From IMG/VR virus record IMGVR_UViG_3300049855_000345, positions 1 to 64,000 of that record: 64,000 nt of DNA. One strand, given 5' to 3'. The translations under genes were made by a program, and so were the position numbers. Under the pieces are notes generated by a model. That model saw nothing but the letters and a program-made list of their open reading frames with translations. It made no database searches and was not told the origin of the DNA. Source of the stretch: a virus. Shown here piece by piece: positions 1 to 64,000 of this stretch. Position 1 is the stretch's first letter. Each line of letters opens with the position of its first letter.

Positions 1-308
1 TCTGACCCTTCGGTAAGAACTACGGTAGACGCCACAGACGGCGGAAGGCCGTCTACAGAGTAACCTACGTCCATTTTGTAGGTGCCATACAAAATCTTAA
101 CGGCGCTCGGCCAAGGATGCGGGTGGAAAAACGGCTTCTCACAAGGATGGATTACATGCAGGTAAATACGGTAATCCTTATTGTAGGGAAGCCACAAACG
201 CTCGACACGAGGCGTGTCGTACAAGACGTCAAGAGTATTCCACTGAAGGCTGGCATCAAAAAGCATCCCGCGCAAATCGTATAGAGCTTGATGTAGTATA
301 TCGAGCAT
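1..308 (-). CDS. Partial conserved phage protein, possibly cupin-like
   Basis: The reading frame starts at the ATG complementary to 306-308 and runs off the left edge, so about 102 N-terminal residues are visible and the C-terminus is missing. The stretch FFHPHPWPSAVKILYGTYKM, with its HxH and a following glycine, resembles a cupin (double-stranded beta-helix) motif, but this is only pattern similarity. It is the last visible gene of the leftward block. Function unknown. Confidence 0.6.
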   Translation of the reverse strand, partial: MLDILHQALYDLRGMLFDASLQWNTLDVLYDTPRVERLWLPYNKDYRIYLHVIHPCEKPFFHPHPWPSAVKILYGTYKMDVGYSVDGLPPSVASTVVLTEGS

Positions 309-316
309 CAGATACC

Positions 317-646
317 TCAGAAATTAAGCCTTGCGTTATCCATGCGTTCTCGAAAAGATTCCAGGGACTGTTCCAGGTCTTCAATCTTTCTGGATAACAG
401 ACGAATACACATATCGGTGGAATTGTCTTCATGTGCGTGAAGAATTCCACAGCGGTCGCATCTACGACGCCTATGCTCTAAATTCCACTCTTCTTGTTTC
501 AGGTGGTCGTCTTTCGTGATACTGCAGTTGGCACAAACACGAATGCACCTATTAGAACCACGCTCGTAGTCATAATAAGATCTATCACTGAACGAGACCA
601 CAGTCAGCAACGTCCATTTGTGTTTCTTGCATTTACTAGTCGTCAT
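317..646 (-). CDS. Hypothetical zinc-ribbon protein with C-terminal coiled coil
   Basis: Predicted 109-residue protein with two CxxC pairs (CANC near residue 38, CDRC near residue 63), consistent with a small zinc ribbon. The last third (RLLSRKIEDLEQSLESFRER) is charged and heptad-like and may form a short coiled coil. Its start overlaps the end of the upstream gene at 636-809, so the two are probably translationally coupled. No specific function is recognised. Confidence 0.6.
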   Translation of the reverse strand: MTTSKCKKHKWTLLTVVSFSDRSYYDYERGSNRCIRVCANCSITKDDHLKQEEWNLEHRRRRCDRCGILHAHEDNSTDMCIRLLSRKIEDLEQSLESFRERMDNARLNF

Positions 647-809
647 TTAGTCCTTCTTTTCGTTTTATGTATGAAGGTTTAGCGCTGCTAGCTATGCAGT
701 TAGAACGAAACACCAACCAGCATTTCAAACACCCTTTAGGATGTAGCTTGGTTCTCAGGGGAGAACGGAGTCCTTTATACCTGGGATGCTCTTTACAAAT
801 TATTTTCAT
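636..809 (-). CDS. Small Cys/His-containing protein, 57 aa
   Basis: Short reading frame from the ATG at 807-809 to TAG at 636-638. The product begins MKIICKEHPRYKGLRSPLR and has a later CLKC pair. The early Cys-His followed by CxxC suggests a small zinc-binding protein, a type common in large phages. It overlaps the start of the next gene by 11 nt. The Shine-Dalgarno-like AGGAC is rather far upstream, which lowers certainty. Confidence 0.55.
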   Translation of the reverse strand: MKIICKEHPRYKGLRSPLRTKLHPKGCLKCWLVFRSNCIASSAKPSYIKRKEGLNDD

Positions 810-821
810 AATATTAAAGTC

Positions 822-2507
822 CTAGACCGGTACTATACTAGTCAGGTCAATTCCACGTTGCTTCAATACTTCTTCAGCCAACCGCTTGACACCATCCAAC
901 GCAACATCAGATAGCTTCTCGATCAACTCCTGTTCTGGGTTTATTACTCCCTGAAGCTGGCCTTTTTTGATGCCTAGAACATCAGAAATGATCGGGTCTG
1001 AACCTTCGTCTGATACCAAATAGTACGCAATTACGGGTGTTTCTTGTCCGTCACGATCTAGGCGGGCTTCGCACTGTTCATGTACGCCAGCAGACCAATC
1101 CAGCTCGGCAAATACTACCGTATTGCATACAAACTGTAATCCATCCAGACCTGCGCCTGCCCGCAGGCTCATGATCAAGACCTTGGAATCGCCTTCACAA
1201 AATGCTTTCTTCGCTGCTTCTTTCTGTGTCGGGGACTCTTTGCCAGTATATTTCACCGGGTTGTAGTCCTTTAGGCGGTCCATCAGAATGTCCTGGACCA
1301 TATGGTGCCAGGTGTAGACTACGACCTTCTCGCCGCTCTCCGCTACCATTTTGACGAACTCGGCCACGTATGGTGCCTTGGCTATTCCGGTGGCCTGTCT
1401 TAAACGCCAGTCAAGGTCACCGCTGGCTCTCATACGTTCGAACCGGTCACCCTGTTTACTTAGAATGAACTTTGCTAGTTCCGTAACAGAGTTACGTACT
1501 GATTCCAGTGCTTTGGAATCACAATCGACGTAATGCTCTACCCTAGACATCGGCGGCAACTCCCGGCCAACATCTTTTCGAGTACGACGGAGCATGATAC
1601 CATTTTCCCTGAGATAGGTACCGAAGGCCTTCGGGTCAGAAATTCTAGCCTTATCTGGGTCAAAATAACCAGAACACCATTCTTTCAGAAACTCTGACCT
1701 GGAACCAAGCACATCGGGACGTAGGATGTTGATTACATTATGGAACTCTCCGCCATAATTGTAAATTGGGGTACCTGACAACCCTAGGCGGTACTCACAT
1801 TGCTCTGCTATCTTAAGAGCGCCGCCGTATTTAGCGGAACCGTCTTTACGAAGCTCCTGAACCTCATCAAAAATGATGGACTTCACTTTCCCGGCGAGGG
1901 TATTAGCCCAGCCGGAAAGTTTACTATAGCTCAGGATGTAAACGTCAAACTCTTTGTCTTTTGGGAAGTCTGGAGTTCCCTTTTTAGCTACATGGACGCG
2001 AAGATTTGGAGCAAAACGACCGATCTCGCGCTGCCACTGGGTAGGTAGGTGAGTTAGGGTCACTATTGCTACTGGGAGGGTGGCAGGTTCCGTTAAAGTA
2101 CAAATAGCACTGCAAGTTTTTCCTAGCCCCATGGTATCGGCCAGAAGGAGCCCCTTCATCTTCAGCGCCAGGTCAGCGGCTACTTTCTGATAATCACGGG
2201 CGGGTACCGCAAGTTCGAAATGACGCTGTGTGCCGGAGTTCAACACTGTGGCGAAATATTCGTTCCTCTCGTCGTAAGAAAAAGCCCTGGCTTCTAGGCG
2301 AACTTTATCATCACCAGATACTACCAGCGGATAACGCTCCATGAACCAAAGAAGATCACGACAGATCTCCTCGGTATCATTCAGGCGAACGGAACCCGAG
2401 GTAGTCTTCAGTCTGGAAAATAGACGACGGAGCCGCATCATTACATGTGGCTCGGCCTCAATTATCCAATGCTGGTCTTGGTATGCTAGTTTGCCGTAAG
2501 TGCGCAT
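822..2507 (-). CDS. SNF2-family DNA-dependent ATPase/helicase
   Basis: A 561-residue superfamily 2 ATPase. Walker A is DTMGLGKT at about 124-131, the typical SNF2 form. The Walker B box reads DEVQ, followed by the LSGTP motif III, and motif VI is CEARLDRDGQE near residue 490. This family translocates on dsDNA and remodels protein-DNA complexes; phage members probably act in replication, recombination or transcription. AAGGGAAG precedes the ATG. The 39 bp between this gene and the divergent gene at 2547 must hold promoters for one or both. Confidence 0.9.
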   Translation of the reverse strand: MRTYGKLAYQDQHWIIEAEPHVMMRLRRLFSRLKTTSGSVRLNDTEEICRDLLWFMERYPLVVSGDDKVRLEARAFSYDERNEYFATVLNSGTQRHFELAVPARDYQKVAADLALKMKGLLLADTMGLGKTCSAICTLTEPATLPVAIVTLTHLPTQWQREIGRFAPNLRVHVAKKGTPDFPKDKEFDVYILSYSKLSGWANTLAGKVKSIIFDEVQELRKDGSAKYGGALKIAEQCEYRLGLSGTPIYNYGGEFHNVINILRPDVLGSRSEFLKEWCSGYFDPDKARISDPKAFGTYLRENGIMLRRTRKDVGRELPPMSRVEHYVDCDSKALESVRNSVTELAKFILSKQGDRFERMRASGDLDWRLRQATGIAKAPYVAEFVKMVAESGEKVVVYTWHHMVQDILMDRLKDYNPVKYTGKESPTQKEAAKKAFCEGDSKVLIMSLRAGAGLDGLQFVCNTVVFAELDWSAGVHEQCEARLDRDGQETPVIAYYLVSDEGSDPIISDVLGIKKGQLQGVINPEQELIEKLSDVALDGVKRLAEEVLKQRGIDLTSIVPV

Positions 2508-2546
2508 TAACTTCCCTTCAAACCCTAACTATGCTACTGTTACAAC

Positions 2547-2975
2547 ATGAGTTATGATTTTGGACTAACAAACAATAAAGCAAGAGTTGAAGCGGCAGCT
2601 GCGTGGCGGGAGGCTGCTATCAATGACGGGTGGGAAGTTGAACCTCTATACCCTAAACATGAGGAAATTTCTAGCGCATGCCGTCTAACAAAAGACGGTT
2701 TCGTAGCTCAAATTCTAACTCGTGAGTTTTCAGGCACGGAAGCTAGAGCTTATCGGTACCAAGCCGAAGTTCATGTCTGGGGAAGTGATCGTTTAGTAGT
2801 AGATGTCCCCTACAACTATCCGGGCTTTGAAGCTATTCAAAAACTGCAGTATAGGTGCAATTATTGCAAAACAGAAAACGTTCCAACGCAGCGAGTCAAC
2901 TTTGCAGGTAGGTGCTGTGAAGCCTGCCTTCCGGCACAACGCAAACGAACAGAATTCCCTGGTTGGTGTGACTAA
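2547..2975 (+). CDS. Hypothetical protein with C-terminal zinc ribbon
   Basis: A 142-residue protein, the only rightward gene within the left leftward block. The C-terminus has three cysteine pairs (CNYC, CCEAC and a final WCD) that probably bind zinc. The rest has no recognised motif. It runs convergently into the ATPase gene at 2972 with a 4-nt overlap of the coding ends. The isolated orientation suggests independent expression. Confidence 0.6.
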   Translation: MSYDFGLTNNKARVEAAAAWREAAINDGWEVEPLYPKHEEISSACRLTKDGFVAQILTREFSGTEARAYRYQAEVHVWGSDRLVVDVPYNYPGFEAIQKLQYRCNYCKTENVPTQRVNFAGRCCEACLPAQRKRTEFPGWCD

Positions 2976-3484
2976 ACCAGACCCAGATACTTCAATATCT
3001 GCTGAGGCGCTGTCCTATCGCCTGGAACGATAAGGTCAATCCGATGTTCGATAGCCTGGAACATTCTGGCTCCGATTTCGTCGGCCTCTTCCTCAGACTG
3101 TGTTCTGCCGTAGGTCATATAAGGTTTTACCCTTTTCACCCAGACATTGATGTTGGTGTAACTATCAAACAGCCTCTTGATGTGCTCTACGTACTCTGGA
3201 GAATCGTATACTCCACGAACGTAAAAAGCACTCTTCAAAAGAGGCGAGTCAGTAATGATGTAATCGACCTGACCCAACAAGCGGCGCTGCCTGCGATCCT
3301 GCTCGGCCAGGAGATACATTTCATTCTGCATCGTGCCGAAGTCGCCATCATAGGTAAGTTCTTTTGCAAACTCTTCCACGACCTCGACCTTCAAACCAAG
3401 GTGCTTCATTTCAAAGAATAGACCGGCTTTAGTCGTGGATTTTCCGGCTCCTGGTCCCGCGTGTAGGTTGATAACTTTAGTCAT
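2972..3484 (-). CDS. P-loop ATPase/kinase of the NadR/Ttd14-like type
   Basis: A 170-residue protein starting MTKVINLHAGPGAGKSTT; GPGAGKST is a P-loop at residues 9-16. Downstream, VDYIITDSPL is a Walker B-like strand with aspartate. The pattern matches small AAA/NadR-like kinases often annotated in phages as AAA-domain proteins. The substrate is not evident: a nucleoside or nucleotide derivative is possible, and a polynucleotide kinase role cannot be excluded but is not supported by specific motifs. It overlaps the upstream gene by 8 nt. Confidence 0.75.
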   Translation of the reverse strand: MTKVINLHAGPGAGKSTTKAGLFFEMKHLGLKVEVVEEFAKELTYDGDFGTMQNEMYLLAEQDRRQRRLLGQVDYIITDSPLLKSAFYVRGVYDSPEYVEHIKRLFDSYTNINVWVKRVKPYMTYGRTQSEEEADEIGARMFQAIEHRIDLIVPGDRTAPQQILKYLGLV

Positions 3485-3860
3485 TTTTCTGCGCTAGGCG
3501 GTCTGTCAGATCCGAACAGAAGTCAGGATTCATCCAGGACTCTGACCCTCTGCCGTCTTCAGTATAATACCCAAGCATGCCTATAATCATATTCTGAACT
3601 AAAGCATCTGGATCGAAATCCATATCTTTTCCGCACATCGTAGATGCTCTAACAGCATAACGAGCAGCTTCAGCAATTTTGGACTCCAAAACTTTTCTCT
3701 CCGGGGATTTTGTTCCAGTCAGTAACGTCATTGGAGGAGGGCCGGTAAATCCGTCAGAATCTTTAGAATAGATCCAATGATCTTCGGGTAGCGGCAAACT
3801 ACCTGTGTAAAACGCGCTACCGTCAGGTAATACAAAAACACCATCATCAATCTTACTCAT
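3477..3860 (-). CDS. Hypothetical protein, 127 aa
   Basis: I chose the ATG at 3858-3860 (MSKIDDGVFVLPDG) because GAGGTGATT lies just upstream; an in-frame GTG two codons earlier is less likely. The N-terminal half has a PLPEDHWIY stretch and a proline-rich GPPPMTLLTG, and the C-terminal half is helical and acidic. No domain recognised. It overlaps the downstream P-loop ATPase gene. Confidence 0.6.
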   Translation of the reverse strand: MSKIDDGVFVLPDGSAFYTGSLPLPEDHWIYSKDSDGFTGPPPMTLLTGTKSPERKVLESKIAEAARYAVRASTMCGKDMDFDPDALVQNMIIGMLGYYTEDGRGSESWMNPDFCSDLTDRLAQKND

Positions 3861-3867
3861 AATCACC

Positions 3868-4212
3868 TCACATATTCCTTAGACAGTAAACAAAAATTGG
3901 TTTTCCATTTAGGGACTTTGGCAGATCACATAGCCTAGCTTTGGTGACCACAACCAAAAGCTCATTAATGTCTGGGTGGTCCATGTAACGCCTGACCTGA
4001 CTTGCCAGCTGGTTGGCGCTACCGTCCAGTTTGACCTCAATGCCTCGACCACCGGTTAAAAGGAAATCTACCCGGTCTCGCGGAGACAAGGTGTATTCTC
4101 GGGAGAACTCTAAGGAGTTTGTGGTCAACGCCTTCGCGATGCCTTCCTGAAGTTCTTTCTCAGTATTGAAACTGAAGCGGTAAGAGGCTAAAATCTTCTG
4201 GACGTCAAACAC
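3868..4212 (-). CDS. PD-(D/E)XK-fold nuclease
   Basis: A 114-residue protein with the classic restriction-endonuclease-like core: an N-terminal glutamate-containing helix (EKELQEGIAKAL), then RVDFLL with D49, then GIEVKLDGS with E59 and K61, and Q68 on the following helix. This D...ExK...Q signature indicates a metal-dependent nuclease. Small phage members can act as Holliday-junction or end-processing nucleases, but the exact role is not shown. The start codon abuts the stop of the upstream gene. Confidence 0.75.
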   Translation of the reverse strand: MFDVQKILASYRFSFNTEKELQEGIAKALTTNSLEFSREYTLSPRDRVDFLLTGGRGIEVKLDGSANQLASQVRRYMDHPDINELLVVVTKARLCDLPKSLNGKPIFVYCLRNM

Positions 4213-4436
4213 TACTCACATTTTACCTGAGTTGCCTGATTTCCTGGGAACATATCAATCCAGGACTGTGTGTTTGTAAGAACTTTAGCGTCAGTAATAG
4301 CGGCTTCCACCTCGAAACGCTCTGCCTTTACGCCATAGGCAAGCTCATTAGCCAAATAATCAGAGTACTTTGCGGCGTCCTCAAATCGACCATTAAGTAG
4401 AGAAACAAGTAGATTACGAAGATTACGATCAAGCAT
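4212..4436 (-). CDS. Hypothetical small protein, 74 aa
   Basis: The start at 4434-4436 (MLDRNLRNLL) is supported by AAAAGGAGA eight bases upstream; a TTG further upstream would place that site inside the gene. The protein looks mostly helical and has no cysteine pairs or catalytic motif. It overlaps the end of the 4429-4695 gene by 8 nt, indicating coupled translation. Confidence 0.6.
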   Translation of the reverse strand: MLDRNLRNLLVSLLNGRFEDAAKYSDYLANELAYGVKAERFEVEAAITDAKVLTNTQSWIDMFPGNQATQVKCE

Positions 4437-4695
4437 GGCTAGTCTCCTTTTCAATAATTGCTACAATTTCGTCACGAGTCTTGGGATTCCAGTTTAGGAT
4501 GGCTCCTGTCTCTAAGTCAATCTGGAAACTGACGTGAGGCCTATCTTCATGGTTGTAGGTGAGCACACCCTTTTCCATGAAAGTCTCAGCCCACTCATCG
4601 ACTTCGCAAACAACATTTCCATTGGAATCGCTAATAGTTCCCACATACTCGTAGGGCATGGTTACATTTAGCACAGTTCCGTACTTAGCTGACAT
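4429..4695 (-). CDS. Hypothetical small protein, 88 aa
   Basis: The open frame extends upstream to 4827, but the ATG at 4693-4695 (MSAKYGTVLNVTMP) is the likely start because it follows the stop of the deoxyribosyltransferase-like gene at 4697. The sequence suggests a small beta-rich domain with a lysine- and glutamate-rich C-terminal helix. No family recognised. Confidence 0.6.
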   Translation of the reverse strand: MSAKYGTVLNVTMPYEYVGTISDSNGNVVCEVDEWAETFMEKGVLTYNHEDRPHVSFQIDLETGAILNWNPKTRDEIVAIIEKETSHA

Positions 4696-4696
4696 A

Positions 4697-5200
4697 TTAC
4701 TTCTCGATTGGCATTTTGTTTGCGGCAGCTTCGCATGTTTGCGCCAGGTTATCGTAGATAGGAATACCAGGCATTTTGGTGGATAGTGTATAGCGCAGAT
4801 AGCGTTCGTTGGTGAAACCAGGTTCAATACCTACCACCATAGTACAGCGGCCAACACTCTGCAGAGCGGCGTGCTCCCCTAGCTCAAATCGCGTAGTCTG
4901 CGCGTAGGCTCGGCCTGGAACAGAGAACTCCTCTTTAGCCAGCCAGAATAGTACGACACCTTCTGTGGCAGCACGTTCTAGGTAGTAGTGCTCCCAAGCA
5001 TACTGCTGTGTGAGTTCCTCTAGTGTAAGCTTTTGCATTTCAAGCCGACGAGGACTCGCAATGTCAAAAACCGCCGAAGAATAACCAAGGTTATCGATCG
5101 CACGAGCTTGCCAGTCCGGTGCGCCCTGGATAGGGCCAGCCAAAAAGATGACACGATTCTTAGGAACGGTCAAAACCGGAGGACGGTAAACGGTAAGCAT
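4697..5200 (-). CDS. Nucleoside 2-deoxyribosyltransferase-like protein
   Basis: The N-terminal half contains NRVIFLAGPIQGAPDWQ, the glycine-rich start of the nucleoside 2-deoxyribosyltransferase fold (the tr2 type), and later TTRFELGEHA, the position of the catalytic-site helix. The 167-residue length fits a single domain. Such enzymes swap bases on deoxyribosides or hydrolyse modified nucleotides; in phages they may serve nucleotide salvage or base modification. The start ATG overlaps the stop of the 5200-5379 gene as TAATG. Two other proteins of related fold are suspected at 15008 and 18081. Confidence 0.75.
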   Translation of the reverse strand: MLTVYRPPVLTVPKNRVIFLAGPIQGAPDWQARAIDNLGYSSAVFDIASPRRLEMQKLTLEELTQQYAWEHYYLERAATEGVVLFWLAKEEFSVPGRAYAQTTRFELGEHAALQSVGRCTMVVGIEPGFTNERYLRYTLSTKMPGIPIYDNLAQTCEAAANKMPIEK

Positions 5201-5379
5201 TAATAGTCTTTCCTGTACGTAGCGACCAAAATCTCCATGGCGAGTTGACGAGCTTCTCGTAGACTCAGTTCCAGGTCTTCTCCACAGACTGTAACAGCAA
5301 TTACATTTTCTGTGGGCTGATGATCATTGATGAAATGGTTTCCGTGACCAAAACTGCATTCACAAAGAGGACAACTCAT
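5200..5379 (-). CDS. Small Cys-rich protein, 59 aa
   Basis: Short frame starting MSCPLCECSFGHGNHFI. The CPLCEC and nearby histidines suggest a zinc site at the N-terminus; the rest is acidic and helical. It fits the gap exactly, with an ATGA overlap with the upstream gene at 5376 and a TAATG overlap with the downstream gene, which strongly supports it as a real gene. Function unknown. Confidence 0.65.
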   Translation of the reverse strand: MSCPLCECSFGHGNHFINDHQPTENVIAVTVCGEDLELSLREARQLAMEILVATYRKDY

Positions 5380-5747
5380 AGCCCTAACTCCTTATTCCTC
5401 TTCGCTAGCCTCTCATCAAGAATCGCGTAGATCGCATCCGGCTTCTCCGCCCAGCGTTTGTATTCTTCCCAGGTCATCCCTAAGTACTCATGAAGTTCAA
5501 GCTTAGAGTTACCGTCGTGCCACTTATCCACGGCGTCATCCATGACTTCCTGGATATCCTTCCAGGCATAATCTCCGCGAGCAAGGCGGTCGATCAGTGA
5601 GGTCTGGTGCCGTTTCTCAAACCAGCCGCGGACGCATACAGCAGGCCAAACAATAGAAGCTAGCAGCAAAGATATAAGGATATAAAAAAGGCCCTTGACT
5701 ATAAGCACAACTTTATCCGCCAGGCTCGATTCATATTCGTTGTACAT
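5376..5747 (-). CDS. Single-pass membrane protein, conserved phage type
   Basis: A 123-residue protein with one hydrophobic segment at about residues 12-38, followed by a cytoplasmic-looking domain containing HEYLGMTWEEYKRWAE. That tail motif recurs in unknown phage proteins. The neighbouring genes at 5749 and 5967 form one overlapping cluster. No enzymatic motif is visible. Confidence 0.65.
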   Translation of the reverse strand: MYNEYESSLADKVVLIVKGLFYILISLLLASIVWPAVCVRGWFEKRHQTSLIDRLARGDYAWKDIQEVMDDAVDKWHDGNSKLELHEYLGMTWEEYKRWAEKPDAIYAILDERLAKRNKELGL

Positions 5748-5748
5748 C

Positions 5749-5985
5749 CTAGTACTCCCTATGTATCTTTTTAGATAGTTTCTTAGTGACTGACCAGACT
5801 AGTCGAATGACGCCGCCTAATACATAGCACACTAAAAGTAAAGCCGAGAACCCCGAAGTTCCTGTGTGGTATACCTCGGCACATACCACAAGAGTTAGGA
5901 CCACCAAAGAAGCCCAGTACATAAACCAAAACATCAACTGTTGGGCTGTTTCGAACTCTTCCGAAGTTAGGTTGTCTCTGGACAT
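5749..5985 (-). CDS. Small membrane protein with two transmembrane segments
   Basis: A 78-residue protein with hydrophobic stretches at about residues 18-38 and 45-66 and a lysine-rich C-terminus, predicted as a two-pass inner-membrane protein. It overlaps the upstream gene end by 19 nt. It lacks the polar pattern of a classical holin, so no lysis role is assigned. Confidence 0.6.
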   Translation of the reverse strand: MSRDNLTSEEFETAQQLMFWFMYWASLVVLTLVVCAEVYHTGTSGFSALLLVCYVLGGVIRLVWSVTKKLSKKIHREY

Positions 5986-6593
5986 ACACTACTCTCCTCA
6001 GCCACCGGATTTTCCACAGCCATCATAGCTAGCTTAGCCGACACCGCTTCATCGATTGCATAATTAATACCATCAATGATTTTGTTCTGAAACATCTGGA
6101 TGTCGATTGGGTCTGGGGCGTTGTAACCGCCAGCGCTAACATAAGCAGCGATATGGCGAAGAGCCTCACAGGCTTCCTGTTCCCTTTGAACAATGGTATC
6201 CAGCCCTGCTTGATTACTCGAAACCTCTGGATCATCCTCGAAAAAATCCTTAGGGTCCCAGACCAAGCCATTCGTTTCGTAAGATTCCCACTCCTCGTCT
6301 GTCAGCGGCCGGAATTCTCCCTCCAGCCACTGATCATCCTCTCCCCAGTAATCTCTGTTAGATTTTAAATCTCCTTCCCAAAGAGAGATACCAACAGGAG
6401 CAGTGCCTAAATCAGAGCATAGCTCTTCCTGACTTACACAATCCAACCAGTAGGCGAGACTTGCACCTATCCAATCAATAAGAATTGATTTCCGACCATC
6501 TGAGGCCACTAGCGCCAGACAACCAGAGTTTTTCTTGTATTTCTGCGGGTTTCTGGATACAGAAGGCTGCAGAATTTGGAAAACATAACTCAT
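5967..6593 (-). CDS. Hypothetical protein, paralogue of the gene at 15806
   Basis: A 208-residue protein whose N-terminal part shares LVASDG, then DLGxxxAPxGISxWEG, with the 125-residue protein at 15806-16183, so the two are probable paralogues. The C-terminal half is extended here and looks helical. The shared block resembles a small beta-sheet domain of unknown role. Its stop abuts the membrane protein gene, and its start overlaps the recQ stop. Confidence 0.65.
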   Translation of the reverse strand: MSYVFQILQPSVSRNPQKYKKNSGCLALVASDGRKSILIDWIGASLAYWLDCVSQEELCSDLGTAPVGISLWEGDLKSNRDYWGEDDQWLEGEFRPLTDEEWESYETNGLVWDPKDFFEDDPEVSSNQAGLDTIVQREQEACEALRHIAAYVSAGGYNAPDPIDIQMFQNKIIDGINYAIDEAVSAKLAMMAVENPVAEESSVCPETT

Positions 6594-8212
6594 CAGAACT
6601 TCTCCTCGGTAGATGTCAAATACTTCGCCATGATGTTACGACGACTACCATCTTCCTGGAAGAATACAGTGGCTGTGGCGTCCCCAGAGATCCCTCCAGA
6701 TTGAACCTTCTCGACACGTCCAATACCAAACTTGGTATGACGAACGAACTGTCCAATTCGGAGTCCGCCCTCTTTGGCCTTCTGTGCCGCTGCGTTGGCT
6801 ACAGCAGGAGTAATGTTGGAACGCTTGGTGCAAATATCACAAATACCGCAGGACCGGTAATCGTCATTAGTGTCACCGAAATAGTGAAGGAAACCCAGCA
6901 TCCTACACTCCGTATCCTGGGTGTAGTTATACATAGCCTCGATCTTTTCTAGGTGATACTTCAAAGTATCTGAGTACGGTTTACGATACCCAGGGTCGCC
7001 CTTCGTGTAGCACTCGTAGGCTTTGTTGGCAGCCTTGAAGGTCATCAACTTACCTAGGATTTGTTTCAGAGTTTCCTCATCCAGGTGAGGGCAGCGATCA
7101 TGCAATTTCGGGAAGCTCTGAGGCTGGTCTGTTAGCAAATTGTAGACGGTGTCCAATTGAGACAGCTTAGGGTAGTTTTTATCAAAAAACCACTGCTGCT
7201 TGGCTTTATCTTCGTAATTCGTGTACAATACCGCTTTGCTAGGTAGACCGTCACGACCGGCACGGCCAATTTCCTGGTAGTAACCTTCTAAGGAACTAGG
7301 CATGCTTAGGTGTAGTACTGTACGGATATTTGCCTTATCGACACCCATGCCAAAAGCAATAGTGGCTACGATTATATCTAGCTCACCGCTCATGAATCTC
7401 GTCTGAACGTCAGCACGAACCTTAGGTGTCATCCCCGCATGGTACCCAGCGCACTTGTGACCCTTCTGCTTTAGAAGATCCGCAACCGACTCGGTCTGTT
7501 TTCGAGTAGAGGAGTAGACGATAGCAGGTTTCGTAGAAGGATTACCTAGGTAGTTCACTACAGCCTGCTCACGGCCCTTAACCGGCATAGTAACAATTGA
7601 AATACCGATATTGGTACGACGGAAACCGTGGACAAGCATCTCAGCAGCAGGCTTACCTAGCTGCTCCATAATATCCAGCTGAACCTTCGGGGTTGCCGTG
7701 GCGGTCAAAGCGATAACAGGCACGTTCTTAGGGATGCGATCTTTAATGAGACGATAGTCTGGTCGGAATTCCGCTCCCCATGTACTAATACAATGGGACT
7801 CGTCGACAGCAATAAGGTCAGGTGGGTGATTGTGTATATGATGCACAAACTCATCAACACCTAAACGTTCCGGAGCGATAAAAAGATACTGCAGTTCTCC
7901 GGATAACCACTTACTCAGAGCTTCGTTTGCCTCAGACTCTTTCAACCCAGAATGGATTCGAGCAGCATGAAGTCCGAGAGCATTGAGCTTTGAATACTGG
8001 TCGTCCATCAGCGCAATGAGGGGGCTTATTACTAGTGTCCTGCCTCTAAGAAGACCTGGAAGCTGGTAACATAGACTTTTTCCCCCGCCTGTTGGCATTA
8101 CAAGCAGAATATCTTGACCTTTAAAAGCAGTTTCACAGACCAATTTTTGAGGGCCTCGGAAATCCTGCAATTTGAAAATATTCTGTAATGTGTTCTGAAA
8201 TATGTCGGTCAT
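6593..8212 (-). CDS. recQ: RecQ-family DNA helicase with UvrD-like Tudor tail
   Basis: A 539-residue 3'-5' helicase. Walker A is MPTGGGKS at 39-46; the DESH box with following HCISTWGAEFRPDY, the ALTATA motif III, GIAFGMGVDKANIR and YYQEIGRAGRDG are all present. A RecQ zinc-binding region follows with CRMLGFLHYFGD and CGICDIC. The last ~55 residues, RIGQFVRHTKFGIGRVEKV then AxVFFQEDG, resemble the C-terminal Tudor-like domain of UvrD/PcrA rather than the usual HRDC domain. It probably acts at stalled forks or in recombination. The start overlaps the end of the HNH gene by 4 nt. Confidence 0.92.
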   Translation of the reverse strand: MTDIFQNTLQNIFKLQDFRGPQKLVCETAFKGQDILLVMPTGGGKSLCYQLPGLLRGRTLVISPLIALMDDQYSKLNALGLHAARIHSGLKESEANEALSKWLSGELQYLFIAPERLGVDEFVHHIHNHPPDLIAVDESHCISTWGAEFRPDYRLIKDRIPKNVPVIALTATATPKVQLDIMEQLGKPAAEMLVHGFRRTNIGISIVTMPVKGREQAVVNYLGNPSTKPAIVYSSTRKQTESVADLLKQKGHKCAGYHAGMTPKVRADVQTRFMSGELDIIVATIAFGMGVDKANIRTVLHLSMPSSLEGYYQEIGRAGRDGLPSKAVLYTNYEDKAKQQWFFDKNYPKLSQLDTVYNLLTDQPQSFPKLHDRCPHLDEETLKQILGKLMTFKAANKAYECYTKGDPGYRKPYSDTLKYHLEKIEAMYNYTQDTECRMLGFLHYFGDTNDDYRSCGICDICTKRSNITPAVANAAAQKAKEGGLRIGQFVRHTKFGIGRVEKVQSGGISGDATATVFFQEDGSRRNIMAKYLTSTEEKF

Positions 8213-8736
8213 TGTGCCTTGAAAAATTCTGGATCGACAGCGAGTTCTGCTTTGCGTCTAACTTCTACGGCTTCGTCCTGGGTGTCGAACATGCCAAGGT
8301 GCCTATTTTTGCCGTCGTACTTGATCATAGCATACCATTTCTTATGGCGCTTATGCCAGTACACGCCGCGCGTTGTTATTCCTGATTTTCTATTATTGTG
8401 ACCTTTATGGTTTCTGCCATTCTGCACGTACGTGCAAAACCTAAGATTACTACGTCTATTGTTTAGACCATCATTGTCTACGTGGTCGATAAGTAAGTCG
8501 CCAGTTCCCATTAGAAGCCTATGCATACCTACTTTATTCCTTTTACCAGTCGAGTCCCGTATATGAGTTTCTGCGTATACTCCATTTACTTTTCGGTGAG
8601 CGTGCCAGTTATGATCTTTAACAAGGTCAAAATCTGCGGTATCAATAATTGCAAAAAGCCTCTGCGACAGAGGGATGATCGTCGTACCGTCCTCACGGTG
8701 TACGGAGGCTAGCAGAGTTCTATTAAATTTCGTCAC
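8209..8736 (-). CDS. HNH endonuclease with AP2-like DNA-binding domain
   Basis: A 175-residue protein. An HNH core lies at about residues 71-105 (MHRLLMG, then IDHVDNDGLNNRRSNLR), and an AP2-like segment follows at about 122-160 (RGVYWHKRHKKWYAMI, HLGMFDTQDEA). This architecture is typical of free-standing homing endonucleases in phages. It sits between recQ and a small gene with short overlaps, so it is either a neutral insertion or co-transcribed. Confidence 0.88.
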   Translation of the reverse strand: MTKFNRTLLASVHREDGTTIIPLSQRLFAIIDTADFDLVKDHNWHAHRKVNGVYAETHIRDSTGKRNKVGMHRLLMGTGDLLIDHVDNDGLNNRRSNLRFCTYVQNGRNHKGHNNRKSGITTRGVYWHKRHKKWYAMIKYDGKNRHLGMFDTQDEAVEVRRKAELAVDPEFFKAQ

Positions 8737-9041
8737 TCTTCCACCAAGCCAGGATACTTCTCGTGAAGTAGTTTTTCGAGCGGGGTCCGAGCAAACCCTG
8801 TCGTCACGGAACTCACAAAGAGACGCTCTGGAAAATACTCTTCTTCAAAGCCGTACTGCATCATTGTTTGAGCGAAAACAATACCGGCAAGAACACAGGC
8901 ACCCTCATCAGAACCCGCAGTAACGACAATATCTTCCCGACCTTGAATACCGTCGATGTCGAAATGCAAACGAACGGCGCGACGGTCTTTAACTGCCAAT
9001 GCTTTAGATGGCATAGATCGATCAATGTAGCTACTTGACAT
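8733..9041 (-). CDS. Hypothetical protein, 102 aa
   Basis: The start at 9039-9041 (MSSSYIDRSMPSK) is chosen because AAGGAAGG precedes it and it falls after the stop of the upstream gene. The sequence suggests an alpha/beta protein with a RLHFDIDGIQGREDIVV strand pair. No family recognised. Confidence 0.6.
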   Translation of the reverse strand: MSSSYIDRSMPSKALAVKDRRAVRLHFDIDGIQGREDIVVTAGSDEGACVLAGIVFAQTMMQYGFEEEYFPERLFVSSVTTGFARTPLEKLLHEKYPGLVEE

Positions 9042-9057
9042 AATCCCTTCCTTTACC

Positions 9058-9243
9058 TTATGTGCGCCACATACGGGCGACTCGGTTGTCATCCATATCT
9101 TTAGTTTTACGCTTAGCTAATAGGAAAGCTCGTGTAATACTGTTGGTTTCCTTTTGGGATTTGCCGTGCAGGTCCATCGCTTTTAACTCGTCGTAGCTCT
9201 CAAAGAGAGCCTGGATACTAGCGTCTACGGTGTGTGCAGACAT
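9058..9243 (-). CDS. Hypothetical small helical protein, 61 aa
   Basis: Starts with MSAHTVDASIQALFE; the ATG overlaps the TGA of the upstream gene (TGATG), which decides the start. The product is charged and probably all-helical. Function unknown. Confidence 0.55.
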   Translation of the reverse strand: MSAHTVDASIQALFESYDELKAMDLHGKSQKETNSITRAFLLAKRKTKDMDDNRVARMWRT

Positions 9244-9515
9244 CAACCACCTTCAAAATCGGCAATTTTATGGTCTAGCCTAATAGCTGCCAGCTTACTC
9301 TGGATAGAGTCCAGCCACCCTGAAGCAGCGTCACAAGCAAACTGCCAAGGCACATAGCCAGGATCGTTGAAACCTGGCATTTCTCCGCTGGTGATTACCA
9401 CGGTACCATTATAGGTGCGCATTTGAAGGTACCACCACCATTCCTTCAAAAAAGCTGAATAGTTAAGGGACAGCAATAAAGTACCAGTCAATTGTTTTTC
9501 GTATTTGGTTGTCAT
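9243..9515 (-). CDS. Hypothetical Trp-rich protein, 90 aa
   Basis: A 90-residue protein with a KEWWWYLQM cluster and PWQFACDAASGWLD. The aromatic content suggests a compact beta domain. No motif for a known function. It lies directly after the 9516 gene in the same transcript. Confidence 0.55.
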   Translation of the reverse strand: MTTKYEKQLTGTLLLSLNYSAFLKEWWWYLQMRTYNGTVVITSGEMPGFNDPGYVPWQFACDAASGWLDSIQSKLAAIRLDHKIADFEGG

Positions 9516-9872
9516 TCATAGCTCCGTGAAGTCCCTGTCACCATAGCATGCCCGCCAGCTCCTGATGAACTCTGCACCAACATCAAAACTGAGGTAGGTG
9601 CACTTCTGCATGCCGGATTCACTGTAGCTTATACCAGAAGGCGAAAGACCGACGACTTTAAAATGCTTGCGTAGACCTTCCAGGATCTTCTGGTCACCGA
9701 AGAGACATTCTAGCTCCTCAATAGTTTTTGACTCGTCGAAATGTAGACATAACTCGCCCCACGTAGGCTTCAGGTCAAATTCTCGTAGTTCCAGCTTCTG
9801 GAACTTTACAGGTTTACTAGGCTGGTTGCCACCCCACGTGCGAGTATCCGTTGTGTATAATTTTAGTGACAT
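9516..9872 (-). CDS. Hypothetical protein, 118 aa; first gene of the leftward block
   Basis: A 118-residue protein with no recognised domain; mixed alpha/beta composition. It is the first leftward gene after the non-coding strand-switch region. AGAAAGG lies 8 nt upstream of its ATG, and a sigma70-like promoter lies 20-48 bp upstream. It is therefore probably the promoter-proximal gene of the transcript carrying many of the small genes to its left. Confidence 0.6.
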   Translation of the reverse strand: MSLKLYTTDTRTWGGNQPSKPVKFQKLELREFDLKPTWGELCLHFDESKTIEELECLFGDQKILEGLRKHFKVVGLSPSGISYSESGMQKCTYLSFDVGAEFIRSWRACYGDRDFTEL

Positions 9873-9891
9873 AGTGAGACCTTTCTGTCGT

Positions 9892-9920
9892 AGAATAGAA
9901 AATTACTAGCAGAAAGTCAA
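9892..9920 (-). promoter_or_regulatory. Sigma70-like promoter
   Basis: On the minus strand, TTGACT (9915-9920) and TATTCT (9892-9897) are separated by exactly 17 bp. They sit just upstream of the ribosome-binding site of the 9516-9872 gene. This fits a host-type housekeeping promoter and suggests early transcription by unmodified host RNA polymerase. Confidence 0.6.
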
Positions 9921-9942
9921 GAGGTGATGTAAAGCCGTCAGT

Positions 9943-9970
9943 GACTTAGTGCGTCAAAGCGGACTAAGTC
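9943..9970. promoter_or_regulatory. Inverted repeat upstream of the leftward promoter
   Basis: GACTTAGT (9943-9950) and ACTAAGTC (9963-9970) form an 8-bp perfect inverted repeat with a 12-nt spacer. It lies 23 bp upstream of the -35 box at 9915, where an operator or activator site could sit. It has no T-run, so a terminator role is unlikely. Confidence 0.35.
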
Positions 9971-10588
9971 AGGAGGCTAGCTGGATTTCTCACCAAAAAC
10001 AAACTGAAGATGCGATAGCTTCTTCATGCTCTCTACACGACAATGGTTTTGTAGGCGAAAGTAGGTAGATATTGCGAGAGCAATAACTTCCTTAGAGCAG
10101 TTTGGGGAGCTGGTGGCGCAACGAAGTGGGATACGATCTCTGCATAGAGGTACATCGGCGCACAAGGGTGTACGTAAGGTATTCACAGATTAAAGCAAAC
10201 TATATGCCAAGGAGCGGGCTAATACTCTCCCAAAGACTCGTCACTGCTTTTATCAGATCATGAATAACCCTGCTATAGTAGCTTCGTAACAAAGAGTGAA
10301 TGCGATCTCATCCACCAGGGTACAGAAATTCAGAAACTTTAGTGTAGGCAATAGTTCACGGCTCGTTGACACGACCAACGGTATAGCAAACTACTGCTCT
10401 AGTCACCTAATATACCAAGTATAAACCTATTACTATGACGAATTCCCCAGTAGTAGTAGACCGACTTGGGTCTTGTTGTGGCACCACTCGGTTCAAAGTA
10501 CTAAAACCTACATATGGTGGTATTTTGTCGGGAATACAGTAGTTTTGTATTACATTACATACTACGTATTACTAGCTGAGTCACTTAG
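9971..10588. other. Non-coding strand-switch region
   Basis: About 620 bp with no convincing gene. A 69-codon leftward frame at 9977-10186 has unusual composition and no Shine-Dalgarno site. Leftward genes lie to its left and rightward genes to its right, so it probably carries divergent promoters and could hold a replication origin. A weak rightward candidate is TTGTCG (10525-10530), 17 bp, TATTAC (10548-10553). Short rightward frames near 9935-10190 contain HTH-like fragments and may be gene remnants. Confidence 0.4.
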
Positions 10589-10657
10589 CCATCCTAGATA
10601 CTGGTAGATACAGGCACACAGGTTCAATAAACCCAGTGCCCTACCTAGTCAGGATGG
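10589..10657 (+). promoter_or_regulatory. Long leader hairpin before the GIY-YIG gene
   Basis: Nested complementary arms fold into one extended stem-loop: CCATCCT/AGGATGG, then GGTAG/CTACC, GGCAC/GTGCC and GGTT/AACC around a CAATA loop. The distal 3' arm AGGATGG runs into the GGGGAG ribosome-binding region of the gene starting at 10674, so the structure could limit its translation. Translational repression by RNA structure is known for other phage homing endonucleases; here it is inferred from sequence only. Confidence 0.5.
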
Positions 10658-10673
10658 GGAGAGATGCAAAGGT

Positions 10674-11588
10674 ATGTCCGAAATAGTTAATTGCCCTATC
10701 ACAGACTGCAAACAAAAAGACACTAAATTGCTAACCAGTGATTCTGATGTAGCTTTATCCACTCTGCAAAAACTGCGTCTTGAAATCTTGGCGCAGCAAA
10801 GAGACAACTTGGCTGTCATAGCGGGAGCCGTTTGTTCTGATAAACATCTGTTTGACGGAGATCGGTGGTATGACCTTGTTGGGTTTCGTAAACCTGAACC
10901 GCCCTCAGTCAAAGAGCCAGAGGTTCTCATATCTCCTAATCCTCCTAAGAAAACGAAACAAGAGAAAAAACTAGCTTGGTTACGCGAAATTCTGCACTGG
11001 CGTAATGACAGCATTTATTTTACGGTTTTTGATCCTACCACCCCTGACGGGCCAGTTTTTAAGCAATCTACACGTAAAGATGCAATAGAGATTTACGTTC
11101 TGCTAGACCCCCTCGACAATACTGTTCGTTATGTTGGCGCGTCTTGGCACGCCCGCACAAGATTTCGCAAACACAAAGATCCAAACTATCCAGACAACAA
11201 CTGGGAGTTGACGAAATGGAAAACAGATGTGAGGAACAGCTTCCGTTATGCTGTAATCGCCTCTGTGGATCCGGGTGTTTGGGAAGATGCGGAGCGCGCG
11301 TGGATTGCCTACTATAGACAGCGTGGGCATGTGTATAATATTGAGGAAGGTGGTATCTCACCAAGACGCGCAGCGGAAAAAGCACAGCGCCGAGAGAAGC
11401 AGAAGAAGCAACCTAAAAAAGCGCCAAAATCAGAAAAGCTCCCACGTAAACCGAACAAGACAATTCCCAGGTATATTACCGAGAAGCTACCTCCGCCTCC
11501 TCCTGGTGAACTACCTCACTACTCTTTCGATTCTATTTCAACAGCATCTAGGCCGCCAGTTTTTGCTGTATGTGATGACGAGGACTAG
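10674..11588 (+). CDS. GIY-YIG nuclease-domain protein
   Basis: A 304-residue protein. The GIY-YIG core lies at about 138-225: IEIYVLLD, RYVGAS, R161/R163 with nearby H167, AERAWIAYYRQRG with E207, and YNIEEGG with N222. The first ~100 residues contain a CPITDC pair and probably act in DNA recognition; the tail is lysine- and proline-rich (KKQPKKAPK, LPPPPPGE). It is most likely a free-standing homing-type endonuclease. It opens the rightward island that also has an HNH gene and Thg1. Confidence 0.8.
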   Translation: MSEIVNCPITDCKQKDTKLLTSDSDVALSTLQKLRLEILAQQRDNLAVIAGAVCSDKHLFDGDRWYDLVGFRKPEPPSVKEPEVLISPNPPKKTKQEKKLAWLREILHWRNDSIYFTVFDPTTPDGPVFKQSTRKDAIEIYVLLDPLDNTVRYVGASWHARTRFRKHKDPNYPDNNWELTKWKTDVRNSFRYAVIASVDPGVWEDAERAWIAYYRQRGHVYNIEEGGISPRRAAEKAQRREKQKKQPKKAPKSEKLPRKPNKTIPRYITEKLPPPPPGELPHYSFDSISTASRPPVFAVCDDED

Positions 11589-11605
11589 CCTACTTATCTA
11601 CTAAG

Positions 11606-11947
11606 GTGGGATACGACCGATTCAAAGTGGCACAAAAACGCAGAGAACTACGCATAGCCGCTATCCACTCTAAAGGTGGTTATTGTCAGCTCTGTGGATA
11701 TGACGGTATGCGCTGCGTGTCAGCGATGCATTTCCACCATACGGACCCTGCCGAGAAAGACTTCAGTATCTCCACAAAGCTAACGTCCTTTGAAGCCATA
11801 AAAGCAGAGCTAATTAAGTGCATTCTGCTTTGTAATAGGTGCCACAGCGAAGTACATGATGGTCTACACCCTGGCTTCCTTGATTTAGGAAACGACACCT
11901 CCTACGAATATGACAATTACTACGAAGACGATTATGAAGGAAATTAA
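11606..11947 (+). CDS. HNH endonuclease
   Basis: A 113-residue protein with a complete zinc-linked HNH domain: CQLCGYD near residue 27, FHHTDPAEKDFSIS near 43, and LLCNRCHSEVH near 74. The C-terminal tail is very acidic (YEYDNYYEDDYEGN). The start is a GTG at 11606 with weak Shine-Dalgarno support; no in-frame ATG precedes the domain. A mobile nuclease or a packaging or repair nuclease are both possible; its place beside a GIY-YIG gene favours a mobile element. Confidence 0.82.
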   Translation: MGYDRFKVAQKRRELRIAAIHSKGGYCQLCGYDGMRCVSAMHFHHTDPAEKDFSISTKLTSFEAIKAELIKCILLCNRCHSEVHDGLHPGFLDLGNDTSYEYDNYYEDDYEGN

Positions 11948-11994
11948 GCGGAATAGCTGCTTACTCTCCGTAGTTACTCAGTAGGAGTATTACA

Positions 11995-12747
11995 ATGGAC
12001 TTAGGCGATCGCATGAAGAGGTACGAAGCCTCTTCTTTGTACCAGTTTCCCGACCGGCTTCCTGTTGTGATTCGTGTCGACGGGAAAGCGTTCCACAGTT
12101 ACACACGTGGGCTCAGTAAGAACGACCCTGGTATCATCAAGGCCATGGACCACGCAGCAAAGACTCTTTGCGAGAAGGTTATGGGCGCTCGCCTGGCTTA
12201 CGTGCAGTCGGACGAAATCTCGGTTTTGGTCAACCCTTGGGGTTCCCATGATTCCCAGGCGTGGTTCGACAACTGCCATCAGAAGTTCGTGTCAACGACC
12301 GCTTCTATCGCTGCGGCTGAAGTGACGGCATTATCCTACGAGATCTTCGGAAAGGTGAAGCCCGCTTACTTTGACTCTCGTGCATTTGTAATTCCGCACG
12401 ATGATGTGACGAACTATTTCATCTGGCGCCAGCAGGATGCTGTCCGTAACTCTATCCAGGTGCTCGGGCAGATGAACTTTTCCCACAAGCAGCTTCACAA
12501 GAAGACTTGTAATATGATCCAAGAGATGCTTTTCCAAGAGAAGGGTATCAACTGGTCTAAGGAGCCTACGCGCTTCAAGCGGGGCTCCTGCGTTGTTAGG
12601 CAGGATACCACAGTGGACACGCCTCGTGGCCCGGCGATTCGCGCCAAATGGGTCGTAGACCTGGAAATCCCCACCTTCACTGAAGACCGTTCATATATCG
12701 AAGATCGCATCTGTCCTAAGACGCGAGAAGAGGATGATGCGGCATGA
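11995..12747 (+). CDS. Thg1-like 3'-5' RNA polymerase (tRNAHis guanylyltransferase family)
   Basis: A 250-residue protein with the family core: RVDGKAFHSYTRG (D29) and YVQSDEISVL (D73), the two metal-binding carboxylate positions, plus FDSRAF and FIWRQQDAVRN. Thg1 adds G-1 to tRNAHis; bacterial Thg1-like proteins extend tRNA 5' ends in the 3'-5' direction and can repair 5'-truncated tRNAs. A TAGGAG site precedes the ATG. The next gene starts at an ATGA overlap. In a phage it probably repairs or edits tRNAs; this role is inference. Confidence 0.92.
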   Translation: MDLGDRMKRYEASSLYQFPDRLPVVIRVDGKAFHSYTRGLSKNDPGIIKAMDHAAKTLCEKVMGARLAYVQSDEISVLVNPWGSHDSQAWFDNCHQKFVSTTASIAAAEVTALSYEIFGKVKPAYFDSRAFVIPHDDVTNYFIWRQQDAVRNSIQVLGQMNFSHKQLHKKTCNMIQEMLFQEKGINWSKEPTRFKRGSCVVRQDTTVDTPRGPAIRAKWVVDLEIPTFTEDRSYIEDRICPKTREEDDAA

Positions 12748-13037
12748 ACCGTCACGACATACTGGAACTGTGCGATAAGGCTCTTTTTGCTTTGGAGTTA
12801 ATGAGGGAACAGCCCCAGCAGTATTATAGCACACGAGAAGCTGTAATGACTTCCTGTTGTTCATTTTTGTATATGTTAGAAATTGATTATGACCGTTTCT
12901 TTTTGAAACATGCAGGCCCAATCATAGGTAGAAACGAGTTTCTTCTAGGGAGAGTAGAAGTAGAGTGGGCCACAAAAGTCCTAGAAGAGACAATTGCTAT
13001 GATAAACCACAAAAAGCTTGATAACCGAGCGGAATGA
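12744..13037 (+). CDS. Hypothetical protein, 97 aa
   Basis: Starts at an ATGA overlap with the Thg1-like gene, so it is translationally coupled. The product is helical, with a CCSFLYMLEIDYDRFF segment. No domain recognised; coupling suggests a role linked to the Thg1-like enzyme, but this is weak inference. Confidence 0.6.
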   Translation: MNRHDILELCDKALFALELMREQPQQYYSTREAVMTSCCSFLYMLEIDYDRFFLKHAGPIIGRNEFLLGRVEVEWATKVLEETIAMINHKKLDNRAE

Positions 13038-13049
13038 AAGGGTACACTA

Positions 13050-13277
13050 ATGAATACCGGTAAAGTACTATACACAGCAGAAATTAAAATGGTTGAGAAT
13101 GATGATTCCTTATTGGTTATGGCTATCGTGAACGGCCAGGTGATGTCCAGGACGTTTGGTATCGCTGAAGCCACTGCCGCTGGTTTTGCTGAGCTGGTGG
13201 AAAAAGAAATGGATGTAATTAAGAGCTGGGTTGAGCTGAAGTCGGCAGAGTTCGCCCTAGGGATGTCTACCAAGTGA
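13050..13277 (+). CDS. Hypothetical small protein, 75 aa
   Basis: A 75-residue protein with a beta-rich first half and a helical, acidic second half (AELVEKEMDVIKSW). GAAAGGG lies upstream of the ATG. No known motif. Confidence 0.55.
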   Translation: MNTGKVLYTAEIKMVENDDSLLVMAIVNGQVMSRTFGIAEATAAGFAELVEKEMDVIKSWVELKSAEFALGMSTK

Positions 13278-13492
13278 ATCGTTTCTACTTAGATGCCTAT
13301 GATGGTCGTCCTAATAGGAAGGGGACGAAGAAGCTGCACACTGTGAAGGTGCATGCTCGGCATTTTGAAGACGCGCTACGGCTAGCAGAGACCTTGCGTG
13401 ATCGGGGTCTCTGGGTGTGCGTCTCTTCCTTACAGACTATGGTCGATACCGATCAATATCAAGCGGCGTGTCTGCCGCCGCGTAGACAGTAA
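13274..13492 (+). CDS. Hypothetical small protein, 72 aa
   Basis: Starts with GTG overlapping the TGA stop of the previous gene (GTGA). The product MNRFYLDAYDGRPNRKG has an arginine-rich body. It ends 1 bp from the end of the convergent groES gene, with no terminator between them, so the opposing transcripts probably overlap. Confidence 0.55.
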   Translation: MNRFYLDAYDGRPNRKGTKKLHTVKVHARHFEDALRLAETLRDRGLWVCVSSLQTMVDTDQYQAACLPPRRQ

Positions 13493-13493
13493 A

Positions 13494-13796
13494 TCAGCGA
13501 ATAATACAGATGACGTCTTCCTCTTTTAGGAAGATGTACTCCTCGCCGTCGATTGTTACTTTTACGCCCGCGTACTTTCCGTACATGACGCGGTCGCCCT
13601 CTAGGAAGGGCATGACGCTTTTGGAAGGTCCGTATGGTGTTGGGGTTATTTTTCCTTCCCCAACCTTTATGACAGTACCTTCCAGCTCTTCTTGTTGAAC
13701 CGTGTCTGGGATATAAAGGCCACCTTCCGTCCTTCCATCCGAAACTTTAGCCTTGACCATGATACGGTCGCCAACGGGTAGTATTACTTTTGACAT
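13494..13796 (-). CDS. groES: GroES-like co-chaperonin
   Basis: A 100-residue protein that aligns along its length with Cpn10: ILPVGDRIMVKA at the N-terminus, the mobile-loop region SDGRTEGGLYIPD, and the C-terminal DGEEYIFLKEEDVICII. The mobile loop that contacts GroEL is retained. Phage GroES homologues such as T4 gp31 let the host GroEL fold a large capsid protein; that role is likely here. It is coupled to the upstream Nudix gene. Confidence 0.9.
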   Translation of the reverse strand: MSKVILPVGDRIMVKAKVSDGRTEGGLYIPDTVQQEELEGTVIKVGEGKITPTPYGPSKSVMPFLEGDRVMYGKYAGVKVTIDGEEYIFLKEEDVICIIR

Positions 13797-14191
13797 TACT
13801 GTTCCTTTAGTGCTTCAATTAGTTTTTTGTTGTACTCACCGAAGCATCCTGCGAGCAGTTCTTCCTCAGTGATCCATTTGACCACGCCTGTTTCCTTCGT
13901 CTTGATTTCACCACTGACACGGTTTGGAACGAAGGTTTTGACGTGGAATTCTCCATCGTGACGCTCAAAGACCTGCCTCAGGCCCTCTGCCTTTAGGCCA
14001 GTCTCCTCTTCCAGCTCCCGAGCAGCACCCTCCTCGAAGGTTTCCTCGGAACCATCAGCCTTTATGTCTAACTTTCCGCCAGGGAGGCCGAAATCGTTAG
14101 GGTTATGTTTGCGGGATACGGCAAGGATACGACCCTCGGCGTTACGAACGAAGACAGCGGCAGCGTTTTTTAGTTTGGTCATGTCGCTCAT
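13796..14191 (-). CDS. Nudix hydrolase
   Basis: A 131-residue Nudix protein. The Nudix box runs from GGKLDIKADGSEETFEEGAA to RELEEETGL, with the catalytic REExxEE glutamates present (RELEEE). The N-terminal NAEGRILAVSRK and PNDFGLPGGKL fit the fold. It hydrolyses nucleoside diphosphate derivatives such as oxidised dNTPs; the substrate is not specified by sequence. It precedes groES with a 1-nt overlap. Confidence 0.9.
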   Translation of the reverse strand: MSDMTKLKNAAAVFVRNAEGRILAVSRKHNPNDFGLPGGKLDIKADGSEETFEEGAARELEEETGLKAEGLRQVFERHDGEFHVKTFVPNRVSGEIKTKETGVVKWITEEELLAGCFGEYNKKLIEALKEQ

Positions 14192-14249
14192 TTTATGGAA
14201 TTTTGCCGATCTTAGTCAAGTAAATTAACCAATGAATTAGAGTTGTCAA
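14190..14249 (-). promoter_or_regulatory. Promoter region of the Nudix-groES operon
   Basis: Two -35-like boxes face left: a perfect TTGACA at 14244-14249 with weak AT-rich -10 matches near 14222-14228, and TTGACT at 14214-14219 followed 18 bp later by TAAAAT at 14190-14195. The second would start transcription inside the first codons of the Nudix gene, so the first is more plausible as the operon promoter. Confidence 0.4.
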
Positions 14250-14293
14250 GCCCACCAGCTGAAATAATTTGCCGATCTACGTTGCCGATCTTA
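14203..14293. repeat. Three direct copies of TTGCCGATCT
   Basis: The ten-mer occurs at 14203-14212, 14269-14278 and 14282-14291. The outer two copies extend to an identical 12-mer, TTGCCGATCTTA. One overlaps the end of the 14291-14755 gene and one lies next to the promoter boxes of the Nudix gene. They could be regulator-binding sites or the footprint of a small duplication. Confidence 0.5.
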
Positions 14294-14755
14294 TCGATTC
14301 TTTTTCCGGGCATGTTTGGTGGCTTTGTTTTTGGCTTTCCTCGACTCCTTCTCTTTTGCAGAAAGTTTACGACGCTCAGGTTTTTGATGTGCCTGGAAAG
14401 ATTTCGCTACTTTGTTAAAGGCCTCTGCTGCCACATAGTGCGCGTCGTCAATGATGGCTGTGATTTTAGTCTTTCCACGAAGCTCTTCCATCAGACGGAT
14501 CTCTAGCGCACTGAAGTCTGGTGTCATGTACACATTTCCTTGTGTTTCGAAGTCGACATTTATTGCTTTGGTGTCTTTAATGTTACTGTTAACTTCTCGG
14601 GTAAAGATGCCTTGATATGCTCTGAGTTGTTCCTGGAACAGGTTTTTGAACTCTAGGTCGTCATCTACTAGACGGCCTGTTACGGTCATACGGCGAGGGT
14701 CCCCAGATTCTTTATGCTTATCCATAAGGTCTTGTATAACTTTTTCGTAGCTCAT
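14291..14755 (-). CDS. Hypothetical basic-tailed protein, 154 aa
   Basis: The start at 14753-14755 (MSYEKVIQDLMDKHKESG) is chosen because the frame upstream of it lies inside an intrinsic terminator; AAGAGGTACC precedes the ATG. The final ~40 residues are extremely lysine- and arginine-rich (KESRKAKNKATKHARKKNR), suggesting nucleic-acid binding. No domain recognised. Confidence 0.6.
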   Translation of the reverse strand: MSYEKVIQDLMDKHKESGDPRRMTVTGRLVDDDLEFKNLFQEQLRAYQGIFTREVNSNIKDTKAINVDFETQGNVYMTPDFSALEIRLMEELRGKTKITAIIDDAHYVAAEAFNKVAKSFQAHQKPERRKLSAKEKESRKAKNKATKHARKKNR

Positions 14756-14775
14756 GGTACCTCTTTTAGAAAAAG

Positions 14776-14807
14776 AGCCCGACCTGCAGGAAGGGACAGG
14801 TCGGGCT
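14776..14807 (-). terminator. Intrinsic terminator
   Basis: An 11-bp perfect stem, AGCCCGACCTG/CAGGTCGGGCT, is followed on the minus strand by CTTTTTCT. It ends the leftward ThyX-containing transcript after the gene at 14841 and isolates the 14291-14755 gene. Confidence 0.8.
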
Positions 14808-14840
14808 GGCATAGCTAGCTGTAGAAAGGAGTAAGATCAG

Positions 14841-15011
14841 CTAGCGGGAAATTGGATTAGATAATGTTTCGAAGATCATAAGTATGTTGAATGCAATTTC
14901 GGTTTCTAGCAGCACTAGAATCAGCCCTGTAGGTTCTAGCCAAACAATAAGCAACAGTGAAACGCTGATAGCTGTAATGCTTGGGGCTAACTCCTTCAGG
15001 TAGGCCTTCAC
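14841..15011 (-). CDS. Small membrane peptide, 56 aa
   Basis: Starts with GTG overlapping the TGA of the upstream gene (GTGA) and ends at TAG 14841-14843. The product has a long hydrophobic core (ITAISVSLLLIVWLEPTG, then LILVLLETEIAF), predicted as one or two membrane spans. The overlap and its position just before the terminator support it as a real gene. Function unknown. Confidence 0.6.
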   Translation of the reverse strand: MKAYLKELAPSITAISVSLLLIVWLEPTGLILVLLETEIAFNILMIFETLSNPISR

Positions 15012-15493
15012 CTAACTAAGGCCTTCGCAGCGGCTACCCAGTGGCCACGAATCGCCTCCGGAAGGTCTTCCCACTTAGGCATGGCGTTACCCATGAAGTT
15101 CTTCCATTCAGCGTTATCACCGTAGGCTTGGTAAGCGATTTTGGCGTCAGCTTCAGGATCTGCCGCGGATACCCAGCCAGGTAGTTGTAGCTGTGTAATC
15201 GGGCGGTTTTCTTTTTCAGCTCGCTCGATGCCATATTTCATGCCTGTGCTCATACCGCGATCGATACCTACGATCGATTCCGACATCAGGCGTCCAATTA
15301 CTAGACCAGCCTCAATCCCTAGCTTTCGTTCTTCGGGGTTCCTGTCGTCAAGAACACCTGGCTGAGTGTATAGTAGGTGGCTTGCGAACGGAGCCATTCC
15401 GTTCAGAAGACAATAGCGCATCAAGCTCCTTGCGTAACGCTTATTCTCCTCAATTTCGCCAGCATACGGGCTCTCAATTAGTACGGGTTTCAT
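15008..15493 (-). CDS. Deoxyribosyltransferase/SLOG-like protein (DUF7768/DUF4406 type)
   Basis: A 161-residue protein beginning KPVLIESPYAGEIEENKRYA and continuing with APFASHLLYTQPGVLDDRNPEER, a pattern of unknown-function proteins related to nucleoside 2-deoxyribosyltransferases. A later STGMKYGIERAEKENRPI matches the glutamate-containing helix of that fold. It probably binds or cleaves a nucleotide. It sits four genes downstream of thyX, consistent with nucleotide metabolism. Confidence 0.65.
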   Translation of the reverse strand: MKPVLIESPYAGEIEENKRYARSLMRYCLLNGMAPFASHLLYTQPGVLDDRNPEERKLGIEAGLVIGRLMSESIVGIDRGMSTGMKYGIERAEKENRPITQLQLPGWVSAADPEADAKIAYQAYGDNAEWKNFMGNAMPKWEDLPEAIRGHWVAAAKALVR

Positions 15494-15506
15494 ATTATAC
15501 TCCTAT

Positions 15507-15809
15507 TCACTTAACTTTAGTCTTCAAGTACTCAATGGCCTTTTTCATATTATGAAGGTGTTCAGCCTGTTGGTTTTCTGCCATGAACCAATCGAGCTTA
15601 ATGCACATACGATCTGTGAGTCTGTTTCCAGTTTCACCGTCGTACCAGACCTTCCAGCCTAGGGCTACGTCGATATAGACGGCTTCCACACTTCGAAACA
15701 CTTGCCTAGTTTTAGGCTTACTCCAGAACCAATCTCTGTATGTGATTTGGACGACCTTATCAAATTTGTCGTTGTTGATATTAGTGACGACGCCGCTCAA
15801 TATCTTCAT
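15507..15809 (-). CDS. Hypothetical protein, 100 aa
   Basis: The start at 15807-15809 (MKILSGVVTNINNDK) overlaps the stop of the upstream gene as ATGA, which decides it over an upstream in-frame start. The protein appears beta-rich at the N-terminus and helical at the C-terminus. No family recognised. Confidence 0.6.
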   Translation of the reverse strand: MKILSGVVTNINNDKFDKVVQITYRDWFWSKPKTRQVFRSVEAVYIDVALGWKVWYDGETGNRLTDRMCIKLDWFMAENQQAEHLHNMKKAIEYLKTKVK

Positions 15810-16183
15810 GCCTGCACCTGTTTGTACCAGTCTTCGTCCTGCCAAGGGCAGTTGCCTGAAACGAGTTGCATCAGTTCTTCGCCTGTTGGTTTGCGGAAGC
15901 GCCCTTTTGGAGTTGTGGCCTCGTATTCAGAAATCTCTGATACGTACTTACCCTCCCAGATACTGATGCCTGCTGGAGCGTCCGTGAGTCCTAAATCTTC
16001 GATCTTCCGGCTATCCCATGCTTCAACTTCGTGGCGCATGTGACCGCCAACGTAAAAAAGTACAATGCCGTTGGAGCCATCACTGGCCACAACGGCATAA
16101 CTATCTTTGTCAAAATCGTAGAGGTTATAGATATCTTCTTCTTGTGTTGTCTTTAATGACTGGACATGGAAGTAAGTCTTCAT
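15806..16183 (-). CDS. Hypothetical protein, paralogue of the gene at 5967
   Basis: A 125-residue protein sharing VVASDG and DLGLTDAPAGISIWEG with the larger protein at 5967-6593. It lacks the C-terminal extension of that paralogue. The shared module may be a phage-specific binding domain; its role is unknown. Confidence 0.6.
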   Translation of the reverse strand: MKTYFHVQSLKTTQEEDIYNLYDFDKDSYAVVASDGSNGIVLFYVGGHMRHEVEAWDSRKIEDLGLTDAPAGISIWEGKYVSEISEYEATTPKGRFRKPTGEELMQLVSGNCPWQDEDWYKQVQA

Positions 16184-16201
16184 GTCTTAGTAACGCCGTC
16201 T

Positions 16202-16801
16202 CTATCTAGAGTATTCCTTTAGATGGGCATTAACTAGGGAAACGCTTTTGACTTCTTCCCCTGCTATGATTCTATCTAGATTTTTATTGAATGCGTCAAG
16301 CATATTGGTCCACACCGTATCGATATTTTGTGCGTATACTTCCTTGTCTACGCAAGTTTCCACACTAAACTTGTACTCCCATAAGTAACTTCCAATTGTC
16401 AGGAGGACATCGTTCCCGAAAGTTTTCACTTCTACCGGAGCAGTCCCTACTTGTTCGTATACCCAGCCCGGTGCTTCTCTGTTGATAGCATAGCGGTCGT
16501 AAGCTGCGAATACTTTATTCCAGACCTCCTCCGTATTTTGGTTGTAGTAATGTCTAGTTGTCACCAGAGATGCCCTAGTTCCTACAGAAAACACAGAGAC
16601 TAGATCGATATTTACCATGTCCTCAGGTGGGTTTTTAACCCAAGCTCGTCCTGTACCGACAATACGGTAGCCTGCCTTTTCATATACCCAGTCTGGGATT
16701 TGCAGTTGTTTTTTCTGTGTTTCTGCAGTTGCAATTTTATCTGTGAATAGTCAAGCCACTACCGCTGCTAGACCAGCCAATACCCCACGTCTTGTTGTCA
16801 T
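16202..16801 (-). pseudogene. Gene with an in-frame TGA in its signal peptide (broken, recoded or restarted)
   Basis: A 200-codon frame runs from the ATG at 16799-16801, which overlaps the thyX stop as TAATG with AAGG upstream, to the stop at 16202. The N-terminus MTTRRGVLAGLAAVVA looks like a signal peptide with a twin-arginine-like TRRG. Codon 17 is TGA (16751-16753), after which the same frame continues with LFTDKIATAETQ and PDWVYEKAGYRIVG. An ATG at 16616-16618 could restart a 138-residue product, but its Shine-Dalgarno spacing is poor. TGA is a normal stop elsewhere, so this is a point mutation, a sequencing error or a recoding site. Confidence 0.65.
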
Positions 16802-18084
16802 TATACCTTATCCTCAATTGTTTGTTTACCGCGCCTGATGTCCCAGTCGTCAAGGTCCATGTCTGGGTAAAAGGTTACCCAAGGAAACCGCTTGGAAAAC
16901 CAAGCGGCTTCCTTTTGTGCCACCGCCCGAAGGGTCGGATGCACCGTTTTGCTGGTACGCAGCTCCACTCTGTATATGAAGGAATTGACCGGCTGCGTAC
17001 AATTTACGAACACACAGAAACCCATAGCCACGTAGTATTGTGCTGTGAATTGGTTTTCTTTATCTAGTTTGTAGATCTCAGCACTCTGTTCCCTGATCAG
17101 CGTTTTAGCCTCTTCGCGTAGACTTTCTGGTAACTGGTCTAGATACCAGGGGTGCACGCCGTAAAAACAATTTAGGATAGGCATCTGGATTACGCCGTTG
17201 CGGTGGCGTTGGAGGTCGCGAAAAGATCCGAAGTCTAGCAAGAAATTGGTGGTGATGTTGCCAAGGCGAGCAATACTGTGTGGTAGAACAGCTCCTTTAG
17301 GACGTTCACTAAATATACGACCTTTTAGTGTCCCTTGTAGATTCTCATCTACCAGGAAATCCTCGGTAGTCATTGCGAGTTGTATGTCGCGGTATGCTTC
17401 ATACAACATTACTTCTCTTTTCCACTCGCTGACAGGCTCTCTGTCTTCCCTAAAGCTGCCTGGATATTTAGCTTTCAGCGCCTCGAAGATCTCATCAGCA
17501 ATTTGCTGCACCTCAGGCAGCGGGTGATGACGCATCCACGAGATATGGTCAGAAGCTTGGCGTAAGTTCGTATGCCATGAGACATTGGTGGTCGCACCAG
17601 CAGGAAGGAAACCGCGAAGGATATCAAAACTCCTGGCTTTGATTGCTCGTTCGTAGACTTTAGCGTCCTCACCTTCCTGCATAGGATATTTCGCCCGTAG
17701 GTGTTCCAGAACAGGCTGTGTCGCCTTGTGGTAGAAGGCCATCCACTTATCCTGAATATCTTTACGACCCACAGGGGCCATAATAGGCTGGTTTGAGAAA
17801 TCAATATAGCGGGTGCTAGACTCTTGCCCTGAGTACATCGGCCAGTCCTGGATGGCTTTTGCCGCAAGCATGCTGATGTTCTCAATGAAGATCGTAGTAG
17901 AACCGCAGTCGCCAATACTAGCATGGCCGTATCCTACGTAATACTGGCTCATAAAGTTACCAGAGCCCGCCTTTTTTACACGCTCAAGGTGGGAATCCAC
18001 GCTTGCAGGGCTGCGTGAGTACAGCGCCTGTAGCATGGCATTATCCTCAGGGTGAAGATCGTCTAAGACTTTGATGTTCCTCAT
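16801..18084 (-). CDS. thyX: ThyX-like flavin-dependent thymidylate synthase, duplicated long form
   Basis: At 427 residues this is about twice a usual ThyX. The first half has YGHASIGD, QESSTRYIDFS (88-97) and a C-terminal-type motif RGFLPAGATTN...WHTNLRQASDH. The second half has DLQRHRNGVIQ with RHR at 293-295 and ELRTSKTVHPTLR. The normal ThyX signature RHRxxSxxxxSxRY thus looks divided between two repeats. The enzyme makes dTMP from dUMP using FAD and methylene-THF. Its start overlaps the stop of the 18081 gene as ATGA. Confidence 0.85.
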   Translation of the reverse strand: MRNIKVLDDLHPEDNAMLQALYSRSPASVDSHLERVKKAGSGNFMSQYYVGYGHASIGDCGSTTIFIENISMLAAKAIQDWPMYSGQESSTRYIDFSNQPIMAPVGRKDIQDKWMAFYHKATQPVLEHLRAKYPMQEGEDAKVYERAIKARSFDILRGFLPAGATTNVSWHTNLRQASDHISWMRHHPLPEVQQIADEIFEALKAKYPGSFREDREPVSEWKREVMLYEAYRDIQLAMTTEDFLVDENLQGTLKGRIFSERPKGAVLPHSIARLGNITTNFLLDFGSFRDLQRHRNGVIQMPILNCFYGVHPWYLDQLPESLREEAKTLIREQSAEIYKLDKENQFTAQYYVAMGFCVFVNCTQPVNSFIYRVELRTSKTVHPTLRAVAQKEAAWFSKRFPWVTFYPDMDLDDWDIRRGKQTIEDKV

Positions 18085-18686
18085 TCTGTTACTTCCTTAG
18101 GTATGTTAGACACATCGCGCAATTTTTTAGCTATGAGAAGGCTTCCAAGTAGTTTGCCTACTTCTGGGGTTTTGGTTTGGTAGTCGCACAGAAAGTGTTG
18201 CCATGGGCTGTTTAGGAACTTATCTGATACGCCGATGTTTGGTATTCCCATTATTCGCGCAGCCATACTAATGCTGGCTGTATTAGCGTGATCTGGGTCG
18301 TTACAGTCTGTCACCACGAAATCACAATGCGCCAATACCCATAAATCCTTCATTAGAGATACGTGGGAGTATGTTCCGGTGTTTTCACTTGCTAGGACCT
18401 TTTCATACGTGAGCACATTATTTCCAGATTTTGTGTAATCTGCTTGGAATATGTATTGAATGTCTAAAGCAAGCTGCATTTTTAGAAACTCTCCTTCCCT
18501 GTTACATGGGAGGGACAGTACATCCGCTAGCTCTGGTTGGTAGTCTAAAGCATGTATAGGGTGGTAGAAGCGAGCGCATTCTGGAATTTCATTGCGAACT
18601 CTAAGATTAGAGTTGGTAATTTCTGCTACCCATGATGGTTCGGAAATCTTATCCAGTATAGGGTAGTTACAGTATACTAGGCTCAT
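18081..18686 (-). CDS. Hypothetical protein, possibly deoxyribosyltransferase-like
   Basis: A 201-residue protein. The region DLWVLAHCDFVVTDCNDPDH followed by TASISMAARIMGIPNIGVSD resembles the nucleotide-binding half of deoxyribosyltransferase/SLOG folds, where an aspartate-rich loop precedes a helix and a GIP turn. The N-terminal half is unlike known families. It precedes thyX with an ATGA overlap, so a nucleotide role is plausible but unproven. Confidence 0.5.
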   Translation of the reverse strand: MSLVYCNYPILDKISEPSWVAEITNSNLRVRNEIPECARFYHPIHALDYQPELADVLSLPCNREGEFLKMQLALDIQYIFQADYTKSGNNVLTYEKVLASENTGTYSHVSLMKDLWVLAHCDFVVTDCNDPDHANTASISMAARIMGIPNIGVSDKFLNSPWQHFLCDYQTKTPEVGKLLGSLLIAKKLRDVSNIPKEVTE

Positions 18687-19210
18687 TTTGGAGGTACTCC
18701 GAAGGCTCTGTCAATCATGTGACTAAGGATTCTATCTTTGTGCTTTGCACTAACCTGTAAAGCGTCGAGAAGGTCAGAAGCGAATCTAACGTTGTCCACC
18801 TTGCGGATTATCGCTAGCTGATCTTTGTGGTCAACGCTCAGTACCTGATCGTTCAGCTCCATGTTGTACTGGTCCACTTTTCTCTGGACGTCAGTTACCG
18901 CATTGTAATATCCGAAGAAGCGGCGGACCTGCTGATGTAGCGAATTATAAACACAATCACGGAAGACTCGCTCTGGCACAGTGGTATCAATCTTTTTACA
19001 TACTTCTTCATACTGAATCAGGAATTCCTTACGCAGGTCTTCCTGCTTTTCCTCCCACATATCGTCTGTAATTTGGTTATCGATCCGCTCTTGTAGCAGA
19101 GCTTGGATCTTACCTTCGTAGCGCTCCAGGAGCGCTGTTTGCTCACGTGCTATTCCAAGATTCTTGTCCAGACTTATTTTCTCGGATTTTTTGACGTTTT
19201 TGGAGTCCAT
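18683..19210 (-). CDS. Hypothetical coiled-coil protein, 175 aa
   Basis: A highly charged, mostly helical protein. Long stretches such as LLERYEGKIQALLQERIDNQ and MWEEKQEDLRKEFLIQYEEV suggest coiled coil. No catalytic motif. It overlaps the downstream 18081 gene by 4 nt and may partner the similar helical protein at 19218. Confidence 0.55.
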   Translation of the reverse strand: MDSKNVKKSEKISLDKNLGIAREQTALLERYEGKIQALLQERIDNQITDDMWEEKQEDLRKEFLIQYEEVCKKIDTTVPERVFRDCVYNSLHQQVRRFFGYYNAVTDVQRKVDQYNMELNDQVLSVDHKDQLAIIRKVDNVRFASDLLDALQVSAKHKDRILSHMIDRAFGVPPK

Positions 19211-19217
19211 AGTTACC

Positions 19218-19790
19218 TCAGTACTTTAATGACGACTTCTCTGTAGACGGGAGTGCTATGTTCCGCCAGTACATTACTTGTTTTACCGTATCGACCTGCG
19301 TATGTAGGATATCGTAGGTTTTGTTCATGTTCTTTGTTAGGATTTCTGCAGACTGGATAATCGCGTTGATATTCGCGATAAGGTCGTCAAGTTCCGGGAT
19401 TGTTCTAGCCACGATAGCCATACGAACAGCTTCGCTTCGTGCATTAAGCACCTCACGCTTCAGTATAATGTGGTCTTTAGCCACATCCCGAAGCCTATCA
19501 AGATCGCTAGATATGCGTTGGTACGTGAGCAGTATCTCAGCTACGCGATCCTTTTTAACTTGCAGCTCTTCGAAGATTTCGAAAGCAGTGTCGTAATCCG
19601 CAGGCCCTCGGATGCTTTTGTGCTTTGACTCGTTCTTTTGGATAAAGAGGAAATAGCTTTTAAGCTCGATCTCTACACTAGGATCAGGCACGAATTTAGG
19701 TTTACGAACCGTGTCCAGTATTGTAATAATAGGTTCTTCGTTTCTGTATTGAGTTATGCGTAGTGCCCATTCGGTATCTGATTCACTCAT
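19218..19790 (-). CDS. Hypothetical coiled-coil protein, 190 aa
   Basis: A mainly helical protein with heptad-like regions in the second half (LLTYQRISSDLDRLRDVAKD and IIQSAEILTKNMNKTYD). No domain recognised. Together with the 18683 gene it could form a structural or scaffold complex, which is only inference. Confidence 0.55.
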   Translation of the reverse strand: MSESDTEWALRITQYRNEEPIITILDTVRKPKFVPDPSVEIELKSYFLFIQKNESKHKSIRGPADYDTAFEIFEELQVKKDRVAEILLTYQRISSDLDRLRDVAKDHIILKREVLNARSEAVRMAIVARTIPELDDLIANINAIIQSAEILTKNMNKTYDILHTQVDTVKQVMYWRNIALPSTEKSSLKY

Positions 19791-20088
19791 GATGTAGTTC
19801 CTGCTTTATCTCTTGTAAGCTTTGTTTGTTGACAATGACCACGTCGTAAGCGCCTACTGCACGAGGATCCATGGTTGGCATTTGTGGTAGCATTTTGCGC
19901 ACGCAGAGCAGTTTGTCATTGAGCATCATAGCCTCATCGTTTCCGAGTCTGTGCTTAGTAATCGGGGCGAACCAGTCTAGTATAATTGTTTGGTCTTCCT
20001 CGTGTTCACAGTCAACTAGAACAATAACGTCACGTTTGGCTTTGAGTTTTGACCAGATGTCAACTAGTATTTTGTGATCCTTATTCAC
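19783..20088 (-). CDS. Hypothetical protein, 101 aa
   Basis: The likely start is the GTG at 20086-20088 (encoding MNKDHKILVDIWSKL), which overlaps the end of the upstream small gene; an upstream TTG at 20112 is possible. The sequence VIVLVDCEHEEDQTIILDWF, followed by VGAYDVVIVNK, suggests an alpha/beta domain. Function unknown. Confidence 0.55.
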   Translation of the reverse strand: MNKDHKILVDIWSKLKAKRDVIVLVDCEHEEDQTIILDWFAPITKHRLGNDEAMMLNDKLLCVRKMLPQMPTMDPRAVGAYDVVIVNKQSLQEIKQELHHE

Positions 20089-20227
20089 TTTTCTTCGCCT
20101 CAAGCTCCTCAAGTAGCAAACATAGCATCATGATGAAATTGGCGTCGACTTTGATGCTCAAGTTCAGCTCTTCTAGTCTTTTGTTGAGTCTTGGTCGAAT
20201 TTCCTCAACATCTTTAAGCGTAAGCAT
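20081..20227 (-). CDS. Small helical protein, 48 aa
   Basis: Short frame MLTLKDVEEIRPRLNKRLEE to TAA at 20081-20083. The predicted product is an amphipathic helix pair with a methionine- and leucine-rich second half (FIMMLCLLLEELEAKK). It fits exactly between the exonuclease gene and the 19783 gene and overlaps the latter. Confidence 0.5.
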   Translation of the reverse strand: MLTLKDVEEIRPRLNKRLEELNLSIKVDANFIMMLCLLLEELEAKKSE

Positions 20228-21019
20228 TTATACCTCTAGAAGTTTTTGCACGTTCCAATTACTTGTGAAGGTTCGGCAGCCTTTAGCTACGGCTAGTGTA
20301 GCCGGTTTCTCTATATTGTTTCCTAGCAGGGTCATATTTTGACTATCTTGCGCCAGATCCAGCGATCCTTCACTTTTTAGTTTGGTTGCTGTATCGTTTA
20401 TGCATTGCATATAGTGATCCCTGCCAATTGTGCCTCGTACTAGCAAAGTTCGCAGTAATAAAATGTACGTCTGTATTACATCTGTAGTGCCGTAAGCTAC
20501 TATTTCAGCTAGTTTGCCTTCTCTGTATAACTGCTCAACGTCGGCGCCCTTTGTGCCCATTTTACCTGGCAGTCCTACCAACTTCGCCACGTAGTCGAGG
20601 CTTGGCTTATTCTGCCCATAATCTGAAAGGAAATCCATTAGGTCGAAATGCCGCTCCGTGGAGTATCGACTCCTATACTTCCCCTTTTCCTCATAATACC
20701 AGGCCATAGGCACGCCATAGTGTAGCGCTCTATACGCGACTAGGGGCAGGTCGAAGCTTCTGCCGTTCCATGTGACTACAGGAGCATTATTAGCGGCTAC
20801 AGCCTGTGTAAAGTGCTCGATACCTTCTTTTTCGCTCTCGTTGACGCAAGCCACAGATAACTTCTCCATCTGGAACTTGTCATTCAGTTTGGCGTAACCC
20901 ATACTAATAATTTTGCACGCGAAAGGAGGTACGAAATCCTTATCAGGATTATTCTCACGCCACGCGTTGTATACATCATCTTCTTTGATGGCTTCGATAT
21001 CGACTACGTAGGAGGTCAT
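20228..21019 (-). CDS. DEDD-type 3'-5' exonuclease (PolB-exonuclease-related)
   Basis: A 263-residue protein matching predicted 3'-5' exonucleases related to the PolB exonuclease domain. It has YVVDIEAI (exo I D/E), VTWNGRSFDLPLV (exo II-type N-G-x-x-F-D), and YGTTDVIQTYILLLR (exo III-type aspartate). It could proofread for a polymerase lacking its own exonuclease, or degrade DNA or RNA 3' ends. It lies near the clamp and helicase genes, supporting a replication role. Confidence 0.8.
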   Translation of the reverse strand: MTSYVVDIEAIKEDDVYNAWRENNPDKDFVPPFACKIISMGYAKLNDKFQMEKLSVACVNESEKEGIEHFTQAVAANNAPVVTWNGRSFDLPLVAYRALHYGVPMAWYYEEKGKYRSRYSTERHFDLMDFLSDYGQNKPSLDYVAKLVGLPGKMGTKGADVEQLYREGKLAEIVAYGTTDVIQTYILLLRTLLVRGTIGRDHYMQCINDTATKLKSEGSLDLAQDSQNMTLLGNNIEKPATLAVAKGCRTFTSNWNVQKLLEV

Positions 21020-21027
21020 GTCGTCCT

Positions 21028-21420
21028 TTAGGTAGTTCTATAGCGTAGGATCATCCAGTAGCTTGGGTCTTGTACGCCGTTGAACTTACGCAGAAACACC
21101 TGTGCGTCCTTATATAGGACCACAGGTGAGTGGTGTTTTGTTGTATTGGTATCTATAAAACTGATGTACCAGTCTCTCTTTACAATATTGTAGTTCTTTT
21201 TAGCTAAAAGAGTATACCCTAGAACAGCCTTAGCTTCTGTTGTGAACAGGCTGAGTTTGATGTTATCGTCTTCGTACGCGATCAGCTCTCTAGGCTCAGT
21301 TACAGCAAAACCAACCCGTGCTGCGTACAGGTCATCTTCCACTCTAGCTACGCACCAATCTGGTACATTCTGCCAAAACTTCAGTTCTGGTCTGCGGTTG
21401 TCGGAATAATGCACGTGCAT
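21028..21420 (-). CDS. Hypothetical protein, 130 aa
   Basis: A 130-residue protein starting MHVHYSDNRRPELKFW. Its start lies 40 nt inside the end of the clamp gene, so expression is probably coupled to the clamp. It appears beta-rich; no motif recognised. Confidence 0.6.
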   Translation of the reverse strand: MHVHYSDNRRPELKFWQNVPDWCVARVEDDLYAARVGFAVTEPRELIAYEDDNIKLSLFTTEAKAVLGYTLLAKKNYNIVKRDWYISFIDTNTTKHHSPVVLYKDAQVFLRKFNGVQDPSYWMILRYRTT

Positions 21421-22457
21421 TTACCATCTCCAGATGTCAGGATAACGAAATCATTATAGATTTCCATACGGACTGTACCGTCTTTGATCATGCTAAGCAT
21501 TTCGGTGGTATATTTGCTGTGTAGCGTGACCTTCTGGTTTGAGCAGGAAGAATCTGTAAGTTGAAGGCTGGCTTTAGCCGATCCGTGTGCCGCACCAACT
21601 GTTACTACCAACTGATTCCCTGTAAATGTACATATAAGTTTAACGTCACCGGAAGAGCTTCCTGTAATACTGGTTACGGCCTGGAACGTCTTTAGTAGGT
21701 CCTGGACATTGGTAGTCACTTCACCAGCTTTGCTGTCGCGGTCCATATCGTTGAGCCACCCTTCGACATCGGTAGGCTCCGCTTGGATGGTGGGGTGGAA
21801 AAATTCAAAGGAAGGGGAAGCAATTTTGATCGTGCCTCTATGAAGCCCAATCCAGACCTCAGGCTCCTCGATTTTGGCGATGGCTAGCGAGAGTACCGTT
21901 GGTTTGATAACGAAATCCAGCGTAGCCTTTTTGAAAGGCAATTTATCTTTGTATAGACTGGCGCGCAAAGAATCTGTGGTGCTCACCGCGATATTCTCAT
22001 CGAGTTTGATTCGTAGACCCTCTAGCGTCTGTGTCAACGGAGAGTTGAAATTGGCCTTCGCGATCGCTTTTGTAACGATGTCTTTGGACAGCTGTACCTG
22101 GATAGTGATATCCTCCAAGGGCCTCTGATCCACGATTCGTTGGGTGTCCTGGTGAGTTGCCAGAGTACCATTCAGCGATCCTGAAGAAAACTCCATAGTA
22201 TTTTTCGAAGTTGACTCCAGTTCTATCTTGTCAGAAAGTTGCAGGGCGCTGATGTATGTGCTATTGATTACAACTTCGCCACCCTGCGTAACGTTGGCAG
22301 GGATGCATTGTTTCAGGTAGACACCATTCTGACCGGCCTCCACTACAAGAACGTTCCCGCCAGTGTCGGCGCGAAGAATTACTTGGTGCTCTGTGAGCAG
22401 AGCTTGAACGGAAATCATCGCCCGCTTCAGGGCTTCGGTACTTGTGACTAGTTTCAT
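21381..22457 (-). CDS. Sliding clamp, DnaN/beta-like
   Basis: A 358-residue protein with the length and three-repeat character of bacterial beta clamps. The C-terminal VTLHSKYTTEMLSMIKDG followed by MEIYNDFVILTSGDGKCTCI matches the final beta-clamp repeat. The N-terminus MKLVTSTEALKRAMISVQAL fits the first helix. It would tether the replicative polymerase to DNA. T4-type PCNA-like clamps are shorter, so a beta-like assignment is preferred. Sequence divergence limits certainty. Confidence 0.72.
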   Translation of the reverse strand: MKLVTSTEALKRAMISVQALLTEHQVILRADTGGNVLVVEAGQNGVYLKQCIPANVTQGGEVVINSTYISALQLSDKIELESTSKNTMEFSSGSLNGTLATHQDTQRIVDQRPLEDITIQVQLSKDIVTKAIAKANFNSPLTQTLEGLRIKLDENIAVSTTDSLRASLYKDKLPFKKATLDFVIKPTVLSLAIAKIEEPEVWIGLHRGTIKIASPSFEFFHPTIQAEPTDVEGWLNDMDRDSKAGEVTTNVQDLLKTFQAVTSITGSSSGDVKLICTFTGNQLVVTVGAAHGSAKASLQLTDSSCSNQKVTLHSKYTTEMLSMIKDGTVRMEIYNDFVILTSGDGKCTCIIPTTADQN

Positions 22458-22476
22458 GGGTTCCTTTTACAGGTGG

Positions 22477-23562
22477 TCAGCCGTAAATCGAGGTGTATTC
22501 ACTGACTAGGTCGAAACAGAGTCGGTTTAGAAGAACCCTGTCAGCATCCTCAGGTAGTTTGGTAGTAGGCATCAGGACGTCGCGAATTTCAACCAAAACA
22601 GCCTCAATTTCATTCACCAGATCTTCATATTTCTCTGATCCGTGACGTTTAAGTGCGATTAGTCGCGGCGCATCATAGGTCCTTTTAACGAGGAGACCTT
22701 TACCCTCCATCATTTCTTTGCAATTGTAGACGAGACGCATGCAGTGTGAGGCATTTTTGCCGTCGTAACCACATCGTTCTTCTACAGCAGCGCGAGCAGG
22801 GTTGCGTTCTTTGAGCCAACTTTGGTACTGATCCCAATTGTCTTTTGCTCCTTTGTACGCGCGTTCTCGCGCTAGTAGGTCTAGGAAGTTTTCATCAAAA
22901 CCAATACTCCTAGCTGCCGCCCGAAATTTATCATCGTTGGTTAGACCCATCTCTGCGACAAGCTCAGCAATAGTATTCTGGATAAGAATACGTGTACTTG
23001 CTTCAATATAGGACATGTCCTCGAAGTTCCAGTGTTGGAGCTTTTTGGTGACAGCCGACATAGCTGCGTCCATATTTTGTTTGGTGATTTTCGCATGCCC
23101 AATGAGGCCGAATTCTTCACGCATAGGCGGTTTAGCCGGAGGATTCAGGATCCAGTGGCGGTGCGACTTCATCTTTTTGATTTGGCTTAATGCATAACCA
23201 GTGAAGCGGTGTACCGCCTTTTTAGATAGGAAAGCGTCTTTATGTTCGCGCAGCTTTAGACCAAACCTATCCATTTTTAGGATATCTTCAGGTTCTACAT
23301 GCAGCATTTCTACGATATTAGGGTTGCAGTCAGCCGCTAATGCCATGAACTTCTGTAGACCGTAGATTGTACTATCTACAGGATGCCCTTTTCGAACCTC
23401 CAGAATTTGCTGCTCAAACTTGTGGGTGAACCCTAAGTAATACATTAATGGTGCGATACATACACCTTTCTCATCCACATCGCTTTCTGGGGTATTCAAC
23501 CCGTACGCATGGCTTCCTGCTCGTGTATGATATATGGTTCGGTTTTGGACGTTGAAGTTCAT
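22477..23562 (-). CDS. RlaP-like nucleotidyltransferase
   Basis: A 361-residue protein with the nucleotidyltransferase signature AGSHAYGLNTPESDVDEKGV at 15-34: GS, then DxD at D28 and D30. This matches the predicted nucleotidyltransferase family named RlaP, whose members often sit beside RNA ligases. The large helical C-terminal part (KMKSHRHWIL, LLARERAYKG, MMEGKGLLVKR) fits that family. It probably adds nucleotides to RNA ends or adenylylates a substrate. Its role with the Hen1-ligase fusion at 31165 is an inference. Confidence 0.82.
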   Translation of the reverse strand: MNFNVQNRTIYHTRAGSHAYGLNTPESDVDEKGVCIAPLMYYLGFTHKFEQQILEVRKGHPVDSTIYGLQKFMALAADCNPNIVEMLHVEPEDILKMDRFGLKLREHKDAFLSKKAVHRFTGYALSQIKKMKSHRHWILNPPAKPPMREEFGLIGHAKITKQNMDAAMSAVTKKLQHWNFEDMSYIEASTRILIQNTIAELVAEMGLTNDDKFRAAARSIGFDENFLDLLARERAYKGAKDNWDQYQSWLKERNPARAAVEERCGYDGKNASHCMRLVYNCKEMMEGKGLLVKRTYDAPRLIALKRHGSEKYEDLVNEIEAVLVEIRDVLMPTTKLPEDADRVLLNRLCFDLVSEYTSIYG

Positions 23563-23948
23563 TAGTACAACCCGTTCGTTGGTACCTCGTGCTCCTCGCT
23601 CGGTTTTTTATTCTGAATGAACTTGGAGACAGGACAGTGGTTACTACAATAGTTTTCGTCGTGCGGAACAGGGTCCCCTTGCCAAGCTTGACGTTCAACA
23701 CACTTCTTTTCGCAGGTCCAGGCTACAGTTTCCTCAAGTGTAAAGCTTTTTTGAGGTCCTTTTGTGAAAAGGGAGTACACGCAGCATGTGCGTGGTTTGT
23801 CTCCTTGTAGAGTTCTCAGGATGCATTTAGCTTGATACCAGCAGTGGTCGCAGATCTCGCTTGCTGGTCGGGGTTGCCGATTTATAACTGTAAGTCTTCG
23901 TTTTTCGAAGTCCTTTTTAAGTTTTTGATTGCTGCTACGGAAAGTCAT
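23562..23948 (-). CDS. Hypothetical cysteine-rich protein, 128 aa
   Basis: Eleven cysteines, several paired (CDHCWYQAKC, CCVYSLF, CEKKC, CSNHC), point to one or more zinc or iron-sulfur sites. It overlaps the ECF sigma gene by 4 nt and ends at the start of the RlaP-like gene. A cysteine-rich partner encoded directly after an ECF sigma gene could act as an anti-sigma or redox sensor, but no anti-sigma domain is recognised. Confidence 0.6.
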   Translation of the reverse strand: MTFRSSNQKLKKDFEKRRLTVINRQPRPASEICDHCWYQAKCILRTLQGDKPRTCCVYSLFTKGPQKSFTLEETVAWTCEKKCVERQAWQGDPVPHDENYCSNHCPVSKFIQNKKPSEEHEVPTNGLY

Positions 23949-24415
23949 AGAGAGCCAATACGATCTCTGGCGCGGAATAGACGAGACATGACGGTGCCGA
24001 TAGGGACGCCTAGCTTTTCTGCCATCTCTTTGTACGAATGGCCCTCGACCTCCGCCATAATCAATAGGTTTGCCTGTTCCTGCGGCATCTGCGCTAGCGC
24101 TTCAATGATGTCTAGTCTTGTTTCGTTGATGGTAGTAGGTTTCTCCGGCATGTAGCAATCAATACCCTCATCGCCTGTACTAACGAAGCGTTTTTCCATC
24201 TTGTTATGTTTGCGGTATTGACTCAGGAAAATATTAGTCATTACACGAAGGAGCCAAGCCTTCAGGTTGTTCTGTTCAAACTTGTGTTCAAAGCGAATAG
24301 CTTTGATAATCGTATCCTGGACTAAATCTTCTGCTGAAGCATTATTACGCGTAAGTACACGTGCTCGCGCCTTTAGTACCGAAATGTGGGTGATGATATC
24401 TTCTCTAAACGACAT
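23945..24415 (-). CDS. ECF-type sigma factor
   Basis: A 156-residue two-domain sigma factor. Region 2 contains NNASAEDLVQDTIIKAIRFE and LKAWLLRVMTNIFLSQYRKH; region 4 contains QEQANLLIMAEVEGHSYKEM and LGVPIGTVMSRLFRARDRI. Regions 1 and 3 are absent, as in ECF sigmas. It would redirect host RNA polymerase to phage promoters. It has its own sigma70-like promoter at 24461-24489, so host sigma could turn it on first. Confidence 0.9.
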   Translation of the reverse strand: MSFREDIITHISVLKARARVLTRNNASAEDLVQDTIIKAIRFEHKFEQNNLKAWLLRVMTNIFLSQYRKHNKMEKRFVSTGDEGIDCYMPEKPTTINETRLDIIEALAQMPQEQANLLIMAEVEGHSYKEMAEKLGVPIGTVMSRLFRARDRIGSL

Positions 24416-24460
24416 ACCTACCTCGTAGCCGCCTAGGGGTTGTGCGGCCTTATGGTCATT

Positions 24461-24489
24461 ATCTTAGAGAATTACTTGAACTTTGGCAA
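24461..24489 (-). promoter_or_regulatory. Sigma70-like promoter for the ECF sigma gene
   Basis: TTGCCA (24484-24489) and TAAGAT (24461-24466) are separated by 17 bp on the minus strand, about 46 bp upstream of the sigma gene start. This places a host-type promoter in the gap after the dnaB gene. Confidence 0.55.
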
Positions 24490-24502
24490 CTTATTTTTAG
24501 CG

Positions 24503-25831
24503 TCAGTCCTCTTTATACATACGTTTTAGCTCCTCTTTCCGGTTATTGCCCTGCTCTTTTTCAGGAACAACCGTGGGGCCATCCATAATCAGCGACCTGG
24601 ACATATCTTCGCGTAACATGAAGGGGAAGGCTTCCCAACCACGAACCACAAGCTGATCAACACGTATAAGATGCGTGGCTCGTTGCTCCTCTTTATAAAA
24701 CCAACGCCATATAGTGTTAGCATGCTCTTTTAGTGCTTTAGAGTAGCGAACATCGCCATCATCGTTCATCTGTGTGGGGGCAATAATAAGAGCAGTCAGT
24801 TCTTTTGTAGCCTGCTTTAGTTCGCGTCCAAGCACAGAAAGGCGCTGCCAGTCAGGTAGTCCTCGCTCTGCTGCTTCCATTAGGTTGATGTAGTCAATAC
24901 AGATTACGTCATAGCCACGATTCTTTAGGTGCAGTTTTACTTCGGCGGTAGTCAGCCCAGGAACAGTATCCCAAATTGTGAATCGGCAGTTGTTCTTTTC
25001 GCCGTGTTCTTTAAAGCGTTGCCACTCGACACGGCATTTTTCTTGCTCCAGCTTGTTTAGCGTCTTGGTTCGGATCTTCGTGTGTTCGATGCCTGTAAGG
25101 AGCGACATTAGTCGGTCACGTACCTCGAAGTCTCTCATTTCCATCGAAACCAGTACTACGTTCAAGTTATGAAGCCTGTACTGGTTTACGATCATGTTCA
25201 GTGATGTAAGGCTCTTACCACCTTTAGCATGACTTGCTAGAATCACGAAATCCGTGCAGCCGAAACCTCCTACTTTGATGTCGAAGTTCGTAAAAGTACT
25301 TGGAATTAATTTCGGCTGTTCTCCGTTTAGCAGTTCCTCTAGTAGATAGTCAGAGTTATGGCCTTTACCTATATGTATTATTTTCTGCTCGTTTGCACCC
25401 TGATTCATACTAGTCAGGGCCTTTTCCATATCAAGCACTAGGTCGTCCATGTTAGGGAGCGCATCTGCCGGTTTCATCTTGGCAGTAATTGTCATCGCTA
25501 GCTCTAGTGCTTTGCGGGCTTTGCGGTAGTAGTTCAGCACTCCTACTAGATGGTGCGCATCGTCGACTTTGGTAATCGGTGAGACGCCTTGTAGTTTTAA
25601 TGCCTCTATGGCTTCCGCAGTGACGCCAGGAGACTGCATAAACGTCTCCATTGACGGAAGTTGCGTTGTTTTCTTTATCAGTTTGCTGTATACGTCAAAA
25701 GACAGTACCATTTGGTCGTAGGCGAAGTGTTCCTCTGTCAGTAGGCTGACTAGTGTATTTTTGACTTCATCCGGGCTTTGAAGCACAGACAGCATTGCCT
25801 GCACCTCAGCTTCTAGTTTCCAAGTTTTCAT
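24503..25831 (-). CDS. Replicative DNA helicase, DnaB-like
   Basis: A 442-residue RecA-fold helicase. The N-terminal helical domain (residues 1-150) is followed by the ATPase: ASHAKGGKS at 199-207 (a Walker A variant with AKGGKS), VVLVSMEM, then DVICIDYINLMEA as Walker B, and LIIAPTQMNDDGDVRYSKAL as the DnaB4-type motif. It would unwind DNA 5'-3' as a hexamer at the fork. No primase gene is visible nearby. It overlaps the upstream gene by 4 nt. Confidence 0.88.
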   Translation of the reverse strand: MKTWKLEAEVQAMLSVLQSPDEVKNTLVSLLTEEHFAYDQMVLSFDVYSKLIKKTTQLPSMETFMQSPGVTAEAIEALKLQGVSPITKVDDAHHLVGVLNYYRKARKALELAMTITAKMKPADALPNMDDLVLDMEKALTSMNQGANEQKIIHIGKGHNSDYLLEELLNGEQPKLIPSTFTNFDIKVGGFGCTDFVILASHAKGGKSLTSLNMIVNQYRLHNLNVVLVSMEMRDFEVRDRLMSLLTGIEHTKIRTKTLNKLEQEKCRVEWQRFKEHGEKNNCRFTIWDTVPGLTTAEVKLHLKNRGYDVICIDYINLMEAAERGLPDWQRLSVLGRELKQATKELTALIIAPTQMNDDGDVRYSKALKEHANTIWRWFYKEEQRATHLIRVDQLVVRGWEAFPFMLREDMSRSLIMDGPTVVPEKEQGNNRKEELKRMYKED

Positions 25832-26412
25832 GCGCGGTTTATTTTCATTTTAGTTTTGGCTACGTCGACCTTGAACATGGCATGCGGTTCGACGCGCACT
25901 TGTTTACTGAAGGCATAAGGACACATTCCAGCAATAACAACGATCCGAAAACAGTCTTCGTGTATGGTAATCCAGTCACGTATAGACTGCATTCTGTATT
26001 TGTTGGCGTCCTCAAAGACGTTGTGCAGCATGAATACTGTCTCTCCGTCTTCGGAATCTTCTTTATCGATACGCGCTGCATTTGTAATTTGCACTCGCAT
26101 ATCTTTATGCAGAGCCACTTTCATTAGTTCGTAAGTCGCCCTGAGAGCCAGGGCGTCAGATCCGACACTGCTAAGAAAGATTAGGTATGGCTCTGTTAGC
26201 ATATCCCCGGCCATAATTGTCGGGAACCATTCTTCCTGCGTCTGTACACCTACTTTGACTTCGCCATCCCCTTCACCACCCATTATGGGTAGAAACTGTA
26301 TATTCAGTTTTGGTTTGCCCCAGGCAATACTAGGGATACCACCTCCGTAATACAAAGCATCGTCAGGTGTACTTATTTTCCGGGACTCGTACTCGCTTTT
26401 GAACTTACGCAT
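25828..26412 (-). CDS. Hypothetical protein, 194 aa
   Basis: A 194-residue protein upstream of dnaB with an ATGA-type overlap. It has mixed alpha/beta composition and a TYELMKVALHKDMRVQITNA segment. The position suggests a possible helicase loader or replication accessory role, but no P-loop or loader motif is visible. Confidence 0.55.
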   Translation of the reverse strand: MRKFKSEYESRKISTPDDALYYGGGIPSIAWGKPKLNIQFLPIMGGEGDGEVKVGVQTQEEWFPTIMAGDMLTEPYLIFLSSVGSDALALRATYELMKVALHKDMRVQITNAARIDKEDSEDGETVFMLHNVFEDANKYRMQSIRDWITIHEDCFRIVVIAGMCPYAFSKQVRVEPHAMFKVDVAKTKMKINRA

Positions 26413-26415
26413 GCG

Positions 26416-26697
26416 CTACCCGTGTTGTATGCCCTTATAACCAATAAGTCCCTCTGGCGTCTCCCATAGTGACACCCGATCCACGTCAATTAATTCTGGA
26501 TAGATCTTTCTGTCGTTATCATGGATGTAGAAGATAAAGATTAGAATATCTTCATCCTCCTCGTAGTATGTGTCGTCTACACTAATACCATCTAGTAGGT
26601 ACTCTTCATTAAAAAGCGTACACTCCCAAAAGTCCTGTATGAAATCTGGACAACACCCGAGCTGTTGTAGCCCGGAAAAACGCTCTTTTATGCTCAT
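26416..26697 (-). CDS. Hypothetical acidic protein, 93 aa
   Basis: A strongly acidic 93-residue protein with DDTYYEEDEDILIFIFYIHD. Such acidic proteins may mimic DNA or bind basic partners, but nothing specific is recognised. It overlaps the downstream end of the membrane protein gene at 26694 by 4 nt. Confidence 0.55.
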   Translation of the reverse strand: MSIKERFSGLQQLGCCPDFIQDFWECTLFNEEYLLDGISVDDTYYEEDEDILIFIFYIHDNDRKIYPELIDVDRVSLWETPEGLIGYKGIQHG

Positions 26698-27095
26698 AGT
26701 AAATCACCATACCTTTTCAGTAACCATGCTATAAAATAGAGGGCTCCGTTATACCGTAGGAATGCTAAGTTCTCTTTGACGCTTGTATCCCAGATAATAC
26801 CCACAGATAGGTAGTTCACTCTTTTTATTTGCTGGATAGTATCCCCGGTGCGTCCCAGTACCGCACGCTTCAGTAGTACAAGGAGCACGAAAACAGTAGT
26901 AAAACTTACAGGCGGAAGATTTAGTGTATCCGCAATATGCCAGTTCCAGATTGTTTGTATTACAAATACGTTTACCAACGTACATGCAAAGTTGAACAGT
27001 TCGCGCAATAGGTAATTGTTTATTGCTAAAAACAAAGACGGCTTTTCTGGAGCTTCCGGTGCTTTATCTTTTTGTGTTTCTTCTCGGTTCTGCAT
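26694..27095 (-). CDS. Membrane protein, paralogue of the adjacent gene
   Basis: The start at 27093-27095 (MQNREETQKDKAPEAPEK) follows AAAGGAACAC. The product has hydrophobic segments around VNVFVIQTIWNWH and VSFTTVFVLLVLLKR and a final LYFIAWLLKRY. The IWNWH motif is shared with the gene at 27104, so the two are tandem paralogues. Function unknown. Confidence 0.6.
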   Translation of the reverse strand: MQNREETQKDKAPEAPEKPSLFLAINNYLLRELFNFACTLVNVFVIQTIWNWHIADTLNLPPVSFTTVFVLLVLLKRAVLGRTGDTIQQIKRVNYLSVGIIWDTSVKENLAFLRYNGALYFIAWLLKRYGDLL

Positions 27096-27103
27096 GTGTT
27101 CCT

Positions 27104-27457
27104 TTAGATGATGAAGCGTAGCAGGTATGCAATTAGGAGCATTATACAGCATTCGGCAAGTATTTGAATATTCTCGGCTTTGGTGATTCTCTTTTCGTCG
27201 TACGGTTGCATGTAATGCAGCAGAGTCTTTAGTGACTTGACTTCTATGGAGAATCTAAGTGAGAATAGCCTTCGTATGAAGAACACGATGATAAAGGCGC
27301 CTACAAAGTTGATCGGTTTGAAACCGACGTATTTGGTGGCATGCCAATTCCATATAAGCATCATCGTGAACGCATGAACCGCCGTGGTGGCTAAACTGAA
27401 GGCATCTAGTTTTAGGTAGTGTCGGAATTGTTTAAGATCCTCGTTGAGCATTACCAT
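27104..27457 (-). CDS. Membrane protein, paralogue of the adjacent gene
   Basis: A 117-residue protein with two or three hydrophobic segments, including TTAVHAFTMMLIWNWHA and GAFIIVFFIRRLFSL. The start is either ATG 27457 or the second ATG at 27449-27451, which overlaps the helicase stop as TAATG. It shares IWNWH with its neighbour. Confidence 0.6.
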   Translation of the reverse strand: MVMLNEDLKQFRHYLKLDAFSLATTAVHAFTMMLIWNWHATKYVGFKPINFVGAFIIVFFIRRLFSLRFSIEVKSLKTLLHYMQPYDEKRITKAENIQILAECCIMLLIAYLLRFII

Positions 27458-29136
27458 TTACTCGCTAACGTTTCTGCCGGAGCTGCTGGTACTGGATCTA
27501 ACTTGATTTCTTCGAACTTCATTCGCCGGTAAAAGTTTCTTCTGAAGTCTATGGACTTCTTCAGGATGCCGTTATTGGCGTTCACTGTGTACACACGGAT
27601 GAGAGGTTTGTTTTTGAATACCTGGTTACCCTGTGAGTCAAGCACATAACGACGGATACGACCTGTCATCTGTTCCTCGCTCTCTACGCCGAAATTCGGG
27701 TATAGAAGATGTAGCGTATCCATCGGAGGAATATTGTAGTTCTCTTTGATTACTTTTGTGCCTATAATACAATGCAGAGTTCCTTCCAGAAGTCCTCTAG
27801 CGTATTCGCTCTGTTGCTTCTGTAGTTTGTCGCCACCTTTGATAACTTCTACGTTGTACCCAGACATATGAATACGTTGTCGTAGGGACTCCGCATCCGC
27901 CTTACGTTCAGTAATGTATAGTGGCTTTCTACCATTTTGGATATCGTATAGAATCCACTGTAGTAAAATGTTTTGCACATCCGAATTTGTGGCCAGGAAA
28001 TTAGCGAGACGTGGTAGGGGATATTGTCCTAAAAACACATAATCCGGTACCTGAACGCCTGTTGAAATAAACATGAAGTCACACGGCATTTGTTCTTTTG
28101 TCGCGACAGCAGAAACCGGGCCGATAGTGTCATATATGGCGCAGTGGGTTTGGTCTTTACGCGTTGGGGTCGCGCTCTGGCCACCACGGTAGTAGCTATT
28201 GAACGATTTTGTGACCTTGTGGAAAGTCTCGGCTGATTCGTGGTGAGCCTCCTCCAGCCATAGAAGGCCGAACGAGTCCTTCAGTGTGTTTTGTAGGTTT
28301 TCCCAGCCGCGCTCCGAGTTAAGACTTTGGAAAGTTGCAAACGTGATCGGATGTACTTTGGCAGAATCTTTGCTCTTTTTGAATTTGAACTCTAGCTTAT
28401 CTTCCCATTCACCGTTTTTGTTCTGTACTCTGGTTTTTGTTTTGATCGTATCGTAGCCGATTTTCCCCCAAAGGCAGTGACCAGCCTCTTCTTCTAGTTC
28501 GTCTATGTTGGTGTGCTCGTAGAGGCCTTCCCAGCCAACCGCCAGGTGTCGTACTTCCTGAGCTAGAAGTAGCGTACGCAGCCCGATGTGCTGGACTAGC
28601 CAGCACCATAGGACCGTCTTGCCCCAGCCTGTAGGCGCCTTTACAATGCCATACCCGTGCTTCAGCCACTCCTCAGCAGTCTCTTGCTGGTCCTGGCGTA
28701 GCACTCTATTCGGTTTCATCTTCAGGGGGATCCCCATTTTCGGAGCAGACCGCTGGTCGATGAACTGAAAACCCTGGAAAGTTTTTTCTATTTTTCCAAG
28801 GTCACCACGCCCGAAAGCAAAGTACTCGCCCATCTCTGCATAGGTAGTTACCTCGAACTCCTCGACCACACGGAGCTGTTTGGGGTTGAACTTCTTACAG
28901 TAGTCATTCTCGGTGAACCCCAGTTTGTGACAATACTGCTCTAACCCGTTTTTGTCGGTCCAGGGTTTTTTCCAAAACTCGCAATTAGCGCACTTACGTG
29001 TTACGTCTGTTTGTTTTTCGTAGGAGACCTTTTCGAATGTGTAAGTCCATTCTTTTAGGTGCTCCATTCGGACGTCAGCCCTTGGCACGTATAGCATGTC
29101 ACTTAAATATGCGAGTTTTTGTTTCTCGGTGGTCAT
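27451..29136 (-). CDS. SF2 helicase (UvsW/RAD25-like) with N-terminal Cys cluster
   Basis: A 561-residue helicase. Four cysteines at about 49, 52, 69 and 80 (CANC, YCHK, YCKK) precede the motor and may bind zinc or an iron-sulfur cluster. Motor motifs are RQDQQETAEEWL (Q-like), APTGWGKT at 167-174, WLEEAHH, QSATPTR, and the motif VI region EEQMTGRIRRYV. It resembles T4 UvsW-type helicases that remodel branched DNA and resolve R-loops. The last codons overlap the membrane protein gene. Confidence 0.85.
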   Translation of the reverse strand: MTTEKQKLAYLSDMLYVPRADVRMEHLKEWTYTFEKVSYEKQTDVTRKCANCEFWKKPWTDKNGLEQYCHKLGFTENDYCKKFNPKQLRVVEEFEVTTYAEMGEYFAFGRGDLGKIEKTFQGFQFIDQRSAPKMGIPLKMKPNRVLRQDQQETAEEWLKHGYGIVKAPTGWGKTVLWCWLVQHIGLRTLLLAQEVRHLAVGWEGLYEHTNIDELEEEAGHCLWGKIGYDTIKTKTRVQNKNGEWEDKLEFKFKKSKDSAKVHPITFATFQSLNSERGWENLQNTLKDSFGLLWLEEAHHESAETFHKVTKSFNSYYRGGQSATPTRKDQTHCAIYDTIGPVSAVATKEQMPCDFMFISTGVQVPDYVFLGQYPLPRLANFLATNSDVQNILLQWILYDIQNGRKPLYITERKADAESLRQRIHMSGYNVEVIKGGDKLQKQQSEYARGLLEGTLHCIIGTKVIKENYNIPPMDTLHLLYPNFGVESEEQMTGRIRRYVLDSQGNQVFKNKPLIRVYTVNANNGILKKSIDFRRNFYRRMKFEEIKLDPVPAAPAETLASKW

Positions 29137-29151
29137 GGTCTTTAAAAGACT

Positions 29152-29181
29152 TTACCGGAGTTCCCTAAGATCCTCCGGTAA
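29152..29181 (-). terminator. Possible intrinsic terminator or intergenic hairpin
   Basis: A 9-bp stem TTACCGGAG/CTCCGGTAA with a 12-nt loop is followed on the minus strand by AGTCTTTTAAAG. The T-run is short, so termination may be partial. It lies between the KH protein gene and the SF2 helicase gene. Confidence 0.45.
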
Positions 29182-29210
29182 CTTCTGTTCGTAATACTAT
29201 AACCGTCTGT

Positions 29211-29501
29211 TCAGTCGTAACTTTCAATACTCAATACCAAGAAAAAGCCGTGACGCTTTGCTACTCGATAAGCAATTTTGCGAATTGCAGCCAGGATTTC
29301 ACCGCGTTTACCTATAACTTCTTTGACGACTTCCACAGGTACGTAAATGGTGAGCTTTGCTTCATTTTCCGACACGGTATATCGTGCATTGATGTAGCGG
29401 CCATCATGATCTTCAATAAGTTCTTCTACTACGTGCTCGACCATATCGAGTACGGAATCCTCAAATATAGCCAGTCTTTTTTCGTATTCGCGCTTATTCA
29501 C
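29211..29501 (-). CDS. KH-domain RNA-binding protein (KhpA-like)
   Basis: A 96-residue protein with a type II KH signature in PVEVVKEVIGKRGEILAAIR; the GxxG loop is G64-K65-R66-G67, and the flanking helices match KhpA-type proteins. KH proteins bind short single-stranded RNA. A stand-alone KH protein in a phage suggests RNA regulation or chaperoning. It sits downstream of the 5'-3' exonuclease gene and not far from the Hen1-ligase fusion. Confidence 0.75.
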   Translation of the reverse strand: MNKREYEKRLAIFEDSVLDMVEHVVEELIEDHDGRYINARYTVSENEAKLTIYVPVEVVKEVIGKRGEILAAIRKIAYRVAKRHGFFLVLSIESYD

Positions 29502-29516
29502 GTTTTGTTTCTCCTG

Positions 29517-30362
29517 TTACGCCGCGTCGGTTAGAGCACTGATGAGTGGAATAAGGCTATTGCACTCAAAAGAATCAAGAAACTGTTTCATGCCTGTAGC
29601 GTCACCTGGACATTGCTGGATAACCAGCTCGCAGTCTGTTCTGAGTTTCACCACTTGGTACATCTTTTCGACTTGCTCGCGGTACTCGGTGAGTTTTGCA
29701 GCTGTCTTTTCTGGAATGTCAGAGAGTCGGGCGTATAGGTCATCTGGAGTAATGCATGTCTCCATTACTGTCTCAATATCGGCCCAGCGTAGGTGCGGTA
29801 CCTTCGGGATCTTATCGCTTGTATCGCCTTTGAGCGCTTTTGCTAGGGCCACCCCTTGCGGCTTGACACCGAAGGTTTTGACGACTTTCTGCTCTACAAT
29901 TTCCTCTTGGGCGCTCAGGATGCGAACCTTTCCACCCAGTAGAGACCATAAGTCCTTATCGACACTTACGATAAAGTGTCGTACGCCTTTGTTTTTTGTT
30001 ACAAAGGCAGCAATCGCATCATCCGCCTCGGAGTTCACTGGGGTGATGATCTGGCACTTCATAAGTTGCGCCAGCTGTACCAGGTCTGGCACCGGGTCAA
30101 AATCAGGTTTTGATCGGCCTTCTTTGTATGTAGGCAGCAGTTCGTATCGACGAGTTTCGCCTCCCTCCATACAAAAGCAGATAGTGCCGCCGATCTCCTT
30201 CTTCAGTTTGTGCACCATTCTGAAGAAACGAAGCACGTGACCGCTAGGGTAGCCATCCGAGCGTTTGGCATCATCCTGCTCCTCCGACTGACCAGCATGC
30301 CAGGCACGCATTACAGTATTTTTGAAATCAATGAGGATAAAGCTAGGGAATAGCGCTTTCAT
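29517..30362 (-). CDS. 5'-3' exonuclease / flap nuclease
   Basis: The start at 30360-30362 (MKALFPSFILIDFKNTVMRA) overlaps the upstream stop as ATGA, with AAGG 8 nt before it. The protein has the FEN/T5 D15 pattern: an N-terminal ILIDFKN aspartate, the YKEGRSKP arginine segment, SEADDAIAAF and IVSVDKDLWSLL aspartate clusters, then a helix-hairpin-helix-like GDTSDKIPKVP. It removes RNA primers or flaps during replication. Confidence 0.87.
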   Translation of the reverse strand: MKALFPSFILIDFKNTVMRAWHAGQSEEQDDAKRSDGYPSGHVLRFFRMVHKLKKEIGGTICFCMEGGETRRYELLPTYKEGRSKPDFDPVPDLVQLAQLMKCQIITPVNSEADDAIAAFVTKNKGVRHFIVSVDKDLWSLLGGKVRILSAQEEIVEQKVVKTFGVKPQGVALAKALKGDTSDKIPKVPHLRWADIETVMETCITPDDLYARLSDIPEKTAAKLTEYREQVEKMYQVVKLRTDCELVIQQCPGDATGMKQFLDSFECNSLIPLISALTDAA

Positions 30363-30691
30363 TGGCATACCTTCAGTCGATTATTGTTTACTTCGTCCTC
30401 AAATTTGCTCAACTCCGCTTCTGCTCGACTGATACGCTTTTCTAGGATATTCAAAGAACCTTGAATTGCTTCAAGTTGCCCCTCAGCCCAGCGTTTGTCT
30501 ATTATCAGCTCTGACATCTCAATGTGCAATTTGACAATCTGATCGTGTAGAAACGATACATCGGTGTCTTTTTTGCTAATGCTGTACTCAGACCAGAAGA
30601 GGAAACCTACTAGAATACCAATTCCCAGCGTAATGACGCGACGCCAATTGATATCATTGTTTATTTTGTCACTTTCGTTTTTGGAACTCAT
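30359..30691 (-). CDS. Membrane-anchored coiled-coil protein, 110 aa
   Basis: An N-terminal transmembrane helix (VITLGIGILVGFLFW) is followed by a long heptad-like coiled coil with segments such as HDQIVKLHIEMSELI and NILEKRISRAEAELSKFEDE. The topology resembles inner-membrane spanin or anchor subunits, but no outer-membrane partner is evident and it sits among replication genes. Function unassigned. Confidence 0.6.
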   Translation of the reverse strand: MSSKNESDKINNDINWRRVITLGIGILVGFLFWSEYSISKKDTDVSFLHDQIVKLHIEMSELIIDKRWAEGQLEAIQGSLNILEKRISRAEAELSKFEDEVNNNRLKVCQ

Positions 30692-30888
30692 AGCTTTTTC
30701 CCTGTAATCTGTTCAATTCGCCGAAGCTCTTGTGCTAGCCTTTGGTATTTAGGCCAACGCACATTGCTCCCGGCATCCTCGCTGATGTCTTGTACCTCTC
30801 TGTTTGAAATACTAGCTGTTAGTTTGTCTATAGCTTCGAAGAATTCCAGATTCGGATCTTTCTGGGAGGCTCGGCAGCAGCTGCTCAC
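30688..30888 (-). CDS. Hypothetical small protein, 66 aa
   Basis: A helical 66-residue protein beginning MSSCCRASQKD. It overlaps both neighbours by 4 nt as ATGA junctions, so the three genes from 31157 to 30359 form one coupled unit. No function recognised. Confidence 0.5.
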   Translation of the reverse strand: MSSCCRASQKDPNLEFFEAIDKLTASISNREVQDISEDAGSNVRWPKYQRLAQELRRIEQITGKKL

Positions 30889-31157
30889 TGTCTAACTCCG
30901 AACTTGCACCCCATCATTTTTGCGCTAGCTACAGCCTCTTCGAATGTTCGAGTTGTTACCAAGCTGGTGTTCTGTCTCCAGTTTCGATACGCCCTAAGCT
31001 CGAATACGGGAAGCCCAACCATTCTATTTTCCTCAATGTAGCAGTATTCCACTCTTCCGTCCGCTAAAATAGTCCTACTAACGGCAGCGACGAAACAACC
31101 AGTAGCCACGCAGAGAAGGGTAGCCAGAAATATATTGAAGAACTTATTCCAATTCAT
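30885..31157 (-). CDS. Small exported or membrane-anchored protein, 90 aa
   Basis: An N-terminal hydrophobic segment (FFNIFLATLLCVATGCFVAA) looks like a signal anchor; LLCVATGC could be read as a poor lipobox. The remaining ~60 residues are a small soluble domain. It starts right after the Hen1-ligase gene and precedes two short coupled genes. Confidence 0.55.
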   Translation of the reverse strand: MNWNKFFNIFLATLLCVATGCFVAAVSRTILADGRVEYCYIEENRMVGLPVFELRAYRNWRQNTSLVTTRTFEEAVASAKMMGCKFGVRQ

Positions 31158-31164
31158 AACGTCC

Positions 31165-33819
31165 TCATAAGGTTTTGTCTACGGTAGGCCCGACAGCGTG
31201 CTCTAGGCTAAAGAACGCAGCAATATTACGAAGACGACTAAGCGTCGCACCGTTGACGAAGCTATGCAGGATTTGCACAGCGATTTCCTGCTCCTGCGCA
31301 GCCAGCAGGCGCTTACGCCGAGTTCCACGTTCAGTTAGAGACTTGAACAACTCCGGTTCTAGGTAGTCGATTCCGTAGATTAGTCGGAGGTACTCTTTTC
31401 CTCGAACTTTGAGCGCGGTTTGGTTGGGGAACCCATTTTCCTGGAAGGTAATGGGGTTGCACGGCTTATAGACGAAGCCCTCACCACCCTTAGCGCAGTA
31501 GTTTTCCCAAGCGGTTGCGGACAAGTCACAGAAGAACTCGTCATTGGTATCCACACGTACAGTTTTAACTGGCTTGAGGATGTCGCCTTCTAGACCACGC
31601 AGTACCGTGCAATACTGTTCCCACATATCCTGGTAGAAGCCCAACTTGATGTTATTGAATGGGTTTCTGTTGATTCGACCGTCACGATACCATACGTCGC
31701 CTGTAGCTAGTACATGGAAGGGGTGGACAGTAACAGGGCGTTTTTCCGTATAATTTCGGAGAGAAGCTAGAAAGGCGGCAGACCTAGTATACTCTGCTTC
31801 TGTTCCGAATCGATTACGCCAGATAAGCGAAGCCTCACCGGGCAGCTGGAAGTCACGTTCGATCAGCGAATCCGCCTTATAAGACCAAGGTAGAATCTCT
31901 GCGTCCAACATGATGAAATCCGACTTCATCTTAGGGACGAGGTCACGGTAGATAGCGTCTAGCTCAGGGGCACCACGGTCGAAAAACCGTACCCCAGACC
32001 TGGAGTTTACCGTTACAGCATGCTCGAAGCCTAGCTCCTGAGCAGCCTCAGGATTCTTGAAGCACAGAACGTAGCCGCGACTTCCCATCAACTTTTGTTG
32101 CTCGATAACGTAGCGAATTCCACGCTCTCGGAAATACTTGAACGCGGTGTTTGGGTGCTCTAGGCAAGTATCGCCCTCCGTATAATCAACCGGAGGTAGA
32201 GTCGGACCAAGATAGAAAATCTCATTGGCGTTAGCCAGGAAAGCGCTGGTTTTCACACCTTCAGCGAGGTCCTTTCCAGAAACGATTAGATTGGTGTGCT
32301 GGTAATACAAAGTATCGTACATGATACTGGTGAATGGGTTGGATTCCTCTGCGTCAGCCTTCCGCTTAGCCCTAATGAAGAAAGACGGCTGAAGGAGTCG
32401 AGGGTCTACGTCCTCAGAGAACTGTCGGATAAGCTCTTTGCTCTCATCTTCCGAGAGACCGCGCTTCGCAATTACTGAAGCAAGGTAACTTTGTGGCTCG
32501 ACGATAGGAAGCAAATCTACGTCATAGCGATCAGTAAGAGGGGCCACGATCTCAGCCAGGAAGGATTCCAGGTCGTACTCGATGCGGTGGTCCTTATGCC
32601 GGAACTCACCTGCGGGAATACCGTAGATAGTATTGTAACCCACATTCGGGACAGTAATGAGGATGTTTTTAGCGTTAGTTTGCTTCAGTAGGCTAAGTAC
32701 TGAGGCGCGGTCCGTTTGGTGCAAGTGCTCCAGAATTTCTGTAGCAATGACCACATCGGCATTCATAGCCTCACGGTGCCAGCGTTTCGGGTATGCAATA
32801 TTCTCGACGATAGCCCAAGCGTTGTCCTTAGACAACTTCTCTTTTCGCATGTACTTTTTGAGACGAGAAATCTTCCTCTCATCTGCATCCACGCTGAGAA
32901 CCTTCAGTTCGTTGGGGAACCGAGAGAGCAGCTCCATAGTGAGCTTACCTTCAGAGGTACCCACATCGACAACCTTGTAGAAGTCCCTATCTTCAGTAAT
33001 TTCAGAAAAGATAGTTTTGACAGTGGCCAGCAGCACGTCATGTCGTGCATGGTGGAGTGTATACTTTTGCTCCACATCTTTAGAGTCCTGGCTATTCTCA
33101 CGAGAGACCGTTTCCTCATTCGTAGTCCCGTCTTCGAACTGCTTTACCAAGCTGGCCATGTGCTTGGTTAGCTTTTTAACGATCATGTCTTTATGGGAGC
33201 AGCCGTTAATCCATGAGGACGAAAGGCGGACATACTTATCAACCTGCTCGTTAGTAATATGCGTGTTCCAGGCGAATTTCGCGGTGAACGCAAGGCTCAC
33301 GATATAGATCTTCTGGAGGAACTCAGACACTGACATGTCTTCGAGTGTATTGAATGTATACACTTCTACGAACTCTACGGTATCTACCGGAGAGGGCGCC
33401 GTTGGCGTTGCTTGGATCTTAAGACTCTCTAGCGCTTCCACAAACGCTTTACTCATCTTAGGGAAGGGGCCAAGCTCCGCTTGCTGCGCAGTCTTCAGCT
33501 CGAATTTCTCTTGTGGGAACGTACTTTTGCTTCCGTTCTGCCCAAAGAGCGCAGAACGCAGGCATTCCGAGAGGCCACGGAGATTGAAAGGACAGACAAT
33601 CCAAGGCTCGGGACGCACGTATGCAGCCTCGTTCCTCTCCTTCATCGACTGGGTAAAGACCAGCAAATCGTTCTTTACCAGCAGGCGGTATTCGGTATCG
33701 GAGCTAAACGAGCCGGTGACCGTGCGCCCAGTTTCGTACGTCTTCTCGTACACAGAGCCAGGACGTTTGCAGAGAATCCAGGACAGATCGGGATTATTAC
33801 TGATGAGCTTGAAAAACAT
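31165..33819 (-). CDS. Hen1 methyltransferase fused to Pnkp-type RNA ligase
   Basis: An 884-residue fusion. Residues ~1-240 resemble the bacterial Hen1 N-terminal ligase-activating domain (WILCKRPGSVYEK, YVRPEPWIVCPF, EQVDKYVRLSSSWI). Residues ~253-450 are the Hen1 methyltransferase: VVDVGTSEGKL (SAM site), ATEILEHLHQ giving E361, E364 and H365, then PNVGYN and RHKDHRIEY with H411. Residues ~505-884 match the ligase domain of bacterial Pnkp: LPPVD, LEHPNTAF, IEQQKLMGSRGY with nucleophile K576, SGVRFF, LDAEILPWSYKAD, GGEGFVYKP and RGKEYLRLIYG. Kinase and phosphatase domains of Pnkp are absent. Hen1 2'-O-methylates a repaired 3' end so it resists re-cleavage, and the ligase seals it. Confidence 0.92.
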   Translation of the reverse strand: MFFKLISNNPDLSWILCKRPGSVYEKTYETGRTVTGSFSSDTEYRLLVKNDLLVFTQSMKERNEAAYVRPEPWIVCPFNLRGLSECLRSALFGQNGSKSTFPQEKFELKTAQQAELGPFPKMSKAFVEALESLKIQATPTAPSPVDTVEFVEVYTFNTLEDMSVSEFLQKIYIVSLAFTAKFAWNTHITNEQVDKYVRLSSSWINGCSHKDMIVKKLTKHMASLVKQFEDGTTNEETVSRENSQDSKDVEQKYTLHHARHDVLLATVKTIFSEITEDRDFYKVVDVGTSEGKLTMELLSRFPNELKVLSVDADERKISRLKKYMRKEKLSKDNAWAIVENIAYPKRWHREAMNADVVIATEILEHLHQTDRASVLSLLKQTNAKNILITVPNVGYNTIYGIPAGEFRHKDHRIEYDLESFLAEIVAPLTDRYDVDLLPIVEPQSYLASVIAKRGLSEDESKELIRQFSEDVDPRLLQPSFFIRAKRKADAEESNPFTSIMYDTLYYQHTNLIVSGKDLAEGVKTSAFLANANEIFYLGPTLPPVDYTEGDTCLEHPNTAFKYFRERGIRYVIEQQKLMGSRGYVLCFKNPEAAQELGFEHAVTVNSRSGVRFFDRGAPELDAIYRDLVPKMKSDFIMLDAEILPWSYKADSLIERDFQLPGEASLIWRNRFGTEAEYTRSAAFLASLRNYTEKRPVTVHPFHVLATGDVWYRDGRINRNPFNNIKLGFYQDMWEQYCTVLRGLEGDILKPVKTVRVDTNDEFFCDLSATAWENYCAKGGEGFVYKPCNPITFQENGFPNQTALKVRGKEYLRLIYGIDYLEPELFKSLTERGTRRKRLLAAQEQEIAVQILHSFVNGATLSRLRNIAAFFSLEHAVGPTVDKTL

Positions 33820-33861
33820 TGTGACCTCTGCCGACTGTTATACACGGAGCCGGTGAGTAAT

Positions 33862-34275
33862 TCAAGCGTTTGTATCAGTAACTGGCAGGACCTGCATACC
33901 GTTGACACTGACGGACAGTACCTCGGACGTGGTTAACGTCTTGTACTTATTGGAGCTTACCTGAAGAGCCACTTCCATAGCTCCCCCGATAGCAAAATGT
34001 GCCGGGCTGATGATGGACGCGCCGGGAGTGATAGTTGTTCCGATAAGCCGACTATCAGCGTAAGGACCCGCATACTTTTTGTTAGTGCTGCTGACCTCTA
34101 CTGCATGAGACTTATCGGAAATCTCGGTGATTTTGAAAGTATACGTAGAGTGTTTTGTACGCACGTCAACCACATCATTAAGTGATAAGTCGTAGATGCG
34201 GATGCGGCCTAGGGCGTTTTGGTTGTCCATCTTGGATTTGACTAGTGGATGAATCCCGTGATTGTTGTCCGTCAT
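33862..34275 (-). CDS. Hypothetical protein, 137 aa
   Basis: A beta-rich 137-residue protein with PGASIISPAHFAIGGAMEVA. The start is ATG 34275, or the internal ATG at 34228-34230 (MDNQNALGRIR). Either start lies inside the previous gene, giving a 53-98 nt overlap. No family recognised. Confidence 0.55.
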   Translation of the reverse strand: MTDNNHGIHPLVKSKMDNQNALGRIRIYDLSLNDVVDVRTKHSTYTFKITEISDKSHAVEVSSTNKKYAGPYADSRLIGTTITPGASIISPAHFAIGGAMEVALQVSSNKYKTLTTSEVLSVSVNGMQVLPVTDTNA

Positions 34276-34453
34276 TGGTATCCTCTTTGGTTCGAAACTC
34301 GAAATCCGCTCCTAAGGCCCTGGCTAGTTTACCGATGATCTCTTCCTCGTAGTCGCAGGTAGAATCGCCAACGAGTACGCCGTCAACAAATACTCGGATA
34401 ATTTCTTCACCAAAATACTCGGAGTTCTCCATCTCAACTCGAACAGTAGTCAT
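34178..34453 (-). CDS. Hypothetical protein, 91 aa, with long 3' overlap
   Basis: The first ~60 residues (MTTVRVEMENSEYFGEEIIR, then GKLARALGADFEF) look like a normal small domain. The last ~30 residues are read in a different frame over the next gene and have an odd SRDSSTSQIQDGQPK composition. The gene may have lost its original stop, or a frameshift may join the two. Confidence 0.5.
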   Translation of the reverse strand: MTTVRVEMENSEYFGEEIIRVFVDGVLVGDSTCDYEEEIIGKLARALGADFEFRTKEDTNDGQQSRDSSTSQIQDGQPKRPRPHPHLRLIT

Positions 34454-35793
34454 AGTATTCCTTCGCGGTCAGTACGCAGGCGCATGAATACAGCATTACG
34501 AGCAGAAGCCACCGGCCCAGTTTTGGAGTTGGTTTCGTCTTGGGCTTCCATTTCAACAATAGCCCCCAGTAGCTCTTCCTTGTTCGCTGTGATGTGATCA
34601 CGATCGTCGTCGGTCATACCCTGACCGCACTTGTAGCGTTTTCCTTCAGCATCTTCTACAACTAGCGCGCCTACTTTACCCTCATTACGCCCTGTACCTG
34701 GCTCATATCCTATTATTTTACCGTCGATTGTATGCACAGGTTTAATCTTGGCCCAGAAATGACTGCGGTCATTAAACAAGTACCAGCCGTCCTCGTCTTT
34801 CGCTATAGACCCTTCTTTGCCTGCTTTACGATGTTTGGCGTGTAAATCCATCGCCTCTTCTTCCGAGGCCACAAGAACACTTTCAATCAACTTTAGGTTT
34901 TCACCCTCTTTGCCTGCCAGGAAACCTTCTAGCTGAGCGCGGCGTTGTTTGAAGGGCACGCGATAAATTTCGCCGTCAACTTGGTTGAGATCGATGTAGT
35001 CGAATGCGATGAAAGATATGTTTGCTAGGTTTGCTCGATCCTCATCGTTCATCTTCTTCTTTTTGACGACACCGGTACCGTTCCAGCTATCTTTCAGTAT
35101 TTCACCATCCACTATGCAATCATCAAAGCCGCGGTCCAAAATCTGATCAGCCACGTGGGTTAGATTTGTAGTATACGGCTCAGATTTACCCTGGCGACTA
35201 TAGAATGTGACTTTTCCGTCAACAACCATGGCCTTCAGTCGGTACCCGTCCTCTTTAGGCTCCATATAGTATCTTTTGAACATGTATTTGCTGCGATGCT
35301 TTTCCCATTTATCCGCCAGCATCACCCCAAGGAAGCCATAAGAATTATTCTGTGTAGCTGAAGAGCCCCAGAACTCTTTGCCGAATACTTTGGTAATGGT
35401 AGATTTAGTGCAGCCGATACGAAGATCGTGCGACATCACTCGGTGATACCATTTACCCTCCCGAAGGTCGCAGCATAGGAAAAAGCTTTTGACTTCCTGC
35501 TCTGCAGCTCCTCCCGTAACTTCTCGGGCTTTCAAGCGATCCAGGAGTGCAGAGAACTTCTCCAGAATTTTCTCCTGGAGTGCGTCACCCTCTGGAGACA
35601 TAACCGTGTGGACCTCTGAGGCATCTAGATGGACGTAGTATTTATCTCCACTGTAGGCCCAGAAGAGGATCTTCTTCAGAGCCCCATTATCTTTGGCAGC
35701 CTCTAGCAAGGCGATTTTATCATTACGTCCAGACGTCTTTTCGAGTTGTTCCAGTACATCAAATGCGCGCGTAACTTGGTTGGATCCGTACAT
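34450..35793 (-). CDS. ATP-dependent DNA ligase
   Basis: A 447-residue ligase. Motif I is EPKEDGYR with nucleophile K180, motif III-type CIVDGEIL follows, motif IV is KEGSIAKDEDGWY, and motif V is FWAKIKP. A C-terminal OB-fold region contains KVGALVVEDAEGKRYK. The size and motif spacing fit phage DNA ligases rather than RNA ligases. It seals Okazaki-fragment nicks and repair nicks. It is the first gene after the non-coding tRNA-like region to its right. Confidence 0.9.
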   Translation of the reverse strand: MYGSNQVTRAFDVLEQLEKTSGRNDKIALLEAAKDNGALKKILFWAYSGDKYYVHLDASEVHTVMSPEGDALQEKILEKFSALLDRLKAREVTGGAAEQEVKSFFLCCDLREGKWYHRVMSHDLRIGCTKSTITKVFGKEFWGSSATQNNSYGFLGVMLADKWEKHRSKYMFKRYYMEPKEDGYRLKAMVVDGKVTFYSRQGKSEPYTTNLTHVADQILDRGFDDCIVDGEILKDSWNGTGVVKKKKMNDEDRANLANISFIAFDYIDLNQVDGEIYRVPFKQRRAQLEGFLAGKEGENLKLIESVLVASEEEAMDLHAKHRKAGKEGSIAKDEDGWYLFNDRSHFWAKIKPVHTIDGKIIGYEPGTGRNEGKVGALVVEDAEGKRYKCGQGMTDDDRDHITANKEELLGAIVEMEAQDETNSKTGPVASARNAVFMRLRTDREGIL

Positions 35794-35870
35794 TTCAGCC
35801 TCTCAGAACTATGCTTTGTTACACACATTTACAGTGCATTCATGCAAGTTACTGACCTGAAAGTGCCTTA

Positions 35871-35905
35871 AATAAAAATGCCGAGAAGCTAGCCTGCTTC
35901 TCGGC
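35871..35905 (-). terminator. Strong intrinsic terminator
   Basis: A 10-bp perfect stem GCCGAGAAGC/GCTTCTCGGC with a 6-nt loop is followed on the minus strand by ATTTTTATT. It ends the leftward transcript that carries the permuted tRNA-like element and precedes the DNA ligase gene. Confidence 0.85.
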
Positions 35906-36158
35906 AACCGTTTGTTTTGCCTTTTATAGGGCTGACTACTGTATGCGACACGCGAACGACATTTAAGCCCAACTCTTAGATTTATAACCAACGCCTTACT
36001 GTTAGGCCATCCTGATGCTCAATCGCTAAATCATCGATATAACTTAGAAACTCAGCATCAGGAGGTGAAATTGCACCACCATCTTTGGTCGAGGGATATT
36101 GGGCGATAGAGATCGCGTTTAGTAGCCTTTCTGAGCTTAGGAGTAATAGTTTTAGTGA

Positions 36159-36268
36159 TTGTTTTGCTGCGTCTGCCAGTTTCGCCACCCCCTGACAAAA
36201 GGCTCTATTTAGGAGCCCTTTGTCAGGGAGGCAGGACTCGAACCTGCACGGAGTTACCCACAAAACAA
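36159..36268 (-). tRNA. Circularly permuted tRNA-Leu-like element
   Basis: The 3' half comes first. From 36268 down there is TTGTTTTGT, a class II variable-arm-like GGGTAACTCC, a T-arm GCAGG-TTCGAGT-CCTGC (36231-36247) and CTCCCTG (36224-36230) plus A. A 28-nt linker follows, then the 5' half: CAGGGGG (36188-36194), TG, and the tRNA-Leu D-arm GCG-AAACTGGCAGA-CGC (36169-36185), then AGCAAAACAA. CAGGGGG pairs with CTCCCTG as an acceptor stem, and GCAAAACAA pairs with TTGTTTTGT in the anticodon-stem position. The linker extends the acceptor into a 16-bp hairpin (36190-36205 with 36213-36228). A normal anticodon loop is not visible. The halves are clear; function is not. Confidence 0.6.
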
Positions 36269-36312
36269 GATCGTCATATTGACGTTGAGACTAAGGTTTA
36301 GCTTGTCTCCTA

Positions 36313-36333
36313 CCCCTCACAACATGTGAAGGG
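36313..36333 (-). other. Hairpin between a gene stop and the tRNA-like element
   Basis: On the minus strand CCCTTCACA and TGTGAGGGG form a 9-bp stem with one wobble and a 3-nt loop, beginning 18 nt after the stop codon of the 36351-36749 gene. It has no T-run, so it is probably a processing or structural element of the transcript leading into the tRNA-like halves. Confidence 0.4.
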
Positions 36334-36350
36334 CGAAATCTTAGCTGTAT

Positions 36351-36749
36351 TTACAGCTTGTGTGCGTGTTGCTTTAGAAAAGAGATCATGCGGTCAGCAG
36401 TCATATCGAACTCCGCATATCTGGACGCCACCTTTTCAGCTTCTTCTTGATTCATAATATGGTCTAGATATCCACGGCCGAAGTCAGCCAGTTTAGCCTT
36501 CCAGGCTATTACGCGTCTACTAAAACATTCCTCGGATTCGCGAGGATATCTATAGTCGCCTCTGTAGGGTTCGTCCAGATGAGCGGCTTCGAAGGAATCG
36601 CATCCGCCGCAGCTACCAAATTCGTAATGAACCCATCCGCGTTTTCCTTCAAATTCTACTAGCGCCCAAGACTCGCCCTGATAGCTTCCGAATTTTTCAT
36701 GTTCGATTACACAAGCCCCGGCAGCCTCCATAGCTTGACAGTAACTCAT
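36351..36749 (-). CDS. Hypothetical protein, 132 aa
   Basis: A 132-residue protein with GKRGWVHYEFGSCGGCDSFE, a CGGC pair, and a helical acidic C-terminal half. Its stop precedes the hairpin and tRNA-like element, so it is probably co-transcribed with them. No family recognised. Confidence 0.6.
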   Translation of the reverse strand: MSYCQAMEAAGACVIEHEKFGSYQGESWALVEFEGKRGWVHYEFGSCGGCDSFEAAHLDEPYRGDYRYPRESEECFSRRVIAWKAKLADFGRGYLDHIMNQEEAEKVASRYAEFDMTADRMISFLKQHAHKL

Positions 36750-36751
36750 GT

Positions 36752-37489
36752 TCAGTTACCTAGGACGAATCCGAATAGAACCTTGGAGACTTCCTGCTTC
36801 TTCACATCGACCGAGTTGGCCTGCTCGCGAGCAAAAAGCACAGCATTCTTCAGCTTACGAACGCGGCCAAGAAGCGCCTCCTTTTTGGAGATAGAAAGAG
36901 CCCCAGAGTAGCGGATCTGCTCAAACTTACCAGTAACCTCATCTTCGTGGTACACATCGACTTGGGCCGGATGCTTATCTGTAGCTGCCGCTCGTACGTG
37001 GTTTTTCATCACCTTCTTGCTGCGGTTTTGCCAGGTCTTATCCGTGGCGTAGCACTGCTGGTTATCGTCGAACGACCACTTCTGCGACGCGTCTAGCGTC
37101 GGAAGTTTAGTAATGAAGGTCTCAACATCGTTGAGCTGCTTCTCCAGGAAAAGAAGGTAGGTAACAGGAACATGGCTAACCAGGACCTGGTTATCAACCA
37201 CGATGTCAGCAAAAGCATTGCTGCTATTAGTATAGTCCTTAGTCGCTGTCACATCCCAGAGGGGAGCAAGAGCATCGGCAAACTGCTTAAGCACATCGTC
37301 AGACTTCAACTGTACATGCTGGCGTTCATCTGGTAGGGTTTCACCGCCTTCAACAGATGGCGTATACGTACGAACGCGACCCTCATAAAGCTCCGGCTTC
37401 TGCGACTTCTGGTGAAGTGCGCTCACTGCCTCGTGGCTCTTATTCTTTTCGCCCTTTTCAATCGCCAGAATCTGATTTAGTTTTGTCAT
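36752..37489 (-). CDS. Conserved phage protein of unknown function (DUF7873-like)
   Basis: A 245-residue protein starting MTKLNQILAIEKGEKNKSHE and containing WDVTATKDYTNSSNAFADIV and VPVTYLLFLEKQLNDVETF. This pattern recurs in unknown proteins of large phages, and I associate it with DUF7873, though I cannot confirm it here. No catalytic site is evident. It is expressed in the SbcCD-side transcript. Confidence 0.65.
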   Translation of the reverse strand: MTKLNQILAIEKGEKNKSHEAVSALHQKSQKPELYEGRVRTYTPSVEGGETLPDERQHVQLKSDDVLKQFADALAPLWDVTATKDYTNSSNAFADIVVDNQVLVSHVPVTYLLFLEKQLNDVETFITKLPTLDASQKWSFDDNQQCYATDKTWQNRSKKVMKNHVRAAATDKHPAQVDVYHEDEVTGKFEQIRYSGALSISKKEALLGRVRKLKNAVLFAREQANSVDVKKQEVSKVLFGFVLGN

Positions 37490-37550
37490 GATATTAAGTC
37501 TCCTTTTTAGATTGTGTTAGACTGTATACGTAACTCTTACTTTGTGCGTG

Positions 37551-38375
37551 TCAAGAGGCTTTCGCTCTCTTTTTCTTAGTTGTACCAGGAACTGCAGTAA
37601 ACTCCAGTTGTTGCCCCGGCACCGCGTTCAGATTTGCTACTATAAACTCGAAGTCGTCCTGGTTTATTGCGTACGATGTGATGATTTTTGCACGATCCTC
37701 ACTATTGACCACAAAACCGTAGAAAGCACGCCATAGTTCTTCTGAAGCCTTGTCTGTCTCGATGGCCTTCTCTAGCTCCGCCAATACTTTCACGTTTACG
37801 CCAACCGCCAAGGCAGGCTTACGGGCTGAGGATACCCATGCCTTCTTGTTGATTTGCTTCGTGATGTACTTACAGGCGGCTATTACGAAATCTTTGGAGT
37901 CTGTCTGAAGCTCTTTATATGAAGCAGTTACTGCCTGTATAAGTTCTTTGAAAGTAATGCCTTTGGTCAGCTCTCCGTTGACTGCTAGCGCCTTTTCTGT
38001 TACTGTGAACGTCTCTTTCTCGTCATTACTGAGTAGTGAATTAAACTCTTCTGGGGTGACAATGCGCTTTGTCCAACCTATCGTAGCATCACCAGTTACG
38101 TCTGGCAGCTTTGTCCCTTCGATTTGGCACAGCACGGAGGGGTCTTCGAATAGTACGAAGCTCTCTACTTCTCCTTCGCCCATCTTTTGCAGTTCAGGCA
38201 AATCACGAACGGACTTGAGGAACACCACAGGTTTCCTCCCATCCTTCTGCTGTAGGAAAATGCGGAAGTCCGAGGCTGTAGATCGGTCGTGGTAGAACAC
38301 TCGGTATTTTTCCCGGTCCACGGTAATAACAGCAACTCCAGGTGATGTAAACGCTAGTCCAATAAGTTTCGCCAT
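37551..38375 (-). CDS. Hypothetical protein, 274 aa
   Basis: The start at 38373-38375 (MAKLIGLAFTSPGVAVITVD) follows CGGAG at good spacing, so the longer open frame to 38447 is not used. Mixed alpha/beta protein with a basic tail (GTTKKKRAKAS). Position directly downstream of the gp46/SbcC gene suggests a recombination or DNA-processing link, without direct evidence. Confidence 0.6.
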   Translation of the reverse strand: MAKLIGLAFTSPGVAVITVDREKYRVFYHDRSTASDFRIFLQQKDGRKPVVFLKSVRDLPELQKMGEGEVESFVLFEDPSVLCQIEGTKLPDVTGDATIGWTKRIVTPEEFNSLLSNDEKETFTVTEKALAVNGELTKGITFKELIQAVTASYKELQTDSKDFVIAACKYITKQINKKAWVSSARKPALAVGVNVKVLAELEKAIETDKASEELWRAFYGFVVNSEDRAKIITSYAINQDDFEFIVANLNAVPGQQLEFTAVPGTTKKKRAKAS

Positions 38376-38391
38376 AAATGCTCCGAATATA

Positions 38392-40689
38392 TTATCTGTA
38401 CAGTCTGGATGTGTGGTTTTCTTTCTCAACCCTCCAGATCTGATCATACTTTTTGATTTTCTGCTGGTCTGTACTGTGGGACGTCAGGAAGATACTAGGG
38501 ACCTTCAGGTCTTGTAATATTTCATAGCAAGCTTCACGTCCTGCAGGGTCTAGGTCTTTATCCGCCTCATCTAGCATAAGTATATTGCTGTTTTTGGTGC
38601 CCATCTTAGCGAAGGCGAAAAAGATAGCTAACGCTACACGCTTTGCTTCGCCACCACTCACCATGTACAGCGGTATTTGTTGCTCACCTTTATCCAGGAA
38701 CAAATCAAACTCGTTTTCGTCTTCTGGAGTGTATACTTTGACATTACCTGCCGGGAACAGCTGGCTTATGTAGTGAGGTAGAACACCAGTAAGCATGTTC
38801 GTAGCTTCGCTTAGCTTGCTAGCTTTGATCTTGTTGATTGTGACGTTTACAACTTCAAGGATGCGCTTGCGCCTCTTTTCTTCGCTGTTTTTCGCCAAAA
38901 TACGTTCAATGTCTGCAACCTGTTTTAGATAATTCTGTCTTTGCCCAAGTAGCCTGGCCGCTTCCACTGCAGACTCGTTTGCTTCTGTAAACTGTTGTTC
39001 CACAATACCCAGCTCGGATTGTGCAAGGCTGAGCGCGTGCATGTCGAATTTTGTCTGCCCGTTCTGCAGCAGCCATTCTCGTGCTTGTTTCACCACGTTA
39101 GCCCGGTTATTACTGGCAGTGATAGCCTCTTTGATTTGGAACTCAGGCACATTGATAGTTGGATCTCGTTCGATCTCCAGAGTAGCAAGACGGTCCTGCA
39201 GCGCAGTAACCTTAACCAGGTCATCCGCCAGTTTTTGCAGGCTTTGTTTAGTTGCGCGGAGTGTTTGCACCTCCGTAACTACAGTTTGGTAGTCTCCGTC
39301 AGGGAGACTGCCAATCTCGTATTCGAGAAGCATTGCCTGCTCTTTGGCCGTAGATAGCTTCTGTAACTCTGCAACCTGTCTAAGTATTTCGTTTACCGCA
39401 TCTTGCAGCTGTGCGTGGTCATGCTGCCTTGTGGACAGCATCTGTTGGTGCTCTTCTTCTGTAATTGGACGTAGGCAGGTAGGGCACTTCGTACCTTTGA
39501 ACGATAGCTTACTGATCTCCGACGCCAAGGTATTTAGGCTGGCAGTATAGGTTTTAGCTTCTAGTTGCGCCTGCATCAGTTCCATGCTGATTTCTTTCAG
39601 GCTCTTATCAGATTTCGGCAACCTAGCTAGTTCGCCCTCTTTGCTTTGTCTGATTCTCAGTTTCTCCGCTAGTTCGGTTGCTTTAGTGATATTTTGTTCG
39701 TGTTCTACGACCTGTTGCCTGATCTCTTGGTAGGATTGATTTGTGCTGATACCCAACTGCTCCAGCTGCTTAGTAATAGTAGACAGTTCGGTGAGCCGCT
39801 GCAGTTCTTTACTTAGAGCCTGTACCTGGTTTGCGCATAATGCCAGCTCGGTCTGCATAGCCTGTGTAGTAAATGTGACATTCAGCCCGGCGACTTTGAA
39901 CTCCCATTCTTTGCCTTGCTCCTCTACGAGCTTCGCCTTCTTTTGTTGCTCTACTATAAAACGCAAATCAATAATTCGTTGCTGTAGCTCTAGACGTCTC
40001 TGATCGGCAGCGGTTTTATTATCCTGGATGATGTTTTCCGGTAGCATCGCCGCCAGCTGTTGTTGTACACTCTCCAGTAGATCAAGCAGTTCCGCCTCGT
40101 TAGGTATTACTATACCATTCAGAGTCTTCTGCGATACCTTGTATACTAGGTCGATCGACTCCAGCCCAAAGTACATAGACAGGAACTTCTTTTTCTGGCT
40201 TGGTGTTCCATGTACCAATGCGTGGGAGTACTGCTGTGACAAGTACATCTGTCCGTAGAACTCATCCGGTGTGAACCCCAGCTTTCGCAGCACGGTAGCC
40301 TGGACGTCATCTAGGCGGGTAGTCGGAGTTTTGTCTTCACCATCCTCCCAAATTTCGATACGCGTGCCTCTGTCTTTGTGCGCACGATAATTATCGATTT
40401 CGTATTCAATACCTTTGTGATCGAAGATCAGCTGCGTATGAAAATTGTGAGGATACTTCAGGTTAAGCAGCTCGTTTTTGACTACCGATGCGTTACCTGA
40501 CTTTTTACCGGTTCTGCCTGTAGCTGTATACGCGAGCAGATCGAATAACGTGCTTTTGCCAGAGCCGTTAGACCCACCTTCATCCTTATTGACACCCTGG
40601 ATCAGTACAAGGCCCTGGTTGTCCAGGGGCATATCAGCTTCCGTTATGCATCCACCGTTCCGGATTGTGAAGTTTTTGAAACGAATCAT
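38392..40689 (-). CDS. SbcC/Rad50/gp46-like recombination nuclease subunit
   Basis: A 765-residue SMC-like ATPase. The N-terminal P-loop is GSNGSGKSTLFDLLAY, followed by a QQYSHALVHGTPSQKKKF segment. Long coiled coils flank the zinc hook CPTCLRP near the middle. The C-terminal lobe has the signature MVSGGEAKRVALAI and Walker B LMLDEADKDLD. With the SbcD/gp47 partner it resects DNA ends for recombination. It overlaps the 40686 gene by 4 nt. Confidence 0.92.
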   Translation of the reverse strand: MIRFKNFTIRNGGCITEADMPLDNQGLVLIQGVNKDEGGSNGSGKSTLFDLLAYTATGRTGKKSGNASVVKNELLNLKYPHNFHTQLIFDHKGIEYEIDNYRAHKDRGTRIEIWEDGEDKTPTTRLDDVQATVLRKLGFTPDEFYGQMYLSQQYSHALVHGTPSQKKKFLSMYFGLESIDLVYKVSQKTLNGIVIPNEAELLDLLESVQQQLAAMLPENIIQDNKTAADQRRLELQQRIIDLRFIVEQQKKAKLVEEQGKEWEFKVAGLNVTFTTQAMQTELALCANQVQALSKELQRLTELSTITKQLEQLGISTNQSYQEIRQQVVEHEQNITKATELAEKLRIRQSKEGELARLPKSDKSLKEISMELMQAQLEAKTYTASLNTLASEISKLSFKGTKCPTCLRPITEEEHQQMLSTRQHDHAQLQDAVNEILRQVAELQKLSTAKEQAMLLEYEIGSLPDGDYQTVVTEVQTLRATKQSLQKLADDLVKVTALQDRLATLEIERDPTINVPEFQIKEAITASNNRANVVKQAREWLLQNGQTKFDMHALSLAQSELGIVEQQFTEANESAVEAARLLGQRQNYLKQVADIERILAKNSEEKRRKRILEVVNVTINKIKASKLSEATNMLTGVLPHYISQLFPAGNVKVYTPEDENEFDLFLDKGEQQIPLYMVSGGEAKRVALAIFFAFAKMGTKNSNILMLDEADKDLDPAGREACYEILQDLKVPSIFLTSHSTDQQKIKKYDQIWRVEKENHTSRLYR

Positions 40690-41732
40690 TCGTCAACCTG
40701 TCCCACTTGACTGATAATATTGTCTATCTCACGCCTAGCTATAGCCAGGTCATCACCTTCGAGGGTTTGCGACACACCCTCCACGATAAGCTGGTGTAAG
40801 CTGAGACCGTTTTTCAGGTCTAGAATGGGCTCGAAATCGGGTTTTTCATACTCTACCTTCACGACGTTCTCAGGTTTAGCTACGCCCAGCGCTTCTGTTT
40901 TGCTGGTTACTACTTTTACGTAACAGTCTTCAGGCACGTCATCGAAGCTGGTGGCTTTCACCATCTGTTTTGAAGCTACTGGCTCGAAGACAGGATTATC
41001 TGGGTCGTCGGTGTCTACAATTAGGACACCCTTAGGCCACTGGTCTCCAAACTTAATCTGTAAAGGAGCACCGCAGTAGAATGTCCTAGGAGCCATCTTT
41101 TGTCGAATGTGGATGTCCCCTAGAGCTACGTACGTAACATCGAAATCTTGAGCATCCTCACCGTCGTAATCCAGTTTCGGTACATCCACTCCGCCTTTAA
41201 TGCGCCAGTTCGTATCGCTGATGGATCCTTTGATGGTCTCGTGGACCACGACCACCACGTTTTTATATTTGAGAGATATTGAGGCATCTTTTGCGTCGTT
41301 GATCGCTCGTGCGCAGTCCTCTTTGAACTTACGAGGCGTATGACAGACCAGGATGAATAGTGTATCGTCAATAACCCTATACGTAGTTCTCTCTACTATT
41401 GTAGAATTAATAAACTTACCTTGGTCGTGTAATAGGGCCAGGTAGTGAATTGCTGTATACCCAGTCATATCCGACATGTCATGGTTGCCGGGTATCGCCA
41501 GGATATTGAATCCAGCCTGGTCATATCCAATTAATTTTCTCTGAACAAGATCGCGCTCTTCTTTTGAAGGCACATCTTCGTCGAAAATATCCCCAGCGAT
41601 CACTATGGTTGTGATATTATGGCGTCGAGCAACATCAAAGATGCCGTCGATTACTTTACTTTGACGTTCCAGGTAATCCGGGAGGGCTTTGCTGGCGCCA
41701 ATGTGGAGATCTGACGTATGTAGGAATTTCAT
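40686..41732 (-). CDS. SbcD/Mre11/gp47-like nuclease subunit
   Basis: A 348-residue metallophosphoesterase. Motifs are LHTSDLHIG at the N-terminus, IVIAGDIFDE, AIPGNHD, VVVHETIKG and VALGDIHIRQK, the full set of Mre11-type metal ligands. It forms the nuclease partner of the adjacent gp46-like ATPase. Confidence 0.93.
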   Translation of the reverse strand: MKFLHTSDLHIGASKALPDYLERQSKVIDGIFDVARRHNITTIVIAGDIFDEDVPSKEERDLVQRKLIGYDQAGFNILAIPGNHDMSDMTGYTAIHYLALLHDQGKFINSTIVERTTYRVIDDTLFILVCHTPRKFKEDCARAINDAKDASISLKYKNVVVVVHETIKGSISDTNWRIKGGVDVPKLDYDGEDAQDFDVTYVALGDIHIRQKMAPRTFYCGAPLQIKFGDQWPKGVLIVDTDDPDNPVFEPVASKQMVKATSFDDVPEDCYVKVVTSKTEALGVAKPENVVKVEYEKPDFEPILDLKNGLSLHQLIVEGVSQTLEGDDLAIARREIDNIISQVGQVDE

Positions 41733-41742
41733 AGGTTATTGT

Positions 41743-42348
41743 TCAGGTCTTACAGATGCCTTCAGCGCTTAGGTAGTCTAGGATCTGTACAGCAGCTTTC
41801 TCTCGGTCTAGGAATGTCTTCTGATCCCTGTCCCCGAATACTAGGTATCTCTGATTGGCTCGTTCCCAGAGTCGTAGCGAGCTGATACCTATACGTCCTG
41901 TAGCTAGATGCAACTTGAATTTAGTTAGCACCACAGGGTGCTTTTTACACATCAGGATCAGTCCGTACCAGGAAGCCACGCCGTCATGAATCTGCAGACG
42001 TTGAAGGTTCAGCATTACAAACAGGCTTCGCTGTCGTAGCTGATCCAGAATCATTTCGTATAACTTCTCGTCGATGAGGTTGATTCCCAAGGATTGCGCT
42101 AGAAAGTTTGCGACAGGCAGAATGTATTTCATTTCTGCCTGTTTCACCTGAATTGGAATATCCGGATAATCTTCTGGCCTACGCATTTCGAAGCGGGGGT
42201 TATCATCAGGCCCAAAGGTAGGGTCGTCAGCATCCTTTCCGTATTTGATAGGGTTGCCGTCTACATCCACAATTGTAGATTTATCAATCGGACCCTCTTG
42301 CGCTAGAGGCTTTTTAAAGTCCACACCGTCAGGTAATTTGTTGATCAT
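41743..42348 (-). CDS. Hypothetical protein, 201 aa
   Basis: A 201-residue protein with an acidic, low-complexity N-terminal third (GKDADDPTFGPDDNPRFEMR) and a helical C-terminal part. It lies in the same transcript as the SbcCD pair and overlaps the zinc protein gene at 42329 by 20 nt. Function unknown. Confidence 0.55.
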   Translation of the reverse strand: MINKLPDGVDFKKPLAQEGPIDKSTIVDVDGNPIKYGKDADDPTFGPDDNPRFEMRRPEDYPDIPIQVKQAEMKYILPVANFLAQSLGINLIDEKLYEMILDQLRQRSLFVMLNLQRLQIHDGVASWYGLILMCKKHPVVLTKFKLHLATGRIGISSLRLWERANQRYLVFGDRDQKTFLDREKAAVQILDYLSAEGICKT

Positions 42349-42544
42349 CTGTGACCTTTTCTCCGCACCTTTGGCATGTATTGGTTTCTTCTGCGCATTT
42401 TAGACAAAATGCTGGTATGCCATAATCTGGGTGTCTATTGTTTTCTTTGCACTTTTTGCACGTGTAACTTCGGAAGGCTCGTGCCACGAGCCTTACTTTT
42501 CGCGCGCAGGGCTCACATTCCAGTATCCCTTTACGTTTAGTCAT
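42329..42544 (-). CDS. Small zinc-finger protein, 71 aa
   Basis: Four CxxC pairs (CEPC, CKKC, CLKC, CQRC) in 71 residues indicate two zinc-binding knuckles. Such proteins often bind nucleic acid or RNA polymerase. It overlaps genes on both sides. Confidence 0.6.
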   Translation of the reverse strand: MTKRKGILECEPCARKVRLVARAFRSYTCKKCKENNRHPDYGIPAFCLKCAEETNTCQRCGEKVTDDQQIT

Positions 42545-42944
42545 CTACGTATTCTAGCTGAGGGAGCAGTTGCTCTTTTGCGTAGCGTTTCGCAGCAGAC
42601 AACAGCTCTTCAAAGTCAAGACACTGGAACATTTCTAGCCTATTCCGAATTCTGCGACTACAATTTACGATAGTTGCTCCACGTCCCTTTACGCAGGAGG
42701 CGTTAATGGTGAAAACAATCTCCCCGTTGAATAACATCACTAAAGGCTGCCAGGTCGCTTGTTTATCTGTTTGCCTCCACCTTGTGCACCCGATGGTAGT
42801 GCTTATCGGTAGATCTTCATCACACTCTGTGTCAGGAACTTCCAATACTTCGAGCATGGCGGTTTCTACCTGCTCCGCTTGCGTATGGATTTTAGCGATT
42901 TCTCGCTCCCACCACCAGACTTCCATATCTATTACGTTGTTCAC
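42537..42944 (-). CDS. Hypothetical protein, 135 aa
   Basis: A 135-residue protein with a WWWEREIAKIHTQAEQVETA helix and a beta-rich centre (GCTRWRQTDKQATWQPLVML). It overlaps the HAD gene end by 4 nt. No domain recognised. Confidence 0.55.
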   Translation of the reverse strand: MNNVIDMEVWWWEREIAKIHTQAEQVETAMLEVLEVPDTECDEDLPISTTIGCTRWRQTDKQATWQPLVMLFNGEIVFTINASCVKGRGATIVNCSRRIRNRLEMFQCLDFEELLSAAKRYAKEQLLPQLEYVDD

Positions 42945-43450
42945 TGTGGGCTGCCTTGTATTTCGTGGTAACCGTGGTACGTGATAAGGAACACACGTGT
43001 CAGCGGGCAGCGCTCTTTAGCTGCGTAGGCGAGGTACTCGTCATTTTCCAGGTAATAGATTTTACGTTCTTCCATATGTTCTATAACGATGTCTACAAAC
43101 CTGCTCATCTTCTCGACGTAGGCGTCTGTGGTGCTTTTTGCACCTCTCATGTTTATTTCGTCGATACGTAATCCGGCATTAGCTAACCACAACTTTGTCC
43201 TTTTGTGGTAGTTGACTCGCACGCCCTCATGGTTTGTATACCGTGAGGGACGTGCTGTCAGTGCCGCCATGATTGGTTTCATGCCGCTATCGTTGTTTCG
43301 TAGCAATTCTTCAATGAGATCCAGGCCTGGTTTATTCACGTTATCTTCGTCGGAATGTTCGAAAAAGCTAACAAGATCTCCTTCTTTTAAGAACTTGTGC
43401 CTGTGTCTATCATCAGCCACTGTGCCGTCTATATCAGTAATGATTAGCAT
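42941..43450 (-). CDS. HAD-family phosphatase of the PNK 3'-phosphatase type
   Basis: The start at 43448-43450 (MLIITDIDGTVADDRHRHKF) overlaps the stop of an upstream 29-codon gene. DIDGTV is the HAD motif I with two catalytic aspartates; AALTARPSRYTNHEGVR is the motif II region with T; KSTTDAYVEK and YYLENDEY follow as motifs III-IV. The layout resembles the 3'-phosphatase domain of T4 polynucleotide kinase. It could remove 3' or cyclic phosphates before ligation, but a nucleotidase role is also possible. Confidence 0.78.
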   Translation of the reverse strand: MLIITDIDGTVADDRHRHKFLKEGDLVSFFEHSDEDNVNKPGLDLIEELLRNNDSGMKPIMAALTARPSRYTNHEGVRVNYHKRTKLWLANAGLRIDEINMRGAKSTTDAYVEKMSRFVDIVIEHMEERKIYYLENDEYLAYAAKERCPLTRVFLITYHGYHEIQGSPQ

Positions 43451-43533
43451 GAGGATAATCCCCATACTGCTACTGTTGCTAATAAGCACAGCCCTAGTAG
43501 GGCCTTATTGAAGTCTTTGCTACTGTTTTCCAT
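43444..43533 (-). CDS. Small hydrophobic peptide, 29 aa
   Basis: Reads MENSSKDFNKALLGLCLLAT and ends in WGLSSC. The hydrophobic core resembles a single membrane span or a lipoprotein-like leader. It exactly fills the gap between recA and the HAD gene, with GAG before its ATG, and its stop overlaps the HAD start, supporting coupled translation. Confidence 0.45.
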   Translation of the reverse strand: MENSSKDFNKALLGLCLLATVAVWGLSSC

Positions 43534-43535
43534 AG

Positions 43536-44765
43536 TTACTCTAGTAAGGCAGCCTGCTGCATTTCGTCCTCAGGAGCTTCCGTAACATCCACATAACCCG
43601 TTCCGGCGTCTTCTTCGTCGACCTTGTACATCTCTTCTAGGTTAGTGGATTTGAAATAAAGTTCGAAGGCTTCACCGGCTTCGATCTGTAAACGCAAATG
43701 CTGGCGGAAAATATTCTTGTGGCATAGCTCCATTAGAGGATCTTTGCGCAACTTTTGCTGGTGCCAGGGAGTTTCAGGCAAGTTTAGTGTGTAATAACCA
43801 CCACCCCCCACGCTGACCTGGCCCGTCATTTGTAGATACCCGAGGCTGTCATATCCACGATCGATACCGTGACCGTGAGCTACTGCCACGGTATCCTTTA
43901 GTTCTAGGAAAGGCACGAACTGACGATTTTTAATAGTACGTAGGTTAATGAAGCGCAGCTGCCTTCCGCGCTCAATTACAGGTTTACCTACAGCTTGAAT
44001 GCGCATCGCCAAGCTTGGATAGAACTTGACGGCCTGGCCACCAGGCTGGTATTCTGGGTTTCCGTACATGACTCCAGGCTTTTCTCGCGTTTGGTTGATG
44101 GCTAACAGCGAAGCGTTTTTACGGCCGAGTTTTGCCTGGATCTGCTGCAAGCCCTGGCTGTGCAGGCGAGCCTGTAATGCCATACCACCAGCTTCGTCAT
44201 TTTCTTGTAATGTCTCTGGTAACATCGCAGCTAGGGAGTCAATAATGAATACAGCAGACGGTCTTGGACGACCGTCTACCCCGCCTTGGTAGTCGGGAAG
44301 GTTATCCAGCATTCGGCTGATGTGTCGATAGGTAGATTCGCCGGTCACAGGCTGGAAGTAGTTGAATAGTGGATTTCTCGAACCATCTGCAAGTCGAATT
44401 TTGACGCCTACAGCACCAAGATATTTTCCATCAGCACCGGCCTCGTGATCATATAGGAAAACAGGGATAGGACTTGTTCCTGGGCCTTCGCGCATGCAAT
44501 TGCCTATGACATGGTAGGCCATTGTGCTCTTACCTGAGCCCTCCGCCCCGAAAGTATTAGTAATCTTTCCAGGCGGTAGACCACCACCTGTTAGCAAGTC
44601 TATACACAAAGACCCGAAGCTGATTGTTCCTGTTACAAAGTTTGCTCGGTCTAGGTTTACCGGAGGGTTGTCTAGGTCAGCTCCGATAGCTGCAGCTCGT
44701 CGAGCTAGTTCTATAGCATCTGTAGTTGGTTCCAGTAGTTTTGTTTTTTCTTCTTTTTTAGCCAT
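43536..44765 (-). CDS. RecA-like recombinase
   Basis: Numbered from the ATG at 44763-44765 (MAKKEEKTKL), the protein is 409 residues long. Walker A is GAEGSGKS at 73-80; Walker B is VFIIDSLAAML; LAINQTREKPGV with YQPGGQAVKFYPSLAMRIQ matches the RecA L2 region. The C-terminal part is longer and more divergent than in bacterial RecA. It pairs homologous DNA for recombination-dependent replication. Its start lies inside the last codons of the topoisomerase gene. Confidence 0.9.
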   Translation of the reverse strand: MAKKEEKTKLLEPTTDAIELARRAAAIGADLDNPPVNLDRANFVTGTISFGSLCIDLLTGGGLPPGKITNTFGAEGSGKSTMAYHVIGNCMREGPGTSPIPVFLYDHEAGADGKYLGAVGVKIRLADGSRNPLFNYFQPVTGESTYRHISRMLDNLPDYQGGVDGRPRPSAVFIIDSLAAMLPETLQENDEAGGMALQARLHSQGLQQIQAKLGRKNASLLAINQTREKPGVMYGNPEYQPGGQAVKFYPSLAMRIQAVGKPVIERGRQLRFINLRTIKNRQFVPFLELKDTVAVAHGHGIDRGYDSLGYLQMTGQVSVGGGGYYTLNLPETPWHQQKLRKDPLMELCHKNIFRQHLRLQIEAGEAFELYFKSTNLEEMYKVDEEDAGTGYVDVTEAPEDEMQQAALLE

Positions 44766-46590
44766 GGTCTTCTGTTTCCTCAAGGACTGTTGGGTCTGTT
44801 TGATTTGTTTGTGTTTTGCTAATTACTATTTGGCCTTCTGTATCGAAGGAGATAAAATTCCACCACGTGCACGCAGTGCATTTGACGTAGGGGTTGCATT
44901 TTTTGTGGTCCATTGCTCCTTTAAGCTGTCCTTTGCAGCTTGGGCATTTTGTTGGGTATGGCAGAGTATATTTCCGTTTTCCTAGCTGAAGAGATCGCAG
45001 CCAGGTCTGGTATGCTTTTACCGTTTCGGTGTACTCAGCACGACCGCTAATAATGTCTTCCAGGTCTTCTTCTATCTGAGCGCAAAATACAGGGTCTATG
45101 AGGTCAACAACACATTTTTCAATGATGGTGTAAATCATCTCTCCACGGGCAGTTAGTGTAAGCTCCCCGTTATCTTGTTCCTGCACGAATATATTATCGA
45201 TTAGGTTCTCAATAACTTCTACGTACAGGTGTGGCCGTCCTATAGCGTTCTCGTCCATCCATTTTATGGCGCTAGCTACCGTATGCCTGGCTGGGGGTTG
45301 TGTACTCTCCTCACGTACGGTCATTTCCCTGACTTTGTGTAAGGTTTTCTCTTCCAAAGTCTGTTTGTGGACAGGTGCGTTTAGTCCAGGTTTTTCTGGT
45401 GAAGACCCTTCAGCGTAGAAGATGACGTTATCCCCAACTAGGTAGTCTACTTCTTGTTTTCGTGTTACAGCAGGCTGTAGCTGTGTGCTTATTGTTCGAT
45501 TCCATACCATTTCGTATAAGTCACGAGCTATTCTATCGCGTACTGGTAGGTCTTCAGGTTTCAGGAATCCTGTAGGTCGGATCACCTCCCCATAGCCGGG
45601 AGCGGAGTAGTTTTTGGTTACATCTGCTACTGCTAAACCTTGTGCTCTTGCATACACCCACAGGCGTTCAGCAAAACGTCTGTTCATAGCTACGCGGTTG
45701 GTCTTGTAGTAAGTGATAACTCCACTGTCGTATAGGAGACGAGCGGCCTGTAGGGTTTCACGAGGTTTCCAGCCGTGCTTCGCGCTCATTGTGCGCAGAA
45801 TAGTGCTTGTAGTAAAAGGAGGTAGTATTTTTGAGACCTCAGACCTCTCAGCGTAGTCGTATTCCACAACCTCTTCGTCCAAGTATTCTCGGATTTTATC
45901 TATATGCCGTTTGGCTGCGTCCTCCGTTAGAAACGCGAGAGACCGTCCTGTGGCCTTGCCTTTGCATATATGCCCCTCTACATAGAAGCGTTTTTGTGGT
46001 GTGAAAGCTCTGCGTTCACGCTCACGTTTCACAATCTCACCAAGTACGGAAAAGGTATGAATATTGTAGTTTAGATTGTGTCCTTTACTATCTAATATCC
46101 TGCCTGCTCTCTTAATGAATGGTTTTAGCTCATCCATTACTAGTTTGTCTATTACGAGCCTAGCAAAGTGCGCTTTCGCTAGGTTTGAGTCTACGATATC
46201 CGCACCAGTAAGAGCTATTGTGAGATTAGTTAGGCAAAGTTCGTCGATTGCTATACGTCTTGACCTTGCATCGGAGTGCTTCAGTATCAAATCTTGTAAC
46301 TGGTACGCCAATGCCTCTCCTTCGGCATCGAGGTCCGTGCAGATGTAAGCCTCGTCGGCTTTCATCAAGCTCTTCTTCAGGTTATGTATAGATTTGTCTA
46401 TGCTCCAGACAGGGAAAAGGTTGTCGTCTAGCCAATGCTCTGTTTTGGCACAATCAAATACGTCTTTCGATACCTCGAAGAACTTCCAGTTTTTCCCAGA
46501 AAACTCTGAGACTAGCTGCTGCAGCCGCGCAGATTTAGCCGCGGACTCCGTAATGACGACTACTTTTTTGATGTCTGGTTGCTGAGCCAT
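44758..46590 (-). CDS. topA: Type IA DNA topoisomerase
   Basis: A 610-residue enzyme. The Toprim domain has VVVITESAAKS and ICTDLDAEGEALAY (DxDxE). The active-site segment is LYDSGVITYYKTNRVAMNRR, with the tyrosine in ITYYKT. A C-terminal four-cysteine zinc ribbon (CPSCKGQ, KCNPYVKCTAC) is present. It relaxes negative supercoils and may decatenate or process recombination intermediates. Its last codons overlap the recA start by 8 nt. Confidence 0.92.
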   Translation of the reverse strand: MAQQPDIKKVVVITESAAKSARLQQLVSEFSGKNWKFFEVSKDVFDCAKTEHWLDDNLFPVWSIDKSIHNLKKSLMKADEAYICTDLDAEGEALAYQLQDLILKHSDARSRRIAIDELCLTNLTIALTGADIVDSNLAKAHFARLVIDKLVMDELKPFIKRAGRILDSKGHNLNYNIHTFSVLGEIVKRERERRAFTPQKRFYVEGHICKGKATGRSLAFLTEDAAKRHIDKIREYLDEEVVEYDYAERSEVSKILPPFTTSTILRTMSAKHGWKPRETLQAARLLYDSGVITYYKTNRVAMNRRFAERLWVYARAQGLAVADVTKNYSAPGYGEVIRPTGFLKPEDLPVRDRIARDLYEMVWNRTISTQLQPAVTRKQEVDYLVGDNVIFYAEGSSPEKPGLNAPVHKQTLEEKTLHKVREMTVREESTQPPARHTVASAIKWMDENAIGRPHLYVEVIENLIDNIFVQEQDNGELTLTARGEMIYTIIEKCVVDLIDPVFCAQIEEDLEDIISGRAEYTETVKAYQTWLRSLQLGKRKYTLPYPTKCPSCKGQLKGAMDHKKCNPYVKCTACTWWNFISFDTEGQIVISKTQTNQTDPTVLEETEDHG

Positions 46591-46907
46591 TAGTTATATT
46601 TTTCGGTCATGAGATCGGCTAGAAGCTGTTCTGAGGGTACGCCGATATGCTTCTTAGCTAGTTCTTTGTTTACAAACACTCGGCTTTGCGGTATACGAGT
46701 ACACGCAAGCTCTTTGTGCTTTGCACTGTTTTCGTCGGCTTCCACGATACAAATTTTGTAGCCTAGTTGCTCTAACTTGACGCTATAAGCGCGAAAAGTC
46801 TGGCGAGCCCTTTTACACAAGGGGTCACCAGACTTTTCTAGTAGTATGAGGACTCGTTCTTCACGATTAATAGTCTCAATAGCCTTATCAGATGTAAGTT
46901 GTCTCAT
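46590..46907 (-). CDS. Thioredoxin-fold protein, atypical
   Basis: A 105-residue protein with a thioredoxin-like layout: ERVLILLEKSGDPLCKRARQ places a single cysteine where the CxxC site sits; TRIPQSRVFVNK supplies the cis-proline and next strand; EQLLADLM ends the fold. The single cysteine suggests a monothiol or non-redox role. It abuts the topoisomerase gene. Confidence 0.55.
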   Translation of the reverse strand: MRQLTSDKAIETINREERVLILLEKSGDPLCKRARQTFRAYSVKLEQLGYKICIVEADENSAKHKELACTRIPQSRVFVNKELAKKHIGVPSEQLLADLMTEKYN

Positions 46908-46952
46908 ATGAGACCTTTTACACCCGAAAGGCTACTCTTGAGAGATTAAATC

Positions 46953-47933
46953 TCAGGAACGTTCGCTAGTTGCCTGCAAGCACTGTGGCTTGTGTGGGCA
47001 CTTGATACAGTCCATTGTTCCAAGGAACCCGCCGAAGCATGCAGGACGGCTCGTCTGACCCTGATCTGCAGCAGGAGGCTTACCTAGACCGCCAGTTATA
47101 GTGGCTGGTGTAGAATCTTGATGCATCGGAAGCTGGACGTGAGCTGGAGCCTGCGTCGGCACTTCCTGTGGAGCCTGGAATCCGATAGGATTCTGCTTAG
47201 GCGGCATCTGACCTCCAGAGGGAGGCATCTGCGCGCCAGAGGGAGGCATCTGAGCACCGGAGGGCGGTGCATAATTCTGACCTTGTGCAGGACCTTCATT
47301 CTTGAAGAAACCCGCACGGATAAGGCTCTGACGGGCGTTGTTGGCGTCACCAGGAACGTAAATTTCATCGAACTCGAAAAGTTCCTTATTACGCTCTTCA
47401 TCCGTAAGAGGAGCACGATCGCCTTTCTGGAAAGCCCAATCAAAACCCTTTTTACCCTGGATCGTGGTTTTTTGTATGTACAAGTCGCAGCCGTGGTCCG
47501 CGTTGGCTACGCTGGTAGGACGGCCCTGAACCATATTCAGGTTCTTTAGGTCTGTAATCTTTTTCATCGCGGTGGGTGGCAGTTCGAAACCTTTGATGTA
47601 GTTTTTCGCGCCATTACCTTGAGCCGAGCGGTCAATCACGTTGAACAAGTATTTAATTGCTGGCTTGATTCCAGCCTGGCATCCGGGGCATAGATGCGCT
47701 TTACTTGGGTCTACAGCCTCCAGGTCACTGGACCAGCCAAGGCAGTCAATGGGGAAGGTTGCTTCCTTATTATCTTTCGTGGTAATCTTTACCCAGTGCT
47801 GTGCGTAGCAGAAAATTCCGCCCACAATACGGAAGTTGTACCATTCACCGATTTTGGGCATCTCCGCCCACAGGATCTGGTCTTTCCACTTGATGTCAGT
47901 TGTTCTTGGATTGATATCGTCGAGGCTTTTCAT
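46953..47933 (-). CDS. Probable ssDNA-binding protein, gp32-like
   Basis: The start at 47931-47933 (MKSLDDINPRTTDIKWKD) follows AAAGGAAACAC. The N-terminal ~190 residues contain an OB-fold-like region with CPGCQAGIKPAIKYLFNVID, as seen in phage gp32-type proteins. A proline-rich linker then repeats PPSGAQM three times (the last as PPSGGQM). The C-terminus carries a cysteine cluster (CFGGFLGTMDCIKCPHKPQC). It probably coats single-stranded DNA during replication and recombination. The assignment rests on these features and context. Confidence 0.65.
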   Translation of the reverse strand: MKSLDDINPRTTDIKWKDQILWAEMPKIGEWYNFRIVGGIFCYAQHWVKITTKDNKEATFPIDCLGWSSDLEAVDPSKAHLCPGCQAGIKPAIKYLFNVIDRSAQGNGAKNYIKGFELPPTAMKKITDLKNLNMVQGRPTSVANADHGCDLYIQKTTIQGKKGFDWAFQKGDRAPLTDEERNKELFEFDEIYVPGDANNARQSLIRAGFFKNEGPAQGQNYAPPSGAQMPPSGAQMPPSGGQMPPKQNPIGFQAPQEVPTQAPAHVQLPMHQDSTPATITGGLGKPPAADQGQTSRPACFGGFLGTMDCIKCPHKPQCLQATSERS

Positions 47934-47987
47934 GATGTGTTTCCTTTTGTTGATGGGCGATGCGGCGGTAGCCAATGTGCCCGAGTA

Positions 47988-49313
47988 TTAAGAATGGATC
48001 AGAACACCTTTTACAGGAGTCGCTTTGGAAGTAGCTTGCTGTTGGCGAAGCTTTTCTGCTGCAACTTTATCCTGATCGATATTTTGACCTATATGATCAA
48101 TTAACCCGTACTGGAGGCAAATTAGCCGTCTAAGACGCTGAGGAATCCTGTCAAGAAGATTTTTTACGCTTTTTTCGTCTTGTTCTTCTATTGAGGTCTG
48201 TTCCTCAAGTGCCAAAGTCTCTTCGTAAGCCGTAAGCGAATCCTCTACTATGAGAGGCTCGTCAGCGCAGCCGGAAGCGACCGCCATAAGAGTAAAACCC
48301 TCGGAACTCAAATGGTATTCGAGAGATTTTACCTGGCTGGTTTTAATACTATTGTAAATACTTTCTACGTGCGATTCCGCGTATCCTGCCGCTTTTGCTA
48401 GCTCTTCGAAGCTAACCGGGCCATTAACGCTTTCTAGCTTCTGTCGTACAGCTTCTAGTTTTGCATAGTGTTGCCATGTATTACTAGAGACCTTTATGAC
48501 GTTAGCCTCTTCTTTCATGCAGAACAACATACGTTGGCGAATCCACCATTTGGCGTATCCTGGGAAGCGTGCATTACTAATATGATCGTAGGAGGATATA
48601 GCACGGAGCAGCCCCAAATTTCCGTTCTGGTAGCTGTCTAGGATGTAATCAGAGGATACGGATTGTCCCCTTGCCATTTTAAGAACAACTCTGGCATAAG
48701 CTTTACTTATGCGATTGTATATCGAGCGGATGGCTTCCATTCGTCGTGCTACGAAAGTGATGGTTCCGTAACTTGTAGAGGGGTCCAGTTCGTTGATCCG
48801 TTCGCTCTTTCGTACTTCTTTGCGTAGACTCAACTCTTTATTGACATCGTTTTGTAGTACCGATTTCGTATACTCGTTGACTAGGTCTGGGTAGCCTCTA
48901 ACGGCATTAAGCCACTCAATTATTACTGTCTCAAAGACCATTCTAGATATAGGTGTAGTTACAACGATCTCTGACTGTTTTTGTAGGTCATTTTGCGCCA
49001 TCGCCTGCATAAGGTCCATGCAGCGACATAGCATGTCTTCCTGTTGTTGAGGCTTATCAGCTACGGTGTCTACCAAGTCGTCTTTTGTATTGTAATCAAC
49101 ACTTCGCGTGAATATAGCCTTGTTGCGATCAATATTAGCGGCCACCTCTGCGCCTAGGTCAATTATTGCAAACTGGACTATTGTATTTTCCTGCACAAGG
49201 GTGTGCAGACACTCCTTCAGCAATTTATGTGCTTTAGCGAACAGCGGAAACAGCTCTTCTTGTTTGAGGGTTTCCGCTGCATTAGCTTTCGTTAATTCGT
49301 CGAAATGAGACAA
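47988..49313 (-). CDS. Sigma-70-family RNA polymerase sigma factor
   Basis: A 441-residue protein. Region 2 is DSYQNGNLGLLRAISSYDHI and RFPGYAKWWIRQRMLFCMKE, the strongly conserved core- and -10-binding segment. Region 3 follows (PVSFEELAKAAGYAESHVES). Region 4 is weak but LLDRIPQRLRRLICLQYGL fits its start. The N-terminal ~180 residues are unlike region 1 of host sigmas. It would direct host polymerase to a later class of phage promoters, adding to the ECF sigma at 23945. Confidence 0.85.
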   Translation of the reverse strand: MSHFDELTKANAAETLKQEELFPLFAKAHKLLKECLHTLVQENTIVQFAIIDLGAEVAANIDRNKAIFTRSVDYNTKDDLVDTVADKPQQQEDMLCRCMDLMQAMAQNDLQKQSEIVVTTPISRMVFETVIIEWLNAVRGYPDLVNEYTKSVLQNDVNKELSLRKEVRKSERINELDPSTSYGTITFVARRMEAIRSIYNRISKAYARVVLKMARGQSVSSDYILDSYQNGNLGLLRAISSYDHISNARFPGYAKWWIRQRMLFCMKEEANVIKVSSNTWQHYAKLEAVRQKLESVNGPVSFEELAKAAGYAESHVESIYNSIKTSQVKSLEYHLSSEGFTLMAVASGCADEPLIVEDSLTAYEETLALEEQTSIEEQDEKSVKNLLDRIPQRLRRLICLQYGLIDHIGQNIDQDKVAAEKLRQQQATSKATPVKGVLIHS

Positions 49314-49317
49314 TTTG

Positions 49318-49770
49318 TCACCTGTTTCGCTTGAGTTTGTCGCTGATTGCAGTCTTTGCCTGCTCTGCTGCTTTTTGCGTTGTATCTGCCGCTAGAGCCA
49401 GTTTCGCCAAGTAGGTCAGGTGTGGGCATAACCCTGGCAAGAACTTAGGATTAGCTTTTACAGGCATTTTTGGGTCTGCGTTCTCTAGTTTCGCGGACCC
49501 GCGAGCGGCAAGGGCAACCTCTAGTTTGTATTTGAAGTGATCGCAGGTGCAAGACACCATACAATGAGACCCAGGGCCTATGGTTTTGTCGTAGCAGCGA
49601 ATTATTGCTCGACGTTGGCCGCTGTTTCCGTTGATTATTCCAACAAACTTTATGTGTTCTCCTTTGTCATTCTTGTCGCTGGATTTTTTGAACGAATCGG
49701 CTCTGTAGCGGCTAGAACTTCGAAGGAACTCAGGGTCAGTCGCCTTCAGCATCGTACCTAAGGTAAGCAT
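49318..49770 (-). CDS. SWIM-like zinc-binding protein
   Basis: A 150-residue protein with CTCDHFKYKLEVALAARG and later PGLCPHLTYLAKLAL, a CxC...CxH spacing like SWIM zinc fingers. Such domains bind DNA or proteins. The C-terminal tail is lysine-rich. AGGAA precedes the ATG. Confidence 0.6.
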   Translation of the reverse strand: MLTLGTMLKATDPEFLRSSSRYRADSFKKSSDKNDKGEHIKFVGIINGNSGQRRAIIRCYDKTIGPGSHCMVSCTCDHFKYKLEVALAARGSAKLENADPKMPVKANPKFLPGLCPHLTYLAKLALAADTTQKAAEQAKTAISDKLKRNR

Positions 49771-49790
49771 GGCAATTCCTGTCTTTTGTG

Positions 49791-50039
49791 CTAGCTAAAA
49801 TTGATGAAGCCGATCTTTTGGAGGGTATCCAGGACCGATCGTAGCTTTCTAAAAGCTAGTTTATTTGTCTGCGTAGCTAGCGCATTTTGTAGCTGTGGCG
49901 CAGGGGTACTGATTACAGCATTTGCTAATGTTTCCGCTAGCAGGACAAGAAGCGGGCCTCGCGTTAGTTGCAGTTCTTGCCCCAAGCGAGTCAGTAGTTT
50001 TTCTTGCTCTATAGCGCTCCGAGTATACCGGCTGTGCAT
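49791..50039 (-). CDS. Hypothetical helical protein, 82 aa
   Basis: An 82-residue, mostly helical protein (LLVLLAETLANAVISTPAPQ). Its start overlaps the end of the TIGR02757-like gene by 31 nt. No family recognised. Confidence 0.5.
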   Translation of the reverse strand: MHSRYTRSAIEQEKLLTRLGQELQLTRGPLLVLLAETLANAVISTPAPQLQNALATQTNKLAFRKLRSVLDTLQKIGFINFS

Positions 50040-50800
50040 ATTGGAAAGTCGTAAATTAGTGGGTCTTCAGGACACAAATAGCGAAGACTATCTGTGATGT
50101 CCTCTGCAACTTTCCAGGTACTTCCGCTCTTATTTGTGAGACCTAGATTTCTACTTATCCTGGCCACGTGCGTATCTAACGGGATGACAAGAGCACTTGT
50201 CGGAATACCTGTCCAGTTGCCTACGTCGATAGCGTCCTTTCGGACCATCCATCGGAGGAACATATTTAACCGTTTACATGCACTGCCGTCTTTTGGGCTA
50301 GGAATGAGGTAGAAAAAACCAGCAGACTTGTCGTCTACCAGATCGCGCAGGTATTCTACCAAGTTGGCTGCCGCATCATATACGTTTCCGGTCTCGTCGT
50401 ATACATCACGAAAGACTGTCTCTAGCGTCCATCCGCACTTGTACATCACGCGGAGCGCCAGCAGCAGGCTGCATACATCTTTAGCCGAGTTGAATCGGTA
50501 GCGGAACCAGTCCAGTTTGGTTTCCCACGTTGCAGGGTCGGTATCTAGTAGATAGTCAACAGGGCGTTTTCCTAGCTGCTTCAATAGTCTTGCTACGACA
50601 GGTCTGAAAACATCCTGTTTTCCGTAAGAGAGCGTTGATACAATAAAGGCTGCAGCTTCCTGGTCTCTTTTATTTTTGTAGTTATACAGCAGCCCTATGG
50701 GATCTTTATCCCTAGCGTGCTCTTTTAGCACCTCAGACTGGGAAAGAAGCCGATCTAGTTTTTCTTTGATTTGTTTGATTTCTTCGTTTTGTAGCTTCAT
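50009..50800 (-). CDS. TIGR02757/DUF2400 family protein (HhH-GPD-like)
   Basis: A 263-residue protein closely matching the TIGR02757 pattern: KDPIGLLYNYKNKRDQEAAA, IPSPKDGSACKRLNMFLRWM, WTGIPTSALVIPLDTHVARI and ITDSLRYLCPEDPLIYDF. The family is related to helix-hairpin-helix DNA glycosylases, but its substrate is not established. A phage copy suggests base-repair or modified-base handling. It overlaps the metalloprotease-like gene at 50797. Confidence 0.85.
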   Translation of the reverse strand: MKLQNEEIKQIKEKLDRLLSQSEVLKEHARDKDPIGLLYNYKNKRDQEAAAFIVSTLSYGKQDVFRPVVARLLKQLGKRPVDYLLDTDPATWETKLDWFRYRFNSAKDVCSLLLALRVMYKCGWTLETVFRDVYDETGNVYDAAANLVEYLRDLVDDKSAGFFYLIPSPKDGSACKRLNMFLRWMVRKDAIDVGNWTGIPTSALVIPLDTHVARISRNLGLTNKSGSTWKVAEDITDSLRYLCPEDPLIYDFPICTAGILGAL

Positions 50801-51513
50801 GCTTTTGGCGGCGGTGGTGGAAGCGAACGATTGCGTAGCATACGGTGGCTGAGGAGGAACATTTGCACATCGGCGAAAACCTGGTCTGTGATAATGTCAC
50901 CTTCCATAATTTTATCTAGCTGCTTTTGCATTATTTTCCGCACGTATTTTTCTGGAGCATACATCCAATATGTTCGTCCTGTAAGCCCTCTAATAATGTC
51001 TTCGAAGGTATTCTTGTGCAGCTTGCCGTTCACCCAGATTTCTCCTGCGAGAGACATGGTGTAGCCACGGAACTCCCAGTATAATCGGAAGGGGCTAGGC
51101 AGCGGAAGAAATAGCAAAAACGCAGACGCACAGTAATACAAAGGTGTGTACAACGGACCTAACAGCGCTAGAAATCCAAATACTCCTAAAAGTTGAGGCA
51201 GCGCATATGTAAATAGGAACGTTTTATGCTTCCTGTTATCAGAGACATGAACGTATTCGTGCGCTAGCGTACAGATGAGATCTGTTTCGTCCCATCCCGT
51301 GCCGTCGTCATACACTCCAAATTGCTTTGGAAGGCATATTGTGTTCATGTACGTAGTAACTACGTATCTGTTGAAATCTGGCAGAGCTACGCCTAGAAGA
51401 CGCATCCACCAAATTTCACTCTTGTATTGGAATTTTACGCCCCGCTCGGTCAGGAAATTCACAAAGAGCGCAACATTATTTCCTTTTGACCGCAGGTAAT
51501 CGACAGCTTTCAT
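50797..51513 (-). CDS. Membrane protein with HExxH metalloprotease-like motif
   Basis: A 238-residue protein. CTLAHEYVHVSDNRKH carries an HExxH zinc motif near residue 88. Two hydrophobic segments follow (ALPQLLGVFGFLALL, then YYCASAFLLFLPL), and the C-terminal half ends in a proline run. It may be a membrane-bound protease or merely a zinc-binding protein. No substrate is apparent. Confidence 0.6.
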   Translation of the reverse strand: MKAVDYLRSKGNNVALFVNFLTERGVKFQYKSEIWWMRLLGVALPDFNRYVVTTYMNTICLPKQFGVYDDGTGWDETDLICTLAHEYVHVSDNRKHKTFLFTYALPQLLGVFGFLALLGPLYTPLYYCASAFLLFLPLPSPFRLYWEFRGYTMSLAGEIWVNGKLHKNTFEDIIRGLTGRTYWMYAPEKYVRKIMQKQLDKIMEGDIITDQVFADVQMFLLSHRMLRNRSLPPPPPKA

Positions 51514-51559
51514 AGTAGTACTCTCCGTAGAGTTGAACTCCGGAGGCGTACAAGTTATT

Positions 51560-52477
51560 TCAGAAGTCCTGAGGCATCAACGTATTTAGTAGCTGTGGTG
51601 ACCATAGCTTTGACGCAATAGCTGTAGTACGACAACTATCGTATCTGCTACCTCTCACCCCCGGTACATCTGCCCAGCGCCCGTATTGTCTTGTTCCGAG
51701 GGTGCGAATTAGGGCCTGTGCGAAGTGCGTAGGATCCGGACTATCTCCCACCCTATCCAGTACGGTCTCCAGGCAGGATTTGGCAATTGCTGGTGCATTT
51801 GGTACAAAAGAGTGGTAGACGCACATGGCTAAATCTACCGCCTCTGGCAGTTGGTGCACGTCAATTTTTTCTGGTGACTGAACGTCAGGAATAAATAGCC
51901 TATAAGCTTCCAGCTCAGTACTTAGTGCGCTCCGCACCAAGTATTCAATACTATGATCTATTTGGGCTTCGTGGGTGCGATCATCCGACAGCAGGTCATA
52001 AAATAACTGAGCCCACTTCTCTGCTTGTTGCCGTTGAGGGCCTGTTTTAGGTACCATCCCGTTTGGCGGTGTAAAGGTCGCACGTATAGCTTGGCCAGAA
52101 ATAACGGAACCGTTCTTTAAGTCTCGTAGTTTACCGTCTTTAGCGATATACCAACCCTGCGCTTTGAAAGCGTCCCATAGCGGTTGTACCGGAGCGCCAG
52201 GTGTCATTTCTATGCGTCGTAGTAGGGAGAACAGCGGTCCCTGCTCCATAGTACGAGGAAATAGTGCAATCCAATGCATTGGACCACCAGACATGCCGCA
52301 GCCATCGTAGCCTTGGACAGTTCCCCAGAGAGGAGCCTCCAGTTGTGATGTTAGGTAAAATGCCCTATGCATATGTAGCTGAGCATCGGATCCAGAAGGC
52401 ACGTTCACGGTCGTAGTGCCCGCAATTTTGATGCCAGCATATTTATCTTGGTATGTCAAGTAGGAAACTTTAGCCAT
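51560..52477 (-). CDS. Conserved phage protein, possible cell-wall-active domain
   Basis: A 305-residue protein with APLWGTVQGYDGCGMSGGPM and HWIALFPRTMEQGPLF. I associate this glycine-rich GYDGxGMSGG block with hypothetical proteins of large phages, some of them annotated as peptidoglycan-active, but no catalytic site is certain. The rest is helical. It lies between the metalloprotease-like gene and the terminase region. Confidence 0.55.
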   Translation of the reverse strand: MAKVSYLTYQDKYAGIKIAGTTTVNVPSGSDAQLHMHRAFYLTSQLEAPLWGTVQGYDGCGMSGGPMHWIALFPRTMEQGPLFSLLRRIEMTPGAPVQPLWDAFKAQGWYIAKDGKLRDLKNGSVISGQAIRATFTPPNGMVPKTGPQRQQAEKWAQLFYDLLSDDRTHEAQIDHSIEYLVRSALSTELEAYRLFIPDVQSPEKIDVHQLPEAVDLAMCVYHSFVPNAPAIAKSCLETVLDRVGDSPDPTHFAQALIRTLGTRQYGRWADVPGVRGSRYDSCRTTAIASKLWSPQLLNTLMPQDF

Positions 52478-52493
52478 ACCAATAAATAAGATA

Positions 52494-52712
52494 TTATGGG
52501 TCAGTATAGACCCTTAGGTCCTCCTCTATGAGGCTAGCCAGTTCGTCGTATAACTCTTCAAGTGTTTTGTTGTAGTCTTCCGCATCGATCGTATAGCTCC
52601 GCATGACAGGAGGAGCCATTGTGATGTGAAGCTTTCCTTCTTTGAAGACAATGCCGTTACTGCACTTCTCTCTGGGAGGGAAGCGATCATTGAGTTTTCT
52701 AAGAAATTCCAG
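52494..52712 (-). CDS. Small protein, 72 aa, probable CTG start
   Basis: An open frame from after a TAA at about 52757 to TAA at 52494-52496 encodes EFLRKLNDRFPPREKCSNGI and LEELYDELASLIEEDL, a convincing protein. It has no ATG, GTG or TTG before the middle. AAGGAAGG lies five bases before a CTG at 52710-52712, so CTG is the likely start. An internal ATG would drop the first ~30 residues. Confidence 0.5.
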   Translation of the reverse strand: MEFLRKLNDRFPPREKCSNGIVFKEGKLHITMAPPVMRSYTIDAEDYNKTLEELYDELASLIEEDLRVYTDP

Positions 52713-52728
52713 TAGTTCCTTCCTTAGA

Positions 52729-52908
52729 CTAGTCTCTGCAGTGGTCCTTATTGGACACTTTTAGACCTTCTTCTCGGGCCTCGATCAAGGCTTTAGCCTC
52801 TTGTTTTGTCAGTTTACGTTTGTTCCTGAGACCGCCATCCCGGTCACGACAAGCGCACATTCCACAACAGCCTTTGATTCTTTTCGGACGGGTATTTTTG
52901 TAATGCAT
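52729..52908 (-). CDS. Small basic Cys-rich protein, 59 aa
   Basis: Begins MHYKNTRPKRIKGCCGMCAC and continues KRKLTKQEAKALIEAREEG. The CCGMCAC cluster suggests a metal site; the remainder is a basic helix. It ends 17 nt before the CTG-start gene, whose Shine-Dalgarno site follows immediately, so the two are likely co-expressed. Confidence 0.55.
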   Translation of the reverse strand: MHYKNTRPKRIKGCCGMCACRDRDGGLRNKRKLTKQEAKALIEAREEGLKVSNKDHCRD

Positions 52909-52981
52909 GTATCTAGTGTCTTTCCACCAGCAGGCGCCACCTGCGCGCTGGTGATTGCACTATTTGTGTGTTTGTGTAGCA

Positions 52982-53149
52982 TTACTCTTTCTCCTGTTTC
53001 GAAGCTAGCTGCTCTTTGATGATGTCTTTCTCGCTCCTGCGGCGGTGTCGTACCGTCATAGTTTTGGACACACGACGTCCTTCCTGGCCCTGGCGCTTCA
53101 TGCAGTTGTAGCAGCAGGAGTTGCATTTGTGTTCGACGTAGTCACTCAT
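52982..53149 (-). CDS. Small Cys-rich basic protein, 55 aa
   Basis: Starts at 53147-53149 (MSDYVEHKCNSCCYNCMKRQ), with an overlap of the upstream gene stop. Cysteine pairs CNSCCYNC suggest a zinc knuckle; the rest is lysine- and arginine-rich. Probably nucleic-acid binding. Confidence 0.55.
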   Translation of the reverse strand: MSDYVEHKCNSCCYNCMKRQGQEGRRVSKTMTVRHRRRSEKDIIKEQLASKQEKE

Positions 53150-53358
53150 CACCAACGTCCTCTTGGTTTTCGCTGTATTACGCGGCGAAGATCTTCGGCA
53201 CCCTTCCGGAGGGCTTCCTCTACTTCTTCCGGTGTAATACATGGAGCGTTGGCGTACTCTTCCTCGGTCAGGGTCTCCAACATCGAATGGTCTAGGACGC
53301 GTTTACGTTGCGCGTCCCTATCCTCAGTTGTGTTATACTTTCGTGTCAAGTATTTCAT
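53149..53358 (-). CDS. Hypothetical small charged protein, 69 aa
   Basis: A 69-residue charged helical protein (VEEALRKGAEDLRRVIQRK) between the ParB-like gene and the small Cys protein gene, with overlapping ends. No function recognised. Confidence 0.55.
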   Translation of the reverse strand: MKYLTRKYNTTEDRDAQRKRVLDHSMLETLTEEEYANAPCITPEEVEEALRKGAEDLRRVIQRKPRGRW

Positions 53359-53790
53359 TTAGTCTACTTTTACCCATAGTACGGTAGGAGGTTTTTTCAA
53401 TACCCTCGCCGCCATTAATCTAGTATTTCCAGCCACTAGTATTAGTTTCCCTGCAAACTCTAGCACAATAGGCGCAGGCAAGCTCGTTCCTTTGTTCATG
53501 GCGTTAAGAATAGGTTCTAGCTCTTTACCGTACGTCTGTGCTAGCTGCTGCACTTGCTTTAGCGTCTTAACTTTATAGGAGTCAGTATTCTCTAGACGTT
53601 TCCAGTCTTTATCCACCAGCGGTCGAAGCTGCGCTTTACGACAAGCGTGGTACAGTGTGGCTAGTGGAATCTTTGTTTCTTGCGAGACTCTGGCGAACTC
53701 TTCTCGCTCTTCTTTGTACGCTGGCAGGATCCACAGACCCGCTAAGCGTGTTAGTCCTGCTACGATGCTGGATAGTTTTTCTATTGTCAT
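53359..53790 (-). CDS. ParB/Srx-fold protein
   Basis: A 143-residue protein. The C-terminal segment PAPIVLEFAGKLILVAGNTR and LMAARVLKKPPTVLWV matches the GN(T)RL-type motif of the ParB N-terminal/sulfiredoxin-like nuclease fold. The N-terminal half is helical and may bind DNA. It lies directly downstream of the large terminase gene, so a packaging or DNA-end role is plausible. Confidence 0.65.
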   Translation of the reverse strand: MTIEKLSSIVAGLTRLAGLWILPAYKEEREEFARVSQETKIPLATLYHACRKAQLRPLVDKDWKRLENTDSYKVKTLKQVQQLAQTYGKELEPILNAMNKGTSLPAPIVLEFAGKLILVAGNTRLMAARVLKKPPTVLWVKVD

Positions 53791-53792
53791 AC

Positions 53793-55829
53793 TCAGTATC
53801 TCGTCTTCTTACGTACAACGCCGAGTTTTGCATCAAAGTTTCCAGAGGCACCTTTAAAAGATGCCGCTGTAGTTTTGCCTATGACTACCCCGAGCGATCC
53901 CAGCGCCCTACTGGAAGAGCCCAAACCTGCCTTTAGAAAGTCGTCACGATATAACTGCAGGTATCTACTTGCCAGAATTACTGTTCGGAACATGTCGTCG
54001 TCACCAGCTTCTGGTTTGAGCACCTTTTTACCGGCTTCCCTCACGGTAGCCATCTGTAGCGCAAGATGGGTGTATGGTGCGTTTTTGAGCTGGTTTTGAT
54101 TTGTAATATCTAGGTCTTCCAGGCTTTCGTGCTCCCACCTAGGCATCTTGTAGTTCTGACTGTTTATAATGTTGCGGAATTCCTGGAAATCTGCTGGTTT
54201 TGGGCTGTATTGCTCCGCCACGATTTTGAGGTCGCGAAGTCTTTGGATTTCACCTGTACTCTGCCAGCGGTCATACGCCACATATTTGATATTGAAGTGT
54301 TTGCACAGCTTCAGTACGATTTCGAACATCGTTGGAAAGTGGATGGATATTGTGGTATCGGTATCTTGGATTCTCTCTGGAGCCACAGATACTGTACCGT
54401 CTAGTACAAGTTTGACCTCTTGATCGTCCTTTTCCACATGGTGCAGAGATATGGCAAAGCAGTTGCCGCTTTCACCCGCGTCGCATGTGATAATACGCGC
54501 TGTTTGTTTGTCTGTATCGCATGAAACAACTTCTGCAGCAATAAATTTACCACTTCCAGCTTTGTCACTGATATACTTGGGTTTTGTCTGGAAAGCTGGC
54601 GTTTTGTTAGTTTTTGTGGAATAGATTGCTTGCTTGTTGGCAATGAATGGGCTGTCCGCGAGTGGAGGCTGTGCGCCAAAGTCGCGTAGAAAGATAATTG
54701 GTTTGTTGATTTCTTCGGACCTGAAGTCCTCTCGCTTGTATTGTGGTGAAGCCTCCCACGTAGCCCAGTGAAAGGATGCTTTTCGAGGGTCACGCTCAGC
54801 TTCTTTCAGCAAAGACATGATTTTATCGAACTGGGATCGTGGAGAGCTGATGTTCAGCATATATGCGGTTGGTACGTCGTAATCACCCTGAGCCCAGAGT
54901 TGATCTGTTTTATTGCGTACGGTACGTAGGCTGTTGGCCAGTGCGGTGTACGTCTCATCTGCGTTGGCTCGCACGGCGCTGTCTGCAGAGTTAAACCAGC
55001 CAAGCTCATCAATCGCACCTAGCAAACGAGTACGACCACGCAGAGTTTTCATATCAGCAGCCTGATAAGTAGCAGATATTTTTTTGTCTCCATACCAAAC
55101 GAAAGAATCAAGTACCTTCACCAAGGTTCCAGGAGGTACGCCTTTCCTTTTCTCCTCATCACGGAGAGCCGCATGATAATTTACGAACCAGGGGGCTGAT
55201 GTGACTTGGTTGTGGATTGCGGTCCATAGCGTTTCGTACGCCTGTTTGGCAGACACCGCCACCACTGTCATTTGAAGCATTGTTCCTGGCATTAAGCCTA
55301 GGTAACGTACAGGGTTCGGAATTTTCAGGTATCTGTGTAGGATATACGGCGTTAGTACGCCTCCGGTTAATGCTGTTTTACCTGCGCGTTGCCCAACACA
55401 GCTCACAAGTTCGTTTGGAAATATAGTGAATAGCTCTTTGCGATTACGTTTACACTTAGGGCAGATGCTGTATTCTAGTAGCTGTACTCGTTCCTGAAAC
55501 TGTGAAATACTATCACCTACAGGCACGTCGGCTACGTAATCCGGGTCTGAGCATGCTGGGCAGTATTCTGCAAATAGTTTAACAGCTTGTTCTGCTTGTT
55601 TTGCGAACAAGGTGGTGGTGTTAAGGAACGTTGGTCCTACTGCGAATTCTATTACATTTTTGGCGCGAGGTAGTTCAACCTCTACCTCGAAAACATCAGG
55701 AGATAGGCCGCTATTGACTACACTATTGACTAAGTCGTCAATGTCTAGTAAATGTGCATTTTCTGATCGTTTAGACAAGCAATCCGCGCTTTCGGAGGAT
55801 ATGACCGAACTTGCGCCACACTTCTCCAT
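53793..55829 (-). CDS. Terminase large subunit
   Basis: A 678-residue packaging motor. Residues 90-126 hold two CxxC pairs (CPAC, CPKC), an unusual zinc-binding insertion before the ATPase. Walker A is GQRAGKT at 146-152; Walker B is LLGAIDELGW; coupling residues follow in LNISSPRSQFD. The nuclease domain includes ITCDAGESGNCFAISL and FNIKYVAYDRWQS. It cuts concatemers and pumps DNA into the prohead. The start lies 59 nt inside the preceding gene; a TTG just after that gene's stop is an alternative. Confidence 0.88.
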   Translation of the reverse strand: MEKCGASSVISSESADCLSKRSENAHLLDIDDLVNSVVNSGLSPDVFEVEVELPRAKNVIEFAVGPTFLNTTTLFAKQAEQAVKLFAEYCPACSDPDYVADVPVGDSISQFQERVQLLEYSICPKCKRNRKELFTIFPNELVSCVGQRAGKTALTGGVLTPYILHRYLKIPNPVRYLGLMPGTMLQMTVVAVSAKQAYETLWTAIHNQVTSAPWFVNYHAALRDEEKRKGVPPGTLVKVLDSFVWYGDKKISATYQAADMKTLRGRTRLLGAIDELGWFNSADSAVRANADETYTALANSLRTVRNKTDQLWAQGDYDVPTAYMLNISSPRSQFDKIMSLLKEAERDPRKASFHWATWEASPQYKREDFRSEEINKPIIFLRDFGAQPPLADSPFIANKQAIYSTKTNKTPAFQTKPKYISDKAGSGKFIAAEVVSCDTDKQTARIITCDAGESGNCFAISLHHVEKDDQEVKLVLDGTVSVAPERIQDTDTTISIHFPTMFEIVLKLCKHFNIKYVAYDRWQSTGEIQRLRDLKIVAEQYSPKPADFQEFRNIINSQNYKMPRWEHESLEDLDITNQNQLKNAPYTHLALQMATVREAGKKVLKPEAGDDDMFRTVILASRYLQLYRDDFLKAGLGSSSRALGSLGVVIGKTTAASFKGASGNFDAKLGVVRKKTRY

Positions 55830-56871
55830 GAGTAAAATTTAGAGTTTTAATGTCTTGTACCTTTATGAAGGATAGTCTGGTGTCAAGACCGACACGGCCT
55901 TCTGGCTTACATAGGGGATATTCGCCTTTGGATGTGAGCAGGTATGATTGATCGTCAGGGGCCACTACTATGGTTTTTCCGTCCCCACAATAGATGAGTA
56001 CGTGCTTTTTCAGACGGAACGGCGCAGAGGCCGCATGCAGGCCATAGCTTTCAGGTTTGAAGATTTGGGTGAACCTAGCAGCTTGGTACCTCAATACTTT
56101 AGAGATTTGTTTAGCGTTAGCATGTGAGAGTACGAATATAGCAGTCATGTCAATCAGACCGTTTTTACCACGATGACAATGCACATTCATGTGATCTGTG
56201 TGTGGATCGAACTTGTAGCTTATTTCGACGCCGTCCATTTCCAGTTTGTGCCACAATCCGTCTTTTCGCTGCTCTGTGTTTACATGCGTACCTTTGCTGA
56301 AGCGAGCTACTTCTTCTGGTGGGTGGCCGTCCTTCAGTGGTATCGCGGTATTGAGGATAATTCCGTTCTCTCTGCGGAAGGCCACCATACCGTTGGCTTT
56401 AAGATCGCGAATAGCGTCACCTAGCGCTTTATCCGTATTTCCTCGTGGTGTTACCCAGAAGAATATGCCGTTTTTTGTGTTCTTAGTGTAGTACGGCACG
56501 GAGCCTGGTTTGGCACGATCTTTGAATGTAACCAGTGTGATGTCGTGTTTTTTGAAAGCGTCCTCTATTACAGAGAATGCGTGGTCCCAATTGATTTCGA
56601 CAGAGGCACCAGCAGGACCATTTTTTAGAGCTGTTTTTGTTAGCTCTCTTACTCCGCTTGCCACCATTCTAAGGACGTCAACCAGAGCAATACCATGTCC
56701 AGGTTCACAATTATATGGGCTAGGATTGCCAGGTTGGTTGCGCCCTGTGTATAGGTCTGAGGGGGCATCCGTTTCGTAAGGAATAGGTGCAGGACCCTCC
56801 TGCCGTATGTCGGTTTTTTCCTCTTCCGGCTTTGACTCTGGACTTCTCTGGTCAAACTTGAGAAATTTCAT
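55771..56871 (-). CDS. Hypothetical protein upstream of the large terminase
   Basis: The start at 56869-56871 (MKFLKFDQRSPESKPEEEKT) follows GAGG. A 366-residue protein with an acidic, disordered N-terminus and a beta-rich main part (HMNVHCHRGKNGLIDMTAIF). Position between the candidate small terminase and the large terminase suggests a packaging or assembly role. Confidence 0.55.
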   Translation of the reverse strand: MKFLKFDQRSPESKPEEEKTDIRQEGPAPIPYETDAPSDLYTGRNQPGNPSPYNCEPGHGIALVDVLRMVASGVRELTKTALKNGPAGASVEINWDHAFSVIEDAFKKHDITLVTFKDRAKPGSVPYYTKNTKNGIFFWVTPRGNTDKALGDAIRDLKANGMVAFRRENGIILNTAIPLKDGHPPEEVARFSKGTHVNTEQRKDGLWHKLEMDGVEISYKFDPHTDHMNVHCHRGKNGLIDMTAIFVLSHANAKQISKVLRYQAARFTQIFKPESYGLHAASAPFRLKKHVLIYCGDGKTIVVAPDDQSYLLTSKGEYPLCKPEGRVGLDTRLSFIKVQDIKTLNFTHGEVWRKFGHILRKRGLLV

Positions 56872-56882
56872 GTTAGTAGTCC

Positions 56883-57497
56883 TCAATTGCTCTGGTTCGC
56901 GTCTTTAGGCTTTTTGGTAGGATCCGCAACGGCCCCAAAGTAGCTATTCATGTTTACAATAGCGGTATTCATGTTTGTTTTGATGCGTTCGGCTGATCTT
57001 TTGAAAAACTCTTCTAACAATTTCGAGGACACTTCTGGAGGAGTGCCTGCAGCTTGTAGCTCATTTCGTAGTTTATTGGCTTCTTCTGTGATGCTTCTGA
57101 GCATATCTTTTATTAGTGGGTTCATCACACGAAGGACCAAATCTCTTACTGTATCTTCGGGCTTCGTAAGCTCTTCATACTTGGCTATGATCTCTTTGTA
57201 CTCGGATACCAGGCGGGCGTATCCCTGCTGTAGCCCAGGCGAGTCTTTTCGATCTATCATCGCTTGTCTTGCGTGACCAACGTCGTCTTCCAGCTGTTCT
57301 ATTAGATCTCTATATCGTTCGTGCTGGCTTTTTGGTTTTTTGATGCAAGTTTGACAATGTTTTCGTATACTGTCGTAATCGATCCCTAGTATAATTCCGA
57401 TATCCTCAGGCTCTTGGCCGTTGAGATACATATGTTTTATTCTGTCTACTAGCAGCATGTCCAGCTGGCATATATCGCAAGGCTCATTATTACTCAT
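56883..57497 (-). CDS. Candidate terminase small subunit
   Basis: A 204-residue protein. The N-terminus has CDICQLDMLLVDRIKHMYLN and EDIGIILGIDYDSIRKHCQT, a helix-turn-helix-like region with three cysteines. The rest is long coiled coil (RYRDLIEQLEDDVGHARQAM and later helices). A DNA-binding head with a helical oligomerisation tail next to TerL is typical of small terminases, so this is the best candidate, but the family is not recognised directly. Confidence 0.55.
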   Translation of the reverse strand: MSNNEPCDICQLDMLLVDRIKHMYLNGQEPEDIGIILGIDYDSIRKHCQTCIKKPKSQHERYRDLIEQLEDDVGHARQAMIDRKDSPGLQQGYARLVSEYKEIIAKYEELTKPEDTVRDLVLRVMNPLIKDMLRSITEEANKLRNELQAAGTPPEVSSKLLEEFFKRSAERIKTNMNTAIVNMNSYFGAVADPTKKPKDANQSN

Positions 57498-57555
57498 ACA
57501 GACCTACTAAAGTTGTGGTAATTTACACTTTTACCTAGGAACATGGATCAAAATG

Positions 57556-57589
57556 AAATGGCCTGGGCCTTTTCAGGCTCAGGCCATTT
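57556..57589 (-). terminator. Intrinsic terminator
   Basis: A 14-bp stem (AAATGGCCTGGGCC with GGCTCAGGCCATTT, one wobble) around TTTTCA is followed on the minus strand by CATTTTG. It ends transcription of the 57618-58448 gene before the terminase operon. On the plus strand the tail is TTTCCTTAGG, so some bidirectional effect is possible. Confidence 0.75.
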
Positions 57590-57617
57590 CCTTAGGTACC
57601 TAACCTCGAATGTCTGC

Positions 57618-58448
57618 TCACTCGCCGTCTTTGCGTGCAGGACTCTTTTCGTTGGGTGTATTGGGAACAGTGGCGCCTAGGCCATACTCTTCTTGCGAGA
57701 GCTTGTCAGTAAGCTGCTTTGCAAAGGAAGCGTCACCGTAAGCCTTAGTGAAGTAATCTGCCAATATGTTCTTTTCCGAAGACACAGACTTCGAGGAGCG
57801 CTCTACCACCTGGAGAATCGCTTGACGATCTACAGAAACCGAGGCACCATTCGCGCGGATCGTGGCTTTCGCGTCGCTTATGCTTGTAACTTCACCCATC
57901 TGAACTACATTCTGGGGAGACATAAATTTGACAGTATCTCCGGCCATGGCAATAGGCGCCGCAGTCTTGATTTTGTCAAAACGAGCTTCTTTTTTGCTAG
58001 TACGTGACTTACGAGCTTCCACAATCTCGGCTACGTTTTCATCGGCCTGACGAGTAAGGTACTTCACAGAACCTGTATCCACCACATGCCATAGATATTT
58101 GGTGTTTTCGTCCATGAACGCGTTAGCAGACACGCGCACCATGTCGTTGATATCACCGAGAGGGCGGGTAGGTGTGTTTAGTGTAGCTAGTACGCTGATC
58201 GCACATTCCGCATCATGACGCTGCGCCGAAGTGGCCTGCGCCACTACTTTGTTGCCGAACTCGTGTAGGAAGAAGCTTTCTAGGTGGCGCATGGTGGGAA
58301 CACCAGCGCTCCTATTACTGTAACCTACAAGGACGCGGCACTTTGTATTATCAATACGGAGTACGTCGGCTACGTACATATCGCTGCGGGTGGGAAGTCC
58401 TGCGCTGGCGGTCTTCGCCGCAAGTCGATCTAGAATCCGATCTTTCAT
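57618..58448 (-). CDS. Hypothetical protein with own promoter and terminator
   Basis: A 276-residue protein. Central features are a RRxA-type basic stretch (VEARKSRTSKKEARFDK) and GDTVKFMSPQNVVQMGEVTS, which resembles a small beta domain. A sigma70-like promoter lies at 58526-58554 and a strong terminator follows the gene, so it is a single-gene unit. It could be an abundant early or structural protein; no family is recognised. Confidence 0.6.
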   Translation of the reverse strand: MKDRILDRLAAKTASAGLPTRSDMYVADVLRIDNTKCRVLVGYSNRSAGVPTMRHLESFFLHEFGNKVVAQATSAQRHDAECAISVLATLNTPTRPLGDINDMVRVSANAFMDENTKYLWHVVDTGSVKYLTRQADENVAEIVEARKSRTSKKEARFDKIKTAAPIAMAGDTVKFMSPQNVVQMGEVTSISDAKATIRANGASVSVDRQAILQVVERSSKSVSSEKNILADYFTKAYGDASFAKQLTDKLSQEEYGLGATVPNTPNEKSPARKDGE

Positions 58449-58525
58449 GTTGTTCTCCTATGCTCAGTACGGCGCGAGTCGCCTTAACTAGGTAAATAGA
58501 CAGAGGGTTAGGTAACCTCTCTACT

Positions 58526-58554
58526 ATATAACATTCGGTTTCGATTGTTGTAAA
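58526..58554 (-). promoter_or_regulatory. Sigma70-like promoter
   Basis: TTTACA (58549-58554) and TTATAT (58526-58531) are separated by 17 bp on the minus strand. The -35 box sits just left of the start of the rightward gene at 58563, so its region overlaps that gene's ribosome-binding site. Confidence 0.65.
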
Positions 58555-58562
58555 AGGGGTCT

Positions 58563-59348
58563 ATGTCTTCAAAATATGCTTTGCCTGTAATTAACTCAAA
58601 GTCCCCCGGTACGGAAACTACTTGTATTATTCACGGGGAGCCTATAGTGACAGGCTGCTCCCTTTCCGAGTGTGCTTTGCATACCACGTATCCCGGTGTC
58701 AAAAACTGTATTCTTGTATACATGAGTAAGCACAAAGTGGATACTTTGGGGACACTGGATCTGAGCATGCTGCTTAGCATTCCTCATACATCCATTAAAG
58801 AGGATACAGATCGTGCGCTATCGCTACTTCGCCAGGAGTCGGTAGAAACTACCTCCGGCTATGAGATTGACCCCAACTTTGTTGTTCTCTCGGGTCTGCC
58901 TGTTTGTTCTGTTTGCGAGTTGCCGCTGTCCGGTGCTGCTTTCCATGAGGATATGGATTTCAAATACTGTAGTTCTTCCTGTTTGTCTGCTAAGCCTTTG
59001 CCTGTGCTGGCTTTAGAGGCTTCTTGTGGTGTGGACGTGCGTGATGTGCTGGCTTGGGCTGCTAATAAATATATTACTGTAGATACTTTTCAGGAAGCGT
59101 TAGACCTTCCTCCTAAGTTGCTGGAGGAGTTGGTTCGTAGATATTTCAATCTCTCTGTGGCCGATCTATATTCGCAACTGTCGCATAGCGCTCCTGCTGC
59201 GCTCGGTAAGCGTGTTGGTAGGGCTCCTGCTTGGTTATCCGCTTTTTCTGATATAACTGCTATTGTGCAAGAAAAAATGGTTGACAAGTACGGGAGTATT
59301 ACAGTAGATTTGTCGGCGCTTCGTCAGGAATTTGATAACTTGATTTAA
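58563..59348 (+). CDS. Hypothetical zinc-binding protein, rightward
   Basis: A 261-residue protein. N-terminal cysteines (CIIHGEPIVTGCSLSECALH) and a central CSVCELP...CSSSC suggest two zinc sites. It resembles unknown proteins of other large phages with similar GCSLSEC and NCIL segments. AAGGGG precedes the ATG by a few bases. It is a single rightward gene followed by a hairpin at 59353-59380. Confidence 0.65.
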   Translation: MSSKYALPVINSKSPGTETTCIIHGEPIVTGCSLSECALHTTYPGVKNCILVYMSKHKVDTLGTLDLSMLLSIPHTSIKEDTDRALSLLRQESVETTSGYEIDPNFVVLSGLPVCSVCELPLSGAAFHEDMDFKYCSSSCLSAKPLPVLALEASCGVDVRDVLAWAANKYITVDTFQEALDLPPKLLEELVRRYFNLSVADLYSQLSHSAPAALGKRVGRAPAWLSAFSDITAIVQEKMVDKYGSITVDLSALRQEFDNLI

Positions 59349-59352
59349 AGAC

Positions 59353-59380
59353 GAAGAGCCCGCTTTTGAACGGGCTCTTC
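59353..59380. terminator. Bidirectional terminator-like hairpin
   Basis: A 10-bp perfect stem GAAGAGCCCG/CGGGCTCTTC with an 8-nt loop lies between the rightward 58563 gene and the leftward structured RNA. Tails are ATAATTTCT on the plus side and GTCTTTAAAT on the minus side, so termination may occur in both directions. Confidence 0.65.
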
Positions 59381-59384
59381 ATAA

Positions 59385-59648
59385 TTTCTGCAGGGAAAAC
59401 GAAATCAGCTCTGCTGAACCTCCGGTAAGGGGTGGATATTACATTCTGAACCGCGTTGCTTCATGTGGTTTCCCTCCTAGACCCGAAGGTCTCGCCCTTA
59501 GAACCAGGAAAACCTGGTTTGCCAGGCGTTTCGTAACAGGTGCCGTAGCACCAGTTTTACAGTAGGGACCCGTCAGGTCAGCACCATTGCCTATCCTACT
59601 GCGAAAAGCTGGACCCGCTATCTTGCGATTACCGGCCCGATACTCCTT
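59385..59648 (-). ncRNA. Candidate structured non-coding RNA
   Basis: No long gene fits here, but the minus strand holds a series of stable hairpins: GGTGC-TACG-GCACC, AACCAGG-TTTT-CCTGGTT and AGACC-TTCG-GGTCT. A longer-range CAGTAGG/CCTACTG pairing encloses GACC/GGTC. UUCG- and UACG-type tetraloops are typical of structured RNA. It lies between the stop of the 59649 gene and the hairpin at 59353. I cannot match it to a known RNA family. Confidence 0.5.
59405..59464 (-). CDS. Very short gene (19 aa) inside the structured RNA
   Basis: An ATG at 59462-59464 is preceded by AGGAGGG with 7-nt spacing, a near-ideal ribosome-binding site. The product would be MKQRGSECNIHPLPEVQQS. It could be a leader peptide or a chance frame; the strong site is what supports it. 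Confidence 0.35.
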   Translation of the reverse strand: MKQRGSECNIHPLPEVQQS

Positions 59649-59960
59649 CTACAACTTGGTAGATGAGCTAACTTTACGAATGATCTCTGACGCTTTTGTA
59701 ACGTCTTCGACCTCAAACTTCTCGTCACCTGCCCCAGGTTGACGAGCTATCATGACTCTTTGTTCTTTTTCACCGTGCACACGTAGCTCGTATCCAGCTG
59801 TCACCCTTTTCAAGTAAAAGTCGTGACCACTGATCTCGAACGCAATTTCCCCAAGTCCTATCGTGAAAACTTCATTCGGTTTTCGCATACCAGCAGAGAC
59901 TAATGCTTGTATAATAGGTTCGCTAGGCTTCTTAGGAAACTGAAGTATTTTAGCGTTCAT
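59649..59960 (-). CDS. Hypothetical protein, 103 aa
   Basis: A 103-residue protein (MNAKILQFPKKPSEPIIQAL), beta-rich in the middle. It overlaps the upstream gene by 4 nt, and its transcript runs into the structured RNA. No family recognised. Confidence 0.55.
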   Translation of the reverse strand: MNAKILQFPKKPSEPIIQALVSAGMRKPNEVFTIGLGEIAFEISGHDFYLKRVTAGYELRVHGEKEQRVMIARQPGAGDEKFEVEDVTKASEIIRKVSSSTKL

Positions 59961-60241
59961 GACTTTCTTAAGAAACTCAGCAGAATGCGTCGATGTTCCG
60001 AAATTTTTTCGTTCTCGACGCTTTCTAGATCGGAATAGTAGGTTTCTGATTCTGCAAGATGTTCGATAGCAATTCTGGCCGCATCCATAATATCAGATGT
60101 GTGTTCGAACTCGACTTCTACGCCTTTGCGGAACTCTTCTATTGGGAATCTATCCCAATCTAGCCCAAGGCGGTCGCCGATCTGTTTGGCTTCCTCCTTG
60201 GTCACGGTCCAGGCCGCATATTCTTTATTGAAGTCTGTCAT
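59957..60241 (-). CDS. Hypothetical acidic protein, 94 aa
   Basis: A charged, helical 94-residue protein (MTDFNKEYAAWTVTKEEAKQ). It overlaps ruvC by 4 nt, so the three genes from 60732 to 59649 form one coupled unit. Confidence 0.55.
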   Translation of the reverse strand: MTDFNKEYAAWTVTKEEAKQIGDRLGLDWDRFPIEEFRKGVEVEFEHTSDIMDAARIAIEHLAESETYYSDLESVENEKISEHRRILLSFLRKS

Positions 60242-60732
60242 TTAATACACCATCTCTCGTAACCATACTTTGCGATGCACGCTGCGTCTACCTGGTGAAT
60301 TTCCTCGAAACGAGCCTCATCTTCCGGGAACAGGTCCCATGTACCGTTTTTGAGTTTTCTGACTTTGTAGAAGTTTTTCCACTGGGAGGACGAGATTTGA
60401 TACAAATCCTGGCCAATATACAGTTTAGTAATAACAGCTAGCCTGCCTAACATTTGGCTTATCAGCTCGGTCTGGACACTTTGCATACCACGAAACATGT
60501 AACGTTCGGCAATCACAGCGTCAGGCTTTAGTTCCAGAAGTAGTTCTATGCAGTTGTTCAGGAAACAAGAGTCGTCCGTTACATTATCCTGGGAATCCAC
60601 CCAGCCCGTGCGCTCTAGTTTGCCGTCTACTAGGAAAGAAAACGCAAAGTTTCTGGTACCAGGATCTAGTCCGAGAACTCGACTTGGTCGTATTCCTTTG
60701 CTTTTTCCTGGTTTCTTCTTTCCTCTTCCCAC
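60238..60732 (-). CDS. ruvC: RuvC-like Holliday junction resolvase
   Basis: A 164-residue RNase H-fold nuclease. The catalytic carboxylates fit RuvC: VLGLDPGTRN with D23, VIAERYMFRG with E76, and IHQVDAACIA with H146 and D149. The N-terminal tail is basic. It would resolve recombination junctions before packaging, and may act with the terminase. Confidence 0.88.
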   Translation of the reverse strand: MGRGKKKPGKSKGIRPSRVLGLDPGTRNFAFSFLVDGKLERTGWVDSQDNVTDDSCFLNNCIELLLELKPDAVIAERYMFRGMQSVQTELISQMLGRLAVITKLYIGQDLYQISSSQWKNFYKVRKLKNGTWDLFPEDEARFEEIHQVDAACIAKYGYERWCIK

Positions 60733-60747
60733 ATAGTTAAATAACGT

Positions 60748-61044
60748 TCATTCAGGAGCCGTCTCGTATTTCTCTCTTATTTGAGTTTGCTCACACCACG
60801 AGTATACGGTATCTTCTCCTTGTGTTTGGTGTATGTCGACCATCAAATTTCTGCTACACCTACGGTTGCAGGCAAAGACAGAATCTGTTTCTCGCTCTTT
60901 ACTGGCTGGCCATACGTATAACCACGACCTAGGAGGCTCGATGTAGCGAAAAGGCAGATTGTTTCGTTTTTTATTGACGACATTTGCTGCCTTTTCATCA
61001 CCACACCAGGAACAGCGCACGAACGCTTGCATTTTATTAGGCAC
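60748..61044 (-). CDS. Small zinc-finger protein, 98 aa
   Basis: Start is a GTG at 61042-61044 with AAGGAGCACT upstream. CSWCGDEKAAN and CNRRCSRN form a CxxC...CxxxC zinc site like MYM/TRASH-type fingers. No more specific function. Confidence 0.6.
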   Translation of the reverse strand: MPNKMQAFVRCSWCGDEKAANVVNKKRNNLPFRYIEPPRSWLYVWPASKERETDSVFACNRRCSRNLMVDIHQTQGEDTVYSWCEQTQIREKYETAPE

Positions 61045-61114
61045 AGTGCTCCTTGCTCATTACGGGACTAAGGAGGAACTGAGTCTTTATGATACGATGA
61101 AAGTAGGGCTAGCT

Positions 61115-61309
61115 TCAGTAGACTGTAAGCTGTAGGCTTGTGCGGTAGTTATCCGCAGCTTTCTGGAGGCATTCGCGACATACCTCCTGCTTACCTAGTT
61201 TTTGCAGGTCCTCACTGTGGGCTTGCTGCGAGCAACAGGAGCAGGATTTCGTCTGGTTGTCGGTAACCAACTGCGTGTCGTTTTCCAGATCCAATACGAT
61301 ATATGCCAT
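61115..61309 (-). CDS. Small zinc-binding protein, 64 aa
   Basis: A 64-residue protein with CSCCSQQ and CRECLQ pairs, forming a zinc ribbon. AAGGAGAG precedes its ATG. A 5-bp ACCAC/GTGGT hairpin lies just upstream of that site and could modulate translation. Confidence 0.6.
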   Translation of the reverse strand: MAYIVLDLENDTQLVTDNQTKSCSCCSQQAHSEDLQKLGKQEVCRECLQKAADNYRTSLQLTVY

Positions 61310-61358
61310 GATTCTCTCCTTGCTCTACCACTAGTGTGGTTGATGCACAACGGTAACA

Positions 61359-61658
61359 TTAAGCCTTCAAAGCAGCAATAGCCGAGTTCAATGATTGATG
61401 TACTGGTAGGTTTTTGAAGGGTTTTCCAATAGTTACAGCTTTTCTGTCTGTAGCCATTAACACTTTTACAGCTCTATTTAGTAAAGGGATGTCTGCATCT
61501 TTGGCATCACTTAGATCGAAGATGACATTTCCGAAATGGACCGGGTCTAGTAGGGAAAGCGCACATACCCGGCTCACCACTTGCGCCACTGCTGACGCTT
61601 TAGTCATGGCGAAGTAGTGTGTGCCTTCTACTGTTTTTTCTATGTATGTAGGTTTCAT
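61359..61658 (-). CDS. Hypothetical protein, 99 aa
   Basis: A 99-residue alpha/beta protein in the same run as 61655, 62015 and 62428 with short overlaps. The cluster is probably virion-related, but no motif is recognised in this member. Confidence 0.5.
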   Translation of the reverse strand: MKPTYIEKTVEGTHYFAMTKASAVAQVVSRVCALSLLDPVHFGNVIFDLSDAKDADIPLLNRAVKVLMATDRKAVTIGKPFKNLPVHQSLNSAIAALKA

Positions 61659-62002
61659 GTTGATGTGTACATTGCTCTAATTTGTGTTCCTGTTTGAGCA
61701 GACCCACTAAGGGTTACGATTACCATACTACGTTCCACAAGTGCAGCAATCTCCTGGATCATTCCCCAGTTCCATCGTTTGAAGATCTCTTGGTCGTAGG
61801 TTTGTTCGTATTGACTGATCACAAGTCCTCCTTTAAAGGACGGTTGTGTTCTTGTTGATATTCCCATGGAAGTAGCCGATTCCGGTGGCCTTTCCTGTGG
61901 GACGGTGTGGCTTAGATTTTTTACGTGCTGGTAGTCGCCCACCACAATGACAGATTTGGCTGGGACGTTAGCAGTGTTCAGTTTGATTACGATATCGGCC
62001 AT
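61655..62002 (-). CDS. Hypothetical protein, possible virion component
   Basis: A 115-residue, serine- and threonine-rich protein with beta character (KSVIVVGDYQHVKNLSHTVP). It overlaps the downstream gene by 4 nt. Proximity to the 62428 gene suggests a structural or assembly role. Confidence 0.5.
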   Translation of the reverse strand: MADIVIKLNTANVPAKSVIVVGDYQHVKNLSHTVPQERPPESATSMGISTRTQPSFKGGLVISQYEQTYDQEIFKRWNWGMIQEIAALVERSMVIVTLSGSAQTGTQIRAMYTST

Positions 62003-62014
62003 GACTTACTCCTG

Positions 62015-62431
62015 TTATTCTTTATGCGCTAGTTTACGCAAGCCACTAATCACTACGGCTACCGTTTGTTGTGTGACCCACTTAACAGCTGGTATTTTGC
62101 GTTTAATTTCATACATCTTTTGCGCAGTCATATCTCGATACCTGATTACGCCCATGTCCAGGTTGTAGGCGCCTCGAATCGCTATTGCTCCTTGGCTGGC
62201 CACATTTTCTGCATCTGTGACAGTGAGGCCCGCGCGCTCACCTACGTTTTTTATCGCCTGCTCTATATTTTCAGGCCGGGCTCCCAGCTTTTCTAACCGC
62301 ACCTTGACCTGCATAGCTAACGACAGCAGAAGATCTTCCACATCCATAGACCTGTTGTCGTTTTTAGTTGCAACAATAGAAAGTGGAACCGTCTGGTTAG
62401 TCGCTACGAATTGTACTACTATATTGCTCAT
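62015..62431 (-). CDS. Hypothetical protein, possible virion component
   Basis: A 138-residue protein, helical in the middle (LRxxxARPENIEQAIKNVGE), sharing a 4-nt overlap with the 62428 gene. Probably part of the same assembly module. No family recognised. Confidence 0.5.
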   Translation of the reverse strand: MSNIVVQFVATNQTVPLSIVATKNDNRSMDVEDLLLSLAMQVKVRLEKLGARPENIEQAIKNVGERAGLTVTDAENVASQGAIAIRGAYNLDMGVIRYRDMTAQKMYEIKRKIPAVKWVTQQTVAVVISGLRKLAHKE

Positions 62432-63555
62432 GGTTGTCTTCTCGGTTTAGCTACGTTACCCAAACCAGGCTCTACTGGGTTCTGGTCCACACTCACGCTA
62501 TCTATCCGGTTATCAGGTAGTCTCATATGTCCCGGATTTAGTTTAGAACTTTCCACCAGCTCTTTGTCTGTTTGTGTGGATCTGACAAATTGGGCAGGCA
62601 GCATGTCGGTATCTAGTATACCAATAGGTACTTTGTAGTACGGCTCGAACTCCTGCACTATTCTGCAGGTCAAATCCCAGGATAATGTAATGTTTAGTGG
62701 TTTGTTGCTTTCAACTTCCTGAATCTTCCAGCGTGTATTGTCGTACAAGTTCACAATGAAATCATCGGTAGTGCAGTTCTTTAGTGTATTGTCTAGGAAA
62801 AACTGCTGACTGGACCAGTCTTGGTATATTCCAAGCTCCTCAAGCACCTTGCTCTCCGTTACACGGGGCACGTCAGCCTTCAGCCCAGTAATACGAATTA
62901 GCTTGTAAGAAAACCGGATCAATTGGAGTTTCGGTAGAGCAGCAGAAGGTGTTTTCCTTCTCATTACTATCTTGAAGTGCAGTAAGTTTGTATTGAGTCT
63001 CTGTTCTAAAGTTTCTCGCGTCAGTGTCGTAAAGTCTGTCTCGTCATCAGTTTTTATGTAGTACTGGATTAGTGTACTTGTAGGTTGGTAGTCTCTTATG
63101 TCGAACACATCAAGAATACCTGTACTTTTATTCAGCTGTACTGAGAATTCTATTGTTCCGTATACCGCCGTCTCCACTAGTGACCAGTATATAGGACGTG
63201 TGGCTGTGCCGTATTCAGGTTGTACGTTTACGGTTGCTACGTTCTGATATGTTACGTCGAATACCTCTGTTTTCGTACCGCGTTTGGTGTAACCTCCGAC
63301 AATACTAGTACCGAAGCAGCACGGACAGGTGCCCGCAGGATCCGTCTCTACAGTGAAGCAAGAGCATCGTCGGCCTGTTTTGAGGCGCTGGAAGTATTCT
63401 ATATAGACGGGAACGCTGTTAAGTGCGTTTCGTGACTTCTGCGCAATCATAGGCAGAAACTCTTCGCGGGCACGGCGTTGCACGAGGTCTTCCAGGATAT
63501 CGGTATCCGTGGTAACCCGGTCCATGTCCGGTGGTCTATATCCTTTAACAGGCAT
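62428..63555 (-). CDS. Probable virion structural protein with CxxC motif
   Basis: A 375-residue beta-rich protein. CSCFTVETDPAGTCPCCFGT followed by SIVGGYTKRG matches a zinc-type CxC...CPxCxGTxxxGGY block seen in phage neck or baseplate proteins. It starts a leftward group of four overlapping genes. The motif similarity is from memory and not proof. Confidence 0.55.
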   Translation of the reverse strand: MPVKGYRPPDMDRVTTDTDILEDLVQRRAREEFLPMIAQKSRNALNSVPVYIEYFQRLKTGRRCSCFTVETDPAGTCPCCFGTSIVGGYTKRGTKTEVFDVTYQNVATVNVQPEYGTATRPIYWSLVETAVYGTIEFSVQLNKSTGILDVFDIRDYQPTSTLIQYYIKTDDETDFTTLTRETLEQRLNTNLLHFKIVMRRKTPSAALPKLQLIRFSYKLIRITGLKADVPRVTESKVLEELGIYQDWSSQQFFLDNTLKNCTTDDFIVNLYDNTRWKIQEVESNKPLNITLSWDLTCRIVQEFEPYYKVPIGILDTDMLPAQFVRSTQTDKELVESSKLNPGHMRLPDNRIDSVSVDQNPVEPGLGNVAKPRRQP

Positions 63556-63626
63556 CTGCTATTAAATAAGGAGTGTAGGGAGATCTCTTATTACTATATC
63601 TCAGCAGGCTAGGTTATTTAATTGTG

Positions 63627-64000
63627 ATGGCTGTAACTCCGCAAAAAGTAGTTCGTGGTGTAAGTGCTCTATTTGAGCAGCTTTTTCTTGACGAGGACCA
63701 TAATCCTTTGGTTCCTCTGGACCCTGCGCAGTACCCTACAATTAGTATTGTATCCCCCTCCGAGGAAATAATACAACAGGCCGTAGCTACTCCTATGGGT
63801 GACGGGCGCTATCGCTATGTCTGGTTTGTGCCTGCAGATTCCGAGCTGTCTTCTAATGCCACCACCTGGCGTATAGAGTGGATGATGTTGACGACGGCAG
63901 GCCGTCAAGTATCGATGACGCAGTATTTTAACGTCATCGATAACGTCATCGCAACTTCGGAAGAGCGTGCTTACACAAACCTCACGATGGAGAATACTTC
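63627..64000 (+). CDS. Partial virion protein, rightward, 124 aa visible
   Basis: Starts at ATG 63627-63629 (MAVTPQKVVRGVSALFEQLF), with a GTG one codon earlier as an alternative, and runs off the right edge. The visible part is beta-rich (YPTISIVSPSEEIIQQ, WRIEWMMLTT) with the character of tail or neck proteins. It starts a rightward module divergent from the 62428 gene; the promoter should lie in the 71 bp between them. Confidence 0.6.
   Translation, partial: MAVTPQKVVRGVSALFEQLFLDEDHNPLVPLDPAQYPTISIVSPSEEIIQQAVATPMGDGRYRYVWFVPADSELSSNATTWRIEWMMLTTAGRQVSMTQYFNVIDNVIATSEERAYTNLTMENT

What the first reader, a model, noticed from the sequence alone, without database searches (positions are those of the whole stretch)
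31165..33819. Phage single-chain Hen1 methyltransferase plus Pnkp-type RNA ligase
In bacteria the Pnkp/Hen1 RNA-repair pathway is split: Pnkp has kinase, phosphatase and ligase domains, and a separate Hen1 activates the ligase and methylates the repaired end. Here one 884-residue protein joins the full Hen1 (ligase-activating region plus MTase with E361, E364, H365 and H411) directly to the Pnkp ligase module (K576 in QQKLMGSR, LDAEILPWSYKAD, GGEGFVYKP). Kinase and phosphatase domains are missing. This would give a phage one enzyme that seals a cleaved RNA and protects it from re-cleavage, a natural counter to tRNA-cutting defences.
Basis: partly seen in the sequence, partly recalled or inferred. 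Interest (0 to 1): 0.92.

Follow-up and report, generated by a model that had tools for sequence, protein, structure and literature searches.

The report
Phage one-chain RNA sealing-and-methylating enzyme
A bacterial virus encodes, as one protein, the two halves of a bacterial RNA-repair machine (one chemically protects a broken RNA end, the other glues the ends together); the same one-piece version occurs in other viruses and one tiny bacterium, so it is a real, rare variant that probably lets the virus undo RNA cutting by its host.

Summary
Confirmed: window 31165-33819 (-) is one 884-residue frame joining a complete bacterial-type Hen1 (ligase-activating domain 1-217; methyltransferase 254-489 with E361/E364/H365/H411) to a complete Pnkp-type RNA ligase (520-884, K576). 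Family matches, invariant catalytic residues and an AlphaFold2 model matched to solved Hen1 and Pnkp domains (Z 19-22) agree. Kinase and phosphatase domains are absent from the chain. It is no artefact: one-chain relatives occur in a 275-kb viral contig, two other viral contigs and a Candidatus Falkowbacteria chromosome, so it is not phage-only. Hen1 plus Pnkp-type ligase as separate genes was already reported in phage XacN1; I found no report of the one-chain form, but a key review was unreadable here. Best reading: a seal-and-methylate enzyme for 5'-phosphate/3'-OH RNA ends, with end healing by separate proteins. The 275-kb relative has an HD + P-loop kinase-like gene three genes downstream; this phage has a weak PNKP-like HAD phosphatase about 9 kb away, plus RlaP and Thg1. 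The record is a 67.5-kb fragment, so lack of a kinase is unproven. A counter-defence role is plausible but untested. New variant of a known kind.

The parts
31165..33819 (-). Single-chain Hen1-RNA ligase gene, 884 aa
33169..33819 (-). Hen1 N-terminal ligase-activating domain, residues 1-217
   Evidence: Hen1_L 26.4 bits; model matches CthHen1-N 4e6n_B Z 19.6, rmsd 2.9, 203 aligned
32353..33060 (-). Hen1-type 2'-O-methyltransferase domain, residues 254-489; metal site E361, E364, H365, H411
   Evidence: model matches AvHen1 3jwh_B Z 22.4, rmsd 1.9; residues conserved in all 36 Hen1 rows of A6
32263..32352 (-). Low-confidence linker between Hen1 and ligase, residues 490-519
   Evidence: pLDDT below 50 at 493-537
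31165..32262 (-). Pnkp-type adenylyltransferase/RNA ligase, residues 520-884
   Evidence: PF16542 192 bits; model matches CthPnkp ligase 3ty8_B Z 19.3, rmsd 3.6, 308 aligned
32092..32094 (-). Codon of K576, predicted lysyl-AMP nucleophile (motif I, KLMGSR)
   Evidence: invariant in A2 and A6
31747..31866 (-). Helical insertion region of the ligase (residues 652-691); motif III-IV spacing is 132 residues against about 141 in most cellular Pnkp, also short in other one-chain proteins
42941..43489 (-). HAD protein resembling the PNKP 3'-phosphatase; candidate trans-acting healing enzyme (weak, below the Pfam cut-off)
   Evidence: PF25109 22.4 bits, phrog_415 'polynucleotide kinase' E 2.9e-11, DxDGT motif conserved
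22477..23562 (-). RlaP RNA-repair nucleotidyltransferase; possible partner
   Evidence: PF10127 84.9 bits
11995..12747 (+). Thg1-like 3'-5' polymerase / tRNA-His guanylyltransferase; possible partner
   Evidence: PF04446 82 bits, phrog_4717 276 bits

Best explanation
One polypeptide works as a self-activated, methylating RNA ligase. The Hen1 N-terminal domain is expected to hold the ligase insertion module open in cis, the methyltransferase adds a 2'-O-methyl to the 3'-terminal ribose, and the ligase adenylates K576, transfers AMP to a 5'-phosphate and seals it to the 3'-OH. The repaired RNA (most likely tRNA) is then resistant to re-cleavage at that bond. Substrates must have 5'-phosphate and 3'-OH ends: either made directly by metal-dependent nucleases (for example the PARIS effector AriB) or prepared by separate healing enzymes. 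Shown: domains, catalytic residues, predicted folds, recurrence in independent contigs. Inferred: activities, cis activation, substrate, counter-defence role.
For: All three domains are recognised by sequence and in the model. Catalytic residues are invariant. One-chain relatives occur in L184/L183 (33% identity over the full length, E 9e-155), L064, L017 and L027. Hen1 and ligase trees both join window with L064 (100/99 and 100/97), so the halves appear to have travelled together. In L184 the chain is followed by an NADAR protein, an HD + P-loop kinase-like protein and RlaP, which fits healing in trans. In L064 it lies beside RtcB and archease, which would cover the opposite end chemistry. 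Published: the Rnl-Hen1 heterodimer ligates 3'-OH/5'-PO4 RNA without Pnkp1, SAM raises the rate and the product made with SAM resists colicin D (PMC4411300). AriB leaves 5'-P/3'-OH tRNA ends (PMC12409363).
Against: No activity data. The Hen1 N-terminal domain is weak in sequence (Hen1_N 24.8 bits, below its cut-off of 27). Inter-domain placement is unsure (pTM 0.62, linker below pLDDT 50), so cis activation was not tested. No tRNA genes in the window and no neighbour ties it to tRNA. HAD, RlaP and Thg1 lie about 8-21 kb away, not in one operon.
Confidence: 0.75

Rival explanations
1. The chain is only the sealing half of a full Pnkp/Hen1-like pathway: phage-encoded kinase and phosphatase (on the missing part of the genome, or the HAD at 42941-43489) always act with it, so it functions as the ordinary system cut at a different place. 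This overlaps with the best explanation and differs on whether healing is obligatory.
For: Contig is a fragment and its terminase matches mostly 200-258 kb phages; HAD_PNKP-like protein present; L184 has an HD + P-loop kinase-like protein downstream; phage modules are shuffled in many ways (kinase+MPP gene apart from ligase and Hen1 in L045; Hen1-kinase-HAD plus separate ligase in L001, L003, L019).
Against: No AAA_33 kinase in this record; the HAD match is below the curated cut-off; none of the other one-chain viral records has a HAD_PNKP match. The HD and kinase matches in L184 are themselves weak.
Confidence: 0.5
2. It serves processing or repair of the phage's own RNAs (or tRNA maturation) rather than countering host defence.
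For: The Falkowbacteria copy sits beside RtcB/archease on a chromosomal contig with the ribosomal-protein operon, so the family is not tied to phage-host conflict alone.
Against: Known Hen1/Pnkp-type systems are repair systems whose methyl group gives resistance to re-cleavage (PMC4411300); jumbo phages hold many RNA-repair parts read as counter-defence (PMC7824862); no tRNA genes here.
Confidence: 0.2
3. Sequencing or assembly artefact that fuses two neighbouring genes.
For: Cellular Hen1 and Pnkp genes are adjacent and often overlap by a few bases, and L042 has Hen1 and ligase as overlapping genes.
Against: A fusion of adjacent cellular genes would keep kinase and phosphatase between them; the same one-chain layout occurs in several other contigs, with an aligned joint region in L064.
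Confidence: 0.02

Closest known systems
[quoted passage not shown] 4drf, 4e6n, 3ty8, 3jwg)
   Same: Hen1 N-domain, Hen1 methyltransferase and Pnkp ligase domain all present with catalytic residues; order Hen1 then ligase
   Different: Two proteins in bacteria, one chain here; kinase and metallophosphatase domains of Pnkp absent; shorter ligase insertion
Rnl-Hen1 part of the Pnkp1-Rnl-Hen1 complex (4xrp, 4xru; PMC4411300)
   Same: Ligase without its own kinase/phosphatase paired with Hen1; seals pre-healed ends and methylates
   Different: Separate chains; by sequence the ligase is far closer to the Pnkp type (E 3.5e-36) than to Rnl (E 0.15)
Jumbo phage XacN1 ORF198 (Hen1) and ORF197 (Pnkp-type ligase); also Stenotrophomonas phage RAS14
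   Same: Phage-borne Hen1 plus kinase-less Pnkp-type ligase, adjacent; Hen1/PNKP homology reported in PMC5852040
   Different: Two genes; belong to another clade in both trees
Vibrio phages RYC and vB_VpaM_sm033: Hen1-kinase-HAD chain plus separate ligase
   Same: Phage-borne Hen1 repair parts in a fused form
   Different: Hen1 is fused to kinase and phosphatase instead of the ligase
One-chain relatives L184/L183, L064, L017, L027
   Same: Identical domain order in one chain
   Different: About 22-37% identity; unannotated; found here

Membership tests
Bacterial Hen1 (TIGR04074 / PF12623) | N-terminal ligase-activating domain | tested here: met
   Hen1_L 26.4 bits, cut-off 23; fold Z 19.6 to 4e6n_B
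Bacterial Hen1 (TIGR04074 / PF12623) | Methyltransferase with metal site E-x2-E-H ... H | tested here: met
   E361, E364, H365, H411 invariant; fold Z 22.4 to 3jwh_B
Bacterial Hen1 (TIGR04074 / PF12623) | Full-length equivalog score (340 bits) | tested here: not met
   102 bits
Pnkp-type RNA ligase domain (PF16542) | Ligase domain above curated cut-off with its catalytic motifs | tested here: met
   192 bits, cut-off 28.2; K576, D639, E641, E780, K785, K804 invariant
Bacterial Pnkp (TIGR04075) | Kinase and metallophosphatase modules in the same chain | tested here: not met
   TIGR04075 matches profile 475-834 only, 170.7 bits against 750; no kinase/phosphatase hit in the chain
Pnkp/Hen1 RNA-repair system | Kinase, phosphatase, ligase and methyltransferase all encoded | tested here: inconclusive
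   Weak HAD_PNKP candidate, no AAA_33 kinase, record is a fragment
Pnkp/Hen1 RNA-repair system | Hen1-dependent sealing and 2'-O-methylation of RNA | not testable with these tools
   needs biochemistry
Rnl of Pnkp1-Rnl-Hen1 | Sequence relationship to Rnl | tested here: inconclusive
   4xru_B E 0.15 against 3.5e-36 for Pnkp ligase

The most novel reading that the evidence does not exclude
A distinct, minimal repair strategy: one-chain Hen1-ligases need no healing and answer metal-dependent tRNA nucleases that leave 5'-phosphate/3'-OH ends (such as PARIS AriB), complementary to RtcB-type or T4-type repair of 5'-OH/2',3'-cyclic-phosphate breaks; the form has moved between phages and a Patescibacterium.
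Probability: 0.2. Interest if true: 0.8.

Novelty: new variant of a known kind. Interest (0 to 1): 0.6.

Why it matters
The in vivo RNA substrates of Pnkp/Hen1-type repair are unknown (PMC4411300). A single phage protein with all sealing and methylating parts is easy to express, mutate and test against named tRNA-cutting defences, and would show whether phages not only repair cut tRNAs but also make them resistant to a second cut. It may also be a compact tool enzyme for joining and 2'-O-methylating RNA.

Tried and rejected
The search for related loci with the single protein, with L064 alone and with the HAD alone found nothing; alignments were needed. The first alignment meant for AlphaFold (A5) placed Hen1 rows on the ligase half and was discarded; A6 was checked residue by residue before use. 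Assembly artefact considered and rejected because the layout recurs. Phage-only origin rejected: L064 is on a contig with the ribosomal-protein operon; only 1 of 380 Patescibacteria genomes has it, and L064 groups with phage L184 (98/90), so transfer is likely but its direction is unproven. Single origin of all one-chain proteins not settled: the trees need at least 2 changes and L017, L027, L042 are long branches. VapC as a 5'-P/3'-OH example was dropped because PMC6459853 reports 5'-OH ends. The review by Burroughs and Aravind (NAR 2016, recalled from memory; RNA-repair domain architectures) is not in the library, so prior mention of this fusion cannot be excluded. Literature searches found no report of it.

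Full report
OBSERVATION. The ORF 31165..33819 (-) encodes 884 residues in one frame, preceded by an AGAGG-like ribosome-binding site; an open run of this length has a chance of about 10^-20. Pfam finds PNKP_ligase at 525-865 (192 bits), Hen1_L at 11-227 (26.4 bits, cut-off 23) and methyltransferase families at about 260-390. NCBIfam finds bacter_Hen1 over 10-439 and bacter_Pnkp over 525-865, the latter matching only profile positions 475-834, that is the ligase part of Pnkp. The best PDB sequence matches are the C. thermocellum Pnkp ligase and the Hen1 methyltransferases.

RESIDUES. In an alignment of Hen1 proteins from phages and bacteria, E361, E364, H365 and H411 are invariant; in the ligase alignment K576, D639, E641, E780, K785 and K804 are. 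In the 55-row alignment A6 all 36 Hen1 rows keep E, E, H, H and all ligase rows keep the ligase residues.

STRUCTURE. AlphaFold2 on A6 gave mean pLDDT 80.4 and pTM 0.62. Second-look alignment with PDB chains: 1-217 to Hen1-N 4e6n_B (Z 19.6, rmsd 2.9, 203 aligned), 254-489 to Hen1 methyltransferase 3jwh_B (Z 22.4, rmsd 1.9, 181 aligned), 520-882 to Pnkp ligase 3ty8_B (Z 19.3, rmsd 3.6, 308 aligned); Foldseek ranks the Pnkp-C/Hen1-N entries first. Inter-domain placement is not reliable, so the expected Hen1-N/ligase contact was not tested.

RELATIVES AND ARCHITECTURES. A viral-contig scan with the ligase profile found 16 relatives, with the Hen1 profile 23, and a bacterial/archaeal genome scan 589, of which 80 were kept. 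Domain maps show: canonical kinase-phosphatase-ligase Pnkp with Hen1 next door in 69 of 80 genome loci; Hen1 next to Pnkp in most viral loci; Hen1-kinase-HAD chains with separate ligase (RYC, sm033, L019); Hen1 and kinase-less ligase as two genes (XacN1, RAS14, L026, L062, L042). One-chain Hen1-ligase occurs in the window, L017 (809 aa), L027 (871 aa), L064 (848 aa) and, found with a narrower profile, L183/L184 (877 aa, in two contigs of 152 and 275 kb; 33% identity to the window over the whole length). L015 is a broken or misassembled relative: only parts matching window residues 1-118 and 687-884 remain, side by side in different frames.

PHYLOGENY. Ligase and Hen1 trees agree: window joins L064 (100/97 and 100/99), outside the canonical cellular clade and far from the XacN1/RYC clade. 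With L184 added to the ligase tree, L064 and L184 pair (98/90) and window is next (88/65, not firm), with the unfused L042 nearby (96/93). Long branches forbid a firm count of fusion origins.

CONTEXT. The record is a 67.5-kb viral fragment. A terminase large subunit whose nearest database relatives are mostly phages of 200-258 kb, SbcCD, DnaB-like helicase, sliding clamp and UvsX-like recombinase mark a tailed, possibly jumbo, phage. In the same record are a HAD protein resembling PNKP phosphatase (42941-43489), RlaP (22477-23562) and Thg1 (11995-12747); no AAA_33 kinase was found and the only metallophosphoesterase is SbcD-like. In L184 the chain is followed by NADAR, a small protein, an HD + P-loop protein (phrog_6931, 97.8 bits, unknown function; HD and polynucleotide kinase matches weak) and, further on, RlaP. 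From memory, HD-Pnk proteins of bacteria heal RNA ends; that is a lead, not a test. In L017/L038 the chain is followed by an overlapping HAD (nucleotidase-like) gene and has a 2H phosphoesterase, another RNA ligase and Thg1 nearby. In L064 it neighbours RtcB and archease on a chromosomal contig.

MECHANISM. Published work states that Hen1's N-terminal domain activates the Pnkp ligase by locking its insertion domain, that the Rnl-Hen1 heterodimer seals 3'-OH/5'-PO4 RNA, faster with SAM, and that product made with SAM resists colicin D (PMC4411300). The one-chain protein looks like the covalent equivalent of that heterodimer, built from Pnkp-type parts. It lacks healing domains, so it needs 5'-P/3'-OH ends, produced either by metal-dependent nucleases such as AriB of PARIS (PMC12409363) or by separate healing enzymes. 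The context of relatives favours healing in trans, but the evidence for it in this phage is weak and the record is incomplete. Counter-defence is the most likely role by analogy with jumbo-phage RNA repair (PMC7824862); it is inference.

NOVELTY. Phage Hen1 plus Pnkp homologue as two genes is published for XacN1 (PMC5852040); a putative Pnkp1-Rnl-Hen1 cluster is reported for Borgs (PMC11208441). I found no report of the one-chain form, but the most relevant review was not available. Verdict: a new architectural variant of a known RNA-repair system.

Noticed in passing
window 10674-13037 (+): A short block of plus-strand genes in an otherwise mostly minus-strand record: a GIY-YIG-like protein (by eye), an HNH-like protein (by eye) and Thg1.
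   Followed up: partly
L017, L018, L021-L023, L046-L048, L051-L053, L063, L011: Thg1 genes lie within about 10 kb of Hen1/ligase genes in several different viral or plasmid contigs; RlaP lies near Hen1 in L039, L057, L184 and L012. Not tested against a background rate.
   Followed up: partly
L064 2533-7665: Falkowbacteria locus: Hen1-ligase chain beside RtcB and archease, two ligases of opposite end chemistry side by side.
   Followed up: yes
L184 8034-9275: HD + P-loop kinase-like protein of phrog_6931 (unknown function) three genes downstream of the Hen1-ligase chain; candidate RNA end-healing enzyme.
   Followed up: partly
L184 266-2758: Helicase gene interrupted by a LAGLIDADG-bearing, intein-like insert.
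   Followed up: no
L015 3024-3906: Broken Hen1-ligase gene: N-terminal and C-terminal parts only, in different frames; true deletion or assembly error.
   Followed up: partly
L042 9017-12090: Hen1-like (582 aa) and ligase (442 aa) as genes overlapping by a few bases, without kinase or phosphatase between: an unfused counterpart near the one-chain clade.
   Followed up: partly
structure search of viral models: Giant viruses (Hokovirus, Yasminevirus, Terrestrivirus) show Hen1-like and metallophosphoesterase/Pnkp-like proteins as structural matches.
   Followed up: no
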